From: Spirosoma sp. SC4-14
GTDB lineage: Bacteria > Bacteroidota > Bacteroidia > Cytophagales > Spirosomataceae
NCBI RefSeq assembly: GCF_037201965.1
Contig: NZ_CP147518.1
Coordinates: 3,651,001-3,715,000, forward strand
Reading direction: 5' to 3'
Length of the DNA: 64,000 bases
A model generated the notes under the pieces. That model made no database searches. It was not told the origin of the DNA and saw nothing but the letters and a program-made list of their open reading frames with translations. A program made the position numbers and the translations under genes. Below are positions 1 to 64,000 of this stretch, in pieces (the stretch's first letter is position 1; each line of letters starts with the position of its first letter).

Positions 1-391
1 GTATGAACTCCCATTCCTGCTCTTCGGGGGGTCTGGTTGGGTATGCTGCATAGCCGTATCCTGTTCTGGCATAGAGAGGGGTCTTCAGAATTGGTACTAA
101 ATCGACATTATCGGCAATCCTTATACCCTTAAGTTTTGCGCGATCATTATGATAGGGGGCATTATATATAATTGGCTCTTCTACTTTCCTCTCTCCTTCG
201 CCTGTTAAAATCCACTCCTTTCTATACCCGAACTTATCTTCAATAGCTTTAGCCAATTCTTCAGTGAAGGCCTTTTTGCCATTTCTCAAAGCTGATACAA
301 TTGAAGGATTCCGACCAGACATTTCCACGATCTGGCGTTCGCTTCTTTTCTCCTCTCTCGCAATTATCTCAAGACGTTGAAACGGAGTCAT
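1..391 (-). CDS. CI/LexA-like phage repressor, N-terminal part (cut by window edge)
   Basis: Read leftward from an ATG at 391, the frame stays open to the window edge (about 130 residues). The N-terminus MTPFQRLEIIAREEKRSERQ continues into a helix-turn-helix (about residues 10-60, with a GRNPSIVSALRNGKKAF segment), followed by an EWILTGEGE segment. This layout is typical of XRE-type HTH repressors with a C-terminal S24 (LexA-like) peptidase domain, which would lie outside the window. It is divergent from the Cro-like gene at 595 and separated from it by an operator-rich stretch. Role inferred: lysogeny repressor that controls both early promoters. The start is the first ATG that includes the whole HTH. 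The C-terminal protease is assumed, not seen. Confidence 0.8.
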   Translation of the reverse strand, partial: MTPFQRLEIIAREEKRSERQIVEMSGRNPSIVSALRNGKKAFTEELAKAIEDKFGYRKEWILTGEGERKVEEPIIYNAPYHNDRAKLKGIRIADNVDLVPILKTPLYARTGYGYAAYPTRPPEEQEWEFI

Positions 392-414
392 TATTCCTAG
401 CAGGTAAAATCGGG

Positions 415-541
415 TTTTTGATACGTCATATGGAAAATGTTGATACGTCATAATGGCACGGAACTAATAAAATGACACTTTTGAGGAGGTATTTTTGATA
501 CAGGTATTGACTTTTTGATATTAGTATCATAATTTTGATAC
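415..541. promoter_or_regulatory. Repressor/Cro operator array
   Basis: Five copies of the half-site TTGATA begin at 418, 440, 495, 515 and 535. The first two are identical over 13 bp (TTGATACGTCATA at 418-430 and 440-452), spaced 22 bp. The last three are spaced exactly 20 bp. The copy at 515 is part of a dyad, TGATA-n4-TATCA (516-529). Spacing near two helical turns places all sites of a group on one DNA face. Position between divergent repressor and Cro-like genes fits a lambdoid-type switch with a left group near the repressor start and a right group over the early promoter. Confidence 0.7.
507..537 (+). promoter_or_regulatory. Predicted early rightward promoter
   Basis: TAATTTTG at 530-537 matches the Bacteroidota -7 box TAnnTTTG exactly. 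A TTGAC at 507-511 lies about 20 bp upstream, where the -33 TTTG/TTG box is expected. The operator half-sites at 515 and 535 overlap the promoter, so bound repressor would block it. It would drive the Cro-like gene at 595 and the early operon. Confidence 0.55.
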
Positions 542-594
542 AAACAATTATCATTACCTCAACACCAACCGCAATATAAACTAAGTCCAGCAAT

Positions 595-846
595 ATGACG
601 CAACAGACATTAATCCAACGGCTTGAAAAGGTCCGCGAACGGTGCTTGAAAGTGCCAGGCGGCATCAAAGCTGTAGCCGAAAAAATGGGGAGATCTGAGA
701 ATACTCTACACAACTGGTTTAAGGGACGCACAACACCTTCAGTTAAAGATATTGAGTCCTTAGTAACCAATCTTGTCGAACTGGAGGAAAAGGGGAGAAT
801 GGCAAAAATGGCAGAAGAACAAAAGTTAAACGCTATTCTACCCTAG
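595..846 (+). CDS. Cro-like HTH DNA-binding protein
   Basis: 83 residues. The segment GGIKAVAEKMGRSENTLHNW, about residues 22-41, reads as a helix-turn-helix with a typical turn and recognition helix, followed by a short charged C-terminal helix. It is the first rightward gene after the divergent repressor, as Cro is in lambdoid phages. Likely role (inferred): binds the TTGATA operators and switches off the repressor promoter or tunes early transcription. There is no protease domain, so it is not a second CI. The frame also suits a general XRE-type regulator; the position is the main argument for Cro. Confidence 0.75.
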   Translation: MTQQTLIQRLEKVRERCLKVPGGIKAVAEKMGRSENTLHNWFKGRTTPSVKDIESLVTNLVELEEKGRMAKMAEEQKLNAILP

Positions 847-850
847 CCTT

Positions 851-1054
851 ATGAACCCTAATCAACGAGCACAACTGGCTGCCAAGATTCGCAATCATTT
901 GGCTGAGTTAAACGCATTGCTTGAAGAAGCCCACTACAACCATTTGTTGATTGACATTTCTCAAGACGACACGCCCGGTGAATGGCTACACGAAAATAAA
1001 AAGCCTGTCCGATTGTCCATTCGCATTCTAGATACAATAACTAGAGAGCTATAG
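851..1054 (+). CDS. Small phage protein, paralogue 1 of tandem pair
   Basis: 67 residues, starting 4 nt after the stop of the Cro-like gene. I do not recognise the family. The N-terminal half (QRAQLAAKIRNHLAELNALL) is a predicted amphipathic helix and is clearly related to the next gene product (KKALADQIRNSASELNALL). The C-terminal halves have diverged. Both are probably translated from the same early transcript. Short helical early proteins like this often modulate host or phage factors, but no function can be assigned from sequence. Confidence 0.7.
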   Translation: MNPNQRAQLAAKIRNHLAELNALLEEAHYNHLLIDISQDDTPGEWLHENKKPVRLSIRILDTITREL

Positions 1055-1057
1055 TCC

Positions 1058-1261
1058 ATGACAAACGACGAAAAGAAAGCCCTAGCCGATCAGATTCGGA
1101 ATTCGGCCAGCGAGTTAAATGCGCTACTGAACCTAGCTTATTATTCTGGCTTGGCTGTCCGTGCCTGGGACTCAAACGATCCAATCTACACGGGCATATC
1201 GAGGAATACTGCTTCCCAAATTGAGGTAGAAATCAAGGAAGTCACGATAACTACTTTCTAG
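1058..1261 (+). CDS. Small phage protein, paralogue 2 of tandem pair
   Basis: 67 residues, the same length as the preceding gene product, and starting 3 nt after its stop. The first 30 residues align with it (A-x-x-I-R-N-x-x-x-E-L-N-A-L-L). The remainder is different, with a beta-rich look (EVEIKEVTITTF at the end). This is a tandem duplication followed by divergence, visible directly from the sequence. Function unknown. Confidence 0.7.
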   Translation: MTNDEKKALADQIRNSASELNALLNLAYYSGLAVRAWDSNDPIYTGISRNTASQIEVEIKEVTITTF

Positions 1262-1263
1262 CT

Positions 1264-2034
1264 ATGAATGAGTCCCTTCTTCCAATCACTACTAATGAAC
1301 AGGGGGTGCCGGTTGTCAGTACGGTTGACTTCGCTGAAGGATTAGGCATTCAACACACTAGCTTGATTGCGACGATTCAGGCCTATCTGTTAGTTATTGA
1401 AAAAGATTTTGGACAGGTCGGATTTCAAATCGGGACTGTTCGTAACTCAGTAGGCGCGCTGAATCAATTCAAATATGCTTACCTCACCGAAGATCAGTCA
1501 CTCTTTATCGGTTCACTCAGCCGTAATTCCGAACGGGTCGTTGAATTTAAGTCGGTATTGGTGCGCTCCTTTGCCGAAGCCCGTAAAAAACTGGCTGAAG
1601 CGAATTTTCCCTCATACCAGATTGCTGACGAAATCGAACGGGCCAAACGGTGGATCGAAGAACAAAAGCAGGTCCGGGCCTTGCAGTTTGAAAATGCGGA
1701 GCTAAAACCTAAAGCTGAGTATGCCGAACAGGTATTGCTCAGCGAAACGGAGCTGACCACTACAAAAGTGGCAATTGATTTAGGCATGTCAGCCCGTAAG
1801 CTTAATAAGCTGCTGCAACAGAAAGGAGTCCAGTACAAACAGTCGGGCATCTGGATTTTACGAGCGGCTTATAATGGCAAGGGTTATGCCAAACTGCGCA
1901 CTTATACACACCTGGGTAGCGACGGTTCCGTTCGCACTGAACACCTGCTGGTCTGGACTGAAGTAGGCCGCCAGTTCATTCACAGTCTACTGAATCCCGC
2001 GCTTTCAACTCCTGTTCAACTCGCTATCGCCTAA
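1264..2034 (+). CDS. Rha/KilAC-domain phage antirepressor
   Basis: 256 residues. The N-terminal part (about 10-110) resembles the Rha phage regulatory family: VVSTVDFAEGLGIQHTSL, then a FKYAYLTEDQSLFIGSLSRN stretch and a helix with VVEFKSVLVRSFAEARKKL. A linker helix follows. The C-terminal part (about 150-245) resembles the KilAC/ANT domain (TTTKVAIDLGMSARKLNKLL, then GKGYAKLRTYTH and TEHLLVWTEVGRQFIHSLL). Proteins with this arrangement act as antirepressors or early regulators in many temperate phages. It sits in the early operon 2 nt after the previous gene. The family call is firm; whether it inactivates the repressor at position 1 is inference. Confidence 0.85.
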   Translation: MNESLLPITTNEQGVPVVSTVDFAEGLGIQHTSLIATIQAYLLVIEKDFGQVGFQIGTVRNSVGALNQFKYAYLTEDQSLFIGSLSRNSERVVEFKSVLVRSFAEARKKLAEANFPSYQIADEIERAKRWIEEQKQVRALQFENAELKPKAEYAEQVLLSETELTTTKVAIDLGMSARKLNKLLQQKGVQYKQSGIWILRAAYNGKGYAKLRTYTHLGSDGSVRTEHLLVWTEVGRQFIHSLLNPALSTPVQLAIA

Positions 2035-2056
2035 TCCTTCTATTCTCCCCTAGTTT

Positions 2057-2353
2057 ATGACACCTTTCGAAGCCCTCGCCGAACTTCCTCAGCTCATCGC
2101 AGACTACAAGCGTGTAGCGGCTGAGCTCCAGGAATGCCAAAAAGAATTGGCCGCCCTGAAAGATGACCAATACGTCACCTGGGAATGGATATGCCAATAC
2201 TTTGACATCAGTAAGTCAACGGCGATGCTCATGCTAGCCGATGAGAAACTATTCGTACACGGCCGTCAGATCAAGCGATTTAAAAAATCGACCATTCTCC
2301 GGTTTGCTGAGCGCCATTCCATTAAAGTAAAGCAGCTCTCACAACTCGATTGA
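2057..2353 (+). CDS. Small coiled-coil/HTH DNA-binding protein
   Basis: 98 residues. Residues 10-38 form a heptad-rich helix (YKRVAAELQECQKELAALKD), a likely dimerisation coil. Residues 40-85 contain YVTWEWICQYFDISKSTAML, a helix-turn-helix of the type found in excisionase-like and MerR-like helix_turn_helix_17 domains, followed by the basic stretch HGRQIKRFKKST. It could be an excisionase or an early transcription regulator. No integrase lies nearby, so the excisionase role cannot be supported by context. Confidence 0.65.
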   Translation: MTPFEALAELPQLIADYKRVAAELQECQKELAALKDDQYVTWEWICQYFDISKSTAMLMLADEKLFVHGRQIKRFKKSTILRFAERHSIKVKQLSQLD

Positions 2354-2405
2354 TCTGCTAGCGGTATTAGTAATCCGTTTTTTCAACCCCAATAAATCTG
2401 TTCCC

Positions 2406-2645
2406 ATGATTAAACTCGGTCAAAAAGTACGGTGCAAGGTCACCGGCTTCGAAGGTATCGCTATTGTCAAATGTGAATACCTCAATGGATGTGTCCAGTA
2501 CTGCGTAAAGCCAGCGGCCAGGGATGGCAAAATGATCGATGGTGAATACATCGATGTGCAGCAGTTAGAAGTGGTTGGCGATGGCATCAGCGTTATTGCC
2601 CAGCAAACCGGCGGGATAATGCCCGACATGCCCAAGTTCCGCTAA
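2406..2645 (+). CDS. Small beta-rich phage protein
   Basis: 79 residues. The start MIKLGQKVRCKVTGFEGIAI and the later DGEYIDVQQLEVV resemble small SH3-like beta proteins that are widespread in phages and usually annotated as hypothetical. It has four cysteines or fewer and no transmembrane segment. It lies in the early region about 50 nt after the HTH gene. Function unknown; a nucleic-acid or protein-binding role would be a guess. Confidence 0.65.
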   Translation: MIKLGQKVRCKVTGFEGIAIVKCEYLNGCVQYCVKPAARDGKMIDGEYIDVQQLEVVGDGISVIAQQTGGIMPDMPKFR

Positions 2646-2650
2646 AAACA

Positions 2651-2672
2651 AAGCCCCGCGCAAAATGCCGGG
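2651..2672 (+). terminator. GC-rich hairpin, terminator-like
   Basis: GCCCCG and CGGGGC form a 6-bp GC stem around a 10-nt loop, just after the stop at 2645. No U-run follows. The ATG at 2665 lies inside the hairpin, so it may act as an attenuator or hide that start codon rather than terminate. Confidence 0.4.
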
Positions 2673-2979
2673 GCCCGTTCAAATTCCAATGAATTTCAAT
2701 TCATACGAAGTTATGCTTAATTCTGAAATAAATAAACCGGATGGACCTCCCACTCAGCGGTATGCTTTGCCCGATCCAAACCCGCAGATTAGCGCCTTCA
2801 CTAAGGACTTATCGGTACTTATGGCACGGCATGGCATTGAGCAATCTGTAGTCGTCTACACCTTACTGCCGAACGGATCGATCCTAAGCTACAGCACGCC
2901 CTCAGCGCTTATCGAAGCGAGTAACCTCATAAATGCGCGTATACAACAACTTTCCAATCCATCCCAAAACACCATCTAG
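2665..2979 (+). CDS. Hypothetical phage protein
   Basis: 104 residues from the first ATG. That ATG is buried in the hairpin at 2651-2672 and its first eight codons come from the stem, so the ATG at 2689 (MNFNSYEVMLN...) is a good alternative start giving 96 residues. Visible features are a proline-rich segment (PDGPPTQRYALPDPNPQ), then an alpha/beta stretch around FTKDLSVLMARHGIEQSVVV. I do not recognise the family. It lies 2 nt upstream of the next gene in the same operon. Confidence 0.6.
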   Translation: MPGPVQIPMNFNSYEVMLNSEINKPDGPPTQRYALPDPNPQISAFTKDLSVLMARHGIEQSVVVYTLLPNGSILSYSTPSALIEASNLINARIQQLSNPSQNTI

Positions 2980-2981
2980 TC

Positions 2982-3506
2982 ATGAGTTATCCCCAACCTC
3001 CAATCGCAGCGATTTCCTCCCTTAAAGTACAGCTCCTAGGGAATAACCTCTACCTCTTCGATCTCATCGATGATCGGAAGCTGAACGAGTTACGTAAATT
3101 CCAAACCTATCTGAGGGATTGGTTTATGACGTTTGTCAAGCTGGAAAATCGGCAGCTTGAAGAGCTGGAGCCGTCGGAGATCAAGCTGTATGCCGACGTA
3201 TACGAACAGCTTGACAACCTGTTTGATACGCTGATCATGCACGCCTTAAAGCCTGATGATGACCAAACGCTGGCTTACCAGGCAATCGAAGAGATGTTTG
3301 GGTACTTCTCCAAAGAAGTAATTATCGAGAAGAACATTTTCCGTGGCTTTTTCCTGGCTTTCATTCAGGACGTGGAAAACCGTATGAGCTATTCGTCGAT
3401 AGCTGACCATACACTGGCTTATCAAACGATTAGCGAGCTGTTCTATGCCTACGCTTATAAAGTCCAGACGACTCAGGAAATCACCACATTGGGAGTAGCC
3501 AACTAA
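2982..3506 (+). CDS. Hypothetical phage early protein
   Basis: 174 residues, mostly predicted helix and acidic. It contains an internal near-repeat: DDQTLAYQAIEEMFGYFSKE (about residues 93-112) and DHTLAYQTISELFYAYAYK (about 142-160), which suggests duplicated helical units. No catalytic motif or membrane segment is visible. It is between other unknown early genes upstream of the replication module, so a replication, recombination or host take-over role is possible but unsupported. Confidence 0.65.
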   Translation: MSYPQPPIAAISSLKVQLLGNNLYLFDLIDDRKLNELRKFQTYLRDWFMTFVKLENRQLEELEPSEIKLYADVYEQLDNLFDTLIMHALKPDDDQTLAYQAIEEMFGYFSKEVIIEKNIFRGFFLAFIQDVENRMSYSSIADHTLAYQTISELFYAYAYKVQTTQEITTLGVAN

Positions 3507-3529
3507 CCAGACCTTTAAAGCCCAACACT

Positions 3530-4231
3530 ATGGCGTTGATTAATTTAGAGCTGATCGGTCTGTTATACGACCAGGCACGATCATCGAAGCAACTGGCTAC
3601 CAGCCAGTGTTACAACTGGGATAACGATTCGGACATTAAGCCCGAGCTGTTCGTTCGGCTATACAAGACCTACAAACAGGCAGAAAACCTGCTTGATAAG
3701 CTACGCAAGCTCCATGCCGTCTGTAGGGATCTGGCAACTGATAATCTCCAGGCTTACTATGAAGACTACGAACAACATGCCGATGAGGAAACCCCGCCTT
3801 TCGATCCTTTCGAGGAAATAATCTACCATTTCTTTTCCGATACGATTCGGGACTTACCCCCAACGATAGCACAGTATAAGGAATTATGCATGTTGGCAGC
3901 CAACTATCAGCATATTCGGGAAACCCACGATGCCGGCTTCCAACAGTTTTTTGGTGACGTTGATTTGCATTACCAGGGCACCGATCAGGCTGGCAACCCT
4001 GTTTTTATAGCCCAGTCGCAGCTCCCCGAAGAGGTTCGGAACCTAATCGAGATCAATCGACAGATCAAGCTCATCGAAGTCGGGTATTGTTTGGACGGCT
4101 ATGATACCTTCTACCTGCGGGCCCAGGCCGCTATCGATCTCAGCAAGGAAACTAATGATTACAAGGGATGTGCAGCCTATATCCTTAGCCTGTACCATCC
4201 TGTCGACAACGAAGCCAATGCGCCATCATGA
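3530..4231 (+). CDS. Hypothetical phage early protein
   Basis: 233 residues, acidic and helix-rich, without signal peptide or membrane segments. The middle part has an acidic run (DYEQHADEETPPFDPFEEI). It overlaps the next gene by 4 nt (ATGA), which indicates translational coupling to the ASCH-like gene. I do not recognise the family, and no catalytic motif is evident. Confidence 0.65.
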   Translation: MALINLELIGLLYDQARSSKQLATSQCYNWDNDSDIKPELFVRLYKTYKQAENLLDKLRKLHAVCRDLATDNLQAYYEDYEQHADEETPPFDPFEEIIYHFFSDTIRDLPPTIAQYKELCMLAANYQHIRETHDAGFQQFFGDVDLHYQGTDQAGNPVFIAQSQLPEEVRNLIEINRQIKLIEVGYCLDGYDTFYLRAQAAIDLSKETNDYKGCAAYILSLYHPVDNEANAPS

Positions 4232-4884
4232 AGCACATTCCCATTGTGTTGCCCCCCCATAAACTCGAAGCAGTTCTTGCCGATCGGGCAACACAGGTAC
4301 GCATTCCGCTGGTCCCACAACCGGCCCCACCCCTCAACGCCTTTTACCCACCCAGTCCATTTCGGAAAGGATTCGAGTTTTACGTATATACTACTTCGTT
4401 AGAGGAGTCAGCACTACGGAAATACCCCGAAATCCATTGCCCGTATGGCAAACGGGGTGATTACCTGTATGTTCAGGAAGAGTGGAGCACTATTGGTGTG
4501 AGGAGCCGGGACTACATTTTAAAGGCCACTACGCCTAGTGGTTCGATCACCGATCGGAGCCGAACCCAACCCTGGCAACCCGCAACGACGATGCCGAAAC
4601 GGGTGGCACGGCTATGGCTGAAGGTCGCCCATGTGACCATTGAGCGGGCTCATGCGATTGGCAAGGCGGGAGCATTGTGCGAAGGGTTCACGCCCTTAGC
4701 CGAATACAACATACCTGGCTTTGCACCGGCCTATGTGAATTATGCAGGGGAAGGCAATTCGTATTGCTTAGGGGCCCGTGTTGCCTTTAAACAGTGGTTC
4801 ATATCGGTTTATGGCCAGGCCGTTTATGATACCAACCCCTGGCTATGGGCTATCAGTTTTAACCGTATTCATTCCCCCTTATGA
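4228..4884 (+). CDS. ASCH-like phage protein
   Basis: 218 residues. It follows the pattern of a widespread phage family with an ASCH-like fold. An N-terminal KLEAVLADRATQVRIPL corresponds to the family's 'AILxGRKTQTRR' segment. Next come CPYGKRGDYLYVQEEWS (family CPYGxxGDxLWVRETW), MPKRVARLWLKVAHVTIERA (family MPRWASRIxLEIxxVxVERL) and a C-terminal NPWLWAISFNRI (family NPWVWVIEFxR). ASCH domains are thought to bind RNA or modified nucleosides; the phage role is not known. It overlaps both neighbours by ATGA and so is coupled to the replication initiator. Confidence 0.75.
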   Translation: MKHIPIVLPPHKLEAVLADRATQVRIPLVPQPAPPLNAFYPPSPFRKGFEFYVYTTSLEESALRKYPEIHCPYGKRGDYLYVQEEWSTIGVRSRDYILKATTPSGSITDRSRTQPWQPATTMPKRVARLWLKVAHVTIERAHAIGKAGALCEGFTPLAEYNIPGFAPAYVNYAGEGNSYCLGARVAFKQWFISVYGQAVYDTNPWLWAISFNRIHSPL

Positions 4885-5960
4885 AGGGCTATCAGTTAAC
4901 CAAAGCGTTCTACGCAGAACATAGCACCAATGAAGCGATGCAGATTGGGTGTACAGGGAATCACCATTCTCTATACACCTGGATTTGTGAATTGCGGAAC
5001 CAGATACAAACCCGTAATCCGGGCCGTGAAGTCATGGACTTACCAACCCGGTACACGATGGCCATGGCCTTTATCGGCTCCGACCATACGCTCAAGAAGT
5101 GTATCAACCACCTGGCAGAATGGGGCATCATTGAGATCGTTTCCAAGGAAGGCGGTAAGGTAACGAAAGTAAAATTGGCGGCTGAATACCTCAACAGACA
5201 CAGCCTGCTAGAGGATAATGAACCGTCGCAATTATGCGACAGTGACGAAAGTGGCGAAGACCTGGAAAATGACTGTCGCAAAAATGCGATTCAAGTGCGA
5301 CAGTCGACAGAAGGCGACTCCGAATTGTCGGCTGAACCGTCGCAGATATGCGATTTAAGTGCGACAGTTCAGCCGACCGAACCCGCCCAACTGTCGCATA
5401 TTTGCGATTTAGGTGCGACAGTTGATCAAATTAGCCCTTTCCAACTGTCGCAAATATGCGATTTAGGTGCGACAGTCGGCAAAAATGACGATCCTGAACT
5501 GTCGCATATTTGCGATTTAAGTGCGAACAACAAAAACAATATAAAACAGAATAGATATATATTAGGGGGTGTGTCAAAAAAAAATGAAGTCGATCCTCCT
5601 ATCGACCCTCAAGACGCTTCATCACCAACAGCCCTTCCGACTCAACCCGTACCGACACCGACACCCATTGACACGGCCGTCAAACACAACACGGCCGGTC
5701 GGATGATCAAGCCTACTCTCGAAGAACTGACGGCCTATGTGCTTACCCAGGCTGGAGGCACCATACCGATGGCGGAAACCATGTTTGACTTTTACACCTC
5801 GAAAGGCTGGAAAGTTGGCAGGGAAACCATGAAAGACTGGAATGCCGCAGCCCGGCGATGGGTCCGCGAAAACAAAGACAAACCCACTACCCACATCCCT
5901 ACGCCCCAAAACCCAACAACCACCGCTAAACGCCCGACGGCTCCGGGCCAACTCCGATGA
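4881..5960 (+). CDS. Phage replication initiator with origin iterons in its gene
   Basis: 359 residues. Residues 1-110 look like a winged-helix DNA-binding domain: the segments MQIGCTGNHHSLYTWI, TRYTMAMAFIGSDHTLKKCI and GIIEIVSKEGGKVTKVKL suit a replication initiator. Residues 114-217 are a low-complexity linker made of repeats (S[QH]ICDL[GS]AT) encoded by the iterons. The C-terminal part (about 270-340) is a helical domain ending in WNAAARRWVRENKDK, like the end of DnaD/phage O-type proteins that load the helicase. It overlaps dnaB by ATGA. Gene order initiator-helicase equals lambda O-P. Inference: it binds the iterons, melts the AT-rich tract at 5525-5590 and recruits the helicase. Confidence 0.8.
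   Translation: MKGYQLTKAFYAEHSTNEAMQIGCTGNHHSLYTWICELRNQIQTRNPGREVMDLPTRYTMAMAFIGSDHTLKKCINHLAEWGIIEIVSKEGGKVTKVKLAAEYLNRHSLLEDNEPSQLCDSDESGEDLENDCRKNAIQVRQSTEGDSELSAEPSQICDLSATVQPTEPAQLSHICDLGATVDQISPFQLSQICDLGATVGKNDDPELSHICDLSANNKNNIKQNRYILGGVSKKNEVDPPIDPQDASSPTALPTQPVPTPTPIDTAVKHNTAGRMIKPTLEELTAYVLTQAGGTIPMAETMFDFYTSKGWKVGRETMKDWNAAARRWVRENKDKPTTHIPTPQNPTTTAKRPTAPGQLR
5223..5530. repeat. Iteron array, predicted phage replication origin
   Basis: Five 33-bp copies start at 5272, 5336, 5390, 5444 and 5498; a 21-bp shortened copy lies at 5223-5243. Each full copy has outer arms ACTGTCGCA and TGCGACAGT (inverted repeats) plus an inner TGCGAT. Copy 3 has ACCGTCGCA in the left arm, and the last copy ends GCGAACAA, so its right arm is incomplete. 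The last four are spaced exactly 54 bp, about five helical turns; the first step is 64 bp. The first full copy is therefore read in a different frame (DCRKNAIQVRQS) from the others (SQICDLGATV), so conservation is at the DNA level. Location inside the initiator gene parallels lambda ori in O. Confidence 0.8.
5525..5590. other. AT-rich tract, candidate DNA unwinding element
   Basis: Directly after the last iteron the sequence becomes strongly AT-rich (for example ACAATATAAAACAGAATAGA and later ATATATATTA, then a run of nine A), in an otherwise GC-balanced gene. In iteron origins the unwinding element usually flanks the iterons in this way. Function is inferred from position and composition. 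Confidence 0.6.
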
Positions 5961-7351
5961 ACACCGAACTTATGCCGAATTACCTGATCAACGTGGATGA
6001 GCAGCTCGAAGCTATGCTTCTTGGCTCTGTGCTCAATGCCCCGCACTTGACAGGTAACCTGCTCAAGTACATCAAAAAACCGAGTGTATTCTATAACCCA
6101 CGTCACCAGGCCGTGTATAAAGCGCTGTCCACATTGTATCAGCAAGGCGATCCGATTGACCTGGTCTTAGTCAATCGCTGGCTACAATCGAACCAGGCCG
6201 ATAATAGCATCGATGCGTACTACCTGTCTGACTTGGTCAATCAAGGCCATTTGACGGGAATCGATCGGCATTGCCTGCAACTTTTCAAGCTGGCCATCAA
6301 ACGTTACCTGGGTCAATATGGTGGTGAACTACGGCGTAAAGCCATGGAGCCGCATACCGATCCGCTTGAGCTGATCAATTTGCTTACTGCTGATGTCGAT
6401 ACGATTCTGGGAGCCATTAGCTCCATGCAGGAAAAGTCGGCGAAGGATTTCCTAAAAGAGGTTTTCAACGATCTGGAAGATAAACAGGCTGGTCGCAAAC
6501 GGGGCTTAACGTTCGGTGTTACCGATCTTGACGATCGCGTCGGTGGATTTGCACCGGGCAATTACGTCGTTTTAGCCGCTGGTACAGGTATGGGTAAAAC
6601 CGGTTTTATGGTGCATGTGATCCGTCATCAGTGCCTGGTTGAACAAAACCCGATCGGTGTTGTCACCCTGGAGATGACTGGGGCCGAGTATATGGCCCGA
6701 CTCGTAGCCGCAGAGTCTGATTACTCCAACTCGCAACTGAACCGGGCCAATGTCGATATCGATACGCTTTACCAGCGAACGCAACGTCTGGTTAATATGC
6801 CGCTGCACATTCACGACAAACCCCTTGAGTCAGTCGAGTTGCAGTACATTATCCGGGAATGGGTACGCCGGAAGAAAGTGAAGATGGTGGTACTCGATTA
6901 CCTTCAATTGGTGAAGGACTCACGCTATCCAGCACGTATCGACCGGGTTTCCAACCTCAGCATGGATCTAAAGGCCCTGGCTGGTGAATTAGGCATTGTC
7001 ATCGTTGCCATTTCACAGCTAAACCGGGATTTTGAAAAGCGTAAAGACTTCGACAAACGGCCTATGCTGTCGGATTTGAAAGAAAGTAGCCAGCTTGAAC
7101 AGGATGCTACAGCGGTTCTGTTTTTGTTCCGGCCCTTCAAGTATGGCTTGCAGTATGAAGACGGTTCGGCCGATGTCCACACCATGGAGCTTCACGGTCT
7201 GAAGTTCCGAGGGGCCCAGCCTACCGACCGGCACGAGCCCTGGCTACTCGACTATGATGGTGCCTGTAATCGTGTAGCTCGGTTTGGCTCCTTAAAGTAT
7301 GGTCGCTTAACACCCCTGTCCGAATTGGACGATGTAGACCCTCAGTTTTAA
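5957..7351 (+). CDS. dnaB: Replicative DNA helicase, DnaB family
   Basis: 464 residues, the normal DnaB length. The N-terminal domain (about 10-120) contains EQLEAMLLGSVLNAP and FYNPRHQAVYKALSTLYQQG, typical of DnaB-N. The C-terminal RecA-like domain has Walker A GTGMGKT (209-215), the segment GVVTLEMT (H1a-like), Walker B KMVVLDYLQLV (about 306-316) and AISQLNRDFEKR followed by LKESSQLEQDATAVLFLFR, the DnaB motif 3/4 region. It is the hexameric 5'-3' helicase of the phage fork, presumably loaded by the initiator encoded just upstream (ATGA overlap). A phage rather than host copy is indicated by operon context. Confidence 0.95.
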   Translation: MNTELMPNYLINVDEQLEAMLLGSVLNAPHLTGNLLKYIKKPSVFYNPRHQAVYKALSTLYQQGDPIDLVLVNRWLQSNQADNSIDAYYLSDLVNQGHLTGIDRHCLQLFKLAIKRYLGQYGGELRRKAMEPHTDPLELINLLTADVDTILGAISSMQEKSAKDFLKEVFNDLEDKQAGRKRGLTFGVTDLDDRVGGFAPGNYVVLAAGTGMGKTGFMVHVIRHQCLVEQNPIGVVTLEMTGAEYMARLVAAESDYSNSQLNRANVDIDTLYQRTQRLVNMPLHIHDKPLESVELQYIIREWVRRKKVKMVVLDYLQLVKDSRYPARIDRVSNLSMDLKALAGELGIVIVAISQLNRDFEKRKDFDKRPMLSDLKESSQLEQDATAVLFLFRPFKYGLQYEDGSADVHTMELHGLKFRGAQPTDRHEPWLLDYDGACNRVARFGSLKYGRLTPLSELDDVDPQF

Positions 7352-7363
7352 CCGTATCCCTTC

Positions 7364-8017
7364 ATGATTGAATACCCAACAAACCAAGACCCATCAATGC
7401 CAATGGCTATTCATGAAGGCCAGAGGCTGAAAGAATACCTTCTTGTCAAAAATATTTCACCCGAGGTCTTGGCCGTCCGAATCAATCGATCGCTTCGATC
7501 GGTCTATGGTTATTTTGTCATCGCCCGTTTTTCGTCTCACGTTCGCCAGTCAATTTATTCAGGCCTGGGTATTAACGATGGACGGATACTGGAGAACTAT
7601 CAACGATCTAACATTCACTATGGACAGCGCTTACAAGCTTATCTGCTTCAGCGCGCCATAAGCCATACCTCGTTTGCTGCCCGAATGGGCAAGGCGAAAT
7701 CAACCGTATCCGCCTACATGAAGGTGAAAACTTTCTCCAGAAAGAACCTTCAGGTAATTCTAAAAGCATTGGATGCCCGTTATGAAGATGTCTTTTGCCC
7801 GCTGGCTGTCACAGAGCAACCTGCCTCTATCCCAGCTACGCCTAACGATCCTGAAGAACTTTATACGATCACCCAGTTGCTTGGGGAGCAATTAGCGCAG
7901 TGGCAGAAACTCTTATCAAACCTTAAGGAGTCTTCAGCTCCATCGGCCGACATCAATTTTTGCCACTATCAGATACGACACCTCAAGTGTTCATCCTCCT
8001 TTATGGCTGAACAATGA
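7364..8017 (+). CDS. Protein with duplicated HTH (XRE-like) domains
   Basis: 217 residues. Two related HTH units are visible: GQRLKEYLLVKNISPEVLAV at about residues 19-38 and GQRLQAYLLQRAISHTSFAA at about 86-105, each followed by a recognition-type helix (NRSLRSVYGYF; GKAKSTVSAYM). The second unit is the better HTH. The last 70 residues are helical (LYTITQLLGEQLAQWQKLLSNLKE) and may mediate dimerisation. It lies 12 nt after dnaB, at the end of the early region and before the terminase genes, so a middle/late transcription regulator is plausible. An internal ATG at 7397 is a possible alternative start. Confidence 0.7.
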   Translation: MIEYPTNQDPSMPMAIHEGQRLKEYLLVKNISPEVLAVRINRSLRSVYGYFVIARFSSHVRQSIYSGLGINDGRILENYQRSNIHYGQRLQAYLLQRAISHTSFAARMGKAKSTVSAYMKVKTFSRKNLQVILKALDARYEDVFCPLAVTEQPASIPATPNDPEELYTITQLLGEQLAQWQKLLSNLKESSAPSADINFCHYQIRHLKCSSSFMAEQ

Positions 8018-8069
8018 ACTTAGCAGCTAACCGAAACACTCACCGCAATAAATTAAGTATATTAGAAGC

Positions 8070-8609
8070 ATGGCAGCACCAATTAATAACAAGTACGGTC
8101 TTGGTAACCATAATGCTGGCAGGCCCCCGCTTTACGAAGACCCGGAAGCTTTCACAAATAAGATCCTAGAGTACTTCACTTATTGTGAGGGCGAATCGAC
8201 CGTTGAAAAAAAGACCGTCAGGCGTAGGCGTAAAGGCGAAGACGGTAAAACGAAAATGGTCGAGGTTGAAGAAGAGGTGACCGTATGGATCAGACAACCC
8301 GAGCGGCCGACCTGGACTAAACTTGCTTTGTATTTGGGTTTCGAGTCACGACAATCATTGACCGATTACGCCAAGAAGGAAGCATTTTCTTACCCGATAA
8401 AAAGGGCCTTACTTGTTATTGAAAGTTTGTACGAAGATGGGCTTTGGAGTTCGTCACCGGCTGGTGTCATCTTCGCACTTAAAAATCTGGGTTGGGTTGA
8501 TAAATCGGAGATTGAGCACAAAGGCAATGTCGGCGGTAACTACTCAGATAAGAGCGACGACGAACTTCGGGCTGAACTGGCTAAACTGAAAAAGCGTAAG
8601 GGGAAATGA
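8070..8609 (+). CDS. Terminase small subunit (gp3-like DNA-packaging protein)
   Basis: 179 residues. The start GNHNAGRPPLYEDPEAFTNK is typical of the Bacteroidota/lambdoid small terminase group related to the gp3 DNA-packaging family. Next comes a long basic insertion (KKTVRRRRKGEDGKTK), then an HTH-like region (PTWTKLALYLGFESRQSL) and an ALKNLGWVDKSEIEHKGN stretch that is highly typical of these proteins. The C-terminus is KLKKRKGK. Role: recognises the packaging site and recruits the large subunit encoded at 8987. It overlaps the next small gene by ATGA. Confidence 0.8.
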   Translation: MAAPINNKYGLGNHNAGRPPLYEDPEAFTNKILEYFTYCEGESTVEKKTVRRRRKGEDGKTKMVEVEEEVTVWIRQPERPTWTKLALYLGFESRQSLTDYAKKEAFSYPIKRALLVIESLYEDGLWSSSPAGVIFALKNLGWVDKSEIEHKGNVGGNYSDKSDDELRAELAKLKKRKGK

Positions 8610-8800
8610 AAGAACTTAAACCACCCAAAGGCTATATAAAAGTTACTCCAACTCAATTACGGGCAATATGTACGGCGGCTGATAATATTAGTTCATACAT
8701 TGGCTGTGGAGATGAAGAAGCGGACGAAGAAAGTAAGTGGATTGTTAAGCATATAGACCGATTACTTAACGCAAATGGATACAAGCGACTGTACAAATGA
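8606..8800 (+). CDS. Small hypothetical phage protein
   Basis: 64 residues, coupled to the small terminase by a 4-nt ATGA overlap. The segment LRAICTAADNISSYIGCGDEEADEESK is helical and acidic; the end IDRLLNANGYKRLYK is basic. Codon use is more AT-rich than in the terminase genes. No family recognised. Confidence 0.6.
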   Translation: MKELKPPKGYIKVTPTQLRAICTAADNISSYIGCGDEEADEESKWIVKHIDRLLNANGYKRLYK

Positions 8801-8817
8801 TTCAAATCAATCAATGG

Positions 8818-8978
8818 TGTAATTATACATTTTTTTTGTACAAATACAGCTAAGTGACTGAATTCCAATTGAAGGTTCGCGTAAAAGCGTGATGTAATTA
8901 TGCATTTTTTTTGTGACGAACCTCATTAAAAGGGCAGAAAACGCTAAAACTCAACTTGTATACTTACATTTTATTTGT
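8818..8978. promoter_or_regulatory. Three 22-bp repeats upstream of large terminase
   Basis: The non-coding stretch 8801-8986 holds three related 22-mers at 8818-8839, 8893-8914 and 8957-8978. Copies 1 and 2 differ at one base; all share TGTA at the start and ATTTTnTTTGT at the end. The third ends 8 nt before the terminase ATG. Each ends in a TTTG, like a Bacteroidota -7 element, but the TA of TAnnTTTG is not at the right distance. They could be late promoters or binding sites of a late regulator. Their tandem arrangement and place at the head of the structural genes point to late-gene control. Confidence 0.55.
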
Positions 8979-8986
8979 GACAATCC

Positions 8987-10480
8987 ATGATCGATATTGA
9001 CGAGTTGGAAGACGAAGAACTCGACATTGAGATCGAACTTCGGGCCCGTGAACTGGCACGGCGTAATTACCTCGACTTTGTTGAGTACGTCAAGCCGAAG
9101 TACCAGGCTGAATTTTTTCATCGGACTACTGCTGAGCACCTGCAACAATTCGAAGAGGGTACGATTAAAAAGCTTATGATTACCATGCCACCCCAACATG
9201 GTAAGTCCGAACTGTCTACCCGTAACTTTCCACCCTACTTACTTGGCAAAAAGCCCGATCGCCGAATTGGTGTTCTTTCCTTCTCCGCGTCAAAGGCTCA
9301 TAAGTTCTCCCGCGAAATCCAACAGGTGTTTGACGGCGGCCGGTATTCGGCCGTATTCCCAAAGTCCCGGCTTGCCGGTTCTAAAGACTATGGCGCCAAA
9401 CGCACCGAACAAGAGTTCGATATCGTCGGCACGGGTGGTAGTGTTAAAGCCGTCGGACGAAAAGGACCGCTTACGGGTGACCCGATCGATATTGCCATTC
9501 TTGACGACCTGTTCAAAGACTCCGACGAAGCCAAGTCACCCACAGTCCGAGAGAGTACGTGGGCATGGATTGTTGATGTTGTCGAAACCCGGTTCCACAA
9601 TGATAGTCAGATTTTGTATGTCACGACCCGATGGGACGAAGACGACCCGGCCGGTCGATTCCTCAAACGTGACGGCATATACGACGCAAAGCGCAATCCT
9701 GACGGTTGGGTACTGCTTAATTTCGCGGCTCTTCGGACCAATGCCGTATTGTCGTATGATCCCCGCTCAGAGGGTGAGGCTCTTTGGCCGAAGCGGCATA
9801 GTAAGCACCGGTTAGAAAAGATAAAGAAGGATAGCAAGAATACCTTCAACGCCCTGTATCAAGGTGATCCAAAGCCCGACAGTGAAATAATTATCTTTAG
9901 CGACTGGATTGAAATTGATGAGTTTCCGAGCCAGTTCGATGACGAGTTCGTCGGCCTCGACTTTGGTTATACCAACGACCCGACAGCCGCTACACATATT
10001 GGCATAGAGGGCAATTCGATTTATCTTGACGAGTTGTTCTATGAAACGCATTTGACCAATCAGGACATATTGGACCATTACCAGGCAACCGGCCTGCCAA
10101 CCCATTTACAGGTGGTTTGCGACCATGCTGAACCGAAATCAATCGAAGAACTGATTCGGGGTTACTGGAAAGAGGGTAAAGAGTTCGTGCCCGGTGTCAA
10201 TGCAATAGCCTGCATAAAAGGCGACGGATCGATACGGGCCGGTATATCCAAGCTGAAGACCTACACAGTTTACTACACGAGTCGTAGTGTCAACCTGAAA
10301 AACGAAGTAGGTAAATATGCCTGGAAAGTATTTGCTGGTAAGATCACGAACGACCCAATCGACGATTATAACCATGCCCTTGACGGTATTCGATCAGCCG
10401 TGTTTACACTGAAGACAAAACCCAAAGGCGGCACCGGCAAGATGAAGACCTATAAAGCGCAAACCGGCCGGGCCTGGTAA
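8987..10480 (+). CDS. terL: Terminase large subunit
   Basis: 497 residues. Walker A is PPQHGKS (68-74), Walker B IDIAILDD (about 167-174). The nuclease part has FVGLDFGYTNDP (about 317-328), a typical RNase H-like metal-binding start, and a later DPIDDYNHALDGIRSAV segment with the final acidic residues of the nuclease site. Together with the small subunit at 8070 it cuts and packages the concatemer into the prohead. It stands apart from the portal gene (26,760), unlike most phages where they are adjacent. Length and motif order are normal for the family. Confidence 0.95.
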   Translation: MIDIDELEDEELDIEIELRARELARRNYLDFVEYVKPKYQAEFFHRTTAEHLQQFEEGTIKKLMITMPPQHGKSELSTRNFPPYLLGKKPDRRIGVLSFSASKAHKFSREIQQVFDGGRYSAVFPKSRLAGSKDYGAKRTEQEFDIVGTGGSVKAVGRKGPLTGDPIDIAILDDLFKDSDEAKSPTVRESTWAWIVDVVETRFHNDSQILYVTTRWDEDDPAGRFLKRDGIYDAKRNPDGWVLLNFAALRTNAVLSYDPRSEGEALWPKRHSKHRLEKIKKDSKNTFNALYQGDPKPDSEIIIFSDWIEIDEFPSQFDDEFVGLDFGYTNDPTAATHIGIEGNSIYLDELFYETHLTNQDILDHYQATGLPTHLQVVCDHAEPKSIEELIRGYWKEGKEFVPGVNAIACIKGDGSIRAGISKLKTYTVYYTSRSVNLKNEVGKYAWKVFAGKITNDPIDDYNHALDGIRSAVFTLKTKPKGGTGKMKTYKAQTGRAW

Positions 10481-10529
10481 ACTAAATCAATAAATCTTCA
10501 AACATTAGATACTGTCAAGCGCAATTGAT

Positions 10530-11027
10530 ATGAGAGGAGAATTAACACCTGGTGCTAAAAGAGCTTTTTCAAGGCTAAATGACCCCGTACTAATAGCCTT
10601 AAGGTTGAGCATGTTGTTTTTGGGCGTTGTAACTTTCCTTGTACAAACTTATAGAAACCCTCCTGTCTGGCTTCATTCATCTAAGGTAGCTATTATTAAG
10701 CTTTTCATGTCTCCTGTCGGCCCATGGCTTGGCGGAATACTTCTTCCAACTTTGGGGCTATTTCTTTTGTGGTTTAAATTAAAGCAACAGTTCTGGTATG
10801 GATTTGTAGAATCAGTTATTGCCGTAGTTGCCTGCATCGTATTTACGCTTGAATACCAAGCGGGTACATCGACTTTTTTAAAATTGATGACTGCATTATA
10901 TCTATGTGTTCGTGGTTATAATAATATGTATGATGGGCGTACAAAAAATGAAAAGTTTTGGCTTTCACGATATTTTGGAAAGAAAGCTGAAATTTATGAT
11001 AGTCAAATAATAGCCAATAAAGCTTAG
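10530..11027 (+). CDS. Membrane protein, candidate moron
   Basis: 165 residues with three to four hydrophobic segments: PVLIALRLSMLFLGVVTFLV (about 18-37), PWLGGILLPTLGLFLLWF (about 68-85), FVESVIAVVACIVFTL (about 96-111) and FLKLMTALYLCV (about 119-130). The C-terminal 35 residues are polar and probably cytoplasmic. The gene is clearly more AT-rich than both neighbours and interrupts the terminase-to-tail gene series. That is the profile of a moron, an added gene that can be expressed in the lysogen. A holin is possible, but its length and number of segments argue against it. No family recognised. Confidence 0.65.
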   Translation: MRGELTPGAKRAFSRLNDPVLIALRLSMLFLGVVTFLVQTYRNPPVWLHSSKVAIIKLFMSPVGPWLGGILLPTLGLFLLWFKLKQQFWYGFVESVIAVVACIVFTLEYQAGTSTFLKLMTALYLCVRGYNNMYDGRTKNEKFWLSRYFGKKAEIYDSQIIANKA

Positions 11028-11035
11028 TTTTCCGA

Positions 11036-11701
11036 ATGAAACGCTTTAAAGCTGACGACCTGGTACTCGATATTCCAACTTCATGGAACGAAGTAACCCT
11101 TCACCAATTCTACGAGCTAACCAAAGAAGATGCTCCAACCGATTCGATCTATGTAATCAGTACACTGGCCAGCCTGACACCGGATCAGTTGAGGAAAAGC
11201 AAAGCCTATGACCTCGACAGTGTTATACTGGAGCACATTCAATTCATCTATGATTCATCTCCAGATCTGCAACCCGGTGCCCCAACATCGATAACGATTG
11301 ATGGCAAAACGATCGTTATACCGTCTTCAATCGATAAGGATGCCACGTTAGGCCAGATGACCGACATTAAGTTTGTCATTCAAAAGCGGCAATCCGACAA
11401 AGAGCCGGTCAACTCAGCAGTCATGGCACCGGTTTTACTGACCGTATTCTTATGGCCATACCTTCGCAACGAACCCTACACCGATTGGCACGAAGCCGGT
11501 GAGCTATGGGATACCGTCAGTAAAATGAACTGCATTGATGGGTTGAGGCTGTCGGCTTTTTTTTTGCGCAATTCGCTGAGTCCTTCACCTTCTGGAAAAG
11601 TCAGCGAGATACCGAACCGTCCGACCCTTTCGAGCGTATGGCAGCGGCTCGGGTTCCGGGCTTCGCGAACTTCGAAACCCACTACACCACAAAGTACCTA
11701 G
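11036..11701 (+). CDS. Tail-assembly-chaperone-like protein, zero-frame product
   Basis: 221 residues in the zero frame. The first 176 residues are a coherent soluble protein (LDIPTSWNEVTLHQFYELTK, then TLASLTPDQLRKSKAYDLDS). After the run of nine T at 11,557-11,565 the zero frame becomes Ser/Pro/Arg-rich (LSPSPSGKVSEIPNRPTLSS) and looks non-biological, while the -1 frame gives a folded-looking sequence. I infer a frameshifted protein like the G/GT chaperones of long-tailed phages, which fold the tape measure. Here the tape measure is 8 kb downstream, which is unusual. A sequencing error in the T-run is the main alternative. Confidence 0.65.
   Translation: MKRFKADDLVLDIPTSWNEVTLHQFYELTKEDAPTDSIYVISTLASLTPDQLRKSKAYDLDSVILEHIQFIYDSSPDLQPGAPTSITIDGKTIVIPSSIDKDATLGQMTDIKFVIQKRQSDKEPVNSAVMAPVLLTVFLWPYLRNEPYTDWHEAGELWDTVSKMNCIDGLRLSAFFLRNSLSPSPSGKVSEIPNRPTLSSVWQRLGFRASRTSKPTTPQST
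11557..11566 (+). other. Slippery T-run for -1 frameshift
   Basis: The zero frame reads GCT TTT TTT TTG across 11,555-11,566, which includes the T TTT TTT heptamer. Both tRNAs can re-pair one base back. Slippage joins codons 1-176 of the 11,036 frame to 94 codons ending at 11,847, giving about 270 residues. Downstream structure was not examined computationally. Confidence 0.6.
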
Positions 11702-11847
11702 CCACTCTTTTCGGTATTCCCTTCTTACAAGTTCGATCTCTGAACTATGTGCAGGCTATGCACATGCTATTAGGTGAGAGTAAATTTTACGCATACCAAA
11801 AACACTTACAGGCACTAAAGACCCCACCAAAGGCAACACGACGCTAG
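11563..11847 (+). CDS. Tail-assembly-chaperone-like, -1 frame extension
   Basis: This is the continuation reached by a -1 shift on the T-run. It reads FAQFAESFTFWKSQRDTEPS, then DPFERMAAARVPGFANFETH and a helical end FYAYQKHLQALKTPPKATRR, stop at 11,847. It has no convincing start of its own: the first in-frame ATG (11,638) lies mid-domain. Its coding character is better than that of the overlapping zero frame. It would be the 'T' part of a G-T type fusion. Expression as a separate small protein from 11,638 cannot be excluded. Confidence 0.55.
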   Translation, partial: FAQFAESFTFWKSQRDTEPSDPFERMAAARVPGFANFETHYTTKYLATLFGIPFLQVRSLNYVQAMHMLLGESKFYAYQKHLQALKTPPKATRR

Positions 11848-11860
11848 TAAATTGCCCTGT

Positions 11861-12283
11861 ATGCTAGACGAGTTACAGGGCGTTGCGGACTGTTTGGGTA
11901 TGGTCTTCGGGTACGGTCAACCCGAAGACCTACTTGCTATTGCTCAGGATATAACCGGTTTCGACCCACCGTACATTTTATTTCACGAAGGCTACTTTAA
12001 CGCGACCCTTGCTCAGGATGGGCAGGGCGCGTTAGAGTACACTCATTCGATGGTGCTTGATATTTGCACCCCTTCTGACTTTGCCGACCTACCCGACAAA
12101 CGCAAGCAATACCTGGACGGCCTCAAACCTCAGCTTCACAAGGTTTACAAACAGCTTACCAAGCGCGGTGAAATCAAAAGCGCTTCGGTACTTATGGGCC
12201 TCAACGTCACGGCCCGGAATCTTGATGTAATCAAGTTGACGCTCACCATTAAAACCCCGGCCGTTTCGCTATGTCGTTTGTAG
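11861..12283 (+). CDS. Hypothetical phage structural protein
   Basis: About 140 residues from the ATG at 11,861; the frame can be extended to a TTG at 11,852, which I think less likely. Visible parts: LDELQGVADCLGMVFGYG, DDLL-type helix AIAQDITGFDPPYILFHEGY, and a C-terminal half DICTPSDFADLPDKRKQYLD that is helical. Size and position resemble a head-completion or tail-terminator protein, but no family is recognised. It overlaps the next gene by 13 nt. Confidence 0.6.
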   Translation: MLDELQGVADCLGMVFGYGQPEDLLAIAQDITGFDPPYILFHEGYFNATLAQDGQGALEYTHSMVLDICTPSDFADLPDKRKQYLDGLKPQLHKVYKQLTKRGEIKSASVLMGLNVTARNLDVIKLTLTIKTPAVSLCRL

Positions 12284-12726
12284 GTATCGAAGAAGCCCTT
12301 ACTAAAAAGGGTGGTGACTTTATTGAAGCGGTCGTGGTTTCGCAGCGGCAAAAGAAGCTTCGGGCAAGTGGTCGGTCAGCGGCTTCACTGCATAAGCGGG
12401 TTACCCGATCCGGTACCGTCTTAACACTCGAAATTCTTGGAGCAGCTTACTTCTACCAGCAGCAGAACGGCAGGCGTCCGAGTAGTAAGCGACCTTCGCG
12501 CGCTATGGTCGAATCCATTAAAGAGTGGACTAAAATACGGGGCATCAACATTCCAGCCTACGCTATCGCTATGAAGATTCAACGCGATGGCATCAAAGTT
12601 CCCAATCCATTCAACCCGGGCGGTGTACTCAGCGAACCGCTGAACCCAGATAAAGTACGCAGTTCGTTGAAAGTAGCCATACGCCCTATTCTGATTGAAG
12701 GGGCTAAAAGTACATTTTTTAAGTAA
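12271..12726 (+). CDS. Hypothetical phage morphogenesis protein
   Basis: 151 residues, basic. Segments: a helical N-terminus (IEEALTKKGGDFIEAVVVSQ), basic RQKKLRASGRSAASLHKR, an LEILGAAYFYQQQNGRRPSS stretch and a proline-rich 'INIPAYAIAMKIQRDGIKVP' end. The 'GRxPS' plus 'WTKIRGI...YAIAMKIQRDGIKVPNPF' pattern recalls HK97 gp10-like or neck/tail proteins common in Bacteroidota prophages, but I cannot name it securely. Its stop overlaps the next ATG (TAATG). Confidence 0.6.
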   Translation: MSFVGIEEALTKKGGDFIEAVVVSQRQKKLRASGRSAASLHKRVTRSGTVLTLEILGAAYFYQQQNGRRPSSKRPSRAMVESIKEWTKIRGINIPAYAIAMKIQRDGIKVPNPFNPGGVLSEPLNPDKVRSSLKVAIRPILIEGAKSTFFK

Positions 12727-13733
12727 TGGCAGATTACGGAACCTTCACCCTCAACGCCTTGCGACCCAATGGTACCGGTGTCTATGATGCTCAGGTACGC
12801 ATATTGAATGCAAGCCTCGTTGATGTAACATCTGTTCTATTTGGTGTTGCGTCCGGCCGTACTGATTCGTCCGGCAACGTAACCAAGTGGCTGACTTCGA
12901 CCGATCATTTGGAATTTGGGCAAACGTATACCATTCAGGTTATTGCCCATGGTTTCGAATTGTGGGAAACGGAAACCTCAACAGCCTTCAACGGTAATGG
13001 CCAATTCACGGCTAACCTGATACCACTACCTGCCAGTACTGATTATACGATTACCGAACCGGCTGACGGCCCCTTGTCATCGATGGAGCCGATTATTTGC
13101 CTGGTCACTTCGCCAAATGACTTTGACTTCGAATACATCAATGCTATAGTCGAACACCCGGACGGCAAGGTATCGATCTCGCAGGGTATCGTTGATAAAG
13201 CCGAATTAACCGCGACGATCGATATACGTAACCGGGTTACCCTGGGCGTTCGTCCGTTACTGGTTTCGGCTCCAGCTCACACCCGAGAAGATACCGAGTT
13301 TTCAACAAAAGTTGATGTAACGTTTTCGTCAATCAGTCCCGAGGCTGAAACCCCGATACCTGGCTCATTCAGTCGACTGGTTGCTCATACCGAATCGCCC
13401 GAAGGTGAAACCGACCTTTCGAGTTACGCTAGTCTATCAAACCAACGTTGGATCGTTCCCGCCGAACCGGTGATTGCTTTTCGAGGCTACTACCGCGATG
13501 TCATGTTCTGGCTTACCGCTCCAAGCTTAAGCGGCTACATCCTGGCAGCTACCTTTTATGATGCTGATGGCCAGGTGGTCAACACAACAACGACTGATTT
13601 AGTCGAAAGTGACTATGTACAGCGCTACCAGATTGATACGAACCCGGCCGATACTGTGGTAAAGGCTGTTTTAGTCATTCTTTCGGGCGAATCTCCGATT
13701 ACCAAACAATTAACTGTCCTGTATCGTGATTAA
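12726..13733 (+). CDS. Tail-associated beta-sandwich protein
   Basis: 335 residues, beta-rich. Residues 1-95 look like a carboxypeptidase-regulatory-type fold (GTGVYDAQVRILNASL; SGRTDSSGNVTKWL; FGQTYTIQVIAHGFELWE), used in adhesion and appendage proteins. The rest is a series of beta strands without known motif. It lies immediately before the tail-fibre-like gene and overlaps it by 8 nt. Likely a virion surface or baseplate component (inference). Confidence 0.6.
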   Translation: MADYGTFTLNALRPNGTGVYDAQVRILNASLVDVTSVLFGVASGRTDSSGNVTKWLTSTDHLEFGQTYTIQVIAHGFELWETETSTAFNGNGQFTANLIPLPASTDYTITEPADGPLSSMEPIICLVTSPNDFDFEYINAIVEHPDGKVSISQGIVDKAELTATIDIRNRVTLGVRPLLVSAPAHTREDTEFSTKVDVTFSSISPEAETPIPGSFSRLVAHTESPEGETDLSSYASLSNQRWIVPAEPVIAFRGYYRDVMFWLTAPSLSGYILAATFYDADGQVVNTTTTDLVESDYVQRYQIDTNPADTVVKAVLVILSGESPITKQLTVLYRD

Positions 13734-16104
13734 ATTACTGTCTAACCTACTCCAACGGGCCGGTATCGTTAAAACTGAATCGATAACTGGTGCTAACTCA
13801 GCAGCTCGAATTGGCTCGATACTCGAAGACCTTTCCAGAATTGGAGCCAGTAAGTTCGATGCAGTAGCAGTCTATGATACTGGCCAGTATGCTATCTATA
13901 ATGGCATACTGGCTGAAGTATTAACGCCAACCAACCCCGGCGAAAGCCCTGATTCAGCACCGGCTAAGTGGTCGTTAAAGCTGGTTATCGATCCAATACA
14001 GGTCACCGCAGGCAATAAACTTCCGGTTGCAGCTTCGGCCCTAAAAACACTGGTTGATCAGATCCAATCCAATGGTGGAATCCCGAATGCTTCGACGACT
14101 CAACGCGGGGCCGCTCGACAAGCGACCGATCAGGAAGCTGCACTCGGAGCCAATAACGATTCGTACACCACACCAAAGCAGCTAAACGACCGACTCGCCA
14201 ACTTTTATAGCACCTATGCCGATGCAGCCATTGACAAATTTGCGGAGGATGCGACTGATGAAACATTGGATGCATTCATGGCAGCGATCATTGGAAGCCT
14301 ATCCGTTCAGACTCTACAATTACTATGCAATCGTCTTGCTAGTATTGGCTGCAATGGGGCGAACCCTCAGGAACCAACGCTTAATCTGGTCATCGTCAAT
14401 CACTACGAAGAACAACTGGCGGCCGTCTCCTTACCTTCAAAAGCGGCTATGGACTCCAACCAATGTACCAATATTAGCGGTTGGGTTAGTGGTCCTGATT
14501 ACCCAGGCGTTGTACGTATCGTCTGTGATGGTTTGGCTGTTGGCTATGCAACCGCGACCCTGGAACGTCCCGATGTGCGTGACGCACTGAACGAGCTGGG
14601 AGCGAACACCACTAAAACCATTTTTGGTTTTAACTGGATTAAGCCAGCCACGTTTATGGATGGCCAAGAGCACACCTGGCAGTTATTTGTTGGAGACAGC
14701 GAAGTAGAGGCTACCGATTACAATGTACCTCAGCAAAAAACCTGCGGTGAGCCGTCAACGCCAGACCCTTATGTTACCTACTATAAGCAGTCGACTGTCA
14801 ACAGCATTGAAAAAGGCGGGGCTATTAAAACGGTTACGCTGATTGAGGTGCTCAGTGATAATTCCGAACGGCCTTATTCAGGTACAGAAATACCCTCCTG
14901 GAGCCTGGCAGATAGTCCGGCGGGTATTGTTTTTACGCCGAATGCCTCGACAAAATCCGTGGACATATCGGCTACGTCAGCCGCTGAGGTAGACAGCTTC
15001 AAACTGCAATGCTCGCTGACGCTTCCGCAAACGATTCAGGTACTATCAGTCGGCTGTACCCGACCTCCTTCAGGCCTGAACACCTATCAACTGAGCTGGC
15101 ATTTTGTCCCGGATGGGGGCTACGCCCGGCTGTACACCACCCTTGATGATGCGTGTACGACAGCAGGGAAACGCTTCGATGGTACCGAACTGGGCAACCT
15201 TGATCCCTTCACCGTGCAGGCCGCAAACCTCAATATTGGCACGGAGGTATTCCTGGGAACGGGAACCAGTTGTGAGAAAGCTGGAGATAACATTTACTAC
15301 GTGCTCGATAACACGGGTGGGAATACCGTGCTGAAAGCCATTCAGGTAGCCAATGGTGTGATTGTAGCCGTAAAAGATTCTACCTATAGCACATCCCAGC
15401 AGAATCATCCACCAACCATCCTCTCGATTATAGCCGATAAAACGGTTGTCGAGGGCGAAGCCTTCAGCTTCGATCTTGAGCCGGGTAGCCATTTTTCCGA
15501 TCCTGATGGCGATATGTTGACCTATCACATGGGCTACTATACGAATATCTATCAGGATGCATTACCATCCTGGGCAAATTATTCGCTCAGTGGGGTATTC
15601 AGTGGTACGGCTCCCGTTGCGGGTGAGGCCAGAGACATCGTCTTCCGGCTAATGGCCTTTGATGGCGTACTCTCCAATCTGATTGATTTCGTGGTGCATG
15701 TTACACCTGTTTCAACACCAGTAGTCATTGATAGCCTGGTGCTATGGGCAAAAGAGGTAAATAGCAATAATGCCGCTTTGACTGATTTTGTTTTCCTCTA
15801 TCGAGGTACGTTCCCGGAAGGAACCACCTTCGAGGACCAGTGGGACGAGTATTACTTAGAAAATAGCGAAACCCCTGAATTTACTCCGGGCACTAGTAAT
15901 CCCAACACAATAGGCTTACCGGAAGGCTACCAGGATTACAATGTGTATATGGCCTATCCGGGCACAAATGCTACCAATACGATTGCAGCTCCTCATCACA
16001 TCAGAATGCGTAAAACGGGCGAAACAGATCTTTTGCTCGACCTGACCTTTGATCCTGATGGCATGGCAGTCGGTGACATCTTAACCATCTATACCGCTCC
16101 GTAA
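13726..16104 (+). CDS. Tail fibre/receptor-binding-like protein with Ig-like domain
   Basis: 792 residues, GTG start at 13,726 inside the end of the previous gene. Residues 120-165 hold ASTTQRGAARQATDQEAALG and TTPKQLNDRL, the motif found in phage tail-fibre repeats. Around 550-660 is an Ig-like/cadherin-like unit: NHPPTILSIIADKTVVEGEA, FSDPDGDMLTYH, LPSWANYSLSGVFSGTAP and a VFRLMAFDGV segment, as in putative Ig (He_PIG) domains of adhesins. The C-terminal 130 residues form a separate beta domain. It probably binds a cell-surface glycan or protein and sets host range. Domain calls are by eye. Confidence 0.75.
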   Translation: MIKLLSNLLQRAGIVKTESITGANSAARIGSILEDLSRIGASKFDAVAVYDTGQYAIYNGILAEVLTPTNPGESPDSAPAKWSLKLVIDPIQVTAGNKLPVAASALKTLVDQIQSNGGIPNASTTQRGAARQATDQEAALGANNDSYTTPKQLNDRLANFYSTYADAAIDKFAEDATDETLDAFMAAIIGSLSVQTLQLLCNRLASIGCNGANPQEPTLNLVIVNHYEEQLAAVSLPSKAAMDSNQCTNISGWVSGPDYPGVVRIVCDGLAVGYATATLERPDVRDALNELGANTTKTIFGFNWIKPATFMDGQEHTWQLFVGDSEVEATDYNVPQQKTCGEPSTPDPYVTYYKQSTVNSIEKGGAIKTVTLIEVLSDNSERPYSGTEIPSWSLADSPAGIVFTPNASTKSVDISATSAAEVDSFKLQCSLTLPQTIQVLSVGCTRPPSGLNTYQLSWHFVPDGGYARLYTTLDDACTTAGKRFDGTELGNLDPFTVQAANLNIGTEVFLGTGTSCEKAGDNIYYVLDNTGGNTVLKAIQVANGVIVAVKDSTYSTSQQNHPPTILSIIADKTVVEGEAFSFDLEPGSHFSDPDGDMLTYHMGYYTNIYQDALPSWANYSLSGVFSGTAPVAGEARDIVFRLMAFDGVLSNLIDFVVHVTPVSTPVVIDSLVLWAKEVNSNNAALTDFVFLYRGTFPEGTTFEDQWDEYYLENSETPEFTPGTSNPNTIGLPEGYQDYNVYMAYPGTNATNTIAAPHHIRMRKTGETDLLLDLTFDPDGMAVGDILTIYTAP

Positions 16105-16108
16105 CGAC

Positions 16109-16513
16109 ATGAGAACTTACCTGACCATTAACAACTCAGGAGACTCGGTTACGGGCTGGGCCACGAACACTCTCCGCTATTACCTACGACCCAACGGAGG
16201 TACGTGCGACGATGACGATGCCGCTTTTAATGCAGCCGTTGCCGCAATCGAAGCAACGGTAGGGGGGGACTATGCCCAGAAAATGAATGCGATCATTAGT
16301 ATCACCTTAGCGGCCGCTCCTGCTGCTCAGGCAGGTTACCAGTGGGTTATTCGTGACTGCGGAGCTGTCGAGGAAGAAGTCATTGCCGTAGCCGACAATA
16401 TCGACCGATCGGGTGGTACGAATCCAACGGACCCGGGGGCAAGTGATCCACAATCAGAATCAGACGTTCAAATTTTTACCAGCCAGTCGGGTAACGATGG
16501 CGGGGAAATTTAA
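16109..16513 (+). CDS. Hypothetical tail-region protein
   Basis: 134 residues. N-terminus MRTYLTINNSGDSVTGWATN, then an acidic GGTCDDDDAAFNAAVAAIEA helix and an Ala-rich segment. The last 40 residues are Gly/Ser/Asp-rich and look disordered (GGTNPTDPGASDPQSESDVQ). It starts 4 nt after the fibre gene and may be a fibre accessory or chaperone. No family recognised. Confidence 0.6.
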   Translation: MRTYLTINNSGDSVTGWATNTLRYYLRPNGGTCDDDDAAFNAAVAAIEATVGGDYAQKMNAIISITLAAAPAAQAGYQWVIRDCGAVEEEVIAVADNIDRSGGTNPTDPGASDPQSESDVQIFTSQSGNDGGEI

Positions 16514-16530
16514 AACCAATCAACAGGGCT

Positions 16531-16992
16531 ATGCTTACGTTCGACTCAACCTTTGATAATACCTTTCAGGACGACTACCCAGATGGACCACCGGCACAAT
16601 TAGGTTGCCGGAAAGAAGGTGTTTACCTAACCTGGCTAACGCTTCAGGGCGGTTGGCAATACTGGCTTTTCGAAGGCTCCTATCAGATCAGTCAATCGAC
16701 GGCGGTACGTGGGCAGGCTGTACAGGGCCGACTAAATAGGCCAACCCAAAAACTCACTTCGCGCTCAATGGTCATTCATACCCAGAACCTGACTCGTGAC
16801 GAAGCCGAAGCGGTCGGAACCATACGCGAAAGCGTTAGCATCTTCTGGTTGATTCATAAGGATGACAATACAGTCGTTAGAGTGCCGGCGACTATTCCAG
16901 ATGGCGAAGCTGAGTTCTGGGATAGTCAGAAGTACACGAATAATTTTTCAACAACGATAACACTGCCTTACAAAACTTCACAACGGATTTGA
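16531..16992 (+). CDS. Hypothetical tail protein
   Basis: 153 residues, beta-rich with many tryptophans (YLTWLTLQGGWQYWLFEGSY). Further on: QKLTSRSMVIHTQNLTRDEA and a C-terminal FSTTITLPYKTSQRI. The pattern suits a small baseplate or distal-tail protein such as those encoded between fibre and tape-measure genes of Bacteroidota phages. Function not assigned. Confidence 0.6.
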   Translation: MLTFDSTFDNTFQDDYPDGPPAQLGCRKEGVYLTWLTLQGGWQYWLFEGSYQISQSTAVRGQAVQGRLNRPTQKLTSRSMVIHTQNLTRDEAEAVGTIRESVSIFWLIHKDDNTVVRVPATIPDGEAEFWDSQKYTNNFSTTITLPYKTSQRI

Positions 16993-16993
16993 C

Positions 16994-17164
16994 ATGGACG
17001 GACTAATCTTCTCTTACTTGATTGTTGGTATTTTGGTTTATGGGTTAATTCGTCTACTGGAGCCGCAAAAGATAACGCCTGGCCAAATGCCCAAAATGAA
17101 AAATTCACCACCACTACCACCACGAAAAAGGCACAGGCAGTATAAAGGGCCGTTGGCCAATTGA
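16994..17164 (+). CDS. Small single-span membrane protein (56 aa)
   Basis: ATG at 16,994, 1 nt after the previous stop, TGA at 17,162-17,164. Residues 4-22 (LIFSYLIVGILVYGLIRLL) are one hydrophobic helix near the N-terminus. The rest is Pro- and Lys/Arg-rich (PPLPPRKRHRQYKGP), giving an N-out/C-in topology by the positive-inside rule. It forms a pair with the next small membrane gene. A holin-like, spanin-like or moron role is possible; none is proven. Confidence 0.55.
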   Translation: MDGLIFSYLIVGILVYGLIRLLEPQKITPGQMPKMKNSPPLPPRKRHRQYKGPLAN

Positions 17165-17166
17165 TC

Positions 17167-17325
17167 ATGGATAAAATTAAGTCGCTCTTTCGTAGCCTTT
17201 TCACTTCAACCCCTCGCCCAATTGACGATTTAGGTACGGCAATGTTCTGGTCGATATTTGGGCCAATAATTTATGTAGCTATTGCGGTTATTGTGCTTAT
17301 GCTCATATGGGCTAACGACAAATAA
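17167..17325 (+). CDS. Small single-span membrane protein (52 aa)
   Basis: ATG at 17,167 right after the previous stop, TAA at 17,323-17,325, then 3 nt to the next ATG. N-terminal basic part MDKIKSLFRSLFTSTPRP, then one long hydrophobic helix (about residues 26-48, MFWSIFGPIIYVAIAVIVLM) and a short end WANDK. Tight packing between two coding genes supports that it is real. It may work with its neighbour; lysis functions are otherwise missing from this phage. Confidence 0.55.
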   Translation: MDKIKSLFRSLFTSTPRPIDDLGTAMFWSIFGPIIYVAIAVIVLMLIWANDK

Positions 17326-17328
17326 AGT

Positions 17329-19365
17329 ATGCTTGATGGACTGTATTTAGATGGTCAGTGGGTTGCTGAAGTTGACGCCGTTCTTAACAAACAGGCCAAC
17401 GACTTGACTACACCGGACACCCTGCAAACTAGCTATAGTAATATGTTCACGCTGCCGGACACCACAGCGATCAGGCAGTTATTGCAGAACGCCGAACAGA
17501 TCAATGCAGGCGGTCGAAATCCTTACCGGCTGGTTCCGGCCCGATTGATTGAAGAAGGCGAAATAACGTTCAATGGTAACGCTTCGCTGCAAAAGTTTCA
17601 GGCCGGTTGGCAGATCCTTTTAGTAGGACCAGCCCGTAAGTTATTCGACCAGCTCGCAGACCTGAAGCTAACCGACCTTGACCTCAACGATTATAACCAC
17701 ATTTGGAACCTCGATACGGTCGCTAACTACGCTGGTGCAACCGAAGGCGTTCTTTATCCGCTCATAGACTATGGTTCTATTGATAATGGCGTCTTTGCTC
17801 AGGATACGATTACCCCGGCTATGTATGCCACTACGTTGATTCGTGTCATGCTCAAAACGTGCGGCTACCGGCCTAAAGGTGATTGGCTGTATGATGAGCT
17901 TACAAAACGAATCTTCTTGCCCTTTGTCAATGACAAGCCAGCCAACCACGACGCTGATTGGGTTGCCGATCGGCAGGCCCGTGTAGGCGTACCGGACGAC
18001 CCGCAGCCAATCGTACTTAAGAGCGGGCACCCAATTGATATTCTGCTGCCGCTCACCGTTGATAACCAGCCACTAAATGGGTTCCAGGATGGCGCGCTCG
18101 ACTGCTATAAAGCGGACCGGGCAACCTATGTAGCGAAAGAAGCAACTCGCATGAAGGTTGTTGCCAGCGTTTCATTTGTCAGTATCACCCGGTACGGAGC
18201 GGCCGAAATACGGCTTATTGTGGAGCGTAACGGGCAAAATGCCGGTGAGGTATATTGGTCGGAAGCTGGTTATTATGATCACCTCGACTACCCAGATGTG
18301 CTTACCCTCGATACGTCAGTCGACTGTCGGGCCGGTGACGAATTGCGTATCCGGCTGAAAGGTAATTCGAGAACGTCGATTTCAAGTTATGCTTTTTACT
18401 TCAGTCGGTCACAAGGCGAAATGTTCGCATCTTTCGAACCGGATGCATCGATACACGAAGGTGACCTGTTTCCTATTGCACCCAACTTGCCCGATATGAC
18501 TTGCGCCGACTTCTTGCGATCGGTAGCGCTCATGTGTTCGGCAACCTTCGATATTGACGACACCGCCAAAACCATTGAGTTAAAAACCTTGGATGGCGTT
18601 ATCGATAATTATGCCAATGCCACCGACCTAAGCGACTGCATCGAAGAATCTGTCGAACCCGAAAACGCGGTTATTCTGGAAGGGTACGCCCAGGCTAATA
18701 AGCTGAAATGGAAAGCACTCGAAGATAAGTCTTTCGCTGGCTATGGCGATGGTGTCATTAAGTGCGATGCCCAGAACATACCGCTGAGTGTGGATCTGTT
18801 TGAAATGCCCTTTTCGGCAACTGTGGATTCGTCGGTTACCATTGGCGGTTATGGCAACCCCGTATTGGTAGAAACCCGAACCGTGACCGGATCGGGCACG
18901 AACCTACAGGTAAATGCGAAGTCGACAACACCCCGGCTACTATTGGCGGAGCCGTCCAAGATGGTTACGGTTACCGTTAACCAGGTCACGCCCGATCTGA
19001 CCGTTGTAAAGCGGAACATTCAACTCATGGCCTGTTGGTGGGATAAGCGGCCGACGCCTATTCAGTTTGGCAATAACAGCTTTTCGCTGGCCTTCGATAG
19101 ACCATCCATCAGTAACGGCCGTGAGCAGACGCTCATTGAGCGGTACTTCGGCGGACTTAAGCGGGTATTACGTCGGCCGCGCCAATTGACTATAGCGGCT
19201 TACCTTCAACCGTCAACGTTATCGTCTATCAATTTATTTGCCCCGGTACGACTTCGTAACGTAAAGGCCGGTTCGATGGAGATAACCGACAGCTATTTTT
19301 ACTTAAACAAGGTTTCCAACTATCAGGCTGGTGTTCCGTGTTCACTGGTCCTTATTGCTTATTGA
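17329..19365 (+). CDS. Large tail/baseplate hub-like protein
   Basis: 678 residues, no signal peptide. It begins MLDGLYLDGQWVAEVDAVLN and contains an N-terminal beta domain (NMFTLPDTTAIRQLLQNAEQ, then ITFNGNASLQKFQAGWQI), a middle lectin-like beta segment and a C-terminal stretch (LTIAAYLQPSTLSSINLFAP, VRLRNVKAGSMEITDSYFYL). This arrangement recalls tail-hub or baseplate proteins placed next to the tape measure. The position directly before the tape measure gene supports a tail-tip role. No exact family recognised. Confidence 0.6.
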   Translation: MLDGLYLDGQWVAEVDAVLNKQANDLTTPDTLQTSYSNMFTLPDTTAIRQLLQNAEQINAGGRNPYRLVPARLIEEGEITFNGNASLQKFQAGWQILLVGPARKLFDQLADLKLTDLDLNDYNHIWNLDTVANYAGATEGVLYPLIDYGSIDNGVFAQDTITPAMYATTLIRVMLKTCGYRPKGDWLYDELTKRIFLPFVNDKPANHDADWVADRQARVGVPDDPQPIVLKSGHPIDILLPLTVDNQPLNGFQDGALDCYKADRATYVAKEATRMKVVASVSFVSITRYGAAEIRLIVERNGQNAGEVYWSEAGYYDHLDYPDVLTLDTSVDCRAGDELRIRLKGNSRTSISSYAFYFSRSQGEMFASFEPDASIHEGDLFPIAPNLPDMTCADFLRSVALMCSATFDIDDTAKTIELKTLDGVIDNYANATDLSDCIEESVEPENAVILEGYAQANKLKWKALEDKSFAGYGDGVIKCDAQNIPLSVDLFEMPFSATVDSSVTIGGYGNPVLVETRTVTGSGTNLQVNAKSTTPRLLLAEPSKMVTVTVNQVTPDLTVVKRNIQLMACWWDKRPTPIQFGNNSFSLAFDRPSISNGREQTLIERYFGGLKRVLRRPRQLTIAAYLQPSTLSSINLFAPVRLRNVKAGSMEITDSYFYLNKVSNYQAGVPCSLVLIAY

Positions 19366-19366
19366 T

Positions 19367-22288
19367 ATGGCAGCAGAACAAGAAGACGAAGTGCTCTTAA
19401 AGGTACGAGTTGATGAGGCTAACAGTGAAAAAAAGCTTGCCGAACTGACCTTACAGAAAAAGCAGTTAAAGGACGCTCGGGACGACCTTACCAAGTCGTA
19501 TAAGGAGGCTAAAATTACGGAACAACAGTATGCTGATTCGCTTAGTAAGTTAGTGCTCCAGGAAAAGGCGGTAAACAGCGCCATAGCCGACGAACAAAAG
19601 ACACTTCGGAATGTGGCCAAAGTCCGTGAAGAAGCCAACGGCTCATTGAATCAGATGAGGGCCAATCTCTCGTTGGCCGTTGAATCGTATGATGCATTGT
19701 CAGAAGCCGAGCGCAAGAACGAAGAGGTAGGCGGCAAGTTGAAGAAGCAAATTAAGGAGCTGTCGGACGCTCTGAAGGAAGAGGAAGAGGCAACCGGCCG
19801 TAGTTATCGCTCTGTTGGGGACTATCTGAAGTTGGTTCGAGTAGGCGGTACCAGTGTTGGCGAGTTCCAGGAAGCGGTAAAAGGTGGCGTCGAAGGTGTG
19901 CAGGTCTTCACAAAGGCGCTTTTTACGGGCCGTGGCGCACTGATTGCCCTTACTGCCGTTCCGATCGTAGCCATACTGACCGGATTGTATTTGATTTTGA
20001 CCAAATCGCAAGCCGGTATGGATAAACTCGCTCAGTACACCAAGGCCGCAGAACTGGCGCTTAGTGCGCTGACCGATGGTATTATTAAAAACACCCGGAT
20101 CATTCTCGAAGCCTTCACTTCCTGGGAGAAATTCAAAAACTTATGGGGCGACCTTCGTAAGACGGCCGACGAAACCGGCGAAGCTATGGCAAACGCGGCC
20201 CGTATCGGTCTTGAAGTGGCTAAAACAAACCAGCAAATTGAAGACTCGGAGATAAAACTTAGCGTCGTGCGCGCGAAAAACCGGGCTGAAATCGAAAAGT
20301 ATAAGAAGATTTCGGAAGATACCACCAAATCAACGTTAGCGCGATCGGCCGCAGCGAAGAAAGCCTATGAGCTGGAGAACTCAACGTTGGATCAGTCGCT
20401 TAAATTACAAAAGCAACGCATTGATAACCTGAAACGTGAACAGTCGGTTGGTAATCGGACCCGTGAAGATGCCCGTAAGCTGGCTGAAGAACAGATTAAA
20501 TACGAAGAGTTGCGCGAAGAAAGTCTTGGTAGGCAAACCGAACTTCAAAACCAGCTAAACTCGATTGATCAGGAGGGTATCACGAAGGCCCGAGAAGCGC
20601 GCGCCCTGGCCAATGAAGAAGCCATCGCCGAAGCGGAACGGGCGCTCATTATGGCCAAAAAACGGGGCATGGATACCCTTGCGTTTGAAGAAGAAATTAT
20701 CCGTCGTCGGGCCAAAGCCGACAAAGATAGTTTGGTTACCCAGAACGCAACGGCCGCACAGGTTGCCCAGCAGCGCAAGTTGATTGAAGCGAAGACGAAC
20801 GCCGAAATTGCCGCTTTACGGGTTACGCACCTAGCCGATCTGCAATCAAAAGAAGTTTCTGCCAAACAAGCTGAGATCTCCGCAGCGCTCACCCTTACCC
20901 GCCGTGGTAGTAAGCAGGAACTTGACTTGCAGATTGAAGCAATTCGGGCTGAAGTTCGGGCAAGGCAGATCGAAAACAAAAAGCAGAAGGACCAGCAGCT
21001 TATTACTGAACTTCAGTATCAGGAACAGGAAGCCAATATCGTAACCACGGGCCAACGCGCCATTGATGATGCCCGGAATCAGTTCGAGCAAAACGAAATC
21101 AACCGACAGGCTGAACTGAGTAAGTTACGGATTCAAACTGAACTTAACCTCAGTAAGGACGTATTGGCCATTCGTCGCAATGAGGCTGTTAGCGTAATTG
21201 ATATTGAAGAGAAGCAGCAAATCGACCTGTTGAACCTTCAGGATGTTTCCGAAGAAGAACGGCTCGTTCGACTCAATGCCATACAGTCCGAAGCTGAGGT
21301 AAAGCGGAAAGAGGTGTACCGGCAGATTCAGGCCGACGAACGAGCGAACCGAAAGGCAATCATTGAGATTCAACTGGCTGGCGTCAACGAAGGCAGTCTT
21401 CAGGAACTCCGACTCAAAAAGCAACTGATGAAAGTTCAGATGGAGGAGGAGTTAGCCAACACTGAACTGACCGAAAAGCAGAAGGAAGCGATTCGGGCCA
21501 AATACCGGCAACAGGAAAAGAAACTTGATGAGGACTTTGGCAAAGAACTCGCTCAACAGATCGTTCAAACGGCTGGTATTGCCGCTGATGGTTTGTCGAC
21601 CTGGTACGAAGCACAGGCCCAGGCTGCAACTAACGCCCTGAATAAACAACAGGAAGCAGCCCTAAAGTCGGCTGGTACCAATGCCGATCTACGCGCCCGG
21701 ATCGAAGAGAAGTATCAAAACAAACTTGACGAAATCAATAAGGAAGCGGCCCGGAAGAAAAAGCGTATCGCTTCGATTCAGAACATTATTGATACGGCAT
21801 CTGCCGGTACTGCCTCCCTGGAGCTGGTTGCAAAAAACCCAGTACTAGGAGCGCTGACCGAACTATTGATATTAGCGAAGGCAGCGGCTAACCAAAAGTT
21901 AATCGACGCCCAGCAATTCGCCTTTGGTGGTATTTACGAGTCGGACGGTTACGGAGCCTTCTTAAGAGGCCCAGGTACCGGTAAATCCGATAGCATTAAT
22001 TCACGGTTGAGTAATGGCGAATCCGTCATAAACGCCGTGAGTACATCCATGTACTACGACGAACTATCAGCTATTAATGTCAAGGGGGGTGGTCGGCCGT
22101 TCCCCGGTGCCAGTGATGTGGAGATGCCCCAGATTACCAATTTTTCGTTAGGTGGTGTTGCCCGACCGACAACCGACTTAGACCGGATCGTTGATGCTAT
22201 ACGAGATATTGAGCCCGTAGTGTCCGTTGAGGAAATCGATCGGGTGAAGGGTAATAAAGTGAAGGCTGTAGAGGCATCGAACTATTGA
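19367..22288 (+). CDS. Tail tape measure protein
   Basis: 973 residues from the ATG at 19,367, which sits just after the previous stop; the open frame extends upstream to 19,331 but that part overlaps the preceding gene. The protein is dominated by long charged coiled coil (for example KLQKQRIDNLKREQSVGNRT). A hydrophobic segment lies at about 190-212 (GALIALTAVPIVAILTGLYL). The C-terminus turns globular with GGIYESDGYGAFLRGPGTGK, a glycine-rich end typical of tape measure proteins. It sets tail length and is ejected with the DNA. It closes the tail block and is followed by a terminator. Confidence 0.85.
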   Translation: MAAEQEDEVLLKVRVDEANSEKKLAELTLQKKQLKDARDDLTKSYKEAKITEQQYADSLSKLVLQEKAVNSAIADEQKTLRNVAKVREEANGSLNQMRANLSLAVESYDALSEAERKNEEVGGKLKKQIKELSDALKEEEEATGRSYRSVGDYLKLVRVGGTSVGEFQEAVKGGVEGVQVFTKALFTGRGALIALTAVPIVAILTGLYLILTKSQAGMDKLAQYTKAAELALSALTDGIIKNTRIILEAFTSWEKFKNLWGDLRKTADETGEAMANAARIGLEVAKTNQQIEDSEIKLSVVRAKNRAEIEKYKKISEDTTKSTLARSAAAKKAYELENSTLDQSLKLQKQRIDNLKREQSVGNRTREDARKLAEEQIKYEELREESLGRQTELQNQLNSIDQEGITKAREARALANEEAIAEAERALIMAKKRGMDTLAFEEEIIRRRAKADKDSLVTQNATAAQVAQQRKLIEAKTNAEIAALRVTHLADLQSKEVSAKQAEISAALTLTRRGSKQELDLQIEAIRAEVRARQIENKKQKDQQLITELQYQEQEANIVTTGQRAIDDARNQFEQNEINRQAELSKLRIQTELNLSKDVLAIRRNEAVSVIDIEEKQQIDLLNLQDVSEEERLVRLNAIQSEAEVKRKEVYRQIQADERANRKAIIEIQLAGVNEGSLQELRLKKQLMKVQMEEELANTELTEKQKEAIRAKYRQQEKKLDEDFGKELAQQIVQTAGIAADGLSTWYEAQAQAATNALNKQQEAALKSAGTNADLRARIEEKYQNKLDEINKEAARKKKRIASIQNIIDTASAGTASLELVAKNPVLGALTELLILAKAAANQKLIDAQQFAFGGIYESDGYGAFLRGPGTGKSDSINSRLSNGESVINAVSTSMYYDELSAINVKGGGRPFPGASDVEMPQITNFSLGGVARPTTDLDRIVDAIRDIEPVVSVEEIDRVKGNKVKAVEASNY

Positions 22289-22333
22289 TACACCGAGTAA
22301 TAAGAACATAAGCTATAATCTTCTTCAAACAAA

Positions 22334-22363
22334 AAAGCCAGACTAAAGATCAAGTCTGGCTTT
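22334..22363 (+). terminator. Rho-independent terminator after tape measure
   Basis: AAAGCCAGACT (22,334-22,344) pairs with AGTCTGGCTTT (22,353-22,363) around an 8-nt loop; A- and T-runs flank it, so it can work in both directions. A nearly identical hairpin is at 30,676-30,703. The rest of the gap 22,289-22,589 holds only a weak CTAGTC/GACTAG hairpin (about 22,388-22,406) and no credible gene. Confidence 0.8.
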
Positions 22364-22589
22364 CCGCTTCTATCCACACCATAAACCTAGTCAAAATGAG
22401 ACTAGCGTTTAATCATCCTAATAAAGGATCGTAGTACAAAGAAACAAGGTCGACTTGAAACAGATTTCGAAATTGTGTGAAAGGTGTAACTGGTAACATA
22501 GCGATTGTCCCAGAATCCTTTAGCTTCTATTTCGACTCCATACACAGTTAGGCTTGTCTAACCTTTATTGCTCATAGCCCACCTTCGTT

Positions 22590-22925
22590 TTAATTGGACC
22601 TACTTTTATTCAATGCAGTCCGAAGCGATGAGTTAATAAAGCGTGATAGATCGATACCATTGGTTTCGCAATACTCCGACACGGCCCGATGAAGCTCGGG
22701 TGTCGTGTTGGCAATGAAGCGCGGGTAACGTTTATTGGCGGTCGGCAGGTCTTTGCGGGTTGCCTTGTATTCAAGCCGGGCCGCCCGGATCTTCTTGCGT
22801 TGGGCATCTGTGCAATCCTTTTTGAACTGACGCCAATTTCGGTAAAGTGCAGCAACTACAGATGGGATACTTTCACCGCCTTTCACGCGGGTAATGGCGA
22901 CTTGAAAACGCTCTTCGGTGGTCAT
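22590..22925 (-). CDS. Ribbon-helix-helix-type regulator
   Basis: About 111 residues from the ATG at 22,925 (MTTEERFQVAITRVKG); the frame is open to 22,964 but those extra residues look like leader. The middle is very basic (QRKKIRAARLEYKATRKDLP). The C-terminal 45 residues, with FIANTTPELHRAVSEYCETN and GIDLSRFINSSLRTALNK, have the strand-helix-helix layout of RHH DNA-binding proteins. It is read against the surrounding late genes, between tape measure and protease, so it may be expressed in the lysogen. It may be an antitoxin-like or phage regulator; no toxin partner is adjacent. Confidence 0.65.
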   Translation of the reverse strand: MTTEERFQVAITRVKGGESIPSVVAALYRNWRQFKKDCTDAQRKKIRAARLEYKATRKDLPTANKRYPRFIANTTPELHRAVSEYCETNGIDLSRFINSSLRTALNKSRSN

Positions 22926-23021
22926 GTTAGCGATTTTAACGCATACGGAAAACACTATCACCAAGATACAACTTTTCGGCTCGACTTATATTCACGGCTG
23001 CACTAATAACGTACATAAGCT

Positions 23022-24248
23022 GTGGCCGACAAAGTTGCCAACATCTTCATAGACGGCGAGATATGGCCGGAAGAGTATATCTGGGAAGGCGATCACGCAA
23101 CCTCACTTTATCGCGTAAGACAGCAAATCGAAGCCGCTGGCACCTTCGCTAGAATCAAGCTGAACATCTTTTCACCGGGCGGCTATTGCGTCGAAGGGTG
23201 GGCAATCGTCGATTACCTGCTTAGTCTGGGTTTTCCTATCGATACCCTTGCCTATGGGCAATGTGCTTCATTTGGCACCGTCTTTCATTCGATGGGTGAA
23301 ACTCGGGAGATCTCCCAGCATTGCGACTATGTATTGCACCGCCCCTGGGACATCTTCATAGGCAACGACCTTCAAAACGAAGAGTTCAGCGCCTATCTGA
23401 AAAAAGAAACCGCTAAGCTCTTCACCTTTTACGCTGACCATCTGGGTAAGACAGTTGATGACCTTAGCGCCTTAATTCAGAAAGAGGACCTAAAACTTAC
23501 TCCGCAGGAAACAGTAGCGCAAGGTTTCTCAACCGGTATTTGGCAACCCAGCGCAGCCGCTTCGTTAAAGTTATCCGCTTTGGATGCCCGGAAGAAAAAA
23601 CCGACTTATCACTTAAGTCTGAAAGACAAAAAGCGGAACCCCAACGCCCCGACGGATTTACAATCAACTCAAAATAATATGGCAAAAATGAGGCAGTCGC
23701 TTGTATCAGCGGCTAATTCTGTACTGGCGTTTCTGTCCGGTTCAGAGGTTAAAAACTTGGACAACAAGTTAAACGACGGTCGCACGTTGGTCACTGACTC
23801 AACGGGCGATACGCCGGTAATCGGAGACAAAGCCACAATCGATGGACAACCAGCACCGGACGGTGACTATACCCTCGAAGATGGTACCGTTGTTTCCGTG
23901 AAAGATGGGGCCGTATCGGATGTAAAAGCTGCTGGCGAAACCGATACCAGCGCCGAAGCATCTGTCGAAGTTGATGAGCTAACCGTTGATCAACCCGACG
24001 ACACCCCCGCAGTCAAAGCCCTACGGAAAGCGTACCGCGAACTGTCAGCGCAGTCGAAAGCGACAAGCGATAAGTACGACGAATTGGAACGCCGGGTTAC
24101 GCCGGTTTTGGCGGCTATGTCCAGCAAAGAACCCAACATGCAGGCCAATCGCCAACCAGACGGTAACCGCAACCCGCAGCTTTCGGAGCGTGAACAGATG
24201 CTTGCTGAGCACGTAGCGAAGTACGCTAAGAAGCCCGCTCAGCAATAA
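23022..24248 (+). CDS. ClpP-type prohead protease fused to scaffold
   Basis: 408 residues, GTG start. Residues 1-175 are a ClpP/S14-type serine protease: SPGG (51-54), the nucleophile Ser83 in GQCASFGT, His106 in YVLHRPW and a probable acid at Asp156 (KEDLKLTPQETVAQGF). Residues about 220-408 are acidic, Ala/Gln-rich and disordered, with a helical end (RKAYRELSAQSKATSDKYDE), as in capsid scaffolds. An in-frame ATG at 23,679 could start a free scaffold, like Nu3 inside lambda C. It directly precedes the capsid gene. Role: processes the scaffold during prohead maturation. Confidence 0.85.
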   Translation: MADKVANIFIDGEIWPEEYIWEGDHATSLYRVRQQIEAAGTFARIKLNIFSPGGYCVEGWAIVDYLLSLGFPIDTLAYGQCASFGTVFHSMGETREISQHCDYVLHRPWDIFIGNDLQNEEFSAYLKKETAKLFTFYADHLGKTVDDLSALIQKEDLKLTPQETVAQGFSTGIWQPSAAASLKLSALDARKKKPTYHLSLKDKKRNPNAPTDLQSTQNNMAKMRQSLVSAANSVLAFLSGSEVKNLDNKLNDGRTLVTDSTGDTPVIGDKATIDGQPAPDGDYTLEDGTVVSVKDGAVSDVKAAGETDTSAEASVEVDELTVDQPDDTPAVKALRKAYRELSAQSKATSDKYDELERRVTPVLAAMSSKEPNMQANRQPDGNRNPQLSEREQMLAEHVAKYAKKPAQQ

Positions 24249-24305
24249 CCCACCTAATCGGCAGCAAGGCAATTACAACTAACTGAACGACAGCAAAATT
24301 TTATT

Positions 24306-25370
24306 ATGGCTTCGAATATCACCTCACCGCACGGCATAACCTTTTCAGCGAAGGAAGCCGAAGAGTATATCTGGGTACCCGCGCTGAACGTTAGCGGTCT
24401 TGACGATCACTATAAGGTACTCACGGATGTCAATTCGAGTACACAGGTTGTCTACGCTCAGACGCTTGACAAAATCACTTACCGGGATTCTGGTTGTGAT
24501 CCGGTTTACGACAGTAAGCCAATCGTTCGTACAGAAAAGTTCTGGAATCCCCGGCCGGTCGAAGCCGTCTTGAAGCAGTGCTATACGGACCTGTACGGAT
24601 CTATGTTCGAGCGCAAATTAGGCGCTGGCACGGATCGGCCCGAAATCAAAGATACCGATATTGAGAAGTTTATTCTTGATGCATCCGTACCAGCCGCAGC
24701 CCGCGACCTGGTTCGTATGGTGCAGTTGGCTAAGTATGGCATTACGGCCGGTGAATTAACCGGTGGCGCTACTGAAGTGAAGAACTACAACCAGGTAGAC
24801 GGCTTTTGGGTACACTTCATTGCTGCCGTAGCCGCCGGTTTGACACCTCGGTATATTATTGCCGAAAATACGGGCGCTACGACTGCCGACCAAAGACTTG
24901 CCGCCGGTCGTGGGCAAGAGATTCTTCGCAATGTCTACGACAATCAGGACATTACGATGATGCAGGTTGACGACAGCCTGAAAATGTTTGAGGTAACACG
25001 GGCGATCTACAACAACTACTATTCGACGCTGGAGTCAAACAATGCACTCGAAAGCGCACGGGTCATGCTGTTGAACGGTACTAAAACGTTGTCGTACCGG
25101 GGTATCCCTCTGAAAATCGTTGACGTGGTTGATCAGTACCTGGCTGCCGACTTTAAGTTTGGCGCTGGTGCGAACACCACGATTACCAACCCGCACCGCG
25201 TCGTGTTGTCGGTTAAAGACAATTTGCAGGTGTCACTCGATACAGCAACTAAAAACCCGGTTGCCTTCAAGAGTTGGGATGAGCCGAAAGATAAGGCCTG
25301 GTATGCGCGTATGATGTACATGCTCGATACGCAGGTTGCCCTTGATCAGTACGTTTCGCTTGGCTATTAA
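24306..25370 (+). CDS. Major capsid protein (predicted)
   Basis: 354 residues. It follows the protease/scaffold gene and is followed by a strong terminator, the classic place for an abundant capsid protein. Composition is that of a capsid: balanced, few cysteines, long alpha/beta stretch. The parts EILRNVYDNQDITMMQVDDS and YRGIPLKIVDVVDQYL, then NPHRVVLSVKDNLQVSL, resemble the A-domain and C-terminal region of HK97-fold capsids of Bacteroidota phages. The assignment rests on context plus these general similarities. Confidence 0.75.
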   Translation: MASNITSPHGITFSAKEAEEYIWVPALNVSGLDDHYKVLTDVNSSTQVVYAQTLDKITYRDSGCDPVYDSKPIVRTEKFWNPRPVEAVLKQCYTDLYGSMFERKLGAGTDRPEIKDTDIEKFILDASVPAAARDLVRMVQLAKYGITAGELTGGATEVKNYNQVDGFWVHFIAAVAAGLTPRYIIAENTGATTADQRLAAGRGQEILRNVYDNQDITMMQVDDSLKMFEVTRAIYNNYYSTLESNNALESARVMLLNGTKTLSYRGIPLKIVDVVDQYLAADFKFGAGANTTITNPHRVVLSVKDNLQVSLDTATKNPVAFKSWDEPKDKAWYARMMYMLDTQVALDQYVSLGY

Positions 25371-25386
25371 TCGATAAATCAACCGA

Positions 25387-25413
25387 GCTGAGTCCGCTAA
25401 TACCGGACTCAGC
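25387..25413 (+). terminator. Terminator/attenuator after capsid gene
   Basis: GCTGAGTCCG (25,387-25,396) pairs perfectly with CGGACTCAGC (25,404-25,413) around a 7-nt loop, followed by TTCTTTC. It lies 16 nt after the capsid stop and would raise capsid mRNA relative to downstream genes or stabilise its 3' end. Confidence 0.7.
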
Positions 25414-25433
25414 TTCTTTCCATCTTATATACT

Positions 25434-26018
25434 ATGTCTTGCGCAACGGATGATTTAAAGGCGAATTTGGGGCTTACCATCTGTGATGAGCCCTTAGCCA
25501 AAGGTGTTGACGAAACAATTTTCATTGGTCGGTTTGCCTGGCTCGATACATCTACGGCTAGCGGTACCAATAAGAAGATTATTACCACGCTGACGCTGAA
25601 GGCGGGTAAAAAGCTATTGCGGTACATCGGGCAAGGGTACTCCAACCAGATTACCAGCGGCTTTACGGCCAATGAGTACGGCAATCTGGTTCCACAGGGT
25701 TTACGCTACATCCTGTTTTCAAACAATGCAGACGACGAAGCCGAACTTGATGCCCTGCTTAATAAGAACGACGTGTTCGCAATCGTCAAAAAGAACGGCA
25801 ACCCTGGCTCATACAAAATTATCGGCTGGAAGACCGGACTTCGGGTTACAAACCTAACGTCTGATTCGAACGACGATGCCCTAAAAGGTGCCTATACCAT
25901 CGAAATGAGCGCACCCGACGAAACGACGACTTATTACACGTTCCAGCACACGAACGGTGCCCCTGCCGTCGATGACACGGATACCTACTTAGAGGGTTTG
26001 GCGCTGGCTATTTCGTAG
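25434..26018 (+). CDS. Hypothetical structural protein (head or tail tube)
   Basis: 194 residues without signal or membrane segment. N-terminal SCATDDLKANLGLTICDEPL, then FIGRFAWLDTSTASGTNKKI and KSYKIIGWKTGLRV-like beta strands, with an acidic linker and YTIEMSAPDETTTYYTF at the end. Small beta-rich proteins right after the capsid in this phage type are usually head decoration, head-tail connector or tail tube proteins. I cannot decide among these. A terminator separates it from the capsid gene. Confidence 0.6.
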   Translation: MSCATDDLKANLGLTICDEPLAKGVDETIFIGRFAWLDTSTASGTNKKIITTLTLKAGKKLLRYIGQGYSNQITSGFTANEYGNLVPQGLRYILFSNNADDEAELDALLNKNDVFAIVKKNGNPGSYKIIGWKTGLRVTNLTSDSNDDALKGAYTIEMSAPDETTTYYTFQHTNGAPAVDDTDTYLEGLALAIS

Positions 26019-26025
26019 TACGTCG

Positions 26026-26751
26026 ATGACTGACGAAGAACTGTTTGCCGTAGTGGACCCGTGGTATCATACGGGTTCGCTACCTGAATCATTAAAGCCT
26101 GCCGTTCAGCAGGTGTATACTAAACTTTCAGGTGATACTGGGGAGCGCTGCCGTAGATGCCCGAGTTATTGGTTTGACGTGCTGCACTTCCTAAGGGTTC
26201 ACCTGGCTTCACTTGGTTTTAAATCAATGGAAAAGACACAAGAGTACATGATTGACCCGAAGAAGGCGGGTTTTCTTCAGATTCACGGTTTGCCGTATGT
26301 CTACATCAATAAAGGCTCGGGTCGTGAAGGCCCTTCGGCAAAGTTCCTGACTGATACTGTGGCTAAGCAGCTTTTAAAAGATCGCCCGGACCTGGTAGAG
26401 GTTATCGTTAAAAATCCTGACTACGAAGCACCGGCCCCCAAACCTGCTAAACCTGCCAATGCAACGGGTGGCAAGGGCAAGGCAACAGCGAAAGCCTCCA
26501 AAGAAACTGGTACCCCAGCCAGTGATCAAAAGGATTCGGGCGAAACTGGAGCACCGACCGAAGGCGCAACGGATAGCCCGCCTGAAGACCCAGCCGAACC
26601 GACCGGCGAAGAGACTGGCCAGGGCGAAGTCGGTGACGATTCAACCGAAACCCAGAGTTCGGACGATAGCGACACGGGCGATCCCTCAGAAGGAGCCGAC
26701 GAACAGAAGTCGGAAGACACGCAAAATCAAGGTACTGACCCTAACGCTTAA
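26026..26751 (+). CDS. Hypothetical phage protein with acidic disordered tail
   Basis: 241 residues. Residues 1-130 are folded-looking (RCRRCPSYWFDVLHFLRVHL with a CRRC pair, KSMEKTQEYMIDPKKAGFLQ). From about 135 on it is a long low-complexity tail of Ala/Lys/Pro, then Glu/Ser/Thr/Gly repeats (TGEETGQGEVGDDSTETQSS). The tail composition resembles acidic scaffold or linker regions. It is just upstream of the portal gene. No known family. Confidence 0.6.
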   Translation: MTDEELFAVVDPWYHTGSLPESLKPAVQQVYTKLSGDTGERCRRCPSYWFDVLHFLRVHLASLGFKSMEKTQEYMIDPKKAGFLQIHGLPYVYINKGSGREGPSAKFLTDTVAKQLLKDRPDLVEVIVKNPDYEAPAPKPAKPANATGGKGKATAKASKETGTPASDQKDSGETGAPTEGATDSPPEDPAEPTGEETGQGEVGDDSTETQSSDDSDTGDPSEGADEQKSEDTQNQGTDPNA

Positions 26752-26759
26752 TCAGCCTT

Positions 26760-27944
26760 ATGGCTAAAATTCAAAGACGGCCGCAAGCTAAGAAGAGGCT
26801 CGACACCAAGCCAACGGTGTCGGGCTTTCTTCCTTATGGGCGGGGTGATATGTTCCCTCAGGACTTCAAAGACGCCATAGACGATTCTGATACAGCGTCG
26901 GCCGCCGTTGAAGCCCGACACGACTTTATTGTCGGTAATGGTTTAGATGTCGAAGAGCTTGCCGACATGATCGTCAATAAGGACGGCGAAACCTTAGATA
27001 GTATCGTCGATAAAACCGGGTGGAATATCTCAGAAGGCGAAGTCATTACGCTGCATTTCGGTTATAATGGGCTTGGTCAGATCAATAGCATCCGGGCGGT
27101 ACCCTGGGAAATGGTACGATTGCTAGAACCCGACGAAAACGGCAAGTTGACTCATGCCGGTATCTTTCCATTTCTCGATAACAGCTTCAAGAAGGACAAA
27201 AAGAAGGAACATACCCTTTTGCCGCTCTTCAATCCAGATCCTGAGGTAGTGCTTTCGCAAATCGAAGCCGTTGGGGGTATCTGGAATTACTATGGTCAGC
27301 TATTGTATTTCAAAACGGGTAAACCGTCTTCCGATTATTATTCACGGCCTCGACTCTTCGGTACTGTCAAGAATCTGGAGACTGAAAAGGAACTGTCGGA
27401 CTACGACTTCTCTGTCTCTGTCAATGGTTTCAATATTTCAGGAATCTGGAAACAGCTTAAAAAGCGAAGCTCACCGTCTGATGAAGAGGAAGACGAAGAC
27501 GACACAACCTCACGACTCGAAGAGCACCAGGGCGGTGTAAATGGTGGTAAGATATTGGTATTTGAAGCGGACAATGCCGAAGAGCTGGAGGCAGCCAATT
27601 TTGTGCCAACAACAGGCGCTGGGTTGGCCGATCGCTACAACGCAACTAACGAGCGGGTTGCTCAGCGGATCGCGCGCCGGTCCCGAGTACCCAACGAGAT
27701 TATCAACATCCGCAAGCAAGGCGGCATTGCACCAACGGGTGAAGAAATGAAAGTTGCCAGTCAAATGATGATGCAGGCCGTCAATAAAGAGCAGCGTCAA
27801 ATTGACCAAGTGCTTACTATGGTTATGCAGTATTGGCATGAACCGTTACCGGTTGCCGAACCAAAATTTGAAATCCAGAACCTGAATTACTTCACTGACC
27901 AGGTGGCACAGCCCGACGGTAATACAGCAACTATTAACCAGTAA
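26760..27944 (+). CDS. Portal protein
   Basis: 394 residues. It has the usual portal sequence order: ASAAVEARHDFIVGNGLDVE (stem start), then WNISEGEVITLHFGYNGLGQ, IRAVPWEMVRLLEPDE and a clip-like insertion rich in Asp/Glu (SSPSDEEEDEDDTTSRL). The C-terminal helices read RVAQRIARRSRVPNEIINIR, KQGGIAPTGEEMKVASQM, MMQAVNKEQRQIDQVLTMVM, as in HK97-type portals. It forms the dodecameric ring for DNA entry. It lies after the capsid gene and far from the terminase, a reversal of the common gene order. Confidence 0.8.
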   Translation: MAKIQRRPQAKKRLDTKPTVSGFLPYGRGDMFPQDFKDAIDDSDTASAAVEARHDFIVGNGLDVEELADMIVNKDGETLDSIVDKTGWNISEGEVITLHFGYNGLGQINSIRAVPWEMVRLLEPDENGKLTHAGIFPFLDNSFKKDKKKEHTLLPLFNPDPEVVLSQIEAVGGIWNYYGQLLYFKTGKPSSDYYSRPRLFGTVKNLETEKELSDYDFSVSVNGFNISGIWKQLKKRSSPSDEEEDEDDTTSRLEEHQGGVNGGKILVFEADNAEELEAANFVPTTGAGLADRYNATNERVAQRIARRSRVPNEIINIRKQGGIAPTGEEMKVASQMMMQAVNKEQRQIDQVLTMVMQYWHEPLPVAEPKFEIQNLNYFTDQVAQPDGNTATINQ

Positions 27945-27949
27945 ACCCA

Positions 27950-28483
27950 ATGGAAGCCTATCAACCACCCATACCGCTACTCAGTTGGTTGAGTCCTGAT
28001 ACATTCAAAAACAACATCGGGACACTACCAGATTCCTTTCGGGTCGACAATAAGCTTAACTCGATATTCACCCGTATTGTCGATACCTGGCTTACCGAGC
28101 TGATTGGTCTGAACAATGTCACGATTATTAACCAGGTCCTGAAGAGCTTACCGAATGCCAGTCCCCAGGGCTGGCCAGAAGATACCCAAAAATGGATGCA
28201 GAACATTGAACCCTTTTTGGCTCATGCCATTTGGAGTGAGTATATTTTAACCTCGAATGTAACGGTTACGGTGAATGGTCCCGTTACGGTCTACAGTGAC
28301 GGCAGTGAGCCCCTGACCGATCAGCAACGGAAAGAAATATCCCGGCTTCATAAAGGTTATGCCGATACCTATGCTCTGAAGCTATCCAAAATGGCAGCCT
28401 CTTCTCAATGTGGCGCACGCGTCGGATCGGGCAGACCTTCGATCAAATCAGCAGGCGGCAAACGGCGTAGTCGCTTTCAATAA
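27950..28483 (+). CDS. Hypothetical head-neck protein
   Basis: 177 residues, 5 nt after the portal gene. N-terminus with LLSWLSPDTFKNNIGTLPDS and SIFTRIVDTWLTELIGLNNV is helical; C-terminal 30 residues are very basic (AASSQCGARVGSGRPSIKSA, ending KRRSRF). Position next to the portal suggests a connector or head-completion protein. No family recognised. Confidence 0.6.
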   Translation: MEAYQPPIPLLSWLSPDTFKNNIGTLPDSFRVDNKLNSIFTRIVDTWLTELIGLNNVTIINQVLKSLPNASPQGWPEDTQKWMQNIEPFLAHAIWSEYILTSNVTVTVNGPVTVYSDGSEPLTDQQRKEISRLHKGYADTYALKLSKMAASSQCGARVGSGRPSIKSAGGKRRSRFQ

Positions 28484-28491
28484 AATCGACG

Positions 28492-29376
28492 ATGATTTCG
28501 ACAAAGCTCATATGGACACCTCAGCAGGATCAGTTTCTTCGCGATCACTACGAGCACTATTCAGCCCGTGAGTTGGCGATCAGGCTTGGGCTAAAATTTG
28601 GAGCGGTTCGTAAGCGAATTCTTGCTTTGGGCCTGAAGAAATCACCCGAAGCGAAGCGTAACCATATCCTGAGCCTAAGCCAGCATAAAGAGGATCGATG
28701 GTCGGATGACGAATTGACGTTTTTACGTACCAACTATGCATTGATGTCGAAAAGCCAGATCGGTAAACACCTTGGCCGGAGCCAGGGCAGTGTCTCTTAC
28801 CAGGTCTTTCGATTAGGGCTTACCAAATCAAAGGAGCAGGCCCGGGCCCTATTCCTGGAAAATCGATTCGTTGCCTCTTCTTCTTTTACGCCGGAAGAAG
28901 ACCAGTTCATTACTGCTCATTGGACCAGCATGTCCAAGGCCGATATTGCCAAAGCGATTGGCCGCAACCGGCGTGAAATCGTGATGAGTCGAGGCCATAA
29001 GTTAGGACTAACCCTTTCTCAGACCGAACGGAAAAGCATCCTGCAGAAAGGGTCGTTAAAACGTGATGACATATTCAGTGATGAAGAAATTACGTATATC
29101 CGGGAGCACTTTACGACACTACCCATACGATCTATTGCCAAAGCGATCTGTAGACCCATTCGATCCGTTCGGGATAAGGCCAATGCCCTTGGGTTGACGT
29201 TGACCCAAGAAGCGCTTGATGCGAAACGGGCACACCCGGATTTTTACCCGGATTCCTTTATTGCCCGTGCGATTACCCGAGATCCTGACCTGCTGCAGGA
29301 AGTGCTGAACACACCGAACCTAATTAAACTGAAACGACTCCAGATTCATTTAAATCGTAAAATCAAACAACTATGA
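28492..29376 (+). CDS. Four-repeat Myb/GcrA-like DNA-binding protein
   Basis: 294 residues built from four tandem HTH repeats of about 45-60 residues. Each begins W/F-[TS]-x-[EDQ]-[EDQ]-[ED]-x-F/L and ends LGL: WTPQQDQFLRDHYEHYSARE (from about 8), WSDDELTFLRTNYALMSKSQ (about 70), FTPEEDQFITAHWTSMSKAD (about 131) and FSDEEITYIREHFTTLPIRS (about 194). Within repeats, I-x-K-x-L/I-GR-x-x-x-x-V lines the recognition helix. Single units of this type occur in GcrA regulators and HNH homing endonucleases, but no nuclease domain is seen here. It may regulate late genes or organise DNA. It overlaps the next gene by ATGA. Confidence 0.8.
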   Translation: MISTKLIWTPQQDQFLRDHYEHYSARELAIRLGLKFGAVRKRILALGLKKSPEAKRNHILSLSQHKEDRWSDDELTFLRTNYALMSKSQIGKHLGRSQGSVSYQVFRLGLTKSKEQARALFLENRFVASSSFTPEEDQFITAHWTSMSKADIAKAIGRNRREIVMSRGHKLGLTLSQTERKSILQKGSLKRDDIFSDEEITYIREHFTTLPIRSIAKAICRPIRSVRDKANALGLTLTQEALDAKRAHPDFYPDSFIARAITRDPDLLQEVLNTPNLIKLKRLQIHLNRKIKQL

Positions 29377-29834
29377 GCAATCGTTCCATTCACGACCGGC
29401 TTGAAGAGCAACTGAAAGCGATGCACAATAAAAGCTTTCTGTGTAATACGTACCTGGAGCGGGTATTAAGCTGGAAATACGAAGATGATCGGGTTTATGT
29501 TGAAACGAGCCGCCGAATGATTGGGGGCACGTTACCCGAAATATACAGTCGACTAACGAGTCAGGAATTTTTAGAAACTGAAGAGGAAGATGATTTACCC
29601 TCTGAACGAGTCCCATCGGTTGATCAATTGGTCGCTGTGCCAAAGTTAAAATCGCTGGAGGTGTGTGATAACTTTATGGATTCACTCACCCGGGCGATGG
29701 AGCAGGTTGAAGCCAGTCCAGATTTTAAAGACCAGGCTCAGGTAATGACCAACATCGCCGGGAAAGCCATTGAGTACGCGAAGGTTCAGCTTGACGCGTT
29801 GCGGCTGGCCAGAGATATTGTTCGCAACCGATAG
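29373..29834 (+). CDS. Hypothetical phage protein
   Basis: 153 residues, helix-rich and acidic. The N-terminal SIHDRLEEQLKAMHNKSFLC and the C-terminal FKDQAQVMTNIAGKAIEYAK, then VQLDALRLARDIVR, are amphipathic helices. It is the last rightward gene of the phage block, translationally coupled to the Myb-like gene, and followed by a terminator. No family recognised; it may partner the upstream DNA-binding protein. Confidence 0.6.
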   Translation: MSNRSIHDRLEEQLKAMHNKSFLCNTYLERVLSWKYEDDRVYVETSRRMIGGTLPEIYSRLTSQEFLETEEEDDLPSERVPSVDQLVAVPKLKSLEVCDNFMDSLTRAMEQVEASPDFKDQAQVMTNIAGKAIEYAKVQLDALRLARDIVRNR

Positions 29835-29855
29835 TTGAATGAACCCCTATCATAA

Positions 29856-29888
29856 AAACAGCCCAATGGCAAGACCGTTGGGCTGTTT
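29856..29888. terminator. Bidirectional terminator between converging genes
   Basis: AAACAGCCCAA (29,856-29,866) pairs with TTGGGCTGTTT (29,878-29,888), 11 bp, loop 11 nt. A/T tails lie on both sides. It stands between the end of the rightward late operon and the leftward gene at 29,917. Confidence 0.8.
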
Positions 29889-29916
29889 GATTATATCGTT
29901 AAATGGCACTATTTAA

Positions 29917-30324
29917 TTAAGCTTTGACTGGCTGGCCTGAATATTTACGAGGTGAGTATTCAATCGCTCTTACCAGGCGTAAACCAAGTTCCGGAATTTC
30001 TTTAACATTTTCACTGTCAATGACCCCTCTGTTAATCCAGTTGATTACCGTTTCGGTGTTTTTGATGCCAAACTTAGTGGCATAGTTTTTCGGGGTCAGC
30101 CAATCGGTCAACGGGTATTCAACACCATGTACTTTTAAGACGGCAATCGCGTCTTCACGTTTGGCTTTACTTTGGGCAGTTACTTGAGCAACTTTATCAA
30201 GTAACGCCTGCTGCACTTCGGGAGCCATTTGGCCAGGCATTTGCATGATGGTATCCCGCACTCGTTGCATATCCTCAGGACTGGAAATATCCTTAATAAG
30301 CAGAATAAGTTCTGTCGTTTCCAT
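29917..30324 (-). CDS. HTH-containing regulatory protein
   Basis: 135 residues. The first 65 are helical (EDMQRVRDTIMQMPGQMAPE; VQQALLDKVAQVTAQSKAKR). The rest contains YPLTDWLTPKNYATKFGIKN, then TETVINWINRGVID, an HTH of the type that reads 'column' names in MerR/excisionase-like proteins. It is read leftward at the end of the phage block and may be expressed in the lysogen. Excisionase-like activity is possible given its place near the attachment end, but this is inference. Confidence 0.65.
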   Translation of the reverse strand: METTELILLIKDISSPEDMQRVRDTIMQMPGQMAPEVQQALLDKVAQVTAQSKAKREDAIAVLKVHGVEYPLTDWLTPKNYATKFGIKNTETVINWINRGVIDSENVKEIPELGLRLVRAIEYSPRKYSGQPVKA

Positions 30325-30378
30325 AACCTCTGTTTTTAAAATATATAGGTACTCAATCTATAAATAGGCTGTAAAGGG

Positions 30379-30394
30379 CGGGGCTTTCGCCCCG
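30379..30394 (-). terminator. Short GC hairpin between leftward genes
   Basis: CGGGGC and GCCCCG form a 6-bp stem with loop TTTC. It lies after the stop of the 56-residue gene in the leftward direction. The following T tract is weak, so it may only stabilise RNA. Confidence 0.4.
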
Positions 30395-30400
30395 GTACCC

Positions 30401-30571
30401 TCACTCAAACATGTCTCTCATTTCGTACCATCCACTGAGTTCCTCCAGAGCATCATCGATGGTTTTTTGTACCTGATCTGAGGTTTCGCCTTTCTCGTTA
30501 ATCAGGTGCCGAACATCGTCTAAAATTGACTCCTGAAACTTGATGTGGCCTTCGATAAATTTACTTGCCAT
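30401..30571 (-). CDS. Small acidic protein (56 aa)
   Basis: ATG at 30,571, stop at 30,401-30,403, a frame too short for simple ORF filters. It begins MASKFIEGHIKFQESILDDV and has helices (EKGETSDQVQKTIDDALEEL) ending SGWYEMRDMFE. It is leftward, upstream of and in line with the HTH gene at 29,917, so the two may form an operon. Its resemblance to small antitoxin-like or regulatory proteins is weak. Function unknown. Confidence 0.5.
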   Translation of the reverse strand: MASKFIEGHIKFQESILDDVRHLINEKGETSDQVQKTIDDALEELSGWYEMRDMFE

Positions 30572-30675
30572 TTACGATCTATTTAACGCCCATCCCCTGT
30601 GGATGACATTGTAAAGGTAGTAATTTATTTGTTAGCAAACAAACAATTTAAGGAAAATAAATAAGGATAAAGCAA

Positions 30676-30703
30676 AAAGCCAGACTAAAGTAAGTCTGGC
30701 TTT
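30676..30703. terminator. Terminator, near copy of the one at 22,334
   Basis: AAAGCCAGACT (30,676-30,686) pairs with AGTCTGGCTTT (30,693-30,703) over a 6-nt loop. Both stem arms are identical to those of the hairpin after the tape measure. It is in the stretch between phage genes and tRNA-Ser. Confidence 0.75.
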
Positions 30704-30779
30704 AAGGTCATAACAGCTATTTGGCAACTGTCGATTATAAGTCCCTATAAAATGCTGATTTACAGGGTGTTATAACCTT
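30704..30779. repeat. Inverted repeat beside tRNA, possible att arm region
   Basis: AAGGTCATAAC (30,704-30,714) is the inverted copy, with one mismatch, of GTTATAACCTT (30,769-30,779). The arms enclose 54 bp and end 5 nt from the 3' end of tRNA-Ser. Such repeats can be integrase arm sites or leftover attachment structures. Integrase and the partner att site are not in the window. Confidence 0.3.
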
Positions 30780-30784
30780 ATTTG

Positions 30785-30871
30785 CAGAGAGCGAGGGATT
30801 CGAACCCCCGGTACCCTTGCGAGTACTTCTGATTTCGAATCAGACCCGTTCGACCACTCCGGCAGCTCTCT
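30785..30871 (-). tRNA. tRNA-Ser (anticodon CGA)
   Basis: Read leftward, the acceptor stem AGAGAGC (30,871-30,865) pairs with GCTCTCT near 30,786-30,792, discriminator G. The anticodon stem TCTGA/TCAGA encloses loop TTCGAAA, giving anticodon CGA. A long variable arm (AGTACTCGCAAGGGTACC) is the mark of class II tRNA-Ser. The T arm has GGTTCGAATCC. CCA is not encoded. Its 3' end faces the phage block, so it is a probable integration site. Confidence 0.93.
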
Positions 30872-30941
30872 GTTTCGTTTTCGGACTGCAAATATGCAGG
30901 ATTACGAACAATTACGCAATAAGTGTTCAACAAAAAAAAGT

Positions 30942-32012
30942 TTATTCGCTCATCTCTCCGCTAAGTGGTTGAGCCAGAAGTTGTCGAATGTTGGCCAGGT
31001 TAGTTTCCTGACCCAACAAAAACATAAGTTTCGTAATGGCCGCTTCGGTTGTGATGTCTGCACCGCTAATGACGCCAATCTGCTGAAGCATTTTACTGGT
31101 CTGATACCGTCCCTGGGTAACCCGGCCGCCTTCGCACTGCGACACATTGATGATAAGTACTCCCCGGTCGATAGCTGCTTTTAGTGTATACAGAAACCAA
31201 CGGTCGGTCGGTGCATTTCCGGCTCCAAATGTTTCCATAACAACACCCCGTAAATTGGGAATAGAAATTATCGATTCCACAACGGATTGAGTAATGCCCG
31301 GAAATAATTTCAAAATCGTTACCCGTGAGTCCAGGGATGTGCGAATGTGTAAGATTGAGTTGGGCTGGTAGGGGCGGATATAGGGGCGGTTGTAATCGAT
31401 ACTGACACCAGCCGTAGCCAGGGGCGGGTAGTTTTCGGAGGCAAAGGCGTTGAACTGTACACTTTCGTGTTTGGTTGAGCGGTTGCCCCGCAGCAGTAAC
31501 GAATTGAAATAAACGCAGACTTCAGATACAATCGGTTTGCCATCTTCCTGAGCGGCAGCAATCTCCAGGGCCGTAATGAAATTTTCCCGCGCATCGGTAC
31601 GGGCGATGCCAATGGGCAATTGGGCACCGGTGAGCAATACGGGTTTATTCAGTCCGTCAAGCATAAAACTGAGTGCCGAGGCCGTGTACGACATGGTATC
31701 CGTACCGTGCAGAATCACAAAGCTGTCGTATAGTGGGTAATTGCTTTCGATTAACTGGGCCAGCTCAACCCAAACAGCGGGTTTCATGTTCGACGAGTCG
31801 ATAATCTCATGAAGCGTCAGTATGGTTATGGCAAAATCGAGCCGATTCAGTTCAGGAACCCGGTCGAGTACCTGTTCAAAATCGAATGGAATTAATTGAT
31901 TGGCTTTGGGGTCGTATACCATACCAAATGTGCCTCCCGTATAAATTACCAATACCGATGACCGTGGTTCTTTGGTCGAACCTGGATTCAGGCGAACTGT
32001 TCTATAAGTCAT
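30942..32012 (-). CDS. ansA: L-asparaginase, type I
   Basis: 356 residues, no signal peptide, so cytoplasmic (type I). It hydrolyses L-asparagine to aspartate and ammonia. The first catalytic threonine lies in VIYTGGTFGM (about residues 24-33); the second active-site motif is ILHGTDTMSYTASALSFML. The core PVLLTGAQLPIG and the GVVMETFGAGNAP loop are typical of the family. It is the last gene of the leftward host group and is followed by a short gap and tRNA-Ser. Length is normal for bacterial type I enzymes. The 'ansA' symbol follows family usage. Confidence 0.92.
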   Translation of the reverse strand: MTYRTVRLNPGSTKEPRSSVLVIYTGGTFGMVYDPKANQLIPFDFEQVLDRVPELNRLDFAITILTLHEIIDSSNMKPAVWVELAQLIESNYPLYDSFVILHGTDTMSYTASALSFMLDGLNKPVLLTGAQLPIGIARTDARENFITALEIAAAQEDGKPIVSEVCVYFNSLLLRGNRSTKHESVQFNAFASENYPPLATAGVSIDYNRPYIRPYQPNSILHIRTSLDSRVTILKLFPGITQSVVESIISIPNLRGVVMETFGAGNAPTDRWFLYTLKAAIDRGVLIINVSQCEGGRVTQGRYQTSKMLQQIGVISGADITTEAAITKLMFLLGQETNLANIRQLLAQPLSGEMSE

Positions 32013-32063
32013 TCCCGATGAAATGAAAGCGATGAAATGAGATAGGCCATAACTGCCAAACGG

Positions 32064-32882
32064 TTATTCGGGGAGCAGGTTTGCGTATAAGGCAGGTAAA
32101 AGCGATAAGGCAGCAGCGGTCGTATGTCGCGCAACATCGTCGATACTGACCTGTTTCAGATCGGCAATACGCTGGGCAATGAGCCGTAGGTAAGCGGGTT
32201 CGTTTCGTTTACCCCGGTATGGTACCGGTGCCAGATAAGGCGCATCGGTTTCGAGTACTAAATGATCAAGTTCTACATAGGGAAGAACGTTGTTGAGACC
32301 ACCATTTTTGAACGTACTGACTCCGCCGATGCCTAATTTGAAGCCCATGTCAATGGCTCGCTTCGCTTCATCAAGAGTGCCGACAAAACAATGAAAAATG
32401 CCGGTCAGGCCCGGAAAGGCCAGCTTTTCGATCAGGTCGGCGGCTTCCGAAAAAGCATTTCGATCGTGTCCGGATCGGGTATGCATCGAAACCGGGAGTT
32501 TCTGTTCAGCCGCCCACCGCAGTTGAATCTCAAATGCCTCAAACTGCTGGTCGACAAATGTCATATCCCAATAAAAATCAAGACCTATTTCGCCAACAGC
32601 CATAAACGCATGGCGATTGAGCTGATCCTGAGCTGCTGCCAGTTCACGTTCAAACGTATCGTTGACATAGGCAGGATGCAGCCCCATCATGGGCAAACAG
32701 CGATCGGGGTAGTGTTCGGCCAGGGCCATCATGCTGGCCACTGTTTCCTGAGCGCAGTTGGGCATCCATATCTGATGGATTTGTTGTGCTTCGGCCCGTT
32801 TCAGCATCGCATCATAACCACCCGTAGCCTGGTCGTCGAACTGCGGATCATAAATATGGGCGTGGGTATCAATAAGTATCAT
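32064..32882 (-). CDS. tatD: TatD-family metal-dependent hydrolase
   Basis: 272 residues, cytoplasmic. Family motifs are clear: IDTHAHIYDPQF at the N-terminus (metal ligands), AVGEIGLDFYWD, LPVSMHTRSGHDR, GIFHCFVGTLDEAKRA, and the C-terminal LVLETDAPYLAPVPYRGKRN. These enzymes act as 3'-5' DNases or related phosphoesterases. It lies 51 nt upstream of the asparaginase gene in the same direction, so cotranscription is likely. Specific substrate not known; TatD-like YcfH/YabD are close alternatives. Confidence 0.9.
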   Translation of the reverse strand: MILIDTHAHIYDPQFDDQATGGYDAMLKRAEAQQIHQIWMPNCAQETVASMMALAEHYPDRCLPMMGLHPAYVNDTFERELAAAQDQLNRHAFMAVGEIGLDFYWDMTFVDQQFEAFEIQLRWAAEQKLPVSMHTRSGHDRNAFSEAADLIEKLAFPGLTGIFHCFVGTLDEAKRAIDMGFKLGIGGVSTFKNGGLNNVLPYVELDHLVLETDAPYLAPVPYRGKRNEPAYLRLIAQRIADLKQVSIDDVARHTTAAALSLLPALYANLLPE

Positions 32883-32940
32883 ACCAGCATTGAGGGGTAG
32901 TGAACGATGGTTAAAAATGGATTCCTCTCCTCATCGGTTA

Positions 32941-33960
32941 CTACGTGTAACTTCGTCCTTTCCATTCAATCCGGGGCGTCAGGAAATAATATAACACCGA
33001 CGCTGGACCAATCATGAGTTGATATATTCCAAAAAGCAACGCATAGGGCCACAACTTGGTTTGCCTGATGCGACTTAATCCGAAGGAAATTGTCAGGGCC
33101 TGAAAAAATACGACGATCACATAGAGGCTACTTGCTAAGGTTGGCAGCAAATAGCCAACGGCTACTAGAATCGGTAGCGTCAGGTATTGCCCAAAGAGCA
33201 ATACCCGCATCCAGATGGGTAAGTCCATCGCTCCCCGCATCCAGCGTTTTCGCTGTTGAAAAAACTGCTTTGCTGTATCGACGGGCTTCGTTCTGGCCAG
33301 TAGCTGCTCGTTGAGGACATTGCGAAAGCCAAACCCTTTACTGACTATGGCCCGAAAGAGCGTATAATCTTCAACTACCGAAACGGGTAACGCTTCATAG
33401 CCCCCAACTGCATCATAGGCTTCGCGCCTGACCGCCATATTATTGCCCATTGCCGTAACGGGCCAGCCAACCTCGCTTGCCAGATGTACCAGCGTCAGGT
33501 TATAGAGCCAGTCGATGGTTTGCAGTTTATGAAACAGACGTGGGCCTTCGGGTAAGGTTATACCAGTTACGATACCAGTCGATTCGGTCATGTAGGTTTG
33601 CATAACCGCAATCCAGTCGGGAGCTACCACCGTATCGGCATCCGTAAAGAAGCGGTATTCGCCCCTGGCCAACGTGTTTAACTGCGCTAACACATTGGCT
33701 TTACCGGGCAGATCCAGCCATACTGCCGAAATGTCAATTAACCGAAATGAGGGTTTATCGGCAATGTAGTCAGCTACGACAGCCCGAGTTCGATCTGTCG
33801 ATTGATCATTTCCAATCAGCACCTCCAGTTCCTCAGCCGGAAACTGGAGCCGGGCTATAGCTTCCAGGCAGGCTAAAATGGTTGTTTCTTCGTTGCGGGC
33901 AGCAATAAGAATACTGACAGAGGGTTGTATTGGTGCTGGCAAAGGATCAATAACCGGCAT
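32941..33960 (-). CDS. Membrane-associated family 2 glycosyltransferase
   Basis: About 339 residues from the ATG at 33,960 (MPVIDPLP...). The open frame reaches 34,032, but that part overlaps the deacetylase gene and looks non-genuine. The GT-A fold has SVSILIAARNEETTILACLE, then EVLIGNDQSTDRTRAV, a FFTDADTVVAPDW DxD-type metal site, and VVEDYTLFRAIVSKG; QQRKRWMRGAMDL is the Q/RxxRW-like motif. Two or three C-terminal transmembrane helices follow (LFGQYLTLPILVAVGYLLPT). It overlaps the deacetylase by 14 nt, suggesting a shared role in surface polysaccharide synthesis or modification. Confidence 0.82.
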   Translation of the reverse strand: MPVIDPLPAPIQPSVSILIAARNEETTILACLEAIARLQFPAEELEVLIGNDQSTDRTRAVVADYIADKPSFRLIDISAVWLDLPGKANVLAQLNTLARGEYRFFTDADTVVAPDWIAVMQTYMTESTGIVTGITLPEGPRLFHKLQTIDWLYNLTLVHLASEVGWPVTAMGNNMAVRREAYDAVGGYEALPVSVVEDYTLFRAIVSKGFGFRNVLNEQLLARTKPVDTAKQFFQQRKRWMRGAMDLPIWMRVLLFGQYLTLPILVAVGYLLPTLASSLYVIVVFFQALTISFGLSRIRQTKLWPYALLFGIYQLMIGPASVLYYFLTPRIEWKGRSYT

Positions 33961-34591
33961 AGACAGGCTGTGGTACGGCCCGAAATGCAAAACCCCGCTC
34001 TGAAAAGTGAGCCAGCATTCGGGGCAATACATACCGCATGGTTGGCCAGGCTTTCAGGCTATCGTGAAACACGACAATTGAGCCCGAATGCGTGTACTGA
34101 ATGGTTTTTCGAAGGCATACATCAGCCGGTAACCGCCGGTCGAAATCGCCGGTGAGCACATCCCACATGACTACCGAATAATTTTCCATCACTTCGGCCA
34201 CCTGCGTTTTTTTTATCCGGCCATAAGGGGGGCGAAACAGGGCGGTATCAACCCCGAGTTGCTCCTGACATTTTTTTATGTTCTCCAGATAGACAGCATC
34301 GTCGGTTTTCCATCCATTTAAATGGTTAAATGTATGATTACCAACCATATGGCCTGCTTCCAGTACCTGGTAGAGCACATCCCGATGCTTTCGAACATTA
34401 TCGCCAATACAGAAAAAAGTTGCCTGGGCCGCATATTTATCGAGCTGTTCGAGCACAAACTCCGTTACTATCGGAATTGGCCCATCATCAAATGTCAGAT
34501 AAATAGTAGGAGTAGCCTCATCTTCGATCTTCCACCAGAACTCAGGGTAGACCGTCCGAAGCAGAAAGTTGGATTTATGCAGGAAAAGCAT
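33947..34591 (-). CDS. Polysaccharide deacetylase (NodB-type)
   Basis: 214 residues. NodB homology motifs are present: TIYLTFDDGPIP (catalytic base Asp and metal Asp), HMVGNHTFNHL (metal His residues), and ALFRPPYGRI (catalytic loop). The expected VVMWDVLTGDFD and a final GSIVVFHDSLKAW segment complete the family pattern. No clear signal peptide; the first residues MLFLHKSNFLLRTVYPEFWW are hydrophobic and may form a membrane anchor. It removes N- or O-acetyl groups from glycans. Partner glycosyltransferase is immediately downstream. Confidence 0.88.
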   Translation of the reverse strand: MLFLHKSNFLLRTVYPEFWWKIEDEATPTIYLTFDDGPIPIVTEFVLEQLDKYAAQATFFCIGDNVRKHRDVLYQVLEAGHMVGNHTFNHLNGWKTDDAVYLENIKKCQEQLGVDTALFRPPYGRIKKTQVAEVMENYSVVMWDVLTGDFDRRLPADVCLRKTIQYTHSGSIVVFHDSLKAWPTMRYVLPRMLAHFSERGFAFRAVPQPVYAGY

Positions 34592-35097
34592 ACTGTTTCG
34601 AATAAGTACTTAACCGTAAGCTAGTTAGCTCTCATTAAAGTACAGTTTACTGAAATCGTTTACGAGTTGGATTTCAGTTTTGCTCAAAAATACGAGTCAA
34701 CTAATTACCTATACGCTAAAATCGAAGATTTGTTTCATAACGGTCGGTTGCAGTCCTGATTTTTGGATTAATAGAAGAATGAAAGCGGTTAAGAAGAGAT
34801 GATGAACCCCGATCTGGTTAAACAATAAGTTGCCGTGTAGAAGAGACGGTCAATTACCAACAATTAATTTTATGGTTAAAAATACTGGATAGATTGGGAT
34901 AAAATGAGCAATCTACTTACTTTGCAGGAAGTATTCGGCCGTTGGCATGTTTTTCTCTCTATTCGCACTGATGAGTTTTTTTTAAAAATTAATATACTTG
35001 ACTGGAAGTATATTTTGAATTAAATAATTTACTATATTAGACAAACTATAGCAACTCTTTTTTTATAATAGTCACTACCAAATCCATTCAATCAACT
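34592..35097. other. 506-bp intergenic region with promoter and palindrome
   Basis: This AT-rich gap separates leftward and rightward genes. A rightward promoter is likely: TTG at 34,894-34,896, a 20-bp spacer, and TTACTTTG at 34,917-34,924, one base off TAnnTTTG. A perfect palindrome AATATACTT-n6-AAGTATATT lies at 34,991-35,014 and may be a regulator site. No further coding region or RNA gene is seen. Confidence 0.5.
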
Positions 35098-35337
35098 GTG
35101 AGCCAAAAACAATTTGACAAACTACGCTTACAAAAGCGATATTACGATTCGCTGGTAAACAGTCGGCTTTTTTCGGTAAACTTCATGGAAGTAGCTGTAA
35201 AAAAGCTTATTCCCACTAACCCGCCCGATGGGCTACTGGTTAATCAGAAACACTATCTGGCCCATTTGCATCAGCAGTGCCATACATTTGTTGCTGAGTA
35301 TAATCGTATAGCTCTTTTACTGGAACCAAGCGAATAG
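35098..35337 (+). CDS. Small hypothetical protein
   Basis: 79 residues, GTG start at 35,098 (SQKQFDKLRLQKRYYDS). It is basic and helical, with FSVNFMEVAVKKLIPTNPPD and HYLAHLHQQCHTFVAEYNRI. It stands alone after a long AT-rich upstream region, the only rightward gene between leftward gene groups. No family recognised. A start at the ATG of 35,185 would lose the basic helix. Confidence 0.5.
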   Translation: MSQKQFDKLRLQKRYYDSLVNSRLFSVNFMEVAVKKLIPTNPPDGLLVNQKHYLAHLHQQCHTFVAEYNRIALLLEPSE

Positions 35338-35396
35338 CTTTTGCTGAATCTGATTCCTGTCAGTCAATGGCACTGGAGGGACGGGAAAATATCGGT

Positions 35397-36518
35397 TTAT
35401 TTTAGTTTTCTGTCCTTCCAGTAGTATCCTGTTTGCTGGGCCACCAGGCCAAAAAACACAACATATACGGGATAGATTAGTTGCGTAAGAGGAATGGTTG
35501 GTACCTGCTTATTTTTTTGCAAAAAAAGGAGAACCTGCCGCAGGAATAAAAACTCAGGTAAGGCTTTCAGCCCGATAACAAGCAGTGCCGTACTACTGCT
35601 AATGGTGTTGAAGAGCCAGGCTACTACCGCTAAAACGGGGGCCGCATTGCTCAGGAATATAAAAACCGCCAACAGAGAAGGCCCCCAACTCTGATACATT
35701 CGCCACTTACTGGCCCAGCGCTTACGCTGGTTATAGAACGCTTTCCACGACTGATGTGGACTGGTACTGACAATGGCTTCGGGGCTTTTCAGGAACCGAA
35801 TAGCCTTCGGGTAACGATTGGCAATTTTGTGCATCAGAAATTCGTCGTCGCCGGAGGCTATATGGTCGATTCCTGAAAAGCCGCCTACTTCGCTAAAGGC
35901 CTGTTTTTCATAGCATAGATTAGCGCCATTGCACATAGTTGGCATGCCCAGCGCCATTGTACAGGCTCCAGACCCTATTAAACTGGCAAACTCAACGGTC
36001 TGTAGGGAATCGGAAACTGTATGTTCTGCCGTGAAGGTTACCGGCCCCGAAATAAGTTTTGCTCCTGTAGACTGGTAAAACGACGCAATAGTTGCCAGCC
36101 ATGCTGGCCCCACACGGCAATCGCCGTCTGTTGTAACGATCAGGTCGCCTTTGGCCTGTGCAATGCTTTGGCTGATGGCCCGCTTCTTGGGTGATGACGT
36201 TGGTTCATCGGTTAAAGCCAGCAACTGTAAATTAAAAGACACTGACTGAACACAGGACCGAACAATCGATACCGTATGATCGCTCGATGAATCGTCGGCC
36301 ACTATCACTTCAAACTGTGGGTATGATTGCTGGTTAAGATCCGCTAACAACTTTCCAATGGTATTGGCTTCGTTTCGAACCGGTATTACCACAGAGATAT
36401 AAGGCTGATGCGGAACAGCAGCTAAAGGCTTAAAGAAGGGGATTCGAACCCAGGTAATCCATAATATGAGCGTAAACAGCGCATAGAGTAGGCTCACCGC
36501 TATTAGAAACAGTGTCAT
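35397..36518 (-). CDS. Family 2 glycosyltransferase with membrane anchors
   Basis: About 373 residues from the ATG at 36,518, whose ATGA overlaps the stop of the upstream gene. The longer open frame (to 36,650) overlaps that gene and is not used. An N-terminal membrane helix (LFLIAVSLLYALFTLILWIT) precedes the GT-A domain: YISVVIPVRNEANTIGKLL, FEVIVADDSSSDHTVSIVR, LIVTTDGDCRVGPAW (DxD-like metal site), ASGDDEFLMHKIANRYP and the QRKRWASKWRMYQSWGP motif. Several C-terminal helices follow. Together with the flippase-like gene it suggests synthesis of a membrane-linked glycan. Confidence 0.82.
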   Translation of the reverse strand: MTLFLIAVSLLYALFTLILWITWVRIPFFKPLAAVPHQPYISVVIPVRNEANTIGKLLADLNQQSYPQFEVIVADDSSSDHTVSIVRSCVQSVSFNLQLLALTDEPTSSPKKRAISQSIAQAKGDLIVTTDGDCRVGPAWLATIASFYQSTGAKLISGPVTFTAEHTVSDSLQTVEFASLIGSGACTMALGMPTMCNGANLCYEKQAFSEVGGFSGIDHIASGDDEFLMHKIANRYPKAIRFLKSPEAIVSTSPHQSWKAFYNQRKRWASKWRMYQSWGPSLLAVFIFLSNAAPVLAVVAWLFNTISSSTALLVIGLKALPEFLFLRQVLLFLQKNKQVPTIPLTQLIYPVYVVFFGLVAQQTGYYWKDRKLK

Positions 36519-37525
36519 TCGGCGGTTATTTTTAGTTTCCAAACCCAGATCAATCCCACCAGAACAGGTGTTAATACATTGGCAAGCCAAAGCGTTAATG
36601 TTGCCGTCAGTAGCACAGGGACCGGCAGATTTAATGGTGCAAAGACCCACAGCGAAGCTGCTTCCCGAACGCCCAGATCACTAAGCAGATTAAACGCGGG
36701 GGTTATGGTTTTCGCCAGAAAGACCAGCCCGATTGCTGAGGCTGAAATGAGCACCGGCAAGTCAATGCCAAGTAAGCGTAAGGCCAGGTAAAACTGTACA
36801 GAAAATACCAGATACCTAAGGGTAGCAGCAAGCAGAGCCAGGTAAATTTCACGGTTGGTGTATTGCCCGGCAACGTTCCAGAATTGTATTAACCAGCGAA
36901 ATGATACTCGGCTTTCGGCCCATTTTAAGAGCGGTCTGCGCACAATTCCTAAAAGTATGCCCAGACTTACCAGAACAGCCAGCAACCCCAGTAGCCATTG
37001 CCCGGCTGCGGTGTTGCGTTCGGGCACAAAATGGACATAAGAAGCCCAGGCAATTGTTCCGAATACAATGGCGACATAGAATTGCATTCCCCCCGAAATC
37101 AGCGAAGCCCCGATGGCTTCAACCCGCTTGTTTCGCAACGACAGCACCCGGCCCGCCGTATCGCCCAACTGGGCAGGTAAGGCAAAACCCAATGATACCC
37201 CGGCTAAAACGCCCTGATAGGCTTGCCAAAACGTTTTTTTCTCAATGCGCTGGAGCAGAATCTGCCATTTCAGCGCTTCGAAGCCCCAGTTGATGGGGAT
37301 TAGGAACAGCAGCGCAATAGCCCAGTATTCGGGTTTGCTTACGGTGCTGAGCTGGGTCTTTAGGATAGCCCAATCCAATGGCTGTTGGCGTAAGGTATGG
37401 TTTATATAATAAAGCAGACCGGCAAAAACGATGATTTTGCCCAATAAAATGATTTTTTTCGTTGGTTTCAGCGACAAAACGTATAAGAACACGTTACTTT
37501 GTAAAGAGTACAACACTACGTTCAT
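36515..37525 (-). CDS. Flippase-like integral membrane protein (LPG synthase TM/UPF0104 type)
   Basis: About 336 residues with eight or so membrane helices. Family signs are IILLGKIIVFAGLLYYINHT, the GFEALKWQILLQRIEKKTFW segment, AYQGVLAGVSLGFALPAQLG and GRVLSLRNKRVEAIGASLIS, matching the lysyl-PG-synthase-like or AglD-like transmembrane family. It probably moves or handles a lipid-linked sugar. ATGA overlap couples it to the glycosyltransferase. The start is unsure: the ATG at 37,525 lies back to back with the ruvC ATG (both use CATG). Downstream GTG or TTG codons are alternatives. Confidence 0.72.
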   Translation of the reverse strand: MNVVLYSLQSNVFLYVLSLKPTKKIILLGKIIVFAGLLYYINHTLRQQPLDWAILKTQLSTVSKPEYWAIALLFLIPINWGFEALKWQILLQRIEKKTFWQAYQGVLAGVSLGFALPAQLGDTAGRVLSLRNKRVEAIGASLISGGMQFYVAIVFGTIAWASYVHFVPERNTAAGQWLLGLLAVLVSLGILLGIVRRPLLKWAESRVSFRWLIQFWNVAGQYTNREIYLALLAATLRYLVFSVQFYLALRLLGIDLPVLISASAIGLVFLAKTITPAFNLLSDLGVREAASLWVFAPLNLPVPVLLTATLTLWLANVLTPVLVGLIWVWKLKITAE

Positions 37526-38129
37526 GACACTTACTCCACAAACCGCTACGACATTGCCAGATAACCCAACTCCGGAAAAAATCATTCTGGGAGTAGACCC
37601 AGGCACCCAGGTTGCCGGTTATGGCATCATTTCGGTAAAAGCAGGAGTGATGACCATGATGCAGTATGGAGTAGTTCAGTTGAGCAAATATAGTACCTAC
37701 CAACTGAAGCTCCAGAAACTTCACGAAACCATACTGCGCCTGATCGATGAATACCATCCCGATGAGATGGCCATTGAAGACCCGTTTTTTGGCAAAAATG
37801 TTCAGGCTATGCTGAAATTGGGTCGGGCTCAGGGGGTAGTGATGGCGGCTGCGCTCTCGCGCAATATTCCAATTGTAGAGTATGCACCCCGCCGAATCAA
37901 ACAATCGGTAACCGGTAACGGAAATGCAACTAAAGAACAGGTCTCGCAAATGGTCAGCCATTTGCTGGGCGAAAAACTCAATCCTCAGTTTTTCGATGCC
38001 ACCGATGCACTGGCTATTGCTGTTTGCCATCATTTCCACGAAAATGCCCTGCCGACCGTATCCAACAAAAAAACAAAAAAAGGCGCATGGGGTGCCTTTG
38101 TCAGTGAAAATTCCAATCGAATCATGTAA
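37524..38129 (+). CDS. ruvC: Holliday junction resolvase RuvC
   Basis: About 201 residues from the ATG at 37,524; the frame extends further up but those codons overlap the divergent membrane-protein gene. The four acidic active-site residues are in ILGVDPGTQVAGYGIISV, MAIEDPFFGKN and FDATDALAIAVCHH. Also present is QAMLKLGRAQGVVMAAALSR and the VTGNGNATKEQVSQMV helix of RuvC. It resolves recombination junctions together with RuvAB. Length is normal. It is adjacent to yjbQ and divergent from the flippase-like gene. Confidence 0.93.
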   Translation: MTLTPQTATTLPDNPTPEKIILGVDPGTQVAGYGIISVKAGVMTMMQYGVVQLSKYSTYQLKLQKLHETILRLIDEYHPDEMAIEDPFFGKNVQAMLKLGRAQGVVMAAALSRNIPIVEYAPRRIKQSVTGNGNATKEQVSQMVSHLLGEKLNPQFFDATDALAIAVCHHFHENALPTVSNKKTKKGAWGAFVSENSNRIM

Positions 38130-38202
38130 GGCTTTCGGCCATGGGTCATTGGCTAATTGGTCGTTCGTTTCTTATTGAAACCAATGACAACCTTCTAACC
38201 AC

Positions 38203-38628
38203 ATGCCTACATTTCAGAAAACGATCAACCTCCCCGCATATCCTCGTGGCTTTCATCTGATTACCCGTATTGTTGAACGTGAATTTCCGGATTTGCAAAA
38301 AATCAGGATTGGCATTCTGCACGTGTTCATCCAGCATACATCGGCCAGCCTGACTATAAACGAAAATGCCGATCCAACCGTAAGGGGAGATTTTGAACGG
38401 TATTTCAACCGGGCTGTTCCCGAAAACGCTCCTTATTATCAGCATGACTACGAAGGCTCCGACGATATGCCTGCTCACCTGAAAGCGGCCATGCTGGGTA
38501 GTTCGGTTACGATTCCTATCACCAATGGGCAGCTCAACCTGGGCACCTGGCAGGGCATTTACCTGGGTGAACACCGCAACCAGGGCGGTCGCCGTACGTT
38601 GGTGCTAACCGCCTGGGGTAACGAGTAA
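38203..38628 (+). CDS. yjbQ: YjbQ-family protein (UPF0047)
   Basis: 141 residues, whole family length. Core signs are FHLITRIVEREFPDLQKIRI, GILHVFIQHTSASLTINENA, then DFERYFNRAVPENAPYYQHD and HLKAAMLGSSVTIPITNGQL, ending GTWQGIYLGEHR. Family members are small beta proteins linked to secondary thiamine-phosphate synthase activity; the true function is unsettled. It is downstream of ruvC with a 73-nt gap that contains the inverted repeat GTCATTGG/CCAATGAC (38,145-38,188). Confidence 0.9.
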   Translation: MPTFQKTINLPAYPRGFHLITRIVEREFPDLQKIRIGILHVFIQHTSASLTINENADPTVRGDFERYFNRAVPENAPYYQHDYEGSDDMPAHLKAAMLGSSVTIPITNGQLNLGTWQGIYLGEHRNQGGRRTLVLTAWGNE

Positions 38629-38629
38629 G

Positions 38630-38653
38630 CGGGTGGGGTAGGCCCCCAACCCG
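38630..38653. terminator. Terminator between converging yjbQ and YyaL-type genes
   Basis: CGGGT-GGGG (38,630-38,638) pairs with CCCC-(A)-ACCCG (38,644-38,653) with one bulge. It occupies the 36-bp space between two convergent stop codons. Confidence 0.55.
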
Positions 38654-38664
38654 ACCGGTTTCGA

Positions 38665-40707
38665 TTACCGCAACAACCTCCAGACGGCTTCAACGCTCGT
38701 GACCGGAAGCTGGCAGGCCCGGTTGTAGCACACATAAATAGCTGTTTTACCATCGATAGGGCCTCGCTGTTCCAGAAGCGGTAGATTTCCCTGCCCGGTG
38801 GTGCCACAAAGTACTTTATTCGGATAAAACTCGGCATCCAGTTCGGCCCGATACTGATCTGCATCGGGGCCAGTAATGGCAATTTCGGCCGTTGGACGAA
38901 GCCGCATAGCAAACTGAGCAGCCCAGTTGGTGAGGTAGTCGGCGTTTTGCTGTACCAGTGGTTGTACCCGACCCAGCATCCGATCGGCCCGGTCGGCATA
39001 ATCCGGGCGTTCGAGCAACAGACTTAACAGGTATAAATTTTCGGCCATCATCGAATTGGAAGCCGGTATTACATTGTCGAACAGCTCTTTACGGCGGGCA
39101 ATTAGTTCTTCGCTGTTTTTGTCGGTAAAGAATAACAGATCGTCGGACTCAGGGTCTGGGTCCGTAAAGTTTTTCAGCACATACTGCATCAACTGATCGG
39201 CTTCTGTTAGCCAGCTTTCTGCAAAAGTAGCCTGATAAAGCCCCAGCAGGCCATCGATCACTGCTGCATAATCGTCTAGAAAACCAGCCTGACGTGCACG
39301 GCCATTTTTGTAGGTATGCCAGAGCCGACCATTCCGGCTATCCCGCATTTTTTTCAACAGAAAATACCCAAGCCGAAGCGCCAGGGCCAGAAAATCGGGT
39401 TCGCCAAAAACACGGTAAGCGGTGGTTAGGCCTTTGAGCATCAATCCATTCCACGAACAGAGGATTTTATCGTCCAGACCAGGCCGTATGCGTTCGTCGC
39501 GTATGCGCAGCAGGCGCGTATGGGTGGCATCGAGCCGCACATTCAACTCGGCGAGTGGCCAGCTCATCCGTTCGGCAAAAGCTTCGTCGGATTCAGTACG
39601 GTGCAGAATATTTCTTCCGTGCTCCCAATTCCCTTCGTTAGTGAGGTTGTAGAGATCGGCAAACCAATCGTAATCGGCACCGAGTGCGTTCTGCAACTCA
39701 GGCGTTGTAAAGGTGTAAAACTTGCCTTCTACGCCTTCACTATCGGCATCCAGGGCCGAATAGAAGCCGCCCTCCGGACTGAGCAATTCGCGCTGGGCAA
39801 ACCCAATCGTTTGATAAACAACACGACGATACAATGGACTTTTGGTCAGGCTATATGCTTCGGCATATACGGCCAGGAGTTGTCCATTGTCATAGAGCAT
39901 TTTCTCAAAATGGGGAGCAAACCAGTCGGCATCGGTCGAATAGCGGGCAAAACCGCCACCCAACTGGTCATAGATTCCACCGAGCGCCATCCGGTCGAGG
40001 GTTAGCCGAACCTGATGCAAAGCGGCATCGTTGCCGTCGGCTATAGAGACGCTGGCATCGTAATACCGCAGCAAAAACCGCCAGATGCTGGGCATCGGAA
40101 ACTTGGGTGCGCGACGCATTCCGCCTTTTTCATCGTCGGCTTTAACGATTACCTTCCGATAAAGCACCTCCAGTGTTTCGGGCGAAAACAGCGGATCGCT
40201 TTGAGTTAGTCCATATCGGTCGGCATCAGTAAGGTTTAGTTCATTGGCAAACCCTTCTGCTGATTTTTGCAGATCATCGCGGTGCTCTACGTAGGCATCG
40301 CCAATACTGTTCAGCAGATTCACCCAGTTGCGTGGTGGCAGATAGGTAACACCATAGAACGGTTTTGCATCGGGCATCAGAAACACATTCAACGGCCAGC
40401 CACCCTGTACACCCATTGCCTGCACAGCATCCATATAAATGGCATCGACGTCAGGGCGCTCTTCCCGATCGACTTTTATACAAACGAATCGCTCATTCAT
40501 CAGTTGGGCAATCTCCTCGTGTTCGAACGATTCGCGCTCCATCACATGACACCAATGGCAGGCCGAGTAACCAATACTCACCAGAATAGGCTTGTTTTCG
40601 GTAGTAGCTTTGGTGAGTGCCTCCTCTCCCCACGGGTACCAGTCGACGGGGTTATGGGCATGTTGAAGTAAATAAGGACTCGTTTCGTATATGAGCTGAT
40701 TGGGCAT
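38665..40707 (-). CDS. YyaL/Spermatogenesis-associated-20-like thioredoxin-domain protein
   Basis: 680 residues, cytoplasmic. The N-terminal thioredoxin-like (DUF255) domain is plain: [34 protein letters not shown], then [20 protein letters not shown] and [17 protein letters not shown]. After that comes an (alpha/alpha)6-barrel part similar to N-acylglucosamine 2-epimerase or cellobiose epimerase folds ([53 protein letters not shown]). The family is widespread; function is not settled. It is leftward and convergent with yjbQ. Confidence 0.9.
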
Positions 40708-41122
40708 AGCGACCAGAGATGTTTCGTTGCGACTCGTATGGGCTTTTGTTTGAAATCATACGGGCTTGTACTATATATAGGCCGAAAGGCCGGAATTGTT
40801 CGGGACCGGGCAAAAATAGTGGAAATTCCTGAGCTGAATTTTTCTGATTATCGGCACAGCCAGCGAGCCAAACGAACAGATCAATGCCATGCAACTCTAA
40901 TTGTTTGCGGAGGCATCGGGAACAGAGATTGTTGCCAAATCTGATCGCTTCTCAGTTTGCGCTGTGCTTCTACTTCAGACAACCCGATTTAGTTTGTTAG
41001 TGATTACTTTGCCCGAAGGTTTAAGATTTTTTAAAAGATTCGACGTAGAGTTGCCCCGACATTTGGCTGGTTTGTACTTTTATGTACCGGGAATTGCTGT
41101 TTTACAGCCGTAACAACAAATT
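40708..41122. other. 415-bp intergenic region
   Basis: It separates the leftward YyaL-type gene from the rightward cyclase-family gene, so both upstream regions lie here. A GGCC-GAAA-GGCC hairpin at about 40,781-40,796 is the only structure seen. A weak rightward promoter-like ATTACTTTGCCC lies near 41,003. Open frames in it look non-coding. Confidence 0.4.
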
Positions 41123-41890
41123 ATGCCTCGTATTGTTGATCTTTCCAAACCGATTCGCTACAACACCAATGATCCGTGGTTTATGCGGGTCAGAATCAAG
41201 CATAAACCTCATGAAAAAGCCAAATGGCTCATTCGATTGCTGGGCTTGCCCTTCCGGCTATTTCCGGAAGGGTTTACGGGCTGGGCCGACGACACCATCC
41301 AGTCGATGGGGGTTCACTCGACCACTCATATCGACGCGCCCTGGCATTATTCGCCAACGGTAGCCGGGCAACCCGCCAAAACAATCGATCAGATTCCGCT
41401 CGACTGGTGTTATGGCGAGGGAGCTATGATCGACATGAGCCACAAAGCCGATTTCGATCCCATTACAATTGCCGATTTGCAGGAAAGCCTGCACAAAACC
41501 GGAACGGTGCTGAAACCAACAATGATTGTGCTGATCCGAACGGGGCGCGATACGCTCAACGGGACGAAAGAATTTGCGGAAAAAGGCACCGGTATGAGTC
41601 CCGAAGCCACCCGATGGCTCATCGGGCAGGGAATAAAAGTGATGGGCATCGATCAATGGGGTTGGGATTTACCGCTACCCTACATGATCAAACAGGCAAA
41701 ACTCAGCCAGAACCCTGAATTATTCTGGCAGGCACATCTGGTTGGCCGGGAGTTGGAATACTGCCATATGGAGCAACTGGTTAATCTCGGTGCATTGCCT
41801 CCGGTGGGCTTTAAAGTCTGTGTATTTCCGCTGAAAGTTGTAGGAGCCTCGGCCGCCCCGGCCCGCGTAGTCGCCATCTTTGAGGATTAG
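41123..41890 (+). CDS. Cyclase-family metal-dependent hydrolase
   Basis: 255 residues. The metal-binding motif HSTTHIDAPWHY (HxxxHxDxPxH-type, about 73-84) is the hallmark of the cyclase/kynurenine-formamidase family (PF04199). Other family signs are GEGAMIDMSHK, IVLIRTGRDTL and RWLIGQGIKVMGIDQWGWD. These enzymes hydrolyse amides or lactones, for example N-formylkynurenine; no tryptophan-catabolism genes are nearby, so the substrate is open. It is a single gene just upstream of the GntR regulator. Confidence 0.85.
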   Translation: MPRIVDLSKPIRYNTNDPWFMRVRIKHKPHEKAKWLIRLLGLPFRLFPEGFTGWADDTIQSMGVHSTTHIDAPWHYSPTVAGQPAKTIDQIPLDWCYGEGAMIDMSHKADFDPITIADLQESLHKTGTVLKPTMIVLIRTGRDTLNGTKEFAEKGTGMSPEATRWLIGQGIKVMGIDQWGWDLPLPYMIKQAKLSQNPELFWQAHLVGRELEYCHMEQLVNLGALPPVGFKVCVFPLKVVGASAAPARVVAIFED

Positions 41891-41998
41891 TGTTCATCCT
41901 GCTGGAGAACCTGTATATTTACCTATCTTGCAAACGCATTAACAAAACGATTAGCAGGTATCGACACCCGTCCTTCGCTCATTGGTCAACAGAACTGA

Positions 41999-42799
41999 AT
42001 GGAAAAGAAAGGAGCCATTGAACCATTAGCTACCGACAAGGCAAAATTTATTGCCCTCAGTGAGCTAATTATTGAAAAAATAAAAACCGGTGAGCTACAG
42101 CCGGGCGATCAGATTCCGTCGGAAAATGAGCTCATCAAAACGTTCAATATTAGTAACACAACGGCCCGAAAAACGCTGCTCGAAATAGAGTCGAAAGGCT
42201 GGGCCCGGCGCATCAAAGGCAAAGGCACGTATGTCCTGAACCGTACGGAAGACCATCATCTGCTTCGTACGCTTGGCTCCATCTACGCCACACGGCGCGG
42301 TTTTCACGACAGTCTCATTGCCGAAGGATTTACACCCAGGAATATCGTTCTGGAAAAAACCATTCTTCAGGATGGTATTTCCTCAGAAATCAACGGCCGC
42401 CATTTTATCATTGATGGCCCCGTAATGAAACTGCATCAGCTGCGTTATGCCGATGAACTGCTCATTAAAGATGAAGTGAAATACATCTCCCTCACACTTT
42501 GCCCTAAAATTAATCGACTACCTACCGAAATTTCGTATTTTAAAGTTTATGAAGTTAATTACCGATTGAAAATCAGCGAGGTACAGCAGACGCTTGGGGT
42601 TACGATTCTGGAACCCAACACAACTAATTTTGAATTAAGCAAACCAACCCCTGCCTTTGTGCTCGACAGTGCCGTTGTTTGTACGGGCGACAAAGTCGTT
42701 GAGATTGAGCAGTCGTATTATCACGGCGACAAGTATAAATTCGCTGTCATTGCCAACCCCGATCTGGCTCAGCGCTCCTCCAGTTCAATTACTTCCTGA
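41999..42799 (+). CDS. GntR-family transcription regulator (UTRA/HutC type)
   Basis: 266 residues. The N-terminal winged helix has the GntR pattern: LIIEKIKTGELQPGDQIPSE, NELIKTFNISNTTARKTLLE and SKGWARRIKGKGTYV. The C-terminal domain (about 90-260) resembles UTRA ligand domains, with FVLDSAVVCTGDKVVEIEQS near the end. It is cytoplasmic and probably senses a sugar or sugar acid. It lies at the edge of the carbohydrate gene cluster and overlaps the next gene on the opposite strand by 11 nt, so it likely controls this cluster. TTAGTGC-type palindromes at 57,440 and 58,940 are operator candidates. Confidence 0.9.
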   Translation: MEKKGAIEPLATDKAKFIALSELIIEKIKTGELQPGDQIPSENELIKTFNISNTTARKTLLEIESKGWARRIKGKGTYVLNRTEDHHLLRTLGSIYATRRGFHDSLIAEGFTPRNIVLEKTILQDGISSEINGRHFIIDGPVMKLHQLRYADELLIKDEVKYISLTLCPKINRLPTEISYFKVYEVNYRLKISEVQQTLGVTILEPNTTNFELSKPTPAFVLDSAVVCTGDKVVEIEQSYYHGDKYKFAVIANPDLAQRSSSSITS

Positions 42800-43493
42800 A
42801 CCACTTCAACAACTCATCGACGATTAGCGCATGACCGGCCCGGTTGGGGTGGTTCACGTGCGACATATAGTTCGTTAAATTGCCTCGTTTGGCTACTACT
42901 TTAAACTGCTCATAGGGATCAGCCAGACCCGTATGATACTGCCCGGATAATGTTCTGATCTGTTCAGCATAAGGCTCCAGCGGATTTTTGTTATCCAATA
43001 TATTCAGCCGCTGATCGGGCGAGGGCGTGAGCAGAATAACGGGTATCTTTTTTGCCTGTGCCGCCTTGATCATTTTCTCCCAGGCTTCCCGAACCTTGCC
43101 AATGTCAGCGAAACGGTCGTTCAGGGCGTAGTCGATGAAGAGCACATCGGGTTTATGAACCAGCACATCCGACTCAAATCGAGTCTGGCCTTTGATCGAA
43201 TTTTCGCCACCGATAGCCGTAACAATTACGTTGATGACCGCATATGGATAGCGCTCTTTCAATGTCGCCAATAGCAGATTGGGATACGACTCCAGTGTAT
43301 GCACTTCGTGGTTATGCCAGTAGCCAGCCGGAACCGAATGCCCATGAAAAACCAGATTGATAGTCCGATTCTTCGGCCAGACCGTGATTAGTTCGTTTTT
43401 AACGTCGGTCAGATACGTTGCCGAATCGGCAGGTTGGGCGATGCTGGCCAGCGAGACTGCCAGCAGATGTATCAGAAAAAACAGGTTTCTCAT
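42789..43493 (-). CDS. Secreted SGNH/GDSL-type esterase
   Basis: 234 residues from ATG 43,493 (MRNLFFLIHLLAVSLASIAQ), a clear signal peptide; the earlier in-frame GTG at 43,508 is less likely. The SGNH block I motif is LVFHGHSVPAGY (GDS changed to GHS, serine kept). Block III is VLFIDYALNDRF, and the catalytic Asp/His part is in MSHVNHPNRAGH. A carbohydrate or acetyl esterase acting on a glycan substrate in the periplasm is likely. It follows directly after the glycosidase-like gene in the leftward operon. The changed motif does not prevent activity. Confidence 0.78.
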   Translation of the reverse strand: MRNLFFLIHLLAVSLASIAQPADSATYLTDVKNELITVWPKNRTINLVFHGHSVPAGYWHNHEVHTLESYPNLLLATLKERYPYAVINVIVTAIGGENSIKGQTRFESDVLVHKPDVLFIDYALNDRFADIGKVREAWEKMIKAAQAKKIPVILLTPSPDQRLNILDNKNPLEPYAEQIRTLSGQYHTGLADPYEQFKVVAKRGNLTNYMSHVNHPNRAGHALIVDELLKWFRK

Positions 43494-43520
43494 CTTACAA
43501 TAGAACACAGGATTTTAGTA

Positions 43521-46061
43521 TTACCAGAACACCACTAAATCGCCGGTTGCCTTGTCAACGACATAATGATTGCCATACTTTTTATCGCCCAATTTGAACT
43601 GGACTTGCGGCTTGGTTCCCCACGGATAGCCCGTGTTGGCATATACATGAAGTGCCTCGGCTGAGACACCTTCGTCGGGGTAAATGCGAACCGTGGCATT
43701 TTTTAGGCCCGATAGGCGCACGCACCGTTTCATGTGCTGAACGCCTGATGTCATTTCCTGGCATGACACAATCCCGTCGGGTTGTGTTACAAAAAAACGG
43801 CTTTCCCTGTGCCATGCCTTGGGTAACTGGTAGACCGAATACCCATTCGTTAGTTCGGTTTCATAACCCGTAAGCAGCGGTGCGCCCTGCGGTAGTTTAA
43901 ACCGGTGCGTTACGGTTGTATTTGGACAATAGCCCGAGAAGAAAAAGCCATTGTTGCCACGAGAAATAGCCAGCACCGGGTTTTTGACCGAGGGGTTCCG
44001 CTTATCGATCCGGTAGTCTATACCAAATTCGTTCAGAACATAGCGCATCAATAAAGGCCCCGTAAACAGTTGTTCGGGATTGTCGGGAGTCAGGAGTTTG
44101 CCACCGGTAAATCTGCTGGAATTTGTTCCGCGCACATAGGCCACTTTTCCGCCCTTCCAGTCTGGTTTCTCCCGCACCCAAACCACATCGCGGCTATTGT
44201 TGCCCTGGGTCATTCTGGTCAGCACATGGGTACCCACATCGGTGTTGTTTTTCACCTGTGTTGCCAGCCCTCCACCCGAAAACAAGGCGCGGTGCGTAAT
44301 TTTTTCGGGAGAGGGTTTATCAAGCTTATCGATGTTTATCGTTGAATATACCTGAAAATCGCCTTCCAGGGCCGATGTGTTTTGCAAATTCAGGAGATTT
44401 AAGAAAGCAGCTCCAGCCTGATCGGCAGGGCCATATATCAGCAGCTTTCCGCCATTCTGCACAAAGTTAATCAGCGATTTTTCGAGCGACGAACCACTCT
44501 CTGGCACAATCGATACCAGAATCGACTCACTGAAGTAGGCTGGTTTGTCGGTAATGACTTTTTGAAATGAGTTGGTCGAAATAACAGTGTTCAGCGGAAA
44601 GCCATTGTTAATGGCCTGGCGAATGAGCCAGTCGCCATAATAAATTTCGGGTAATCGGTCGGGTTGTCTGTAGGCCCAGGAGTGGTATTCGTCGAACGGA
44701 TATACCCAGACCAAGGGGCCCGGTGCTGTCGGCGAATCATAGCGGGCTTTCAGAATGTGTGGTGTGACTTCATCCGGTACTTGTGCGGGCATTTCGCCAT
44801 ACGTATTGTCGGCGGTCAGGAAGTTCAGATGCGTTGGCAGCCGCACTTCGCCTTTGGCATTGATACGGGCCACGGCCATTGGCAGGTAAATGTCGTGCGG
44901 CTCCTGACCATACCGATCGAGCCAGGGGCTATTGACCCACCACGGATCGTGGGTGTAGTAGCGGAATAGGTACCGCTCGTCGGGCAGTTCGGCCATGCGC
45001 GACATATAGCCGGCCATTTCGAGCCCAAAATCGCCATCCAGTGCGGCCCAGGGCGAATTGGGGGGCGGTAGCATGTTGTAATGGCCACCGTAAATTTGCT
45101 TCAGATCAACACCATCGCGGGCGAGGTCGGCTCCTGTGGAAAGGTTTGTGCCGCGTGTCTGGATCTGAACTTTGGGGCATTCCTTTCGGAACAGGTTCCA
45201 GAAATTGGCAATCAGTTCGCGGGTATTGGCTAGTTTTTCGGCAGCAAAGGCTTTCCCGTCGAAAATAGCACCCGTGGATGACCAGCCTTCTACGCCAAAA
45301 CCAAATCCATTGCTAAGCCAGATGAAATCATATCCCAGATCAGTCAGAAAATGCTGGCTTTGCCGCCCCAGAAACGTCCCAAAGGGCGTATTGGCCGGTA
45401 TGCCTTTCGGAAAACCAGCATAAGACTCCGTATCGGCATTCAGGGTTGAGTAACAGCTAACCATCGTTTTGTGCCCCATGGCATTACCACCCAGAATTTC
45501 GGGATGCTTTTTGTACTTAAATTCCGAATGGGCAAACTCCGGCCCCGGATCGAAGGTCGCTCCAATGCGGATGGGTTTTCCCGTTACCCGTCGCCCCGAT
45601 TCTTTCAGCGACTCGATGATGTATTTCAGATCGCCGTAGGTAAATGATGGTGGGTTATTGATATACAGGAGTGCGCGCTGGTGGAGCGAGAGATCGGCTG
45701 GGCCTGAGCCCACTTCATGATCGGTATTCGGATTGCCCATGTAACGTGCCCATTCCAATGGCTGATCCAGCTTGCCTGTATAATCCAGAATTTCGGAACC
45801 GTCGGATGTCCAGAGCATGACCGATACCGTATCCGTATGGCGCAGCAACGATGCCCACTGCGTAAACAACTCAGTCGATACCTGATTGATGTAAGCTTTC
45901 TCATTTTTCCTGAACGGCTTCAGCGACAGTTCCAGGGTAATGTTGTTGAACGGTTTGCCCCGTAACGTCGAATTATCGAGGACGGGGGAGTCGGTACTGG
46001 TGGTAAAGCCAACGATGGCGATACTCAGCACGCAGATAAAACAGATGATTTGCGTACGCAT
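43521..46061 (-). CDS. Large secreted glycoside-hydrolase-like protein
   Basis: 846 residues with an N-terminal signal (MRTQIICFICVLSIAIVGFT). The first 480 residues look like a TIM-barrel glycosidase: ITLELSLKPFRKNEKAY, GKPIRIGATFDPGPEFAHSE, YDFIWLSNGFGFGVEGWSST, then DLKQIYGGHYNMLPPPNSPW and RYYTHDPWWVNSPWLDRYGQ. Conserved acidic and Trp residues would make the active site. Around 500-600 is a glutamine-amidotransferase-like fold (VQNGGKLLIYGPADQAGAAF), common as a beta-galactosidase trimerisation-type domain. Not assigned to a known GH family by eye. It sits in the sugar cluster, so a glycan substrate is likely. Confidence 0.7.
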   Translation of the reverse strand: MRTQIICFICVLSIAIVGFTTSTDSPVLDNSTLRGKPFNNITLELSLKPFRKNEKAYINQVSTELFTQWASLLRHTDTVSVMLWTSDGSEILDYTGKLDQPLEWARYMGNPNTDHEVGSGPADLSLHQRALLYINNPPSFTYGDLKYIIESLKESGRRVTGKPIRIGATFDPGPEFAHSEFKYKKHPEILGGNAMGHKTMVSCYSTLNADTESYAGFPKGIPANTPFGTFLGRQSQHFLTDLGYDFIWLSNGFGFGVEGWSSTGAIFDGKAFAAEKLANTRELIANFWNLFRKECPKVQIQTRGTNLSTGADLARDGVDLKQIYGGHYNMLPPPNSPWAALDGDFGLEMAGYMSRMAELPDERYLFRYYTHDPWWVNSPWLDRYGQEPHDIYLPMAVARINAKGEVRLPTHLNFLTADNTYGEMPAQVPDEVTPHILKARYDSPTAPGPLVWVYPFDEYHSWAYRQPDRLPEIYYGDWLIRQAINNGFPLNTVISTNSFQKVITDKPAYFSESILVSIVPESGSSLEKSLINFVQNGGKLLIYGPADQAGAAFLNLLNLQNTSALEGDFQVYSTINIDKLDKPSPEKITHRALFSGGGLATQVKNNTDVGTHVLTRMTQGNNSRDVVWVREKPDWKGGKVAYVRGTNSSRFTGGKLLTPDNPEQLFTGPLLMRYVLNEFGIDYRIDKRNPSVKNPVLAISRGNNGFFFSGYCPNTTVTHRFKLPQGAPLLTGYETELTNGYSVYQLPKAWHRESRFFVTQPDGIVSCQEMTSGVQHMKRCVRLSGLKNATVRIYPDEGVSAEALHVYANTGYPWGTKPQVQFKLGDKKYGNHYVVDKATGDLVVFW

Positions 46062-46159
46062 ACGTTGAAAAGTTTAGACAATACGAAACCTGCCTCCCCA
46101 ATACGAGTTGCCTGGAGAGATGTTTTTTTTGAGTAAATAGAGTTATAGAAAGATGACTG

Positions 46160-49100
46160 CTAGCGTCCCATTATGAGCCGGATTTGTGCGGATGACTGCT
46201 GAGTATCCTGAAGTTGAATGCTTAGGTTTTCTGCTTTAAACTGCAACCGGTCGATGGCCAGCGTAATGGTCTGAATGCCTTGTGGAAGATTGGTCATTAT
46301 GCCTTTTGCCGTTAGGTTAAGGGGCTTCTGGCCTACCCAGGCCGTTATGCCTGCGGTCGAGTTAAAAGCCAGGTCAACATTCCCTTTGCTGACCACCTCC
46401 AGTTCGAATCGAACAAAACTGTATCGTTTCCCCGAATTCACGTCCACAATCGGTAGCTCATCAACGGGGAGCACGCCCGAAACAGTGCTGTAAATAGGAA
46501 GGGTTACTAGTTTATCGTTGGCTTTTGCGACATAAACCAGCCCATCTTCAGTAATTTTTCGAGTCAATTCGTTGCCGCCCGACACAACGGCCCAACGTCG
46601 AACCAGCCGGTCGGTGGGGACACGAAACTGCCCCGATTCGCCAATTTTCGACAGAAATCCAATCAGATTTATGAACTCATCTTTCTCCAGACCAGCGGTT
46701 AATCCAGCCGGCATGAGTGAGCCCGGTGTTTTTTCGATGGTTTTAATCTGGTTTTTGGGAATGGCAATTTCCGTTCCTGCCACATCGCGTATGACCACTT
46801 CCGAGGTTCCGTTGCTGACCAGATAGGCCATCAATTCGCTACCATCTTTTTTGAGAATCCGCTGTAGCTCGTAGCCTTCCTTAATCGATAAGGTCGGATA
46901 CAGTACTGATCGGATGATGGTTTCCACGGGAGAACTTGTGCCCAGGCTGCTCAAATCGGGTCCGATGCGACCACCCGCTCCGCCAATTGCATGGCATGTT
47001 TGACAGAGCAGTTCAGTTCTACGGAATATTTTTTCTCCCAGCATTGGATTGGCCGACTGACCAATGGTTTTAGCTAATGCACTGATTTCGTTGCTGCTAA
47101 GTTGCTGGGGCATTCGTTCGACCGGCAAAGTACCGCCCGAAGCTTCCAGAGCTTTCTGTAACTGAATTACTTCATCGGCTTTCTGTCGATTCCACGGAAT
47201 GTTTCGCGGCATTAGCTGTCGACCCGCTTTAGCAAACGATTCCGGTATTTTTTTGGCTGCTATAGCATCGGCTAACGCCTGGGTGCCGGTCTTCGTTGCA
47301 AAAAAAGCCCGAAACAGTTCGGTTGCATCCGTTTGTTCGGGGGCAGATCGCAAGAGATCAGTGCCAATCTGGGCAGCCTCCGGTGCATCCAGCGATACGA
47401 GTTGCGCCGTAGCCATCACTCGTAATTCCGGGGTATTTTTAGAGCCGCTCATGACCACCAACGCCTGCCGGGATTTGTCGCTTCCCATGATCGCCAGCGC
47501 GTTTAAGGCTGCCTTTTTTATTGGTTTATCACCCTGTCGAGCCAGGCTTGCGAGTCGGTCGGTTAGTTGATCCATGTGCCACAAACCAACCAGTTGGATT
47601 GCATTTGTGGCAACGGCTGCGTCGTTGCTGCCAATAAAATCGGCAATGCGGTCAAGGCCATTCGAAGGTTTAATGGTACGTTGCAGGGCTGCTTCGGCCA
47701 GGGTTGCCAGTCGTGCTGATGTTTGTTTATCGTGTGCCGCATAGCCCGCAATCGCCATATTGAATAGTGCATTCATTTCTGCCGACTTACCCCATTTGGC
47801 AATCGAAGTCAGCACATCTTTCTGGTATTCGTCAGGCACCTGCCCTTGCTGATAAAGCCGTGTCAGTTGGGCGGCAGCTTCCGAATCGCTCACCGATTTC
47901 AGGGCAAAAACCGTTTTTCGGGTATCGCCCAGAAAAGTGGGGTCAGCTTTCAGGCGGCCTGCCCACTGGGGTTCCAGTTCGCGAACTGTTTGCCATAGCG
48001 CAAAATCCAGAAATTCATCCATTGGGCGATCGAGCGCAGTCAATGCGGTTCGGGCTGCTTCTGCCGAATGGAGCTTTCGTAGAGCAATTACCGCTTCCAG
48101 CCGTACCCGAGGGTGAGAGTCCTCTACGGCTTTCGACAGTAGCGCAGCTTCTTCTTTTAGCTGCCCATGCCACAATTGAAAGGCTCTCAAGGCCGCTGCG
48201 CGAGCATTGGGGTTCTTCGCTTTCAGCAAAGTTTCCAGCAACGGGCCATTCACAACATCGAGCGTCTGGTAGGTCCAGAGTGCTTCTAACAGCAGGTGTT
48301 CGTAATCTGCATCGGTCTTGTCCAGACCACTAACCCATTTTTCCAGTGCCGGAATAACTACCTTGGCGCCCTGTTTTTTTAGAACTTGTTTAGCCTGCAA
48401 ACGAGTCCAGTCTTCAGGCTGTCGCAATGCGTTGAGTAATTGCGGGACGGTTGCATTTTCGAGTTGTGGTTTCGTTACCAGTGGTCGGTTTTTGGCCACA
48501 ATTCGCCAGATTCGTCCGTGCTGCTGGTCTCGGCGCGGATCGTGAAAATCCACTTCGCCATGCTGAATGATTGGATTATACCAGTCGGCAACGTAGATGG
48601 CTCCATCGGGACCAACCGAAATATCAACCGGGCGAAAGGCAACATGATCGGTCCAGAGTACATCCTCCATCTGCTTCGATGCAAAACCACTTCCCTGCTC
48701 TTCCAGCTTAAAGCGATTGATCCGGTTAGCGCGGAAATCGTTGGTAATTAAACTACCTTGCCAGGAGTCGGGGAGGTGTCGTCCTGAAATAATATCCAGC
48801 CCACTGTGTTTCGGCTGACCAGGATTCAGCCCACGCATAATTCGCTCGGCACCGGGGGCAGTCAGGAAGGTGGCACCCGGAAAGGCGTAGTTAATGCCTT
48901 CGAAACCAGCACCATCAGTCATGAATGTTGTTCCCCAGCGCGAGAATTGCAATCCCCACGGATTGACCAGTCCTTTGGCATATACATCGAGTTCCAGTTG
49001 CTGTGGCCGTAGTTGCCAGACCCCGCCCCCTTCCAGTCGTTTGATGCCTGATGGTGTTTCAACGTGGCTGTAGATGTAGATCGACTGGTTAAAATACAGA

Positions 49101-49636
49101 TTTCCTTCTGGCCCCCAGCGAAATGTGTGAATCAGATGGTGGGCATCGGCCGTTCCGAATCCACTCAATATCCGGCGTTTTTTATCTGCTTTTCCGTCGC
49201 CATCGGTATCGGCAAAGTGCAGGATTTCTGTTGAATTAGCGACATAAACACCGCCATCACCGGGCAGAATTCCTGTTGGTGTCAGCAGACCCTCGGCAAA
49301 AACGGTCGATTTGTCGGCCTTACCATCGCCATTGGTATCTTCCAGCACGTAAATCTTGTCGTTAGCCTGTTCGCCGGTTTTAAGGTGCGGATAGGCCGTA
49401 CTGCTCACTACCCATAGCCGCCCTTCGGTATCCCAGTTCATCTGAATCGGTTTAACGACCATCGGTTCAGCGGCAAACAACGTCACCTCAAACCCATCGG
49501 CAACCTTAAACGATTCGAGTTCCCGTTTTACGTCAGGATCAGGTACGTCGGCAGGGTTATCCTGCCGTACGAGAGCCGTTGTCAGCAAAATAACGGGGAT
49601 AATCAGGCTTTTACGCAGAAACGTTAAGGATTGCAT
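46160..49636 (-). CDS. PVC-type membrane-bound dehydrogenase with cytochrome c motif
   Basis: 1158 residues, signal peptide at the N-terminus. Residues 30-400 form a beta-propeller dehydrogenase-like domain (VADGFEVTLFAAEPMVVKPI, YVLEDTNGDGKADKSTVFAE, GAIYVADWYNPIIQHGEVDF). Residues 400-800 are HEAT-like helical repeats (NARAAALRAFQLWHGQLKEE). A heme-binding CQTCHAIGGAGGRIGPDLSS (CxxCH) is at about 865-885, and a beta domain ends the protein. This is the architecture of the PVC-type heme-binding domain family, common in Planctomycetes and in Spirosoma-like bacteria. It likely oxidises a sugar or sugar derivative in the periplasm. Confidence 0.85.
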   Translation of the reverse strand: MQSLTFLRKSLIIPVILLTTALVRQDNPADVPDPDVKRELESFKVADGFEVTLFAAEPMVVKPIQMNWDTEGRLWVVSSTAYPHLKTGEQANDKIYVLEDTNGDGKADKSTVFAEGLLTPTGILPGDGGVYVANSTEILHFADTDGDGKADKKRRILSGFGTADAHHLIHTFRWGPEGNLYFNQSIYIYSHVETPSGIKRLEGGGVWQLRPQQLELDVYAKGLVNPWGLQFSRWGTTFMTDGAGFEGINYAFPGATFLTAPGAERIMRGLNPGQPKHSGLDIISGRHLPDSWQGSLITNDFRANRINRFKLEEQGSGFASKQMEDVLWTDHVAFRPVDISVGPDGAIYVADWYNPIIQHGEVDFHDPRRDQQHGRIWRIVAKNRPLVTKPQLENATVPQLLNALRQPEDWTRLQAKQVLKKQGAKVVIPALEKWVSGLDKTDADYEHLLLEALWTYQTLDVVNGPLLETLLKAKNPNARAAALRAFQLWHGQLKEEAALLSKAVEDSHPRVRLEAVIALRKLHSAEAARTALTALDRPMDEFLDFALWQTVRELEPQWAGRLKADPTFLGDTRKTVFALKSVSDSEAAAQLTRLYQQGQVPDEYQKDVLTSIAKWGKSAEMNALFNMAIAGYAAHDKQTSARLATLAEAALQRTIKPSNGLDRIADFIGSNDAAVATNAIQLVGLWHMDQLTDRLASLARQGDKPIKKAALNALAIMGSDKSRQALVVMSGSKNTPELRVMATAQLVSLDAPEAAQIGTDLLRSAPEQTDATELFRAFFATKTGTQALADAIAAKKIPESFAKAGRQLMPRNIPWNRQKADEVIQLQKALEASGGTLPVERMPQQLSSNEISALAKTIGQSANPMLGEKIFRRTELLCQTCHAIGGAGGRIGPDLSSLGTSSPVETIIRSVLYPTLSIKEGYELQRILKKDGSELMAYLVSNGTSEVVIRDVAGTEIAIPKNQIKTIEKTPGSLMPAGLTAGLEKDEFINLIGFLSKIGESGQFRVPTDRLVRRWAVVSGGNELTRKITEDGLVYVAKANDKLVTLPIYSTVSGVLPVDELPIVDVNSGKRYSFVRFELEVVSKGNVDLAFNSTAGITAWVGQKPLNLTAKGIMTNLPQGIQTITLAIDRLQFKAENLSIQLQDTQQSSAQIRLIMGR

Positions 49637-49708
49637 ACTGTTCGATACGATGTGAAAAAGCGTAAGAATGAAAAGAGTGAAAGCCGAATTGAGTCAGGGG
49701 CTAACCCT

Positions 49709-50947
49709 TCATTCGTTTGCCCGTTCGCTCTTTTCGTTAAGTGGTGTGAGTTGATAGGTTGCCGATTTGGGCTGGCTATTCACGGCTATTTGCCCTTCGA
49801 GCCACGTAATAATAAAACTTTGCTCCTCCAGCCCTTTCTTATGGCGCCCCTGTTCGTAGGACCGGAACCCAATAATATAGGTTTGGTTCATGGGCCGATA
49901 TTGAAAGAAAAACAGTTCGTTCTTCTTCTGAATCATCTGTCGCAATGCTGCCGATCGGGTAAATGCCGGGCCCTGCCGAATCAGGACTCCGTCGGCCCAC
50001 TGTTTCGACGAAGCCGTGACGACATTATCGTTATCGACAGTCAGGGTGTAGAATCCTTTTTTCAAACCGGTTATTGTGAGCATTTGTCCGTTATCGACAG
50101 CTATCATTTTTCCGTCCTGTTCTGGCGACGGCAAAGGCAAATAGGGGTCATTGACCACAAAACGTAGAGCCGATTTGTCGCCAGAAAGCCATTTGGCTGG
50201 CAAAGCCGACGCCACGGATTGTTTGGCCACGTCAATAGTAATATCGCCCTTGCGGGAGGGCAGTCCCAACGCTTTTTCAAAAACAGTTGCCAGAAAATAG
50301 TAGCCCGTTTCGTTCAGATGGATACCGTCTTCAGTCAGTACAGCCTGCTTACTTTTCTCCTGAATTGGCCTCAATACATCGATGTATCGTATTTTTCGGG
50401 CCGTTGCGGTCTGGGCAATAGTTGAGGCATAGCTATCCAGTGCAGTATTCCATTGTGTTGTTTTATCCGATGGAGCCAACAGAACCGGAATTGGCGATAC
50501 CAGAATCGTTTTTGCGCCAAGCCGATCTATCGTATCCAGTAACTGATTTAATCCCTGTTTGAAATGTGCCAGCCCCGATTCTCCTTCCTGAGCCTCAATG
50601 CCTCCATAGGCCACAAACACCACCGTTGGTTTGGCATTGGTGAGTTGCTGAATGAGCAGTTCATAGGGTGTTGGTGGCGTTGTTACGTAGCTTCGTGCAT
50701 CGCCAAAAACATTGTCGCCCGACCAGCCAATGTTTCGATACGTCACCTTCCGGTCGGGCCAGCGGGTGGTTAGGGCCAATTCCAGATAACCGAATTGTAC
50801 ATCATCTTCAAACAGCGAATTTCCCAGAAAGACTACCCGGTCGCCCAATTTCAATTCAAACGCGTCGGTTGCTTGCTGCGCCGAAACCAGTCCACAGAAA
50901 GCACTTAGAATAAGTATAAGGGCAACAAATAAGATCGGTCTTCGCAT
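49709..50947 (-). CDS. SGNH/GDSL-type hydrolase (sugar esterase-like)
   Basis: 412 residues with signal peptide (MRRPILFVALILILSAFCGL). The SGNH block I is VVFLGNSLFEDD (GDS changed to GNS). Block II-III parts are YRNIGWSGDNVF and TVVFVAYGGIEAQ; the catalytic Asp-His are in LTEDGIHLNETGYY. Such proteins are often found beside PVC-type dehydrogenases in carbohydrate gene clusters and remove acyl groups from glycans. The 150-residue C-terminal beta domain may bind sugar. It is followed leftward by the dehydrogenase gene. Confidence 0.8.
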   Translation of the reverse strand: MRRPILFVALILILSAFCGLVSAQQATDAFELKLGDRVVFLGNSLFEDDVQFGYLELALTTRWPDRKVTYRNIGWSGDNVFGDARSYVTTPPTPYELLIQQLTNAKPTVVFVAYGGIEAQEGESGLAHFKQGLNQLLDTIDRLGAKTILVSPIPVLLAPSDKTTQWNTALDSYASTIAQTATARKIRYIDVLRPIQEKSKQAVLTEDGIHLNETGYYFLATVFEKALGLPSRKGDITIDVAKQSVASALPAKWLSGDKSALRFVVNDPYLPLPSPEQDGKMIAVDNGQMLTITGLKKGFYTLTVDNDNVVTASSKQWADGVLIRQGPAFTRSAALRQMIQKKNELFFFQYRPMNQTYIIGFRSYEQGRHKKGLEEQSFIITWLEGQIAVNSQPKSATYQLTPLNEKSERANE

Positions 50948-51006
50948 GGGAAACTGGCTTATATGGAATGCTGATTTTACTCAGTACTGGGCAAAAGACT
51001 TCAGAT

Positions 51007-51047
51007 GCCAGCCGTTAGCCATTGCCACAGCATACGTAACGGCTGGC
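51007..51047. repeat. Intergenic hairpin, copy 1 of a repeat
   Basis: GCCAGCCGTTA (51,007-51,017) pairs perfectly with TAACGGCTGGC (51,037-51,047). It lies between the susD stop and the SGNH start. Stem and loop (GCCGTTAG ... GCATACGTAACGGC) resemble those of the element at 57,563-57,656. A terminator or REP-like role is likely. Confidence 0.6.
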
Positions 51048-51109
51048 GAATAGGCCGACAGATCATAAAAATCCGTTGGGGTTGCTGTGCGGTGCTCGTT
51101 TATACATAG

Positions 51110-52546
51110 CTAATAGCCTGGATTCTGCTTCAATGCCGGATTCAGATCGATTTCCGTTTGTGGAATCGGGAAAAGTAATTCGAATTCCTGTACCGAAAAG
51201 TTAAGCTTCTGACTGGCAAAATGAGCGTTCAATACCGTTTGTGCCCGCCCGGTACGCACCAGATCGAACCAGCGATGGCCTTCATACAGAAACTCGATTC
51301 GTCGTTCGCGTTCCAGTGCCAGCCGCATATCGGTCTGCGAGAGTGCTGATAATGCCGCCAGCTTGGCCCGTTGACGAATTTGATTCAAATAAGGCAAGGC
51401 CTCGCTGGTTTTACCCTGTTCGTTCAAAACTTCGGCATACATTAATAAAACATCGGCAAAGCGAAGAATGGTGAACGTTACGGAACCATCGCTCAAATCT
51501 GTCGCTTTGAAATCGACAAATTTCAGACCGTAGCGACTATACGATTTTTTTCCACCAATCAGCGTAACAGAATCATTGACCGATATGGCTTTTCGGGCAT
51601 CCCCCGGTTCATAGGAGTTGATTAAGTCCAGGGTTGGAACAATGCGCCCTGCTCCCTGCAAATTGTTCGGAAAGATGGCCATACTCGTAATGGCTGGGGT
51701 AAACAACGCCGAATAATTGTTTCCCAGCGATTGCCCCGACAGATAATCTACTTCCAGAACCGTTTCGGTCAGATTGATATTCCCGTTTGTTACCAGAGTT
51801 TTGTAATCGGCAAGGAGCGAATACTGTTTTGAGTCGATCACTTCTTTCAGCTTGGCGGCCGCCAGATCGTAGTTTTTCCGGGTCAGATAAACCTTTCCTA
51901 ACAGGGTTTTGGCGGTCATCTGCGAAACCCGCGTTTTGGTTGTGTTGAGTGCGGTAGGGAGCAGGGTTTCGGCACTGGTCAGATCCGACAGAATGAGTTG
52001 ATAAGCCTCTTCACTGGATTTGAGCGTTAAATCGGCAGCCGCTACCTGAGCCGGACTGGTAAATGTCTGGTTGGCAATCGGGACATTTCCGAATAGTCGC
52101 ACCAGATAAAAATAGCTGAATGCTCGCAGAAACTGCGCTTCGCCTTTAATTCGGTCTTTGGAGGCCTGGTCGAAGTTCACCGCATCGATCCTGTTCAGAA
52201 TAGTCGTACTCTGCGAAATGGTGTACAGGCACACGCTCCAGACCGACCGAACATAAGCGTTCGTTGCAGTGATGGCATTCTGGTCCATTTGCATTTCATC
52301 GGCCGAAGGTGACGACCACTGTATTTCGGTATTATCGGTTGTGAGTTCGGTCAGATACAGAATGTTGCTTGTGCTATACAGACCACGTAATGTGCTGTAT
52401 ACACCCACCAGAGCTGTTTCAAAATCATTCTGATTCTGGTAAAAACTCTGATCGCTAATCTGGTATTCGGGCTTCAGGTTTAAAAAATCCTGACAGGATG
52501 TGAGAGTGGCCGTAAAAAGAAGTAAGGCCAGTAGGTTCTTTTTCAT
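51110..52546 (-). CDS. susD: SusD/RagB-family outer-membrane glycan-binding lipoprotein
   Basis: 478 residues. The start is the ATG at 52,546; the open frame begins with TTG at 52,558. The lipoprotein signal is MKKNLLALLLFTATLTSCQD with lipobox LTSC. Typical RagB/SusD segments follow: FLNLKPEYQISDQSFYQNQN, NDFETALVGVYSTLRGLY, KDRIKGEAQFLRAFSYFYLV and a C-terminal LALERERRIEFLYEGHRWFD. It sits on the cell surface and works with the SusC-type porin encoded upstream (20 nt gap), capturing a glycan or glycoside. Confidence 0.93.
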   Translation of the reverse strand: MKKNLLALLLFTATLTSCQDFLNLKPEYQISDQSFYQNQNDFETALVGVYSTLRGLYSTSNILYLTELTTDNTEIQWSSPSADEMQMDQNAITATNAYVRSVWSVCLYTISQSTTILNRIDAVNFDQASKDRIKGEAQFLRAFSYFYLVRLFGNVPIANQTFTSPAQVAAADLTLKSSEEAYQLILSDLTSAETLLPTALNTTKTRVSQMTAKTLLGKVYLTRKNYDLAAAKLKEVIDSKQYSLLADYKTLVTNGNINLTETVLEVDYLSGQSLGNNYSALFTPAITSMAIFPNNLQGAGRIVPTLDLINSYEPGDARKAISVNDSVTLIGGKKSYSRYGLKFVDFKATDLSDGSVTFTILRFADVLLMYAEVLNEQGKTSEALPYLNQIRQRAKLAALSALSQTDMRLALERERRIEFLYEGHRWFDLVRTGRAQTVLNAHFASQKLNFSVQEFELLFPIPQTEIDLNPALKQNPGY

Positions 52547-52566
52547 GACGGATGACAAATGACTGA

Positions 52567-55500
52567 TTATAGAGTTATCCGAAGGCCAAGGGTAAAGGTG
52601 CGGGGATTGGGATAAGAGAAAAAATCGACCCCACTTTTAGCCAGATTATCGCCACCAGTACTGCCCTCGGGGTCATAGCCCGGATAGTGAGTGAACGTGT
52701 ATAGGTTTGTCACGTCGGCATAGACCGAAAGTGCCTGTAGTTTCAATTTACCGATCGTCTTTGCCGGAAATGTGTAGGACAGATTTACATCCCGAATGCG
52801 GGTATAGGAGCCATCGAACAGGTATTTGGTCGTTCCGGCACTGAAACCATAGGCATAGTCGTTGCGAATGGCCCGTGTGTATACTCCGGCCCCCGGATTG
52901 CTGGCCGAACGCCAGCGGTCGGCAATTAGGGCCAGTTGGTTTTGTACACCCGCATCGTTCAGTGATACCTCTCCGCCCTGGAAGTAGATCTGGTTACCGG
53001 ATGTACCGTTCAGACTAATGCTCAGGTTGAAATTTCGGTAGCTGAATCGGTTACCCAACCCCCACGTAAATTTGGGCCAGGGGTTGCCAACAATGGTTTT
53101 GTCGGAGGTATTGATTGTGCCATTTCCATCCACATCCTGAAAGCGATAGTCGCCGGGCTGTACGTTTGGATTTTGCTTTGGGCTACTTTTGACTTCTTCC
53201 TGGGTCTGGAAAATTCCCAGAATATTGAGTAGCCGGAAACTGGAAATTGGATAGCCAACCTGGGCAACCTGATAGTCGGAGGTAACAATTCGGGCGGCTT
53301 CGGAGTTGAGTGCCAGCACTTTATTGCGATTCCAGCTGATGTTAAAATCGGTGCTCCACTGAAAAGGGCCTTTCACTAGGTTTTGTGAGTTTATGGTTAA
53401 CTCAAGCCCTTTGTTTTCGACTTCACCAATATTCTGAACCGAACTGCCAAAGCCCGATGCCGATGGCAGCGTTACGTTTAAGAGCAGGTCTTTTTTGTGA
53501 GCCCGATAGGCATCGAACGTGAACGACAACCGATTCTGAAACAAAGACAGATCTAATCCAAGGTTAGTCTGCTTCGACAATTCCCAGGTCAACATATCGT
53601 TTGCCAGACTTGAGGGCACAATACCGGGTACAATTTGCCCATTGGCAACCGTACGGGATACACTCAGCAAGCCCTGAGTAGCGTAGTTGGGAATCAGGTT
53701 ATTGCCGGCAATCCCATAACTGGCCCGTAGTTTCAGGTCGCTGATAAAACCTGCCGATTTAAGAAAGGCTTCGTCCGACAGGCGATACGCCAGCGATACC
53801 GACGGGAAGGTGCCCCAGCGATTTTTGGCCCCAAATCGTGAACTGCCATCCTGCCGAATGGTAGCTGTGAGCAGGTATTTTCCCGCGTATGTGTAGTTGA
53901 CGCGGGCCAGCCACGACATCATAGCCCATTGGCTGATATAGTTGGTTCCGCTCGACACCGTTCCGGCAGCCAGGTAAGGCACATAATCGGTCGAAAAACC
54001 CGTTGCCCCTGCCTGGAGAATTTCGTCGGAATTTTTCTGAATGGTATACCCTGCCAGCGCATCGACATCATGCTGGCCAAACTTATGCCGATAATTGATA
54101 GTGTTCTCGTTTAGCCAGTTCAGACTTTTGATTTCAGTAGAACCAGCCGTAGCCTGCCCGGTCCGGCTGGTTGCCAACCCTACCTTCGACGATTTCCAGA
54201 GCCGGGTTACATTGTTCGAATAATTGACGCCAACCGAGGTTTTCAGTACCAGACCGGGAGCCAGTTCATATTGCAGATAATTGTTGGTAAACACGTTGGA
54301 GTTATTCCGTTTGTCAGAAAATTCAGCGGCAATAACCACCGGGTTTTCGACCGGAATTCCCGTTGGGCTCGAAAATTCAGAATAAGGCGTTCCGTCGGGG
54401 TTATAGACCGGAATGGTAGGGTCACTGGCTAGAGCTGCCGAAATCAGCCCCCGGTATTGCAGATGCCCTTCGGCCCGTGCGAAATTGCCGTATGAATACG
54501 CTCCCGAAAACGAAGCACCTATTTTGAGCCGTTCGGTCAGATGCGCATCAATGTTGGTTCTAAGGGTGAACTTGTTGAAATCGGAGCCGATAATAATCCC
54601 TTTGTTGGTATAATAACCACCAGATATATAGTAGCTGACATCTTTGCTGGTTCCGTTGGCCGAAAGCTGGTAGTTCTGCACCATGCCTTTTCGGAAAATA
54701 ACGTCCTGCCAGTCGGTGCCGTAGCCCTGATTGGCAAATTGCTCAGGGGTTCGAAATTCGGGTTTTACCTGCGTAGCCGTACTGCGCACACTGTTCGGGT
54801 CGGTGGCTTTGCCGCCCGCCAGAACCCAGGCATTATCGCGACCTTCAGCCACAAATTCGGCATACTGACGGGGCGATAGCAACTTCAGTTTTTTTGCCAG
54901 TTCCTGCACGCCCGTCGAGTGTTCGAAACTGATGGTTGGTTTGCCTATTTTACCACGTTTGGTTGTAATGATAACGACGCCATTGGCACCACGCGACCCG
55001 TAAATGGCTGTTGCCGAGGCATCTTTCAATACCTGAATCGATTCAATATCAGCCGGATTGATGATGCTGAGTGGATTAATCCGATTCGTAGAACTGCTAC
55101 TGGCAATGCCGCTGGCCGAATAGGAACTCGACGCAAAGGAGCTAAGGTCCGAACCGCCACCGCCCGTACCAATGGCATAACCGTCCACAACATACAAAGG
55201 AGAATTTCCACCCGTAATGGAACTGATGCCCCGCACCACTACGTTCACGTTCCCTCCCGGCGCACCTGAGGTTTGTGTGATTTGTACGCCTGCTACTTTA
55301 CCCTGCATCATCTGGTCGACACTGGTGGCAGAGGGAACGGGCACAAGATCCTTGCTGGTTAAGTTGACGATGGAGCCCGTCAGGTCTTTTTTGCGTTGTG
55401 TGCCGTAACCAACTACGACCACGTCCTGCAATTGCTGCTGATCGGTTTTGAGGGCTACGTTCATGCGGGAACGATTGCCAACGGCGAGTTCCTGAGTACT

Positions 55501-55764
55501 GTAGCCGATAAAGCTAACGACCAAGGTTGCACCCGTCGACACGCTCAGTTTGAAATTACCACTGGCATCTGTGGTTGTCCCGTTTGTTGTCCCTTTTTCG
55601 GTTACAGTTGCGCCAACGAGCGGTTCGCTGTCTTCGGCCGCGGTAATCGTACCACTCACTACCAGCCTGGGCGATTGCGCCATCAATCCATGCGCAACAC
55701 CCAGTACGCTCAACATACTGCCAATCACCAGCAGTCTCAGGTGATGAAATAAAAAATGGTTCAT
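52567..55764 (-). CDS. susC: SusC/RagA-family TonB-linked outer-membrane protein
   Basis: 1065 residues. After the signal peptide a CarboxypepD-regulatory-like domain carries VSGTITAAEDSEPLVGATVT, followed by VVVVGYGTQRKKDLTGSIVN, the SusC TonB-box-like hallmark. The plug domain has QGKVAGVQITQTSGAPGGNV and ATAIYGSRGANGVVIITTKR. The rest is a beta-barrel ending in an aromatic RTFTLGLRITL strand. It imports oligosaccharides or other bulky substrates, with SusD as the lid. Together they define a carbohydrate-uptake pair. The upstream region 55,765-55,913 has no other gene. Confidence 0.95.
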   Translation of the reverse strand: MNHFLFHHLRLLVIGSMLSVLGVAHGLMAQSPRLVVSGTITAAEDSEPLVGATVTEKGTTNGTTTDASGNFKLSVSTGATLVVSFIGYSTQELAVGNRSRMNVALKTDQQQLQDVVVVGYGTQRKKDLTGSIVNLTSKDLVPVPSATSVDQMMQGKVAGVQITQTSGAPGGNVNVVVRGISSITGGNSPLYVVDGYAIGTGGGGSDLSSFASSSYSASGIASSSSTNRINPLSIINPADIESIQVLKDASATAIYGSRGANGVVIITTKRGKIGKPTISFEHSTGVQELAKKLKLLSPRQYAEFVAEGRDNAWVLAGGKATDPNSVRSTATQVKPEFRTPEQFANQGYGTDWQDVIFRKGMVQNYQLSANGTSKDVSYYISGGYYTNKGIIIGSDFNKFTLRTNIDAHLTERLKIGASFSGAYSYGNFARAEGHLQYRGLISAALASDPTIPVYNPDGTPYSEFSSPTGIPVENPVVIAAEFSDKRNNSNVFTNNYLQYELAPGLVLKTSVGVNYSNNVTRLWKSSKVGLATSRTGQATAGSTEIKSLNWLNENTINYRHKFGQHDVDALAGYTIQKNSDEILQAGATGFSTDYVPYLAAGTVSSGTNYISQWAMMSWLARVNYTYAGKYLLTATIRQDGSSRFGAKNRWGTFPSVSLAYRLSDEAFLKSAGFISDLKLRASYGIAGNNLIPNYATQGLLSVSRTVANGQIVPGIVPSSLANDMLTWELSKQTNLGLDLSLFQNRLSFTFDAYRAHKKDLLLNVTLPSASGFGSSVQNIGEVENKGLELTINSQNLVKGPFQWSTDFNISWNRNKVLALNSEAARIVTSDYQVAQVGYPISSFRLLNILGIFQTQEEVKSSPKQNPNVQPGDYRFQDVDGNGTINTSDKTIVGNPWPKFTWGLGNRFSYRNFNLSISLNGTSGNQIYFQGGEVSLNDAGVQNQLALIADRWRSASNPGAGVYTRAIRNDYAYGFSAGTTKYLFDGSYTRIRDVNLSYTFPAKTIGKLKLQALSVYADVTNLYTFTHYPGYDPEGSTGGDNLAKSGVDFFSYPNPRTFTLGLRITL

Positions 55765-55913
55765 GGGTAAAGAGAATTAAGGTTTAAGACGTTTTGATAG
55801 GTAAGCCTGAAACGTGAAGAATGGAAAGCAGGTCTAGTTAGTATTTGTGTTCAAGTAATTGATTTACAGTGCGTTTTTCTGTTTTTGCTTCAGTGTTTAC
55901 GCTTCATTCTGCA
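55765..55913. promoter_or_regulatory. Upstream region of susC
   Basis: 149 bp between susC and the isomerase-like gene. On the minus strand it has ACTAACTAGAC about 70 nt upstream of the susC ATG; the same 11-mer lies just upstream of the isomerase-like gene (57,434-57,444), next to the GntR-operator candidate. This shared motif suggests joint control. The region also contains the isomerase stop. Confidence 0.4.
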
Positions 55914-57410
55914 CTAGCCATTGGAAATAATGACCGATTCGACTTTGAGGTAGCTGGCGATTTTCTGGATTGTTTGGGCATGATGCCCAACACCCAGCGC
56001 AAAGTGGTGAGTTGGGCCCTCACTGATCCACCGTTTGAGGAAGGTTCGAACGTCTGGCTTGAAAAAACCCCGGGTGTTGGTGTTGCCCGTGGGAGGAATC
56101 GGCCCTGCAATGGATTCGCCCTCGGCGATGATGAATTTGATCTTACCCTCATAGGTCGAGCTGATACTCAACATAGTGATTGGCCCTTCCTTTATTTTGA
56201 ACTCAACACCTGCGCCAAAACCGGGTTTGCCGTGATATTTCTTCAGGCTCCGAAGCACCGGCTGACCTTCGGCAATAGCGATATTATGTGGCCCATCATG
56301 CCCCACCAGCACAAAGCCCTCTTTGAAATCGACAGGGTGGAATTCGGCGAAACTTCCTCCGATACCCAGCCGCTCCATAATGAGCATGGCAATACAGGTT
56401 TTCAAATCTGACTCGCCACACATGGGAAAACCAGCCCCCTGAAGCAGTGAATTTCCCACAATCAGGTTCGACATCACAATGCGCGTGTCGCTGCCATCGG
56501 GCCCGTCGTAGTAGTAGGCTAATCCATCCAGCTTTTTTGTTTTGATAAACCGTTCGAGCGCAACCGTTGCCTGAGCTGCTGTATGCAGGTCGGCATCTCT
56601 TAGCTTTTCGGAGATTGGGTCAGAAACCGGGTCTGGAGTATCGAAAAAAGCAAGAATGCGCTCTTTAACCGCCGTAATTTCGGCCTCGGTTGCTTTCTGA
56701 TAGTGTGAGACAATTTCGTGTGCCTCACACTGCACAATATGCGCTCCGAAATGAGCCGTCAGCATCGTTGAGTCGGAATGCATATCGAGCATGGCTTCAA
56801 TAGGGTGCCCTATATGACCGATTCGTGCGGTTTTCAGGTCGTGGAGCACGGCTGCAATCCGGCAATATTCCTCAATTTCGGCATCGGCTACTGCATCGTC
56901 GTGCAGGGTTCCAATGATCAGATTCGGAACTTTTTTGCCCATTCGCACCGCAACCCCGGCAAACTCGGGCAACGAGCAGATGTCGTCGTTATACAACTGC
57001 ATGTAGGTCGATGCCCGACTATAATCCATTGCCTTATCGGGCTGGAGCGCAACCAGCACAATAGGTATTTCAATGCTTTTAATAATAATCCCGAACGTAC
57101 TCGATGTTGCGTACGTGAGCATATCGCAGAAAATCAGATCGAGATTGGCCGCGTTAAGTTTTGGTACCAGTTCATAGGCTTTGGTAGCATCGTCGACCAG
57201 TCCGAATTCAATGATTTCGGCCGAATCGAGGGCTTCTATCTTCTGCATAAAGGCGGCCTTCTTTTTCATCATATCGTCCAGTAATCCATCGAACTGGCCC
57301 CAATACTTGAAATAGCCTACACCGAAGACGCCAATTCGAGGTCGTGTTTTTTTTCGTTTTACACTGCCTGCTTCATAGAGCGAAATGCCGTTCGGAGAAT
57401 AGTTTTCCAT
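55914..57410 (-). CDS. L-fucose/L-arabinose isomerase-like protein
   Basis: 498 residues, no signal peptide. Family segments: RPRIGVFGVGYFKYWGQFDG at the N-terminus, NLDLIFCDMLTYATSSTFGI, then LDLK-type helices, and SDTRIVMSNLIVGNSLLQGA, FPMCGESDLKTCIAMLIMER, EFHPVDFKEGFVLVGHDGPH and WISEGPTHHFALGVGHHAQT, which carry the metal/active-site residues of fucose- and arabinose-isomerase-like proteins. It probably interconverts an aldose and ketose, or a sugar acid, in the cytoplasm. It sits between susC and the MFS gene. Confidence 0.8.
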   Translation of the reverse strand: MENYSPNGISLYEAGSVKRKKTRPRIGVFGVGYFKYWGQFDGLLDDMMKKKAAFMQKIEALDSAEIIEFGLVDDATKAYELVPKLNAANLDLIFCDMLTYATSSTFGIIIKSIEIPIVLVALQPDKAMDYSRASTYMQLYNDDICSLPEFAGVAVRMGKKVPNLIIGTLHDDAVADAEIEEYCRIAAVLHDLKTARIGHIGHPIEAMLDMHSDSTMLTAHFGAHIVQCEAHEIVSHYQKATEAEITAVKERILAFFDTPDPVSDPISEKLRDADLHTAAQATVALERFIKTKKLDGLAYYYDGPDGSDTRIVMSNLIVGNSLLQGAGFPMCGESDLKTCIAMLIMERLGIGGSFAEFHPVDFKEGFVLVGHDGPHNIAIAEGQPVLRSLKKYHGKPGFGAGVEFKIKEGPITMLSISSTYEGKIKFIIAEGESIAGPIPPTGNTNTRGFFKPDVRTFLKRWISEGPTHHFALGVGHHAQTIQKIASYLKVESVIISNG

Positions 57411-57439
57411 AATTATAGTTTAAGCTTTTGTTAAGTCTA

Positions 57440-57453
57440 GTTAGTGCACTAAG
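57440..57453. promoter_or_regulatory. Candidate GntR operator upstream of isomerase gene
   Basis: TTAGTGCACTAA at 57,441-57,452 is a perfect 12-bp palindrome about 30 nt upstream of the ATG. It resembles the inverted repeat at 58,940-58,957 in front of the MFS gene. Binding by the cluster's GntR protein is inferred. Confidence 0.5.
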
Positions 57454-57562
57454 CTGCTTTCGACATACTGACAGCGCACGGATTATCCGGAAACTGATAC
57501 TTTTCTACCACGGTGTATAATCAGTAAACTAGTGATGAAAGAGCGTTTTTCTGCACACCATC

Positions 57563-57656
57563 CAGTGCCAAAGATGTCAGAAACTAGCCGTTAGTCATCA
57601 CTAGCGCATGGGTAACGGCCTGACATTGTAAGGCTAATATCCAATGGCTGGCACTG
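57563..57656. repeat. Intergenic hairpin, copy 2 of a repeat, nested stems
   Basis: Three nested inverted repeats: CAGTGCCA/TGGCACTG (57,563-57,570 and 57,649-57,656), ATGTCAG/CTGACAT (57,574-57,580 and 57,620-57,626) and GCCGTTA/TAACGGC (57,587-57,593 and 57,613-57,619). The inner stem and loop resemble the hairpin at 51,007. It lies downstream of the MFS stop codon. Confidence 0.6.
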
Positions 57657-57684
57657 AGCAACTTTTTGAGATATATTCTGTAAA

Positions 57685-58938
57685 TCAGTGGGTTATGCGT
57701 TCCGTTTTAGCTTCTGTTAACGAATTCAGGTTCAGTGGCATTATTCTGGGAATCAGCAGGATGAGTAAACCAAAGGCGAATGGGTAGAGGAGTCCTGAGG
57801 CTATCCAGAGTGGTCGATACGAATACTGGGCAATCACGACACCCATCAGCGGATTGACGAGTAACCCCGACACGGCGCCTGCTGTACCCGATAACCCTAC
57901 TACTGTAGACGTGGCTTTTTTTCCGAACATATCTGAGATCGATGTAATGTAGTTGGTAATCCAGAACCCATGCGCAAACATGAATACGGCCATCAGGGCA
58001 ACTGCTATATTGACGGACGAAACCCATTCAATGGCAGGTGCTGCCAACGTTAAAAAAGCGGCAATGCCCATTATAGTTTTTCGGGCTTTATCAACCGAAA
58101 AACCACGGCTCATCAACTGACCAGAAAACCATCCTCCAAGTATATTGGCAACGCCCAAGGCCAGAAACGGAATCCAGAAAAGCTGTCCTATGGCTTCAAA
58201 CGGCACGTTCCGAACCGAGCTAAGGTATTTAGGAATCCAGAACATCATGAAATAAAACACTGGGTCGAGCAAAAAACGGATAACAATAAATACCCAGGTT
58301 GTTCGGTTTTGCAGTAACGCCAGAAACGATACACTCACCGATTGAGTTACTTCCGGTGTATCATCCTGGCTTAACGGCTGGTTTTTCCAGGGAATAATTA
58401 ACCAGACTGCGACCCAGGCAATGCCAATCAGTCCGGGTATCAGGAAACCACCTCTCCAGCCATAATGTGCCGATAACCAGATTGTTAATGGGGGTGCTAC
58501 TACAGCGCCAATGGCCGATCCACCAATGGCAATGCCATTGGCCAAGGCCCGTTCCTCTTTACCGAACCACCGATATACTGTCCAGGCCGCACCGGGAAAA
58601 CAACCTCCTTCGCCCATACCCAGAAAGAACCGGTAGGTCAGTAGTTGCGTAAACGAACTCATTGTTGCATGCAGGCTGTTCGCTACCGACCATACTCCAA
58701 CAGAAAGCGCCAGCCCGATTTTGCCACCAACCCGGTCAATCAGCCAACCGCCAAGCGTAAACATGATGGCATAACTGATCAGGAAACTGGTGTTGATCAT
58801 CCCATACTGTATGTCGGTGAGCTTGAATTCTTCCTGAATCTTGATGATTGCAATCGATAACACCTGTCGATCCAGAAAACTAAGACCGGTGGCGATAAAC
58901 AGCAGGAACGCAATAAGCCAGCGTAGGGTTGAGGTCAT
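57685..58938 (-). CDS. MFS transporter, sugar-acid (ACS) type
   Basis: 417 residues, about twelve membrane helices. It starts MTSTLRWLIAFLLFIATGLS and has FLDRQVLSIAIIKIQEEFKL, the conserved GGWLIDRVGGKIGLALSVGV loop, and the GEGGCFPGAAWTVYRWFGKE motif typical of anion:cation symporters for hexuronates or other sugar acids. It likely brings the products of the upstream secreted enzymes into the cell. The promoter and an operator candidate lie just upstream. Substrate is inferred, not shown. Confidence 0.85.
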   Translation of the reverse strand: MTSTLRWLIAFLLFIATGLSFLDRQVLSIAIIKIQEEFKLTDIQYGMINTSFLISYAIMFTLGGWLIDRVGGKIGLALSVGVWSVANSLHATMSSFTQLLTYRFFLGMGEGGCFPGAAWTVYRWFGKEERALANGIAIGGSAIGAVVAPPLTIWLSAHYGWRGGFLIPGLIGIAWVAVWLIIPWKNQPLSQDDTPEVTQSVSVSFLALLQNRTTWVFIVIRFLLDPVFYFMMFWIPKYLSSVRNVPFEAIGQLFWIPFLALGVANILGGWFSGQLMSRGFSVDKARKTIMGIAAFLTLAAPAIEWVSSVNIAVALMAVFMFAHGFWITNYITSISDMFGKKATSTVVGLSGTAGAVSGLLVNPLMGVVIAQYSYRPLWIASGLLYPFAFGLLILLIPRIMPLNLNSLTEAKTERITH

Positions 58939-58939
58939 T

Positions 58940-58957
58940 AACTTAACGCACTAAGTT
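58940..58957. promoter_or_regulatory. Candidate GntR operator upstream of MFS gene
   Basis: AACTTAACGCACTAAGTT: arms AACTTA and TAAGTT around a 6-bp centre, almost touching the MFS ATG at 58,938. On the minus strand it reads CTTAGTGCGTTAAG, close to the palindrome at 57,441. It overlaps the expected transcription start, a repressing position. Confidence 0.5.
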
Positions 58958-58965
58958 GATGAGGG

Positions 58966-58997
58966 CAAAGGTATAAGCAATCGTATGTAAATTGCAA
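58966..58997 (-). promoter_or_regulatory. Predicted promoter of the MFS gene
   Basis: On the minus strand TACCTTTG (58,973-58,966) matches TAnnTTTG exactly, with TTG (58,997-58,995) about 21 bp upstream as -33 element. It would start transcription close to the operator and the ATG. Confidence 0.55.
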
Positions 58998-59119
58998 GAG
59001 TGATGGTATTTTTTTGTAAAGAAATTGGAATAATTCACCAGAACCGGTAGAGTAATATACTTTGATTGACTATGAGCAATGATAGGGCGTGGGGATGAGT
59101 GAAATTTATCCGATTGACC

Positions 59120-59188
59120 CCAAAAGTAGCGGGCGTTCAAGTAGGCAAGGAAACACTCCTTGCCTACTTGAACGCCCGCTACTTTTGG
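59120..59188. repeat. Perfect 32-bp inverted repeat (long hairpin)
   Basis: The arms 59,120-59,151 and 59,157-59,188 are exact reverse complements, with a 5-nt loop (AACAC). The arm begins CCAAAAGTAGCGGGCG. It starts 12 nt after the stop of the DoxX gene. A very strong terminator or 3' stabiliser, or a mobile-element relic, would fit. No U-run follows. Confidence 0.8.
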
Positions 59189-59199
59189 CTTATTCTCAG

Positions 59200-59556
59200 T
59201 TATTCTGTTGCCAGGAAGATGCGCCGGTCTCGCAGAAATGCGGCAATCCAGACCAGTATAATGGGCATGAAGGCATTGAGCGGTGTGCCGTGCGACAATT
59301 CAGTTGCTAAAGCGCCTGCGAAATAACACGATAACAGCACAAAGCCGATCTTCATCGTTTTAGGATATAGAAACAGGAGGGCAAACACGATTTCCATAGT
59401 ACCTAATCCGATGATATAGGAACCTACCCCGACCTTGTTGAGAGTCTCAACAACTTCGGCCGACTGCATAAATTTCATAACGCCACTCAGGATTACCAGG
59501 CCAGCGGCCAGAGCCGTCATGACTATTGTCAGAATTTTTTTGATTTTGGGATTCAT
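59200..59556 (-). CDS. DoxX-family membrane protein
   Basis: 118 residues, four membrane helices. It has the DoxX-like features KILTIVMTALAAGLVILSGV, YIIGLGTMEIVFALLFLYPK, MKIGFVLLSCYFAGALATEL, then PLNAFMPIILVWIAAFLRDR. These proteins are related to quinone-linked oxidoreductases and stress responses; precise role unknown. It is divergent from an HxlR-type regulator, a frequent pairing. Confidence 0.82.
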   Translation of the reverse strand: MNPKIKKILTIVMTALAAGLVILSGVMKFMQSAEVVETLNKVGVGSYIIGLGTMEIVFALLFLYPKTMKIGFVLLSCYFAGALATELSHGTPLNAFMPIILVWIAAFLRDRRIFLATE

Positions 59557-59621
59557 CGCTCACAGATAATTAGGTTGTTTTTATTGTCGATTGACTAAGC
59601 AAACGTACGGTAACTAACTAT

Positions 59622-59649
59622 CACTTTGTAAGTGGTATCCTAAAGGATA
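59622..59649. promoter_or_regulatory. Palindromes in the DoxX/HxlR divergent promoter
   Basis: Two adjacent dyads: CACTTTGTAAGTG (59,622-59,634) and TATCCTAAAGGATA (59,636-59,649). The region 59,557-59,760 separates the divergent genes. They are plausible sites for the HxlR regulator, which usually controls its neighbour. Confidence 0.45.
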
Positions 59650-59760
59650 GTGCTATTGTTTGGTATACCGACTATCAGATTGAGGGCCTTGTCGTATCTT
59701 CATACTGGCAAACGCAACGAGTTGTATGAAACCTGACAATCGCATCAGGATGCGGTTAAA

Positions 59761-60168
59761 ATGAAAAGACCTATGAGCACTGTCGATGGTATTGAAGAGC
59801 CTGTTTTTTCGGCCTGGGGACCCAAACCGGCTTCGGCTCACGAGTGCAATCAGAGCCTGCAAGCGGTTCAGGATGCGTTATATGTGCTGAATGGCAAATG
59901 GAAACTTCCCATAATTATTGCCTTGGACAATGGAGCCAGCCGGTTCGGTGAGATTCAGCGAGCCGTTAACGGTATTACGCCACGGGTGCTGAGTAAAGAG
60001 CTTAAGGATCTGGAAATGAATGAGTTTATTGTTCGGCGCGTATACCCAACCACACCTGTTTCCATCGAGTATGAATTGACCGATTATAGCGCGACCTTAC
60101 AGGGTGTTACTGAGGCTCTGCGAAACTGGGGTATACAACATCGGGAGCGCATCCTGAAGCGAAACTAG
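59761..60168 (+). CDS. HxlR-family transcription regulator
   Basis: 135 residues, ATG at 59,761 (an alternative start is at 59,773). The winged helix shows the HxlR pattern: C-x-x-S-x-x-A-V-Q-D-A-L-Y-V-L-N-GKW, KLPIIIALDNGASRFGEIQR, GITPRVLSKELKDLEMNEFI, then VRRVYPTTPVSIEYELTDY. These regulators often respond to redox or aldehyde stress. The cysteine in SAHECNQSL, just before the HTH, is where redox-sensing HxlR proteins have theirs. It is divergent to DoxX. Confidence 0.9.
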   Translation: MKRPMSTVDGIEEPVFSAWGPKPASAHECNQSLQAVQDALYVLNGKWKLPIIIALDNGASRFGEIQRAVNGITPRVLSKELKDLEMNEFIVRRVYPTTPVSIEYELTDYSATLQGVTEALRNWGIQHRERILKRN

Positions 60169-60226
60169 TAGATCGGACATAGGTAAGTCCGATCTGATGT
60201 TGGGTAGTTGGAGCGTACCGAAATCG

Positions 60227-60709
60227 TTAGTTTGCTTTGAGCAGATCTATTTTAAAGACCAGAATGGAATTGGCCGGAATGCCGGGTTGCTCCATGGAGC
60301 CGTAGGCCAGACTTGGCGGTAAATAGAGCGTAATGCTGCCGCCGGGAGCAATGAGCGGTATGCCTTCCTGCCAGCCTACAATAAGCTGATTTAGTCCAAA
60401 ACGAACATCGTTGCCAGAATCAAAACTGGAGCCATTGGTTAGCTCGCCCCTGTAGTTTACACTTACTTCTGAACAAACAGTTGGTTTAGCTCCGGAGCCG
60501 GGTTTCTGAATGGAGTAATAAAAACCACGCTCATCGGCTTTAGCATCAATTTTGTTCGACTCGATAAACTGTTTTAGCTGGTCAATTTCGCCCTGGGGAG
60601 CTTTTTCGGTAACGGGTGCCGACTCGCAGGGGCCCCGCGACTGGCAACCGGCCAGCACGAAAACGAAAGCCAATGCGATTCCCAGATTTAGTTTTATTCG
60701 TTCCATCAT
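60227..60709 (-). CDS. FKBP-type peptidyl-prolyl isomerase lipoprotein
   Basis: About 160 residues from the ATG at 60,709 (or 60,706). Lipoprotein signal with lipobox LAGC (GIALAFVFVLAGCQSRGP). The FKBP domain has SGAKPTVCSEVSVNYRGEL, TNGSSFDSGNDVRFGLNQLI, VGWQEGIPLIAPGGSITLYL, then PPSLAYGSMEQPGIPANSIL and VFKIDLLK. It catalyses prolyl cis/trans isomerisation at the periplasmic side, assisting protein folding. Normal FKBP length. Confidence 0.92.
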   Translation of the reverse strand: MMERIKLNLGIALAFVFVLAGCQSRGPCESAPVTEKAPQGEIDQLKQFIESNKIDAKADERGFYYSIQKPGSGAKPTVCSEVSVNYRGELTNGSSFDSGNDVRFGLNQLIVGWQEGIPLIAPGGSITLYLPPSLAYGSMEQPGIPANSILVFKIDLLKAN

Positions 60710-60859
60710 AACAAGCAAGTTAGCCCTTTTCCTGGAAAATTTGTTGGGGTAAAGATTACTTTCATAAGACCGAGGCTCCTATTGCTAATTATCAACTTTG
60801 CTATACTGGCCTTCATAGAATCATTGGCAAAAAACAATTCTGTAAACCACCGGAGTCCT

Positions 60860-61903
60860 TTAATTTTCTTTAGCCGTTGTCCAGGAAACAGGAGCCGCAC
60901 TACCTTTCCGATAATTAATTTTTTGTAGCAACCATTTGTTATTGCCTGCTGATGCAGCTTCTATAAGTCCATAAACCAGGCCTCCAAGTGCCCCATACAT
61001 ATATGCCGCTGGTACTAAACTATGGTGAGATTTATTCACCTGAGGTCGCCAATAATAAAAGTCGCCCCCTTTCTTCAAAATCTTGAAGAAACCTAATGGC
61101 GTAGCCCTAAGCAAAGTAGTACCATCGGAAACAGCATATAATCCCGTAGAAGGTAACTTGGTTTTATTTTTTCGTTTCTCATCCCATATATAAACCCGGA
61201 AGCCATTTTTACGCTCCTCAATAGATAGTTCGGCCGTTACGCCAGGTGTATTTTGTTTAAATTCTTTGTAATTTTTGTAAAGCCCCACTGACGGATGGTC
61301 CGTTTGGTACATAGGTAATTTCATTTTTTCCAGACTATCTAAATAGTGCAATTGCTTAAACGTATATTTTTCGGCATCGGTATCTAAGATAGGTTGCTTC
61401 TCTGCGGCTAATTGAGATATTTTACAGAACTGTTCACTAATAGATCGTAGTAATTTCTTCGTTACGTCTAGTCCTTTTACTGTATACAAACTGTCGATGG
61501 CCACTATTTCTGAATATTGATCTGACTGCTTACCAATAAACAATCGCAGGGATAAACGAAACCGTCCAATTTCGGTCATATTATCTATAGCCTCACTAAT
61601 GAACAATTCATTGAGTATTAGCACTAAGGGCAATGGATTCGAATTAGCAGACTGATCGATAAAAAAAGCGGCAAGGCTGTCTGTCAATTCACCATTGAAT
61701 ACAACCTTCACAGGCTTATTTAATGCACCTTTCTGAACAATACCAATCATCTGTTTCCCACTTGAGTCTCTCTTATCAATGACTTTTACAGTAGCAAAAC
61801 CAGACAATCTTCCCTGACAGTTGTGTATTAATTCTAATTCTTTCTGCTGACCGTAAGTTTGATTTATTATACAAAAGAAAAAGAAGACATAAATTAACTT
61901 CAT
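60860..61903 (-). CDS. Secreted hypothetical protein
   Basis: 347 residues with a signal peptide (MKLIYVFFFFCIINQTYGQQ). AT-rich gene compared with its neighbours. The body is beta-rich, with GRLSGFATVKVIDKRDSSGK, VKVVFNGELTDSLAAFFIDQ and a YMYGALGGLVYGLIEA segment near the C-terminus that is hydrophobic and may be a late membrane stretch. No known domain. It ends before an FKBP gene and is preceded by an AT-rich 134-bp spacer. Confidence 0.6.
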   Translation of the reverse strand: MKLIYVFFFFCIINQTYGQQKELELIHNCQGRLSGFATVKVIDKRDSSGKQMIGIVQKGALNKPVKVVFNGELTDSLAAFFIDQSANSNPLPLVLILNELFISEAIDNMTEIGRFRLSLRLFIGKQSDQYSEIVAIDSLYTVKGLDVTKKLLRSISEQFCKISQLAAEKQPILDTDAEKYTFKQLHYLDSLEKMKLPMYQTDHPSVGLYKNYKEFKQNTPGVTAELSIEERKNGFRVYIWDEKRKNKTKLPSTGLYAVSDGTTLLRATPLGFFKILKKGGDFYYWRPQVNKSHHSLVPAAYMYGALGGLVYGLIEAASAGNNKWLLQKINYRKGSAAPVSWTTAKEN

Positions 61904-62037
61904 AAGACCTCCCTAAAAGAAAAAGAAATAAGTAAACTTAAATATATATTAAGGCACTAAATATAATAACAAAATAATTATTCTTTCAAATCTTGAAGAG
62001 TAAAATTACGTTAGAAACAATTATTATTTTTTAGTGA

Positions 62038-62565
62038 TTACCCATTCCGAATGCGCTTATACAGGCGAATGGCCAGCATCAATATAATCATCAGCGCCAG
62101 CAGCCCAAGCAGGCCCCATAGCATATTCAGGGCGTCTTTCAATACTACCAGAAACACAATGGCAAACAGGAAGAGGGTAGCTACTTCGTTCCAGATACGC
62201 AGTTGATTGGATGTGTACCGAAATTCGCCCCGCTGTTCCTGCCGAAAAAGGGCATGACACAACCCGTGGTAAGCATAGAGCCCGGCAACCAGAACGAGCT
62301 TATACACCAGCCAGTCAGGAGTAGAACCGTAGTTATACCAGGTATTCAATCCCAGTAGCAGGGTGATAATTGCCGATGGCCAGGTGATGCCGTACCACAA
62401 CCGGCGTTGCATAAGCAGCAATTGATTCAGAAGAACACGTCGACCCGGTTCTGCTTCCTGCCGGGCCTCGGTAGCATAAATAAAGAGCCGGGGAATATAA
62501 AACAGACCTGCAAACCAGGTCACGACGAAAATAATATGAAGCGCTTTGCTGTAATAAAATGCCAT
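62038..62565 (-). CDS. hemJ: HemJ-type protoporphyrinogen oxidase (CopD-related)
   Basis: 175 residues, four to five membrane helices. Family signs: YYSKALHIIFVVTWFAGLFY with PRLFIYATEA, RRLWYGITWPSAIITLLLGL, then VYKLVLVAGLYAYHGLCHAL and SNQLRIWNEVATLFLFAIVF. The conserved His and Arg residues of HemJ are present. It oxidises protoporphyrinogen IX in heme synthesis, fitting the heme protein at 46,160 in a general way only. The hairpin at 62,579 precedes its start. Confidence 0.88.
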   Translation of the reverse strand: MAFYYSKALHIIFVVTWFAGLFYIPRLFIYATEARQEAEPGRRVLLNQLLLMQRRLWYGITWPSAIITLLLGLNTWYNYGSTPDWLVYKLVLVAGLYAYHGLCHALFRQEQRGEFRYTSNQLRIWNEVATLFLFAIVFLVVLKDALNMLWGLLGLLALMIILMLAIRLYKRIRNG

Positions 62566-62578
62566 CGTTAATGCGTTT

Positions 62579-62652
62579 ACGGGAAGGGTTTATGGTTGCG
62601 CTGCTTATTAGCATATACCTTCCCGTGCAGCGCAACTATAAACCCTTCCCGT
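62579..62652. repeat. 26-bp inverted repeat with one mismatch
   Basis: Arms 62,579-62,604 and 62,627-62,652 pair over 26 positions with one G/A mismatch; loop 22 nt. It begins ACGGGAAGGGTTTATG. It sits 6 nt after the stop of the MFS gene at 62,659 in the leftward direction, so it is a likely terminator or 3' stabiliser. Confidence 0.75.
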
Positions 62653-62658
62653 ACAAAG

Positions 62659-63978
62659 TTAAGCAACAGGCTCGTTTTGCTGCGCTTCCAGATTAACGGG
62701 CTGCATTTTAGGGGTGAACAGGTGCATAACCAGCCAGGCCAGCAGATAAGCAGAACCGCACATCAGGAAGATGATGCCATAGCCGCCCTGTAGGTTTCCG
62801 GCCTGTTTGTAGCTATCCAGTATGCGGCCAACTATTTCCGGGAAAATGATTCCTCCAACAGAACCTGCCATGCTGCCAATACCGACAATCGAACTAACGG
62901 TCCGCTTGGGAAACATATCCGAAGCTGTCGTGAAAATATTGGCACTCCAGGCCTGATGGGCAGCTCCTGCCAGACCAATCAGGGCCACTGCTCCCCAGAT
63001 TCCCGGACCAAAACGAACCGCAATAACGGGCACAACCAGTACCGCAAAAACAAGCATTGATGTTTTACGCGCTTTCCAGACACTCCATCCCCGTCCAATC
63101 AGCCAGGACGACAGGTAGCCGCCACCAATACTTCCAATACTTACCAGCGTATAGAGCACCGCCAGATACATATTTGGTTTTTTGGTATCGAGATTGAAAG
63201 TAGTCGAGAAATAATCCTGTAGCCAGAACAGAAAAAACCACCAGATAGGATCGGTAAGCATTTTGCCAAAAACAAACGCCCACGTTTGCCGATAGCTCAA
63301 TAGTTTCGCCCAGGAAACCGATTCTCCATGATCGGCCACTTCGTCGGGCGTATGTTCGTTATCACTGTGAATGTAGTCGTACTCTTCTTTCGACAAGCGA
63401 GCCTGCTTTGAGGGGATTTCGTAGCTGAAATACCAGAAAATCAGCCAGATAAACCCTACGGCACCTGTAGCAATGAAGGCCATTTCCCAACCGTAAACCC
63501 CCAGAATCCAGGGCACCACAATAGGAGCAATAACGGCCCCTATGTTCGCTCCTGAATTAAAAATACCAGTTGCCAGTGCCCGTTCTTTCTTTGGAAACCA
63601 TTCGGCTACGGTCTTGATGGCAGCCGGAAAATTGCCTGCTTCGCCCAGGCCCAGGCCAATTCGGGCAAAAATAAAGCCGAGGGTGCTGCTGGCCATGGCG
63701 TGCCCCATAGCCGCTATGCTCCAGAAAATAATGGCAATGGTGTAGCCTAGCTTCGTTCCAATCCGATCAATGAACCGACCAAATAATAACAGGCCAACGG
63801 CATAAGCAGCAGAGAAAACCTGTACAATTCGGCTGTAGTCAAGTTCCGACCAGTTAAACTCCTTTTCCAGGGTCGGTTTCAACAGGCCCACAACCTGTCG
63901 ATCGAGGTAGTTGATGGTTGTAGCAAAAAACAACAGTGCTACGATGGTCCAACGGTAACTTCCAATGGGTTTATTCAT
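62659..63978 (-). CDS. MFS transporter, hexuronate (ExuT/ACS) type
   Basis: 439 residues, twelve membrane helices. Start MNKPIGSYRWTIVALLFFAT; the conserved INYLDRQVVGLLKPTLEKEF, RFIDRIGTKLGYTIAIIFWS and LGLGEAGNFPAAIKTVAEWF segments, with KKERALATGIFNSGANIGAV, closely match ExuT-like hexuronate transporters. Likely uptake of sugar acids such as glucuronate or galacturonate. It is a second ACS-type transporter in the window. The start is near the window edge and complete; upstream sequence is outside. Confidence 0.88.
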   Translation of the reverse strand: MNKPIGSYRWTIVALLFFATTINYLDRQVVGLLKPTLEKEFNWSELDYSRIVQVFSAAYAVGLLLFGRFIDRIGTKLGYTIAIIFWSIAAMGHAMASSTLGFIFARIGLGLGEAGNFPAAIKTVAEWFPKKERALATGIFNSGANIGAVIAPIVVPWILGVYGWEMAFIATGAVGFIWLIFWYFSYEIPSKQARLSKEEYDYIHSDNEHTPDEVADHGESVSWAKLLSYRQTWAFVFGKMLTDPIWWFFLFWLQDYFSTTFNLDTKKPNMYLAVLYTLVSIGSIGGGYLSSWLIGRGWSVWKARKTSMLVFAVLVVPVIAVRFGPGIWGAVALIGLAGAAHQAWSANIFTTASDMFPKRTVSSIVGIGSMAGSVGGIIFPEIVGRILDSYKQAGNLQGGYGIIFLMCGSAYLLAWLVMHLFTPKMQPVNLEAQQNEPVA

Positions 63979-64000
63979 GCGGAGTAGAAATGAAAAAAAT

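Follow-up and report, generated by a model that had tools for sequence, protein, structure and literature searches.

The window – the whole 64-kb stretch of DNA analysed here – covers positions 3,651,001-3,715,000 of a larger contig in an 8.1-Mb host genome, and its left part carries a prophage whose genes include those for an antirepressor, the initiator, DnaB helicase and terminase, with protease and portal genes farther right. The gene order between 8070 and 27944 looked unusual, running from the terminase (8.1-10.5 kb) through a weak tail-fibre match (13.7-16.1 kb) and the head protease (23.0-24.2 kb) to the portal (26.8-27.9 kb). The sole tRNA found in the window, a tRNA-Ser (CGA) at 30784-30871 on the minus strand, lies to the right of the portal gene and is possibly an attachment site. 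The initiator gene is adjoined by dnaB, as an earlier note on this DNA had reported; dnaB follows directly and overlaps the end of the initiator gene (Table 1).

Table 1. Positions of the initiator gene, its parts, the embedded array and the neighbouring helicase gene in the window
Feature	Position	Strand	Details
Initiator gene, origin-bearing (predicted)	4881..5960	+	ORF, 359 aa
N-terminal winged-helix DNA-binding domain (aa 1-110), predicted	4881..5210	+	AlphaFold2, Foldseek
Cluster 1 (short, inverted pair only)	5222..5243	+	TCGCA 5226, TGCGA 5235; 18/33 to consensus
Cluster 2 (shifted frame)	5272..5304	+	TCGCA 5276, TGCGA 5285 and 5296; 28/33 to consensus
Cluster 3	5336..5368	+	TCGCA 5340, TGCGA 5349 and 5360; 29/33 to consensus
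Cluster 4	5390..5422	+	TCGCA 5394, TGCGA 5403 and 5414; 33/33 to consensus
Cluster 5	5444..5476	+	TCGCA 5448, TGCGA 5457 and 5468; 31/33 to consensus
Cluster 6 (without last CAGT)	5498..5530	+	TCGCA 5502, TGCGA 5511 and 5522; 28/33
Candidate unwinding tract	5526..5566	+	80% A+T, 71% A+C on this strand; AAAC 5534 and 5544
C-terminal module, proposed helicase-recruiting part	5697..5894	+	phrog_15768, 2.5e-16
DnaB-type replicative helicase	5957..7351	+	Pfam DnaB_C 4.2e-55, DnaB 3.3e-15

The initiator protein has no Pfam match above the cut-off, the only trace being a sub-threshold match to GntR. Residues 1-110 are modelled by AlphaFold2 as a block with pLDDT 87-98, a confident winged helix, and the top Foldseek rows for this domain are mostly winged-helix proteins at E values of 0.04 and above, the first being 4pql. 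Chains of 4pql, 4pt7 and 5kbj, which we take to be RepA_N initiator proteins, fill five of the 20 best-ranked rows (probability 0.96-0.99, weak E values of 0.04-0.13) and are mixed with other winged-helix proteins; a profile of the N-terminal domain searched against the sequences of solved structures gave nothing at E≤1. Most of the linker that follows falls below pLDDT 50. The C-terminal module is modelled as a small helical fold (mean pLDDT 86) and is common, by tblastn, to replication proteins of Porphyromonas, Psychrobacter and Vibrio phages. Because it has no match in the PDB at E≤0.001 (best 3.7), its proposed tie to helicase recruitment is drawn from gene context only.

Six clusters of TGCGA and TCGCA half-sites lie at 5222-5530, with starts 50, 64, 54, 54 and 54 bp apart, and the exact 54-bp spacing of the last four is as the earlier note gave it. 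A full cluster reads TCGCA-N4-TGCGA-N6-TGCGA, that is, a dyad plus one further direct half-site, with the direct ones 11 bp apart. The array itself thus stands, but the earlier count of five 33-bp repeats and one short copy becomes four full clusters, one truncated at its 3′ end and one short; the final half-site of cluster 6 extends into the A-rich tract. Tandem Repeats Finder returned the array as its sole entry in the 64 kb. The motif GTCGCANNNNTGCGA has six forward matches and one reverse match in the whole host genome, all inside the array (the same motif read backwards, as a control, has 2 and 4), and the dyad is absent elsewhere in the 8.1-Mb genome. The difference between the 64- and 54-bp spacings, 10 bp, is close to one helical turn. 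A period of 10.75 bp fits ten of the 11 direct half-sites with a vector length of 0.99 (0.85 with all 11, and 0.42 for the ten at 10.5 bp), a fit that is descriptive and no test because the 54-bp unit itself repeats.

Copies 1 and 3-6 share a reading frame and encode the peptide xLSxICDLxATV; copy 2, out of frame with these, encodes NDCRKNAIQVRQS instead. Its DNA is nonetheless identical at 30 of 33 bases to one of copies 3-5, in agreement with the earlier claim that the 64-bp-spaced copy encodes a different peptide and keeps its DNA. In 5,000 synonymous redraws of the copy 2 peptide the likeness averaged 23.8 and never exceeded 29, so that it derives in large part, though not wholly, from the peptide. 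The half-sites at 5226-5526 number 17 (11 TGCGA and 6 TCGCA) and use all three frames together. By comparison, 5,000 synonymous shuffles within the segment gave a mean of 8.5 and at most 15, and 5,000 synonymous redraws by phage codon usage a mean of 4.2 and at most 12. The earlier proposal of selection on DNA is borne out by this excess over every shuffle, by copy 2 lying beyond its redraws, and by the lag excess in relatives described below.

Relatives were sought both with the whole initiator protein and with the N-terminal profile, and were matched in 6 of 36 genomes of the genus, 17 and 23 of 222 of the family, 48 of 390 of the order and 22 of 395 of the class. The genome sets overlap one another, and the faintest of the matches may belong to different proteins. 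In the order-genome search, 30 of the 60 matches listed had loci, and the rest were used only if located by another search. Viral loci numbered 2 and 13, one more locus came from a genome-contig collection by peptide pattern, and plasmid records held no relative at E≤1e-3. A relative is present in Fibrisoma montanum, which makes a Spirosoma-like member of the Bacteroidota the probable host, and the nearest relatives share 40-67% identity across the N-terminal part. Initially 56 loci were entered, with L040 and L080 excluded as duplicates of L011 and L035, and six near-duplicates were then removed. Four of 21 class-search loci were also removed (L098 and L115, contig end; L104 and L108, short ORFs with no linker), giving a final set of 67 that forms 11 groups at 50% N-terminal identity. 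The loci are related, so counts pooled over all 67 are not independent.

At 1e-3, 17 N-termini of relatives had no PHROG match, with weak sub-threshold Pfam matches only, to GntR (2) and DUF4364 (1), and ten whole relatives, mostly from other groups, had no Pfam match. Five of these ten match the unnamed phrog_15768, as the window protein does, and the N-terminal part of one (L062) weakly matches the PHROG 'replication initiation O-like' (1.1e-5). By eye, the C-terminal parts vary among relatives of like N-terminus.

Local repeats in the 240 nt past the N-terminal domain of the 67 loci were compared with 100 synonymous-codon shuffles that keep the protein. Pooled counts reach 361 at lag 11 (115±15 in shuffles), 389 at lag 23 (105±16), 201 and 221 at lags 34 and 35 (61±10 and 65±12) and 212 at lag 46 (65±12), none of which was attained in any of the 100 shuffles; lag 12 gives 588 against 364±22. 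Slight excesses occur at lags 10 (59 vs 36), 21 (85 vs 64) and 28 (55 vs 37), and lags 13, 25 and 38 show no excess over shuffles in the 67 loci. Upstream (n=67) and downstream (n=66) of the array, the coding segments of these genes have no comparable comb at these lags, the C-terminal segments showing a small excess at lags 18, 24, 36 and 57 that was reached by 1, 2, 1 and 0 of 100 shuffles. Scored singly over lags not divisible by three, 35 of 67 loci are significant at p≤0.01 and 45 at p≤0.05, against 3 and 4 at control lags; the remaining 32 are not significant at p≤0.01, and five of the 11 groups hold at least one locus at that level and six hold none. The window itself is negative (p=0.62), because its sites are clustered and only 240 nt were scored, and in L051, L052, L055, L065 and others, selection on DNA and on peptide are inseparable because the repeats are strictly 12 bp and in frame.

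In many relatives the array occupies the same position, directly after the N-terminal domain, and consists of short direct repeats of differing words. What is conserved is a half-site of 5-7 bp every 11-12 bp or so, about one helical turn; the word itself varies by lineage, with TGCGA, TGCAA, TACGA, TACGG, TGTAC/TGAAC and GCACTTGACAAA all represented. A period of 11 bp is found with TGCAAT in L035-L038, TACGATTGC in L058, ACGGA in L041, and TGTAC/TGAAC in L042 and L059, and these 11-bp arrays pass through all three frames. A large second group (e.g. L043-L048, L062, L088, L090, L091 and L095) has GCA or GCAC words at 11 and 12 bp. Because the layout is kept as the word changes, what is preserved is the DNA and not the encoded peptide alone.

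The dyad is similarly retained. The ten loci of the window's group contain 23 dyads of 5 bp separated by a 4-bp gap, where protein-preserving shuffles have 6.0±2.2 and none of the 100 attained 23. A dyad of the locus's own word is found in eight of the ten, the window included (TCGCA-N4-TGCGA, TTGCA-N4-TGCAA or GTTCA-N4-TGAAC), and seven of those eight have one where the N-terminal domain ends and the array begins; neither L041 nor L058 has an own-word dyad. The earlier note had asked of relatives whether the iterons are conserved when the protein differs, and in these eight loci the dyad is kept while its word and the encoded peptide change. The opposite pattern, of peptide repeats kept and dyads lost, was not seen in this nearest group. 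A group of 20 loci has dyads at gap 5 (16 vs 6.2±2.2) and a group of six at gaps 4 and 6 (8 vs 3.0 and 11 vs 3.8); a group of 23 has no clear excess at gap 4 or 5 (11 vs 8.9, 14 vs 10.9), with weaker excesses at gaps 6, 8 and 11. The window cluster is thus one version of a layout of dyad plus direct sites whose word differs, on both arms of the dyad, from locus to locus. The 33-mer put forward earlier is likewise a particular case of this broader layout, in which direct half-sites at 11-12-bp intervals come after a dyad.

Clusters of the window type also occur in a remnant (L020/L116; G014:C1:1588000-1606000, 12920-13480), spaced 53, 64, 75 and 75 bp apart, and these spacings, like the 54 and 64 bp of the window, step by about one helical turn. 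In this remnant of a related initiator, TACGATTGC-type sites accompany the end of an N-terminal domain and the window-type clusters come next. Some of these clusters are of TGCGA type and others of TGCAA type, the inverted half-sites agreeing with the direct ones within a cluster; an intact initiator with the word TGCAAA lies 11 kb away. Across ten loci, the first residues of the predicted recognition helix pair with the word: Asp-His with TGCGA, Asp-Lys with TACGA or TACGG, Gln-His with TGCAA, and Pro-Ser and Pro-Val with TGTAC or TGAAC. This pairing is a lead only, because independent events are few. In L092 (a Porphyromonas phage) and L094 (a Vibrio phage), which share only the C-terminal module, the repeat search finds no array in the gene. 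The gene of L093 (Psychrobacter phage vB_PmaS_Y8A) likewise has only that module in common with the window initiator, and TGACAG dyads about 17-22 bp apart were seen by eye at 943-1020, where the repeat search gave none; the embedded-origin layout may thus also occur outside the Bacteroidota.

The AT-rich tract that the earlier note placed after the last repeat is present, and in the window it has only two AAAC, 10 nt apart. At least three AAAC within 60 nt are found in 61 of the 67 loci, and the mean over all 67 is 4.19 against 2.85 in 200 synonymous shuffles; taken singly, only 21 of 67 exceed their shuffles at p≤0.05. Successive AAAC are 8 or 9 nt apart in 126 of 215 cases, spacings that protein-preserving shuffles favour too, though less, and AAAC falls in each of the three frames (75, 90 and 116). 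Among 5-mers, TAAAC is the most strongly over-represented (132 vs 72.5). The tracts of the 61 loci are 70% A+T and 72% A+C, compared with 56% and 57% for the genes, and by a crude measure the array precedes the tract in 46 of 61. The complement of the window tract contains TTGT, which the cited part of one account lists among single-strand motifs reported for E. coli DnaA (PMC10797057). A promoter-like match (10/12) at 5548-5577 on the minus strand lies in and just past the AT-rich tract; the regional count of such matches is at chance, and Bacteroidota promoters differ.

For 13 relatives the following gene was taken as the longest frame near the initiator's end and scanned against Pfam and/or PHROGs. 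Seven are followed by DnaB (L079, L081 and L082), a DnaC-like loader (L083 and L091) or a primase-helicase (L084 and L116), and the other six (L085, L086, L087, L088, L089 and L090) by genes with no named replication match in these libraries. Annotation of the following gene in three named phages that share the C-terminal module gives a DnaC-like helicase loader, replication protein P or a DnaB-like helicase. There is no clear switch in GC skew at the array.

By far the best reading of these data is that the array is a prophage replication origin located inside its own initiator gene, as in lambda O or the RepA_N plasmids; this is a prediction that we consider very probably correct, and the array is likewise the predicted target of the initiator protein. 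The main competing view, that a repeated linker peptide (xLSxICDLxATV) is selected and the DNA repeats merely follow, draws on the common frame and peptide of copies 3-6 and on the 12-bp in-frame repeats of several relatives. As the only cause it is refuted by the out-of-frame copy 2, by half-sites in all three frames and by the excess of DNA repeats over protein-preserving shuffles; the passage of relatives' 11-bp arrays through all three frames and the low pLDDT of most of the linker also count against it, and we judge it very unlikely. A hairpin element acting as RNA or single-stranded DNA, such as an attenuator or a single-strand initiation site, would account for dyads that recur in relatives and for the folding of window positions 5219-5560 as RNA, which is far better than in shuffles (z -9.2) because of the dyads. 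However, in five relatives the folding of the array shows no clear advantage over shuffles (z -0.5, -0.5, -0.7, -1.0 and +1.7), Rfam gives no match, and the direct half-sites are left without a role, so there is scant probability of an explanation of this kind.

Operator arrays exist, and the initiator gene has antirepressor and helix-turn-helix genes in the same run, as might be expected if the initiator or a repressor bound the array as an autoregulatory operator or silencer of the early operon, with no origin function. Promoter-like matches are not in excess (4 found, 4.0 expected; Bacteroidota promoters differ), and two further points speak against such control: by a crude test an A/C-rich tract comes after the array in 46 of 61 loci, and the neighbouring gene encodes a helicase, loader or primase-helicase in 7 of 13 relatives. 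We therefore regard it as very improbable. A centromere-like partition site, in which short direct repeats are bound by a winged-helix protein as in TubR-tubC, has the precedent that TubR is itself a winged-helix protein coating direct repeats, as the cited section describes it (PMC5016525). Against this, ten genes from the left part of the window have no Pfam match to ParM, TubZ or ParA, and the array sits inside a gene with a replication-type C-terminal module and beside DnaB, making a partition role extremely unlikely.

If the array is the replication origin, the winged-helix N-terminal domain would bind half-sites of 5-7 bp (TGCGA here), which are spaced about one helical turn apart, and this spacing would align bound initiator copies along one side of the DNA. 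The clusters, each a dyad and one direct site, would hold the helical register, with 54 bp amounting to five turns and 64 bp to six. The resulting nucleoprotein array may strain the adjacent A/C-rich tract and so open it, and, in the most speculative step, the repeated AAAC or its T-rich complement might hold the initiator or a loader on single-stranded DNA. The C-terminal module would recruit the phage helicase encoded next door, as its modularity and the gene order suggest. The linker peptide encoded by the array would be largely a by-product: its model has the low confidence typical of disordered stretches, and its sequence differs greatly from one relative to the next.

A broader proposal, which we offer tentatively and think somewhat unlikely to hold in full, is that these proteins form a widespread class of Bacteroidota phage initiators, largely unnamed in family libraries, with a two-part DNA ruler. 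In the first part, half-sites 11-12 bp apart would be coated by a winged-helix filament that underwinds the duplex (11-12 rather than 10.5 bp per turn); in the second, AAAC every 8-9 nt on the opened strand would serve helicase loading. The word would change with the recognition helix, so that new replication specificities could arise without changing the ruler.

To our knowledge, few Bacteroidota phage origins have been mapped, and the one-turn array with its AAAC tract offers a signature from which origins might be recognised in genome sequences. The natural variants in words and recognition helices make initiator specificity, helical phasing and the hand-over from duplex to single strand directly testable, and the locus clearly illustrates a gene that has to satisfy two codes together, one for protein and one in helix-phased DNA, the latter shaping the linker. 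Among the top-ranked papers of our open-access literature searches we found no description of one-turn half-site arrays with changing words and an 8-9-nt AAAC tract, nor of such arrays in Bacteroidota phage initiator genes.

In lambda, iterons and an AT-rich tract lie in the middle of the O gene, according to the cited part of PMC7466680, and the same mid-gene order of iterons followed by an AT-rich tract, strand-asymmetric in lambda, extends to its Stx phage relatives in the sections cited (PMC7466680, PMC5043065). The window shares with this type the placement of sites inside the initiator gene between the N- and C-terminal domains, the inverted-repeat iterons, and the strand-asymmetric AT-rich tract with the composition given above. 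In lambda, O dimers bind iterons that are inverted repeats; here the dyad is followed by direct half-sites one turn apart, which go beyond the lambda pattern. The neighbouring gene in lambda encodes the P loader, but here it encodes DnaB itself, with a DnaC-like loader in two of 13 relatives. The earlier assignment to a lambda O-type origin is therefore upheld for layout and not for sequence membership, the Pfam phage replication protein O family matching neither the window protein nor any of 17 N-termini and ten whole relatives.

TubR-tubC resembles the arrangement proposed here in that a winged-helix protein coats short direct repeats, in the portion of the source cited (PMC5016525), but it serves partition from a site outside the gene, and no motor protein was seen among the ten window genes scanned. 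For the Rep protein of pSK41, the cited extract describes a winged-helix N-terminus, a linker dispensable as protein and a genus-specific C-terminal domain, with four Rep boxes midway along the rep gene (PMC5703833). The window initiator has a predicted winged-helix N-terminus and candidate sites in mid-gene, and the C-terminal parts of its relatives differ by eye; pSK41 has four boxes where many short sites are found here, and the RepA_N Pfam domain has no match in the window protein or in the scanned relatives (17 N-termini, ten whole). The proposed origin would operate in the manner of lambda O or RepA_N, but the window protein belongs to neither family by Pfam. Iterons on plasmids typically span some 22 bp and sit outside the rep gene. 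The Rep_3 proteins have at least two winged helices; the window initiator has one by prediction, and no Rep_3 Pfam match. The iterons of RK2, F and P1 are direct repeats, generally in helix phase and beside an AT-rich tract that in RK2 and others carries repeats of its own, as set out in the cited passages (PMC5043065, PMC10797057), and in its helix-phased direct repeats beside an AT-rich tract the window array is like them. With lambda O, pSK41 Rep and helix-phased plasmid iterons already described, the principle is therefore a known one.
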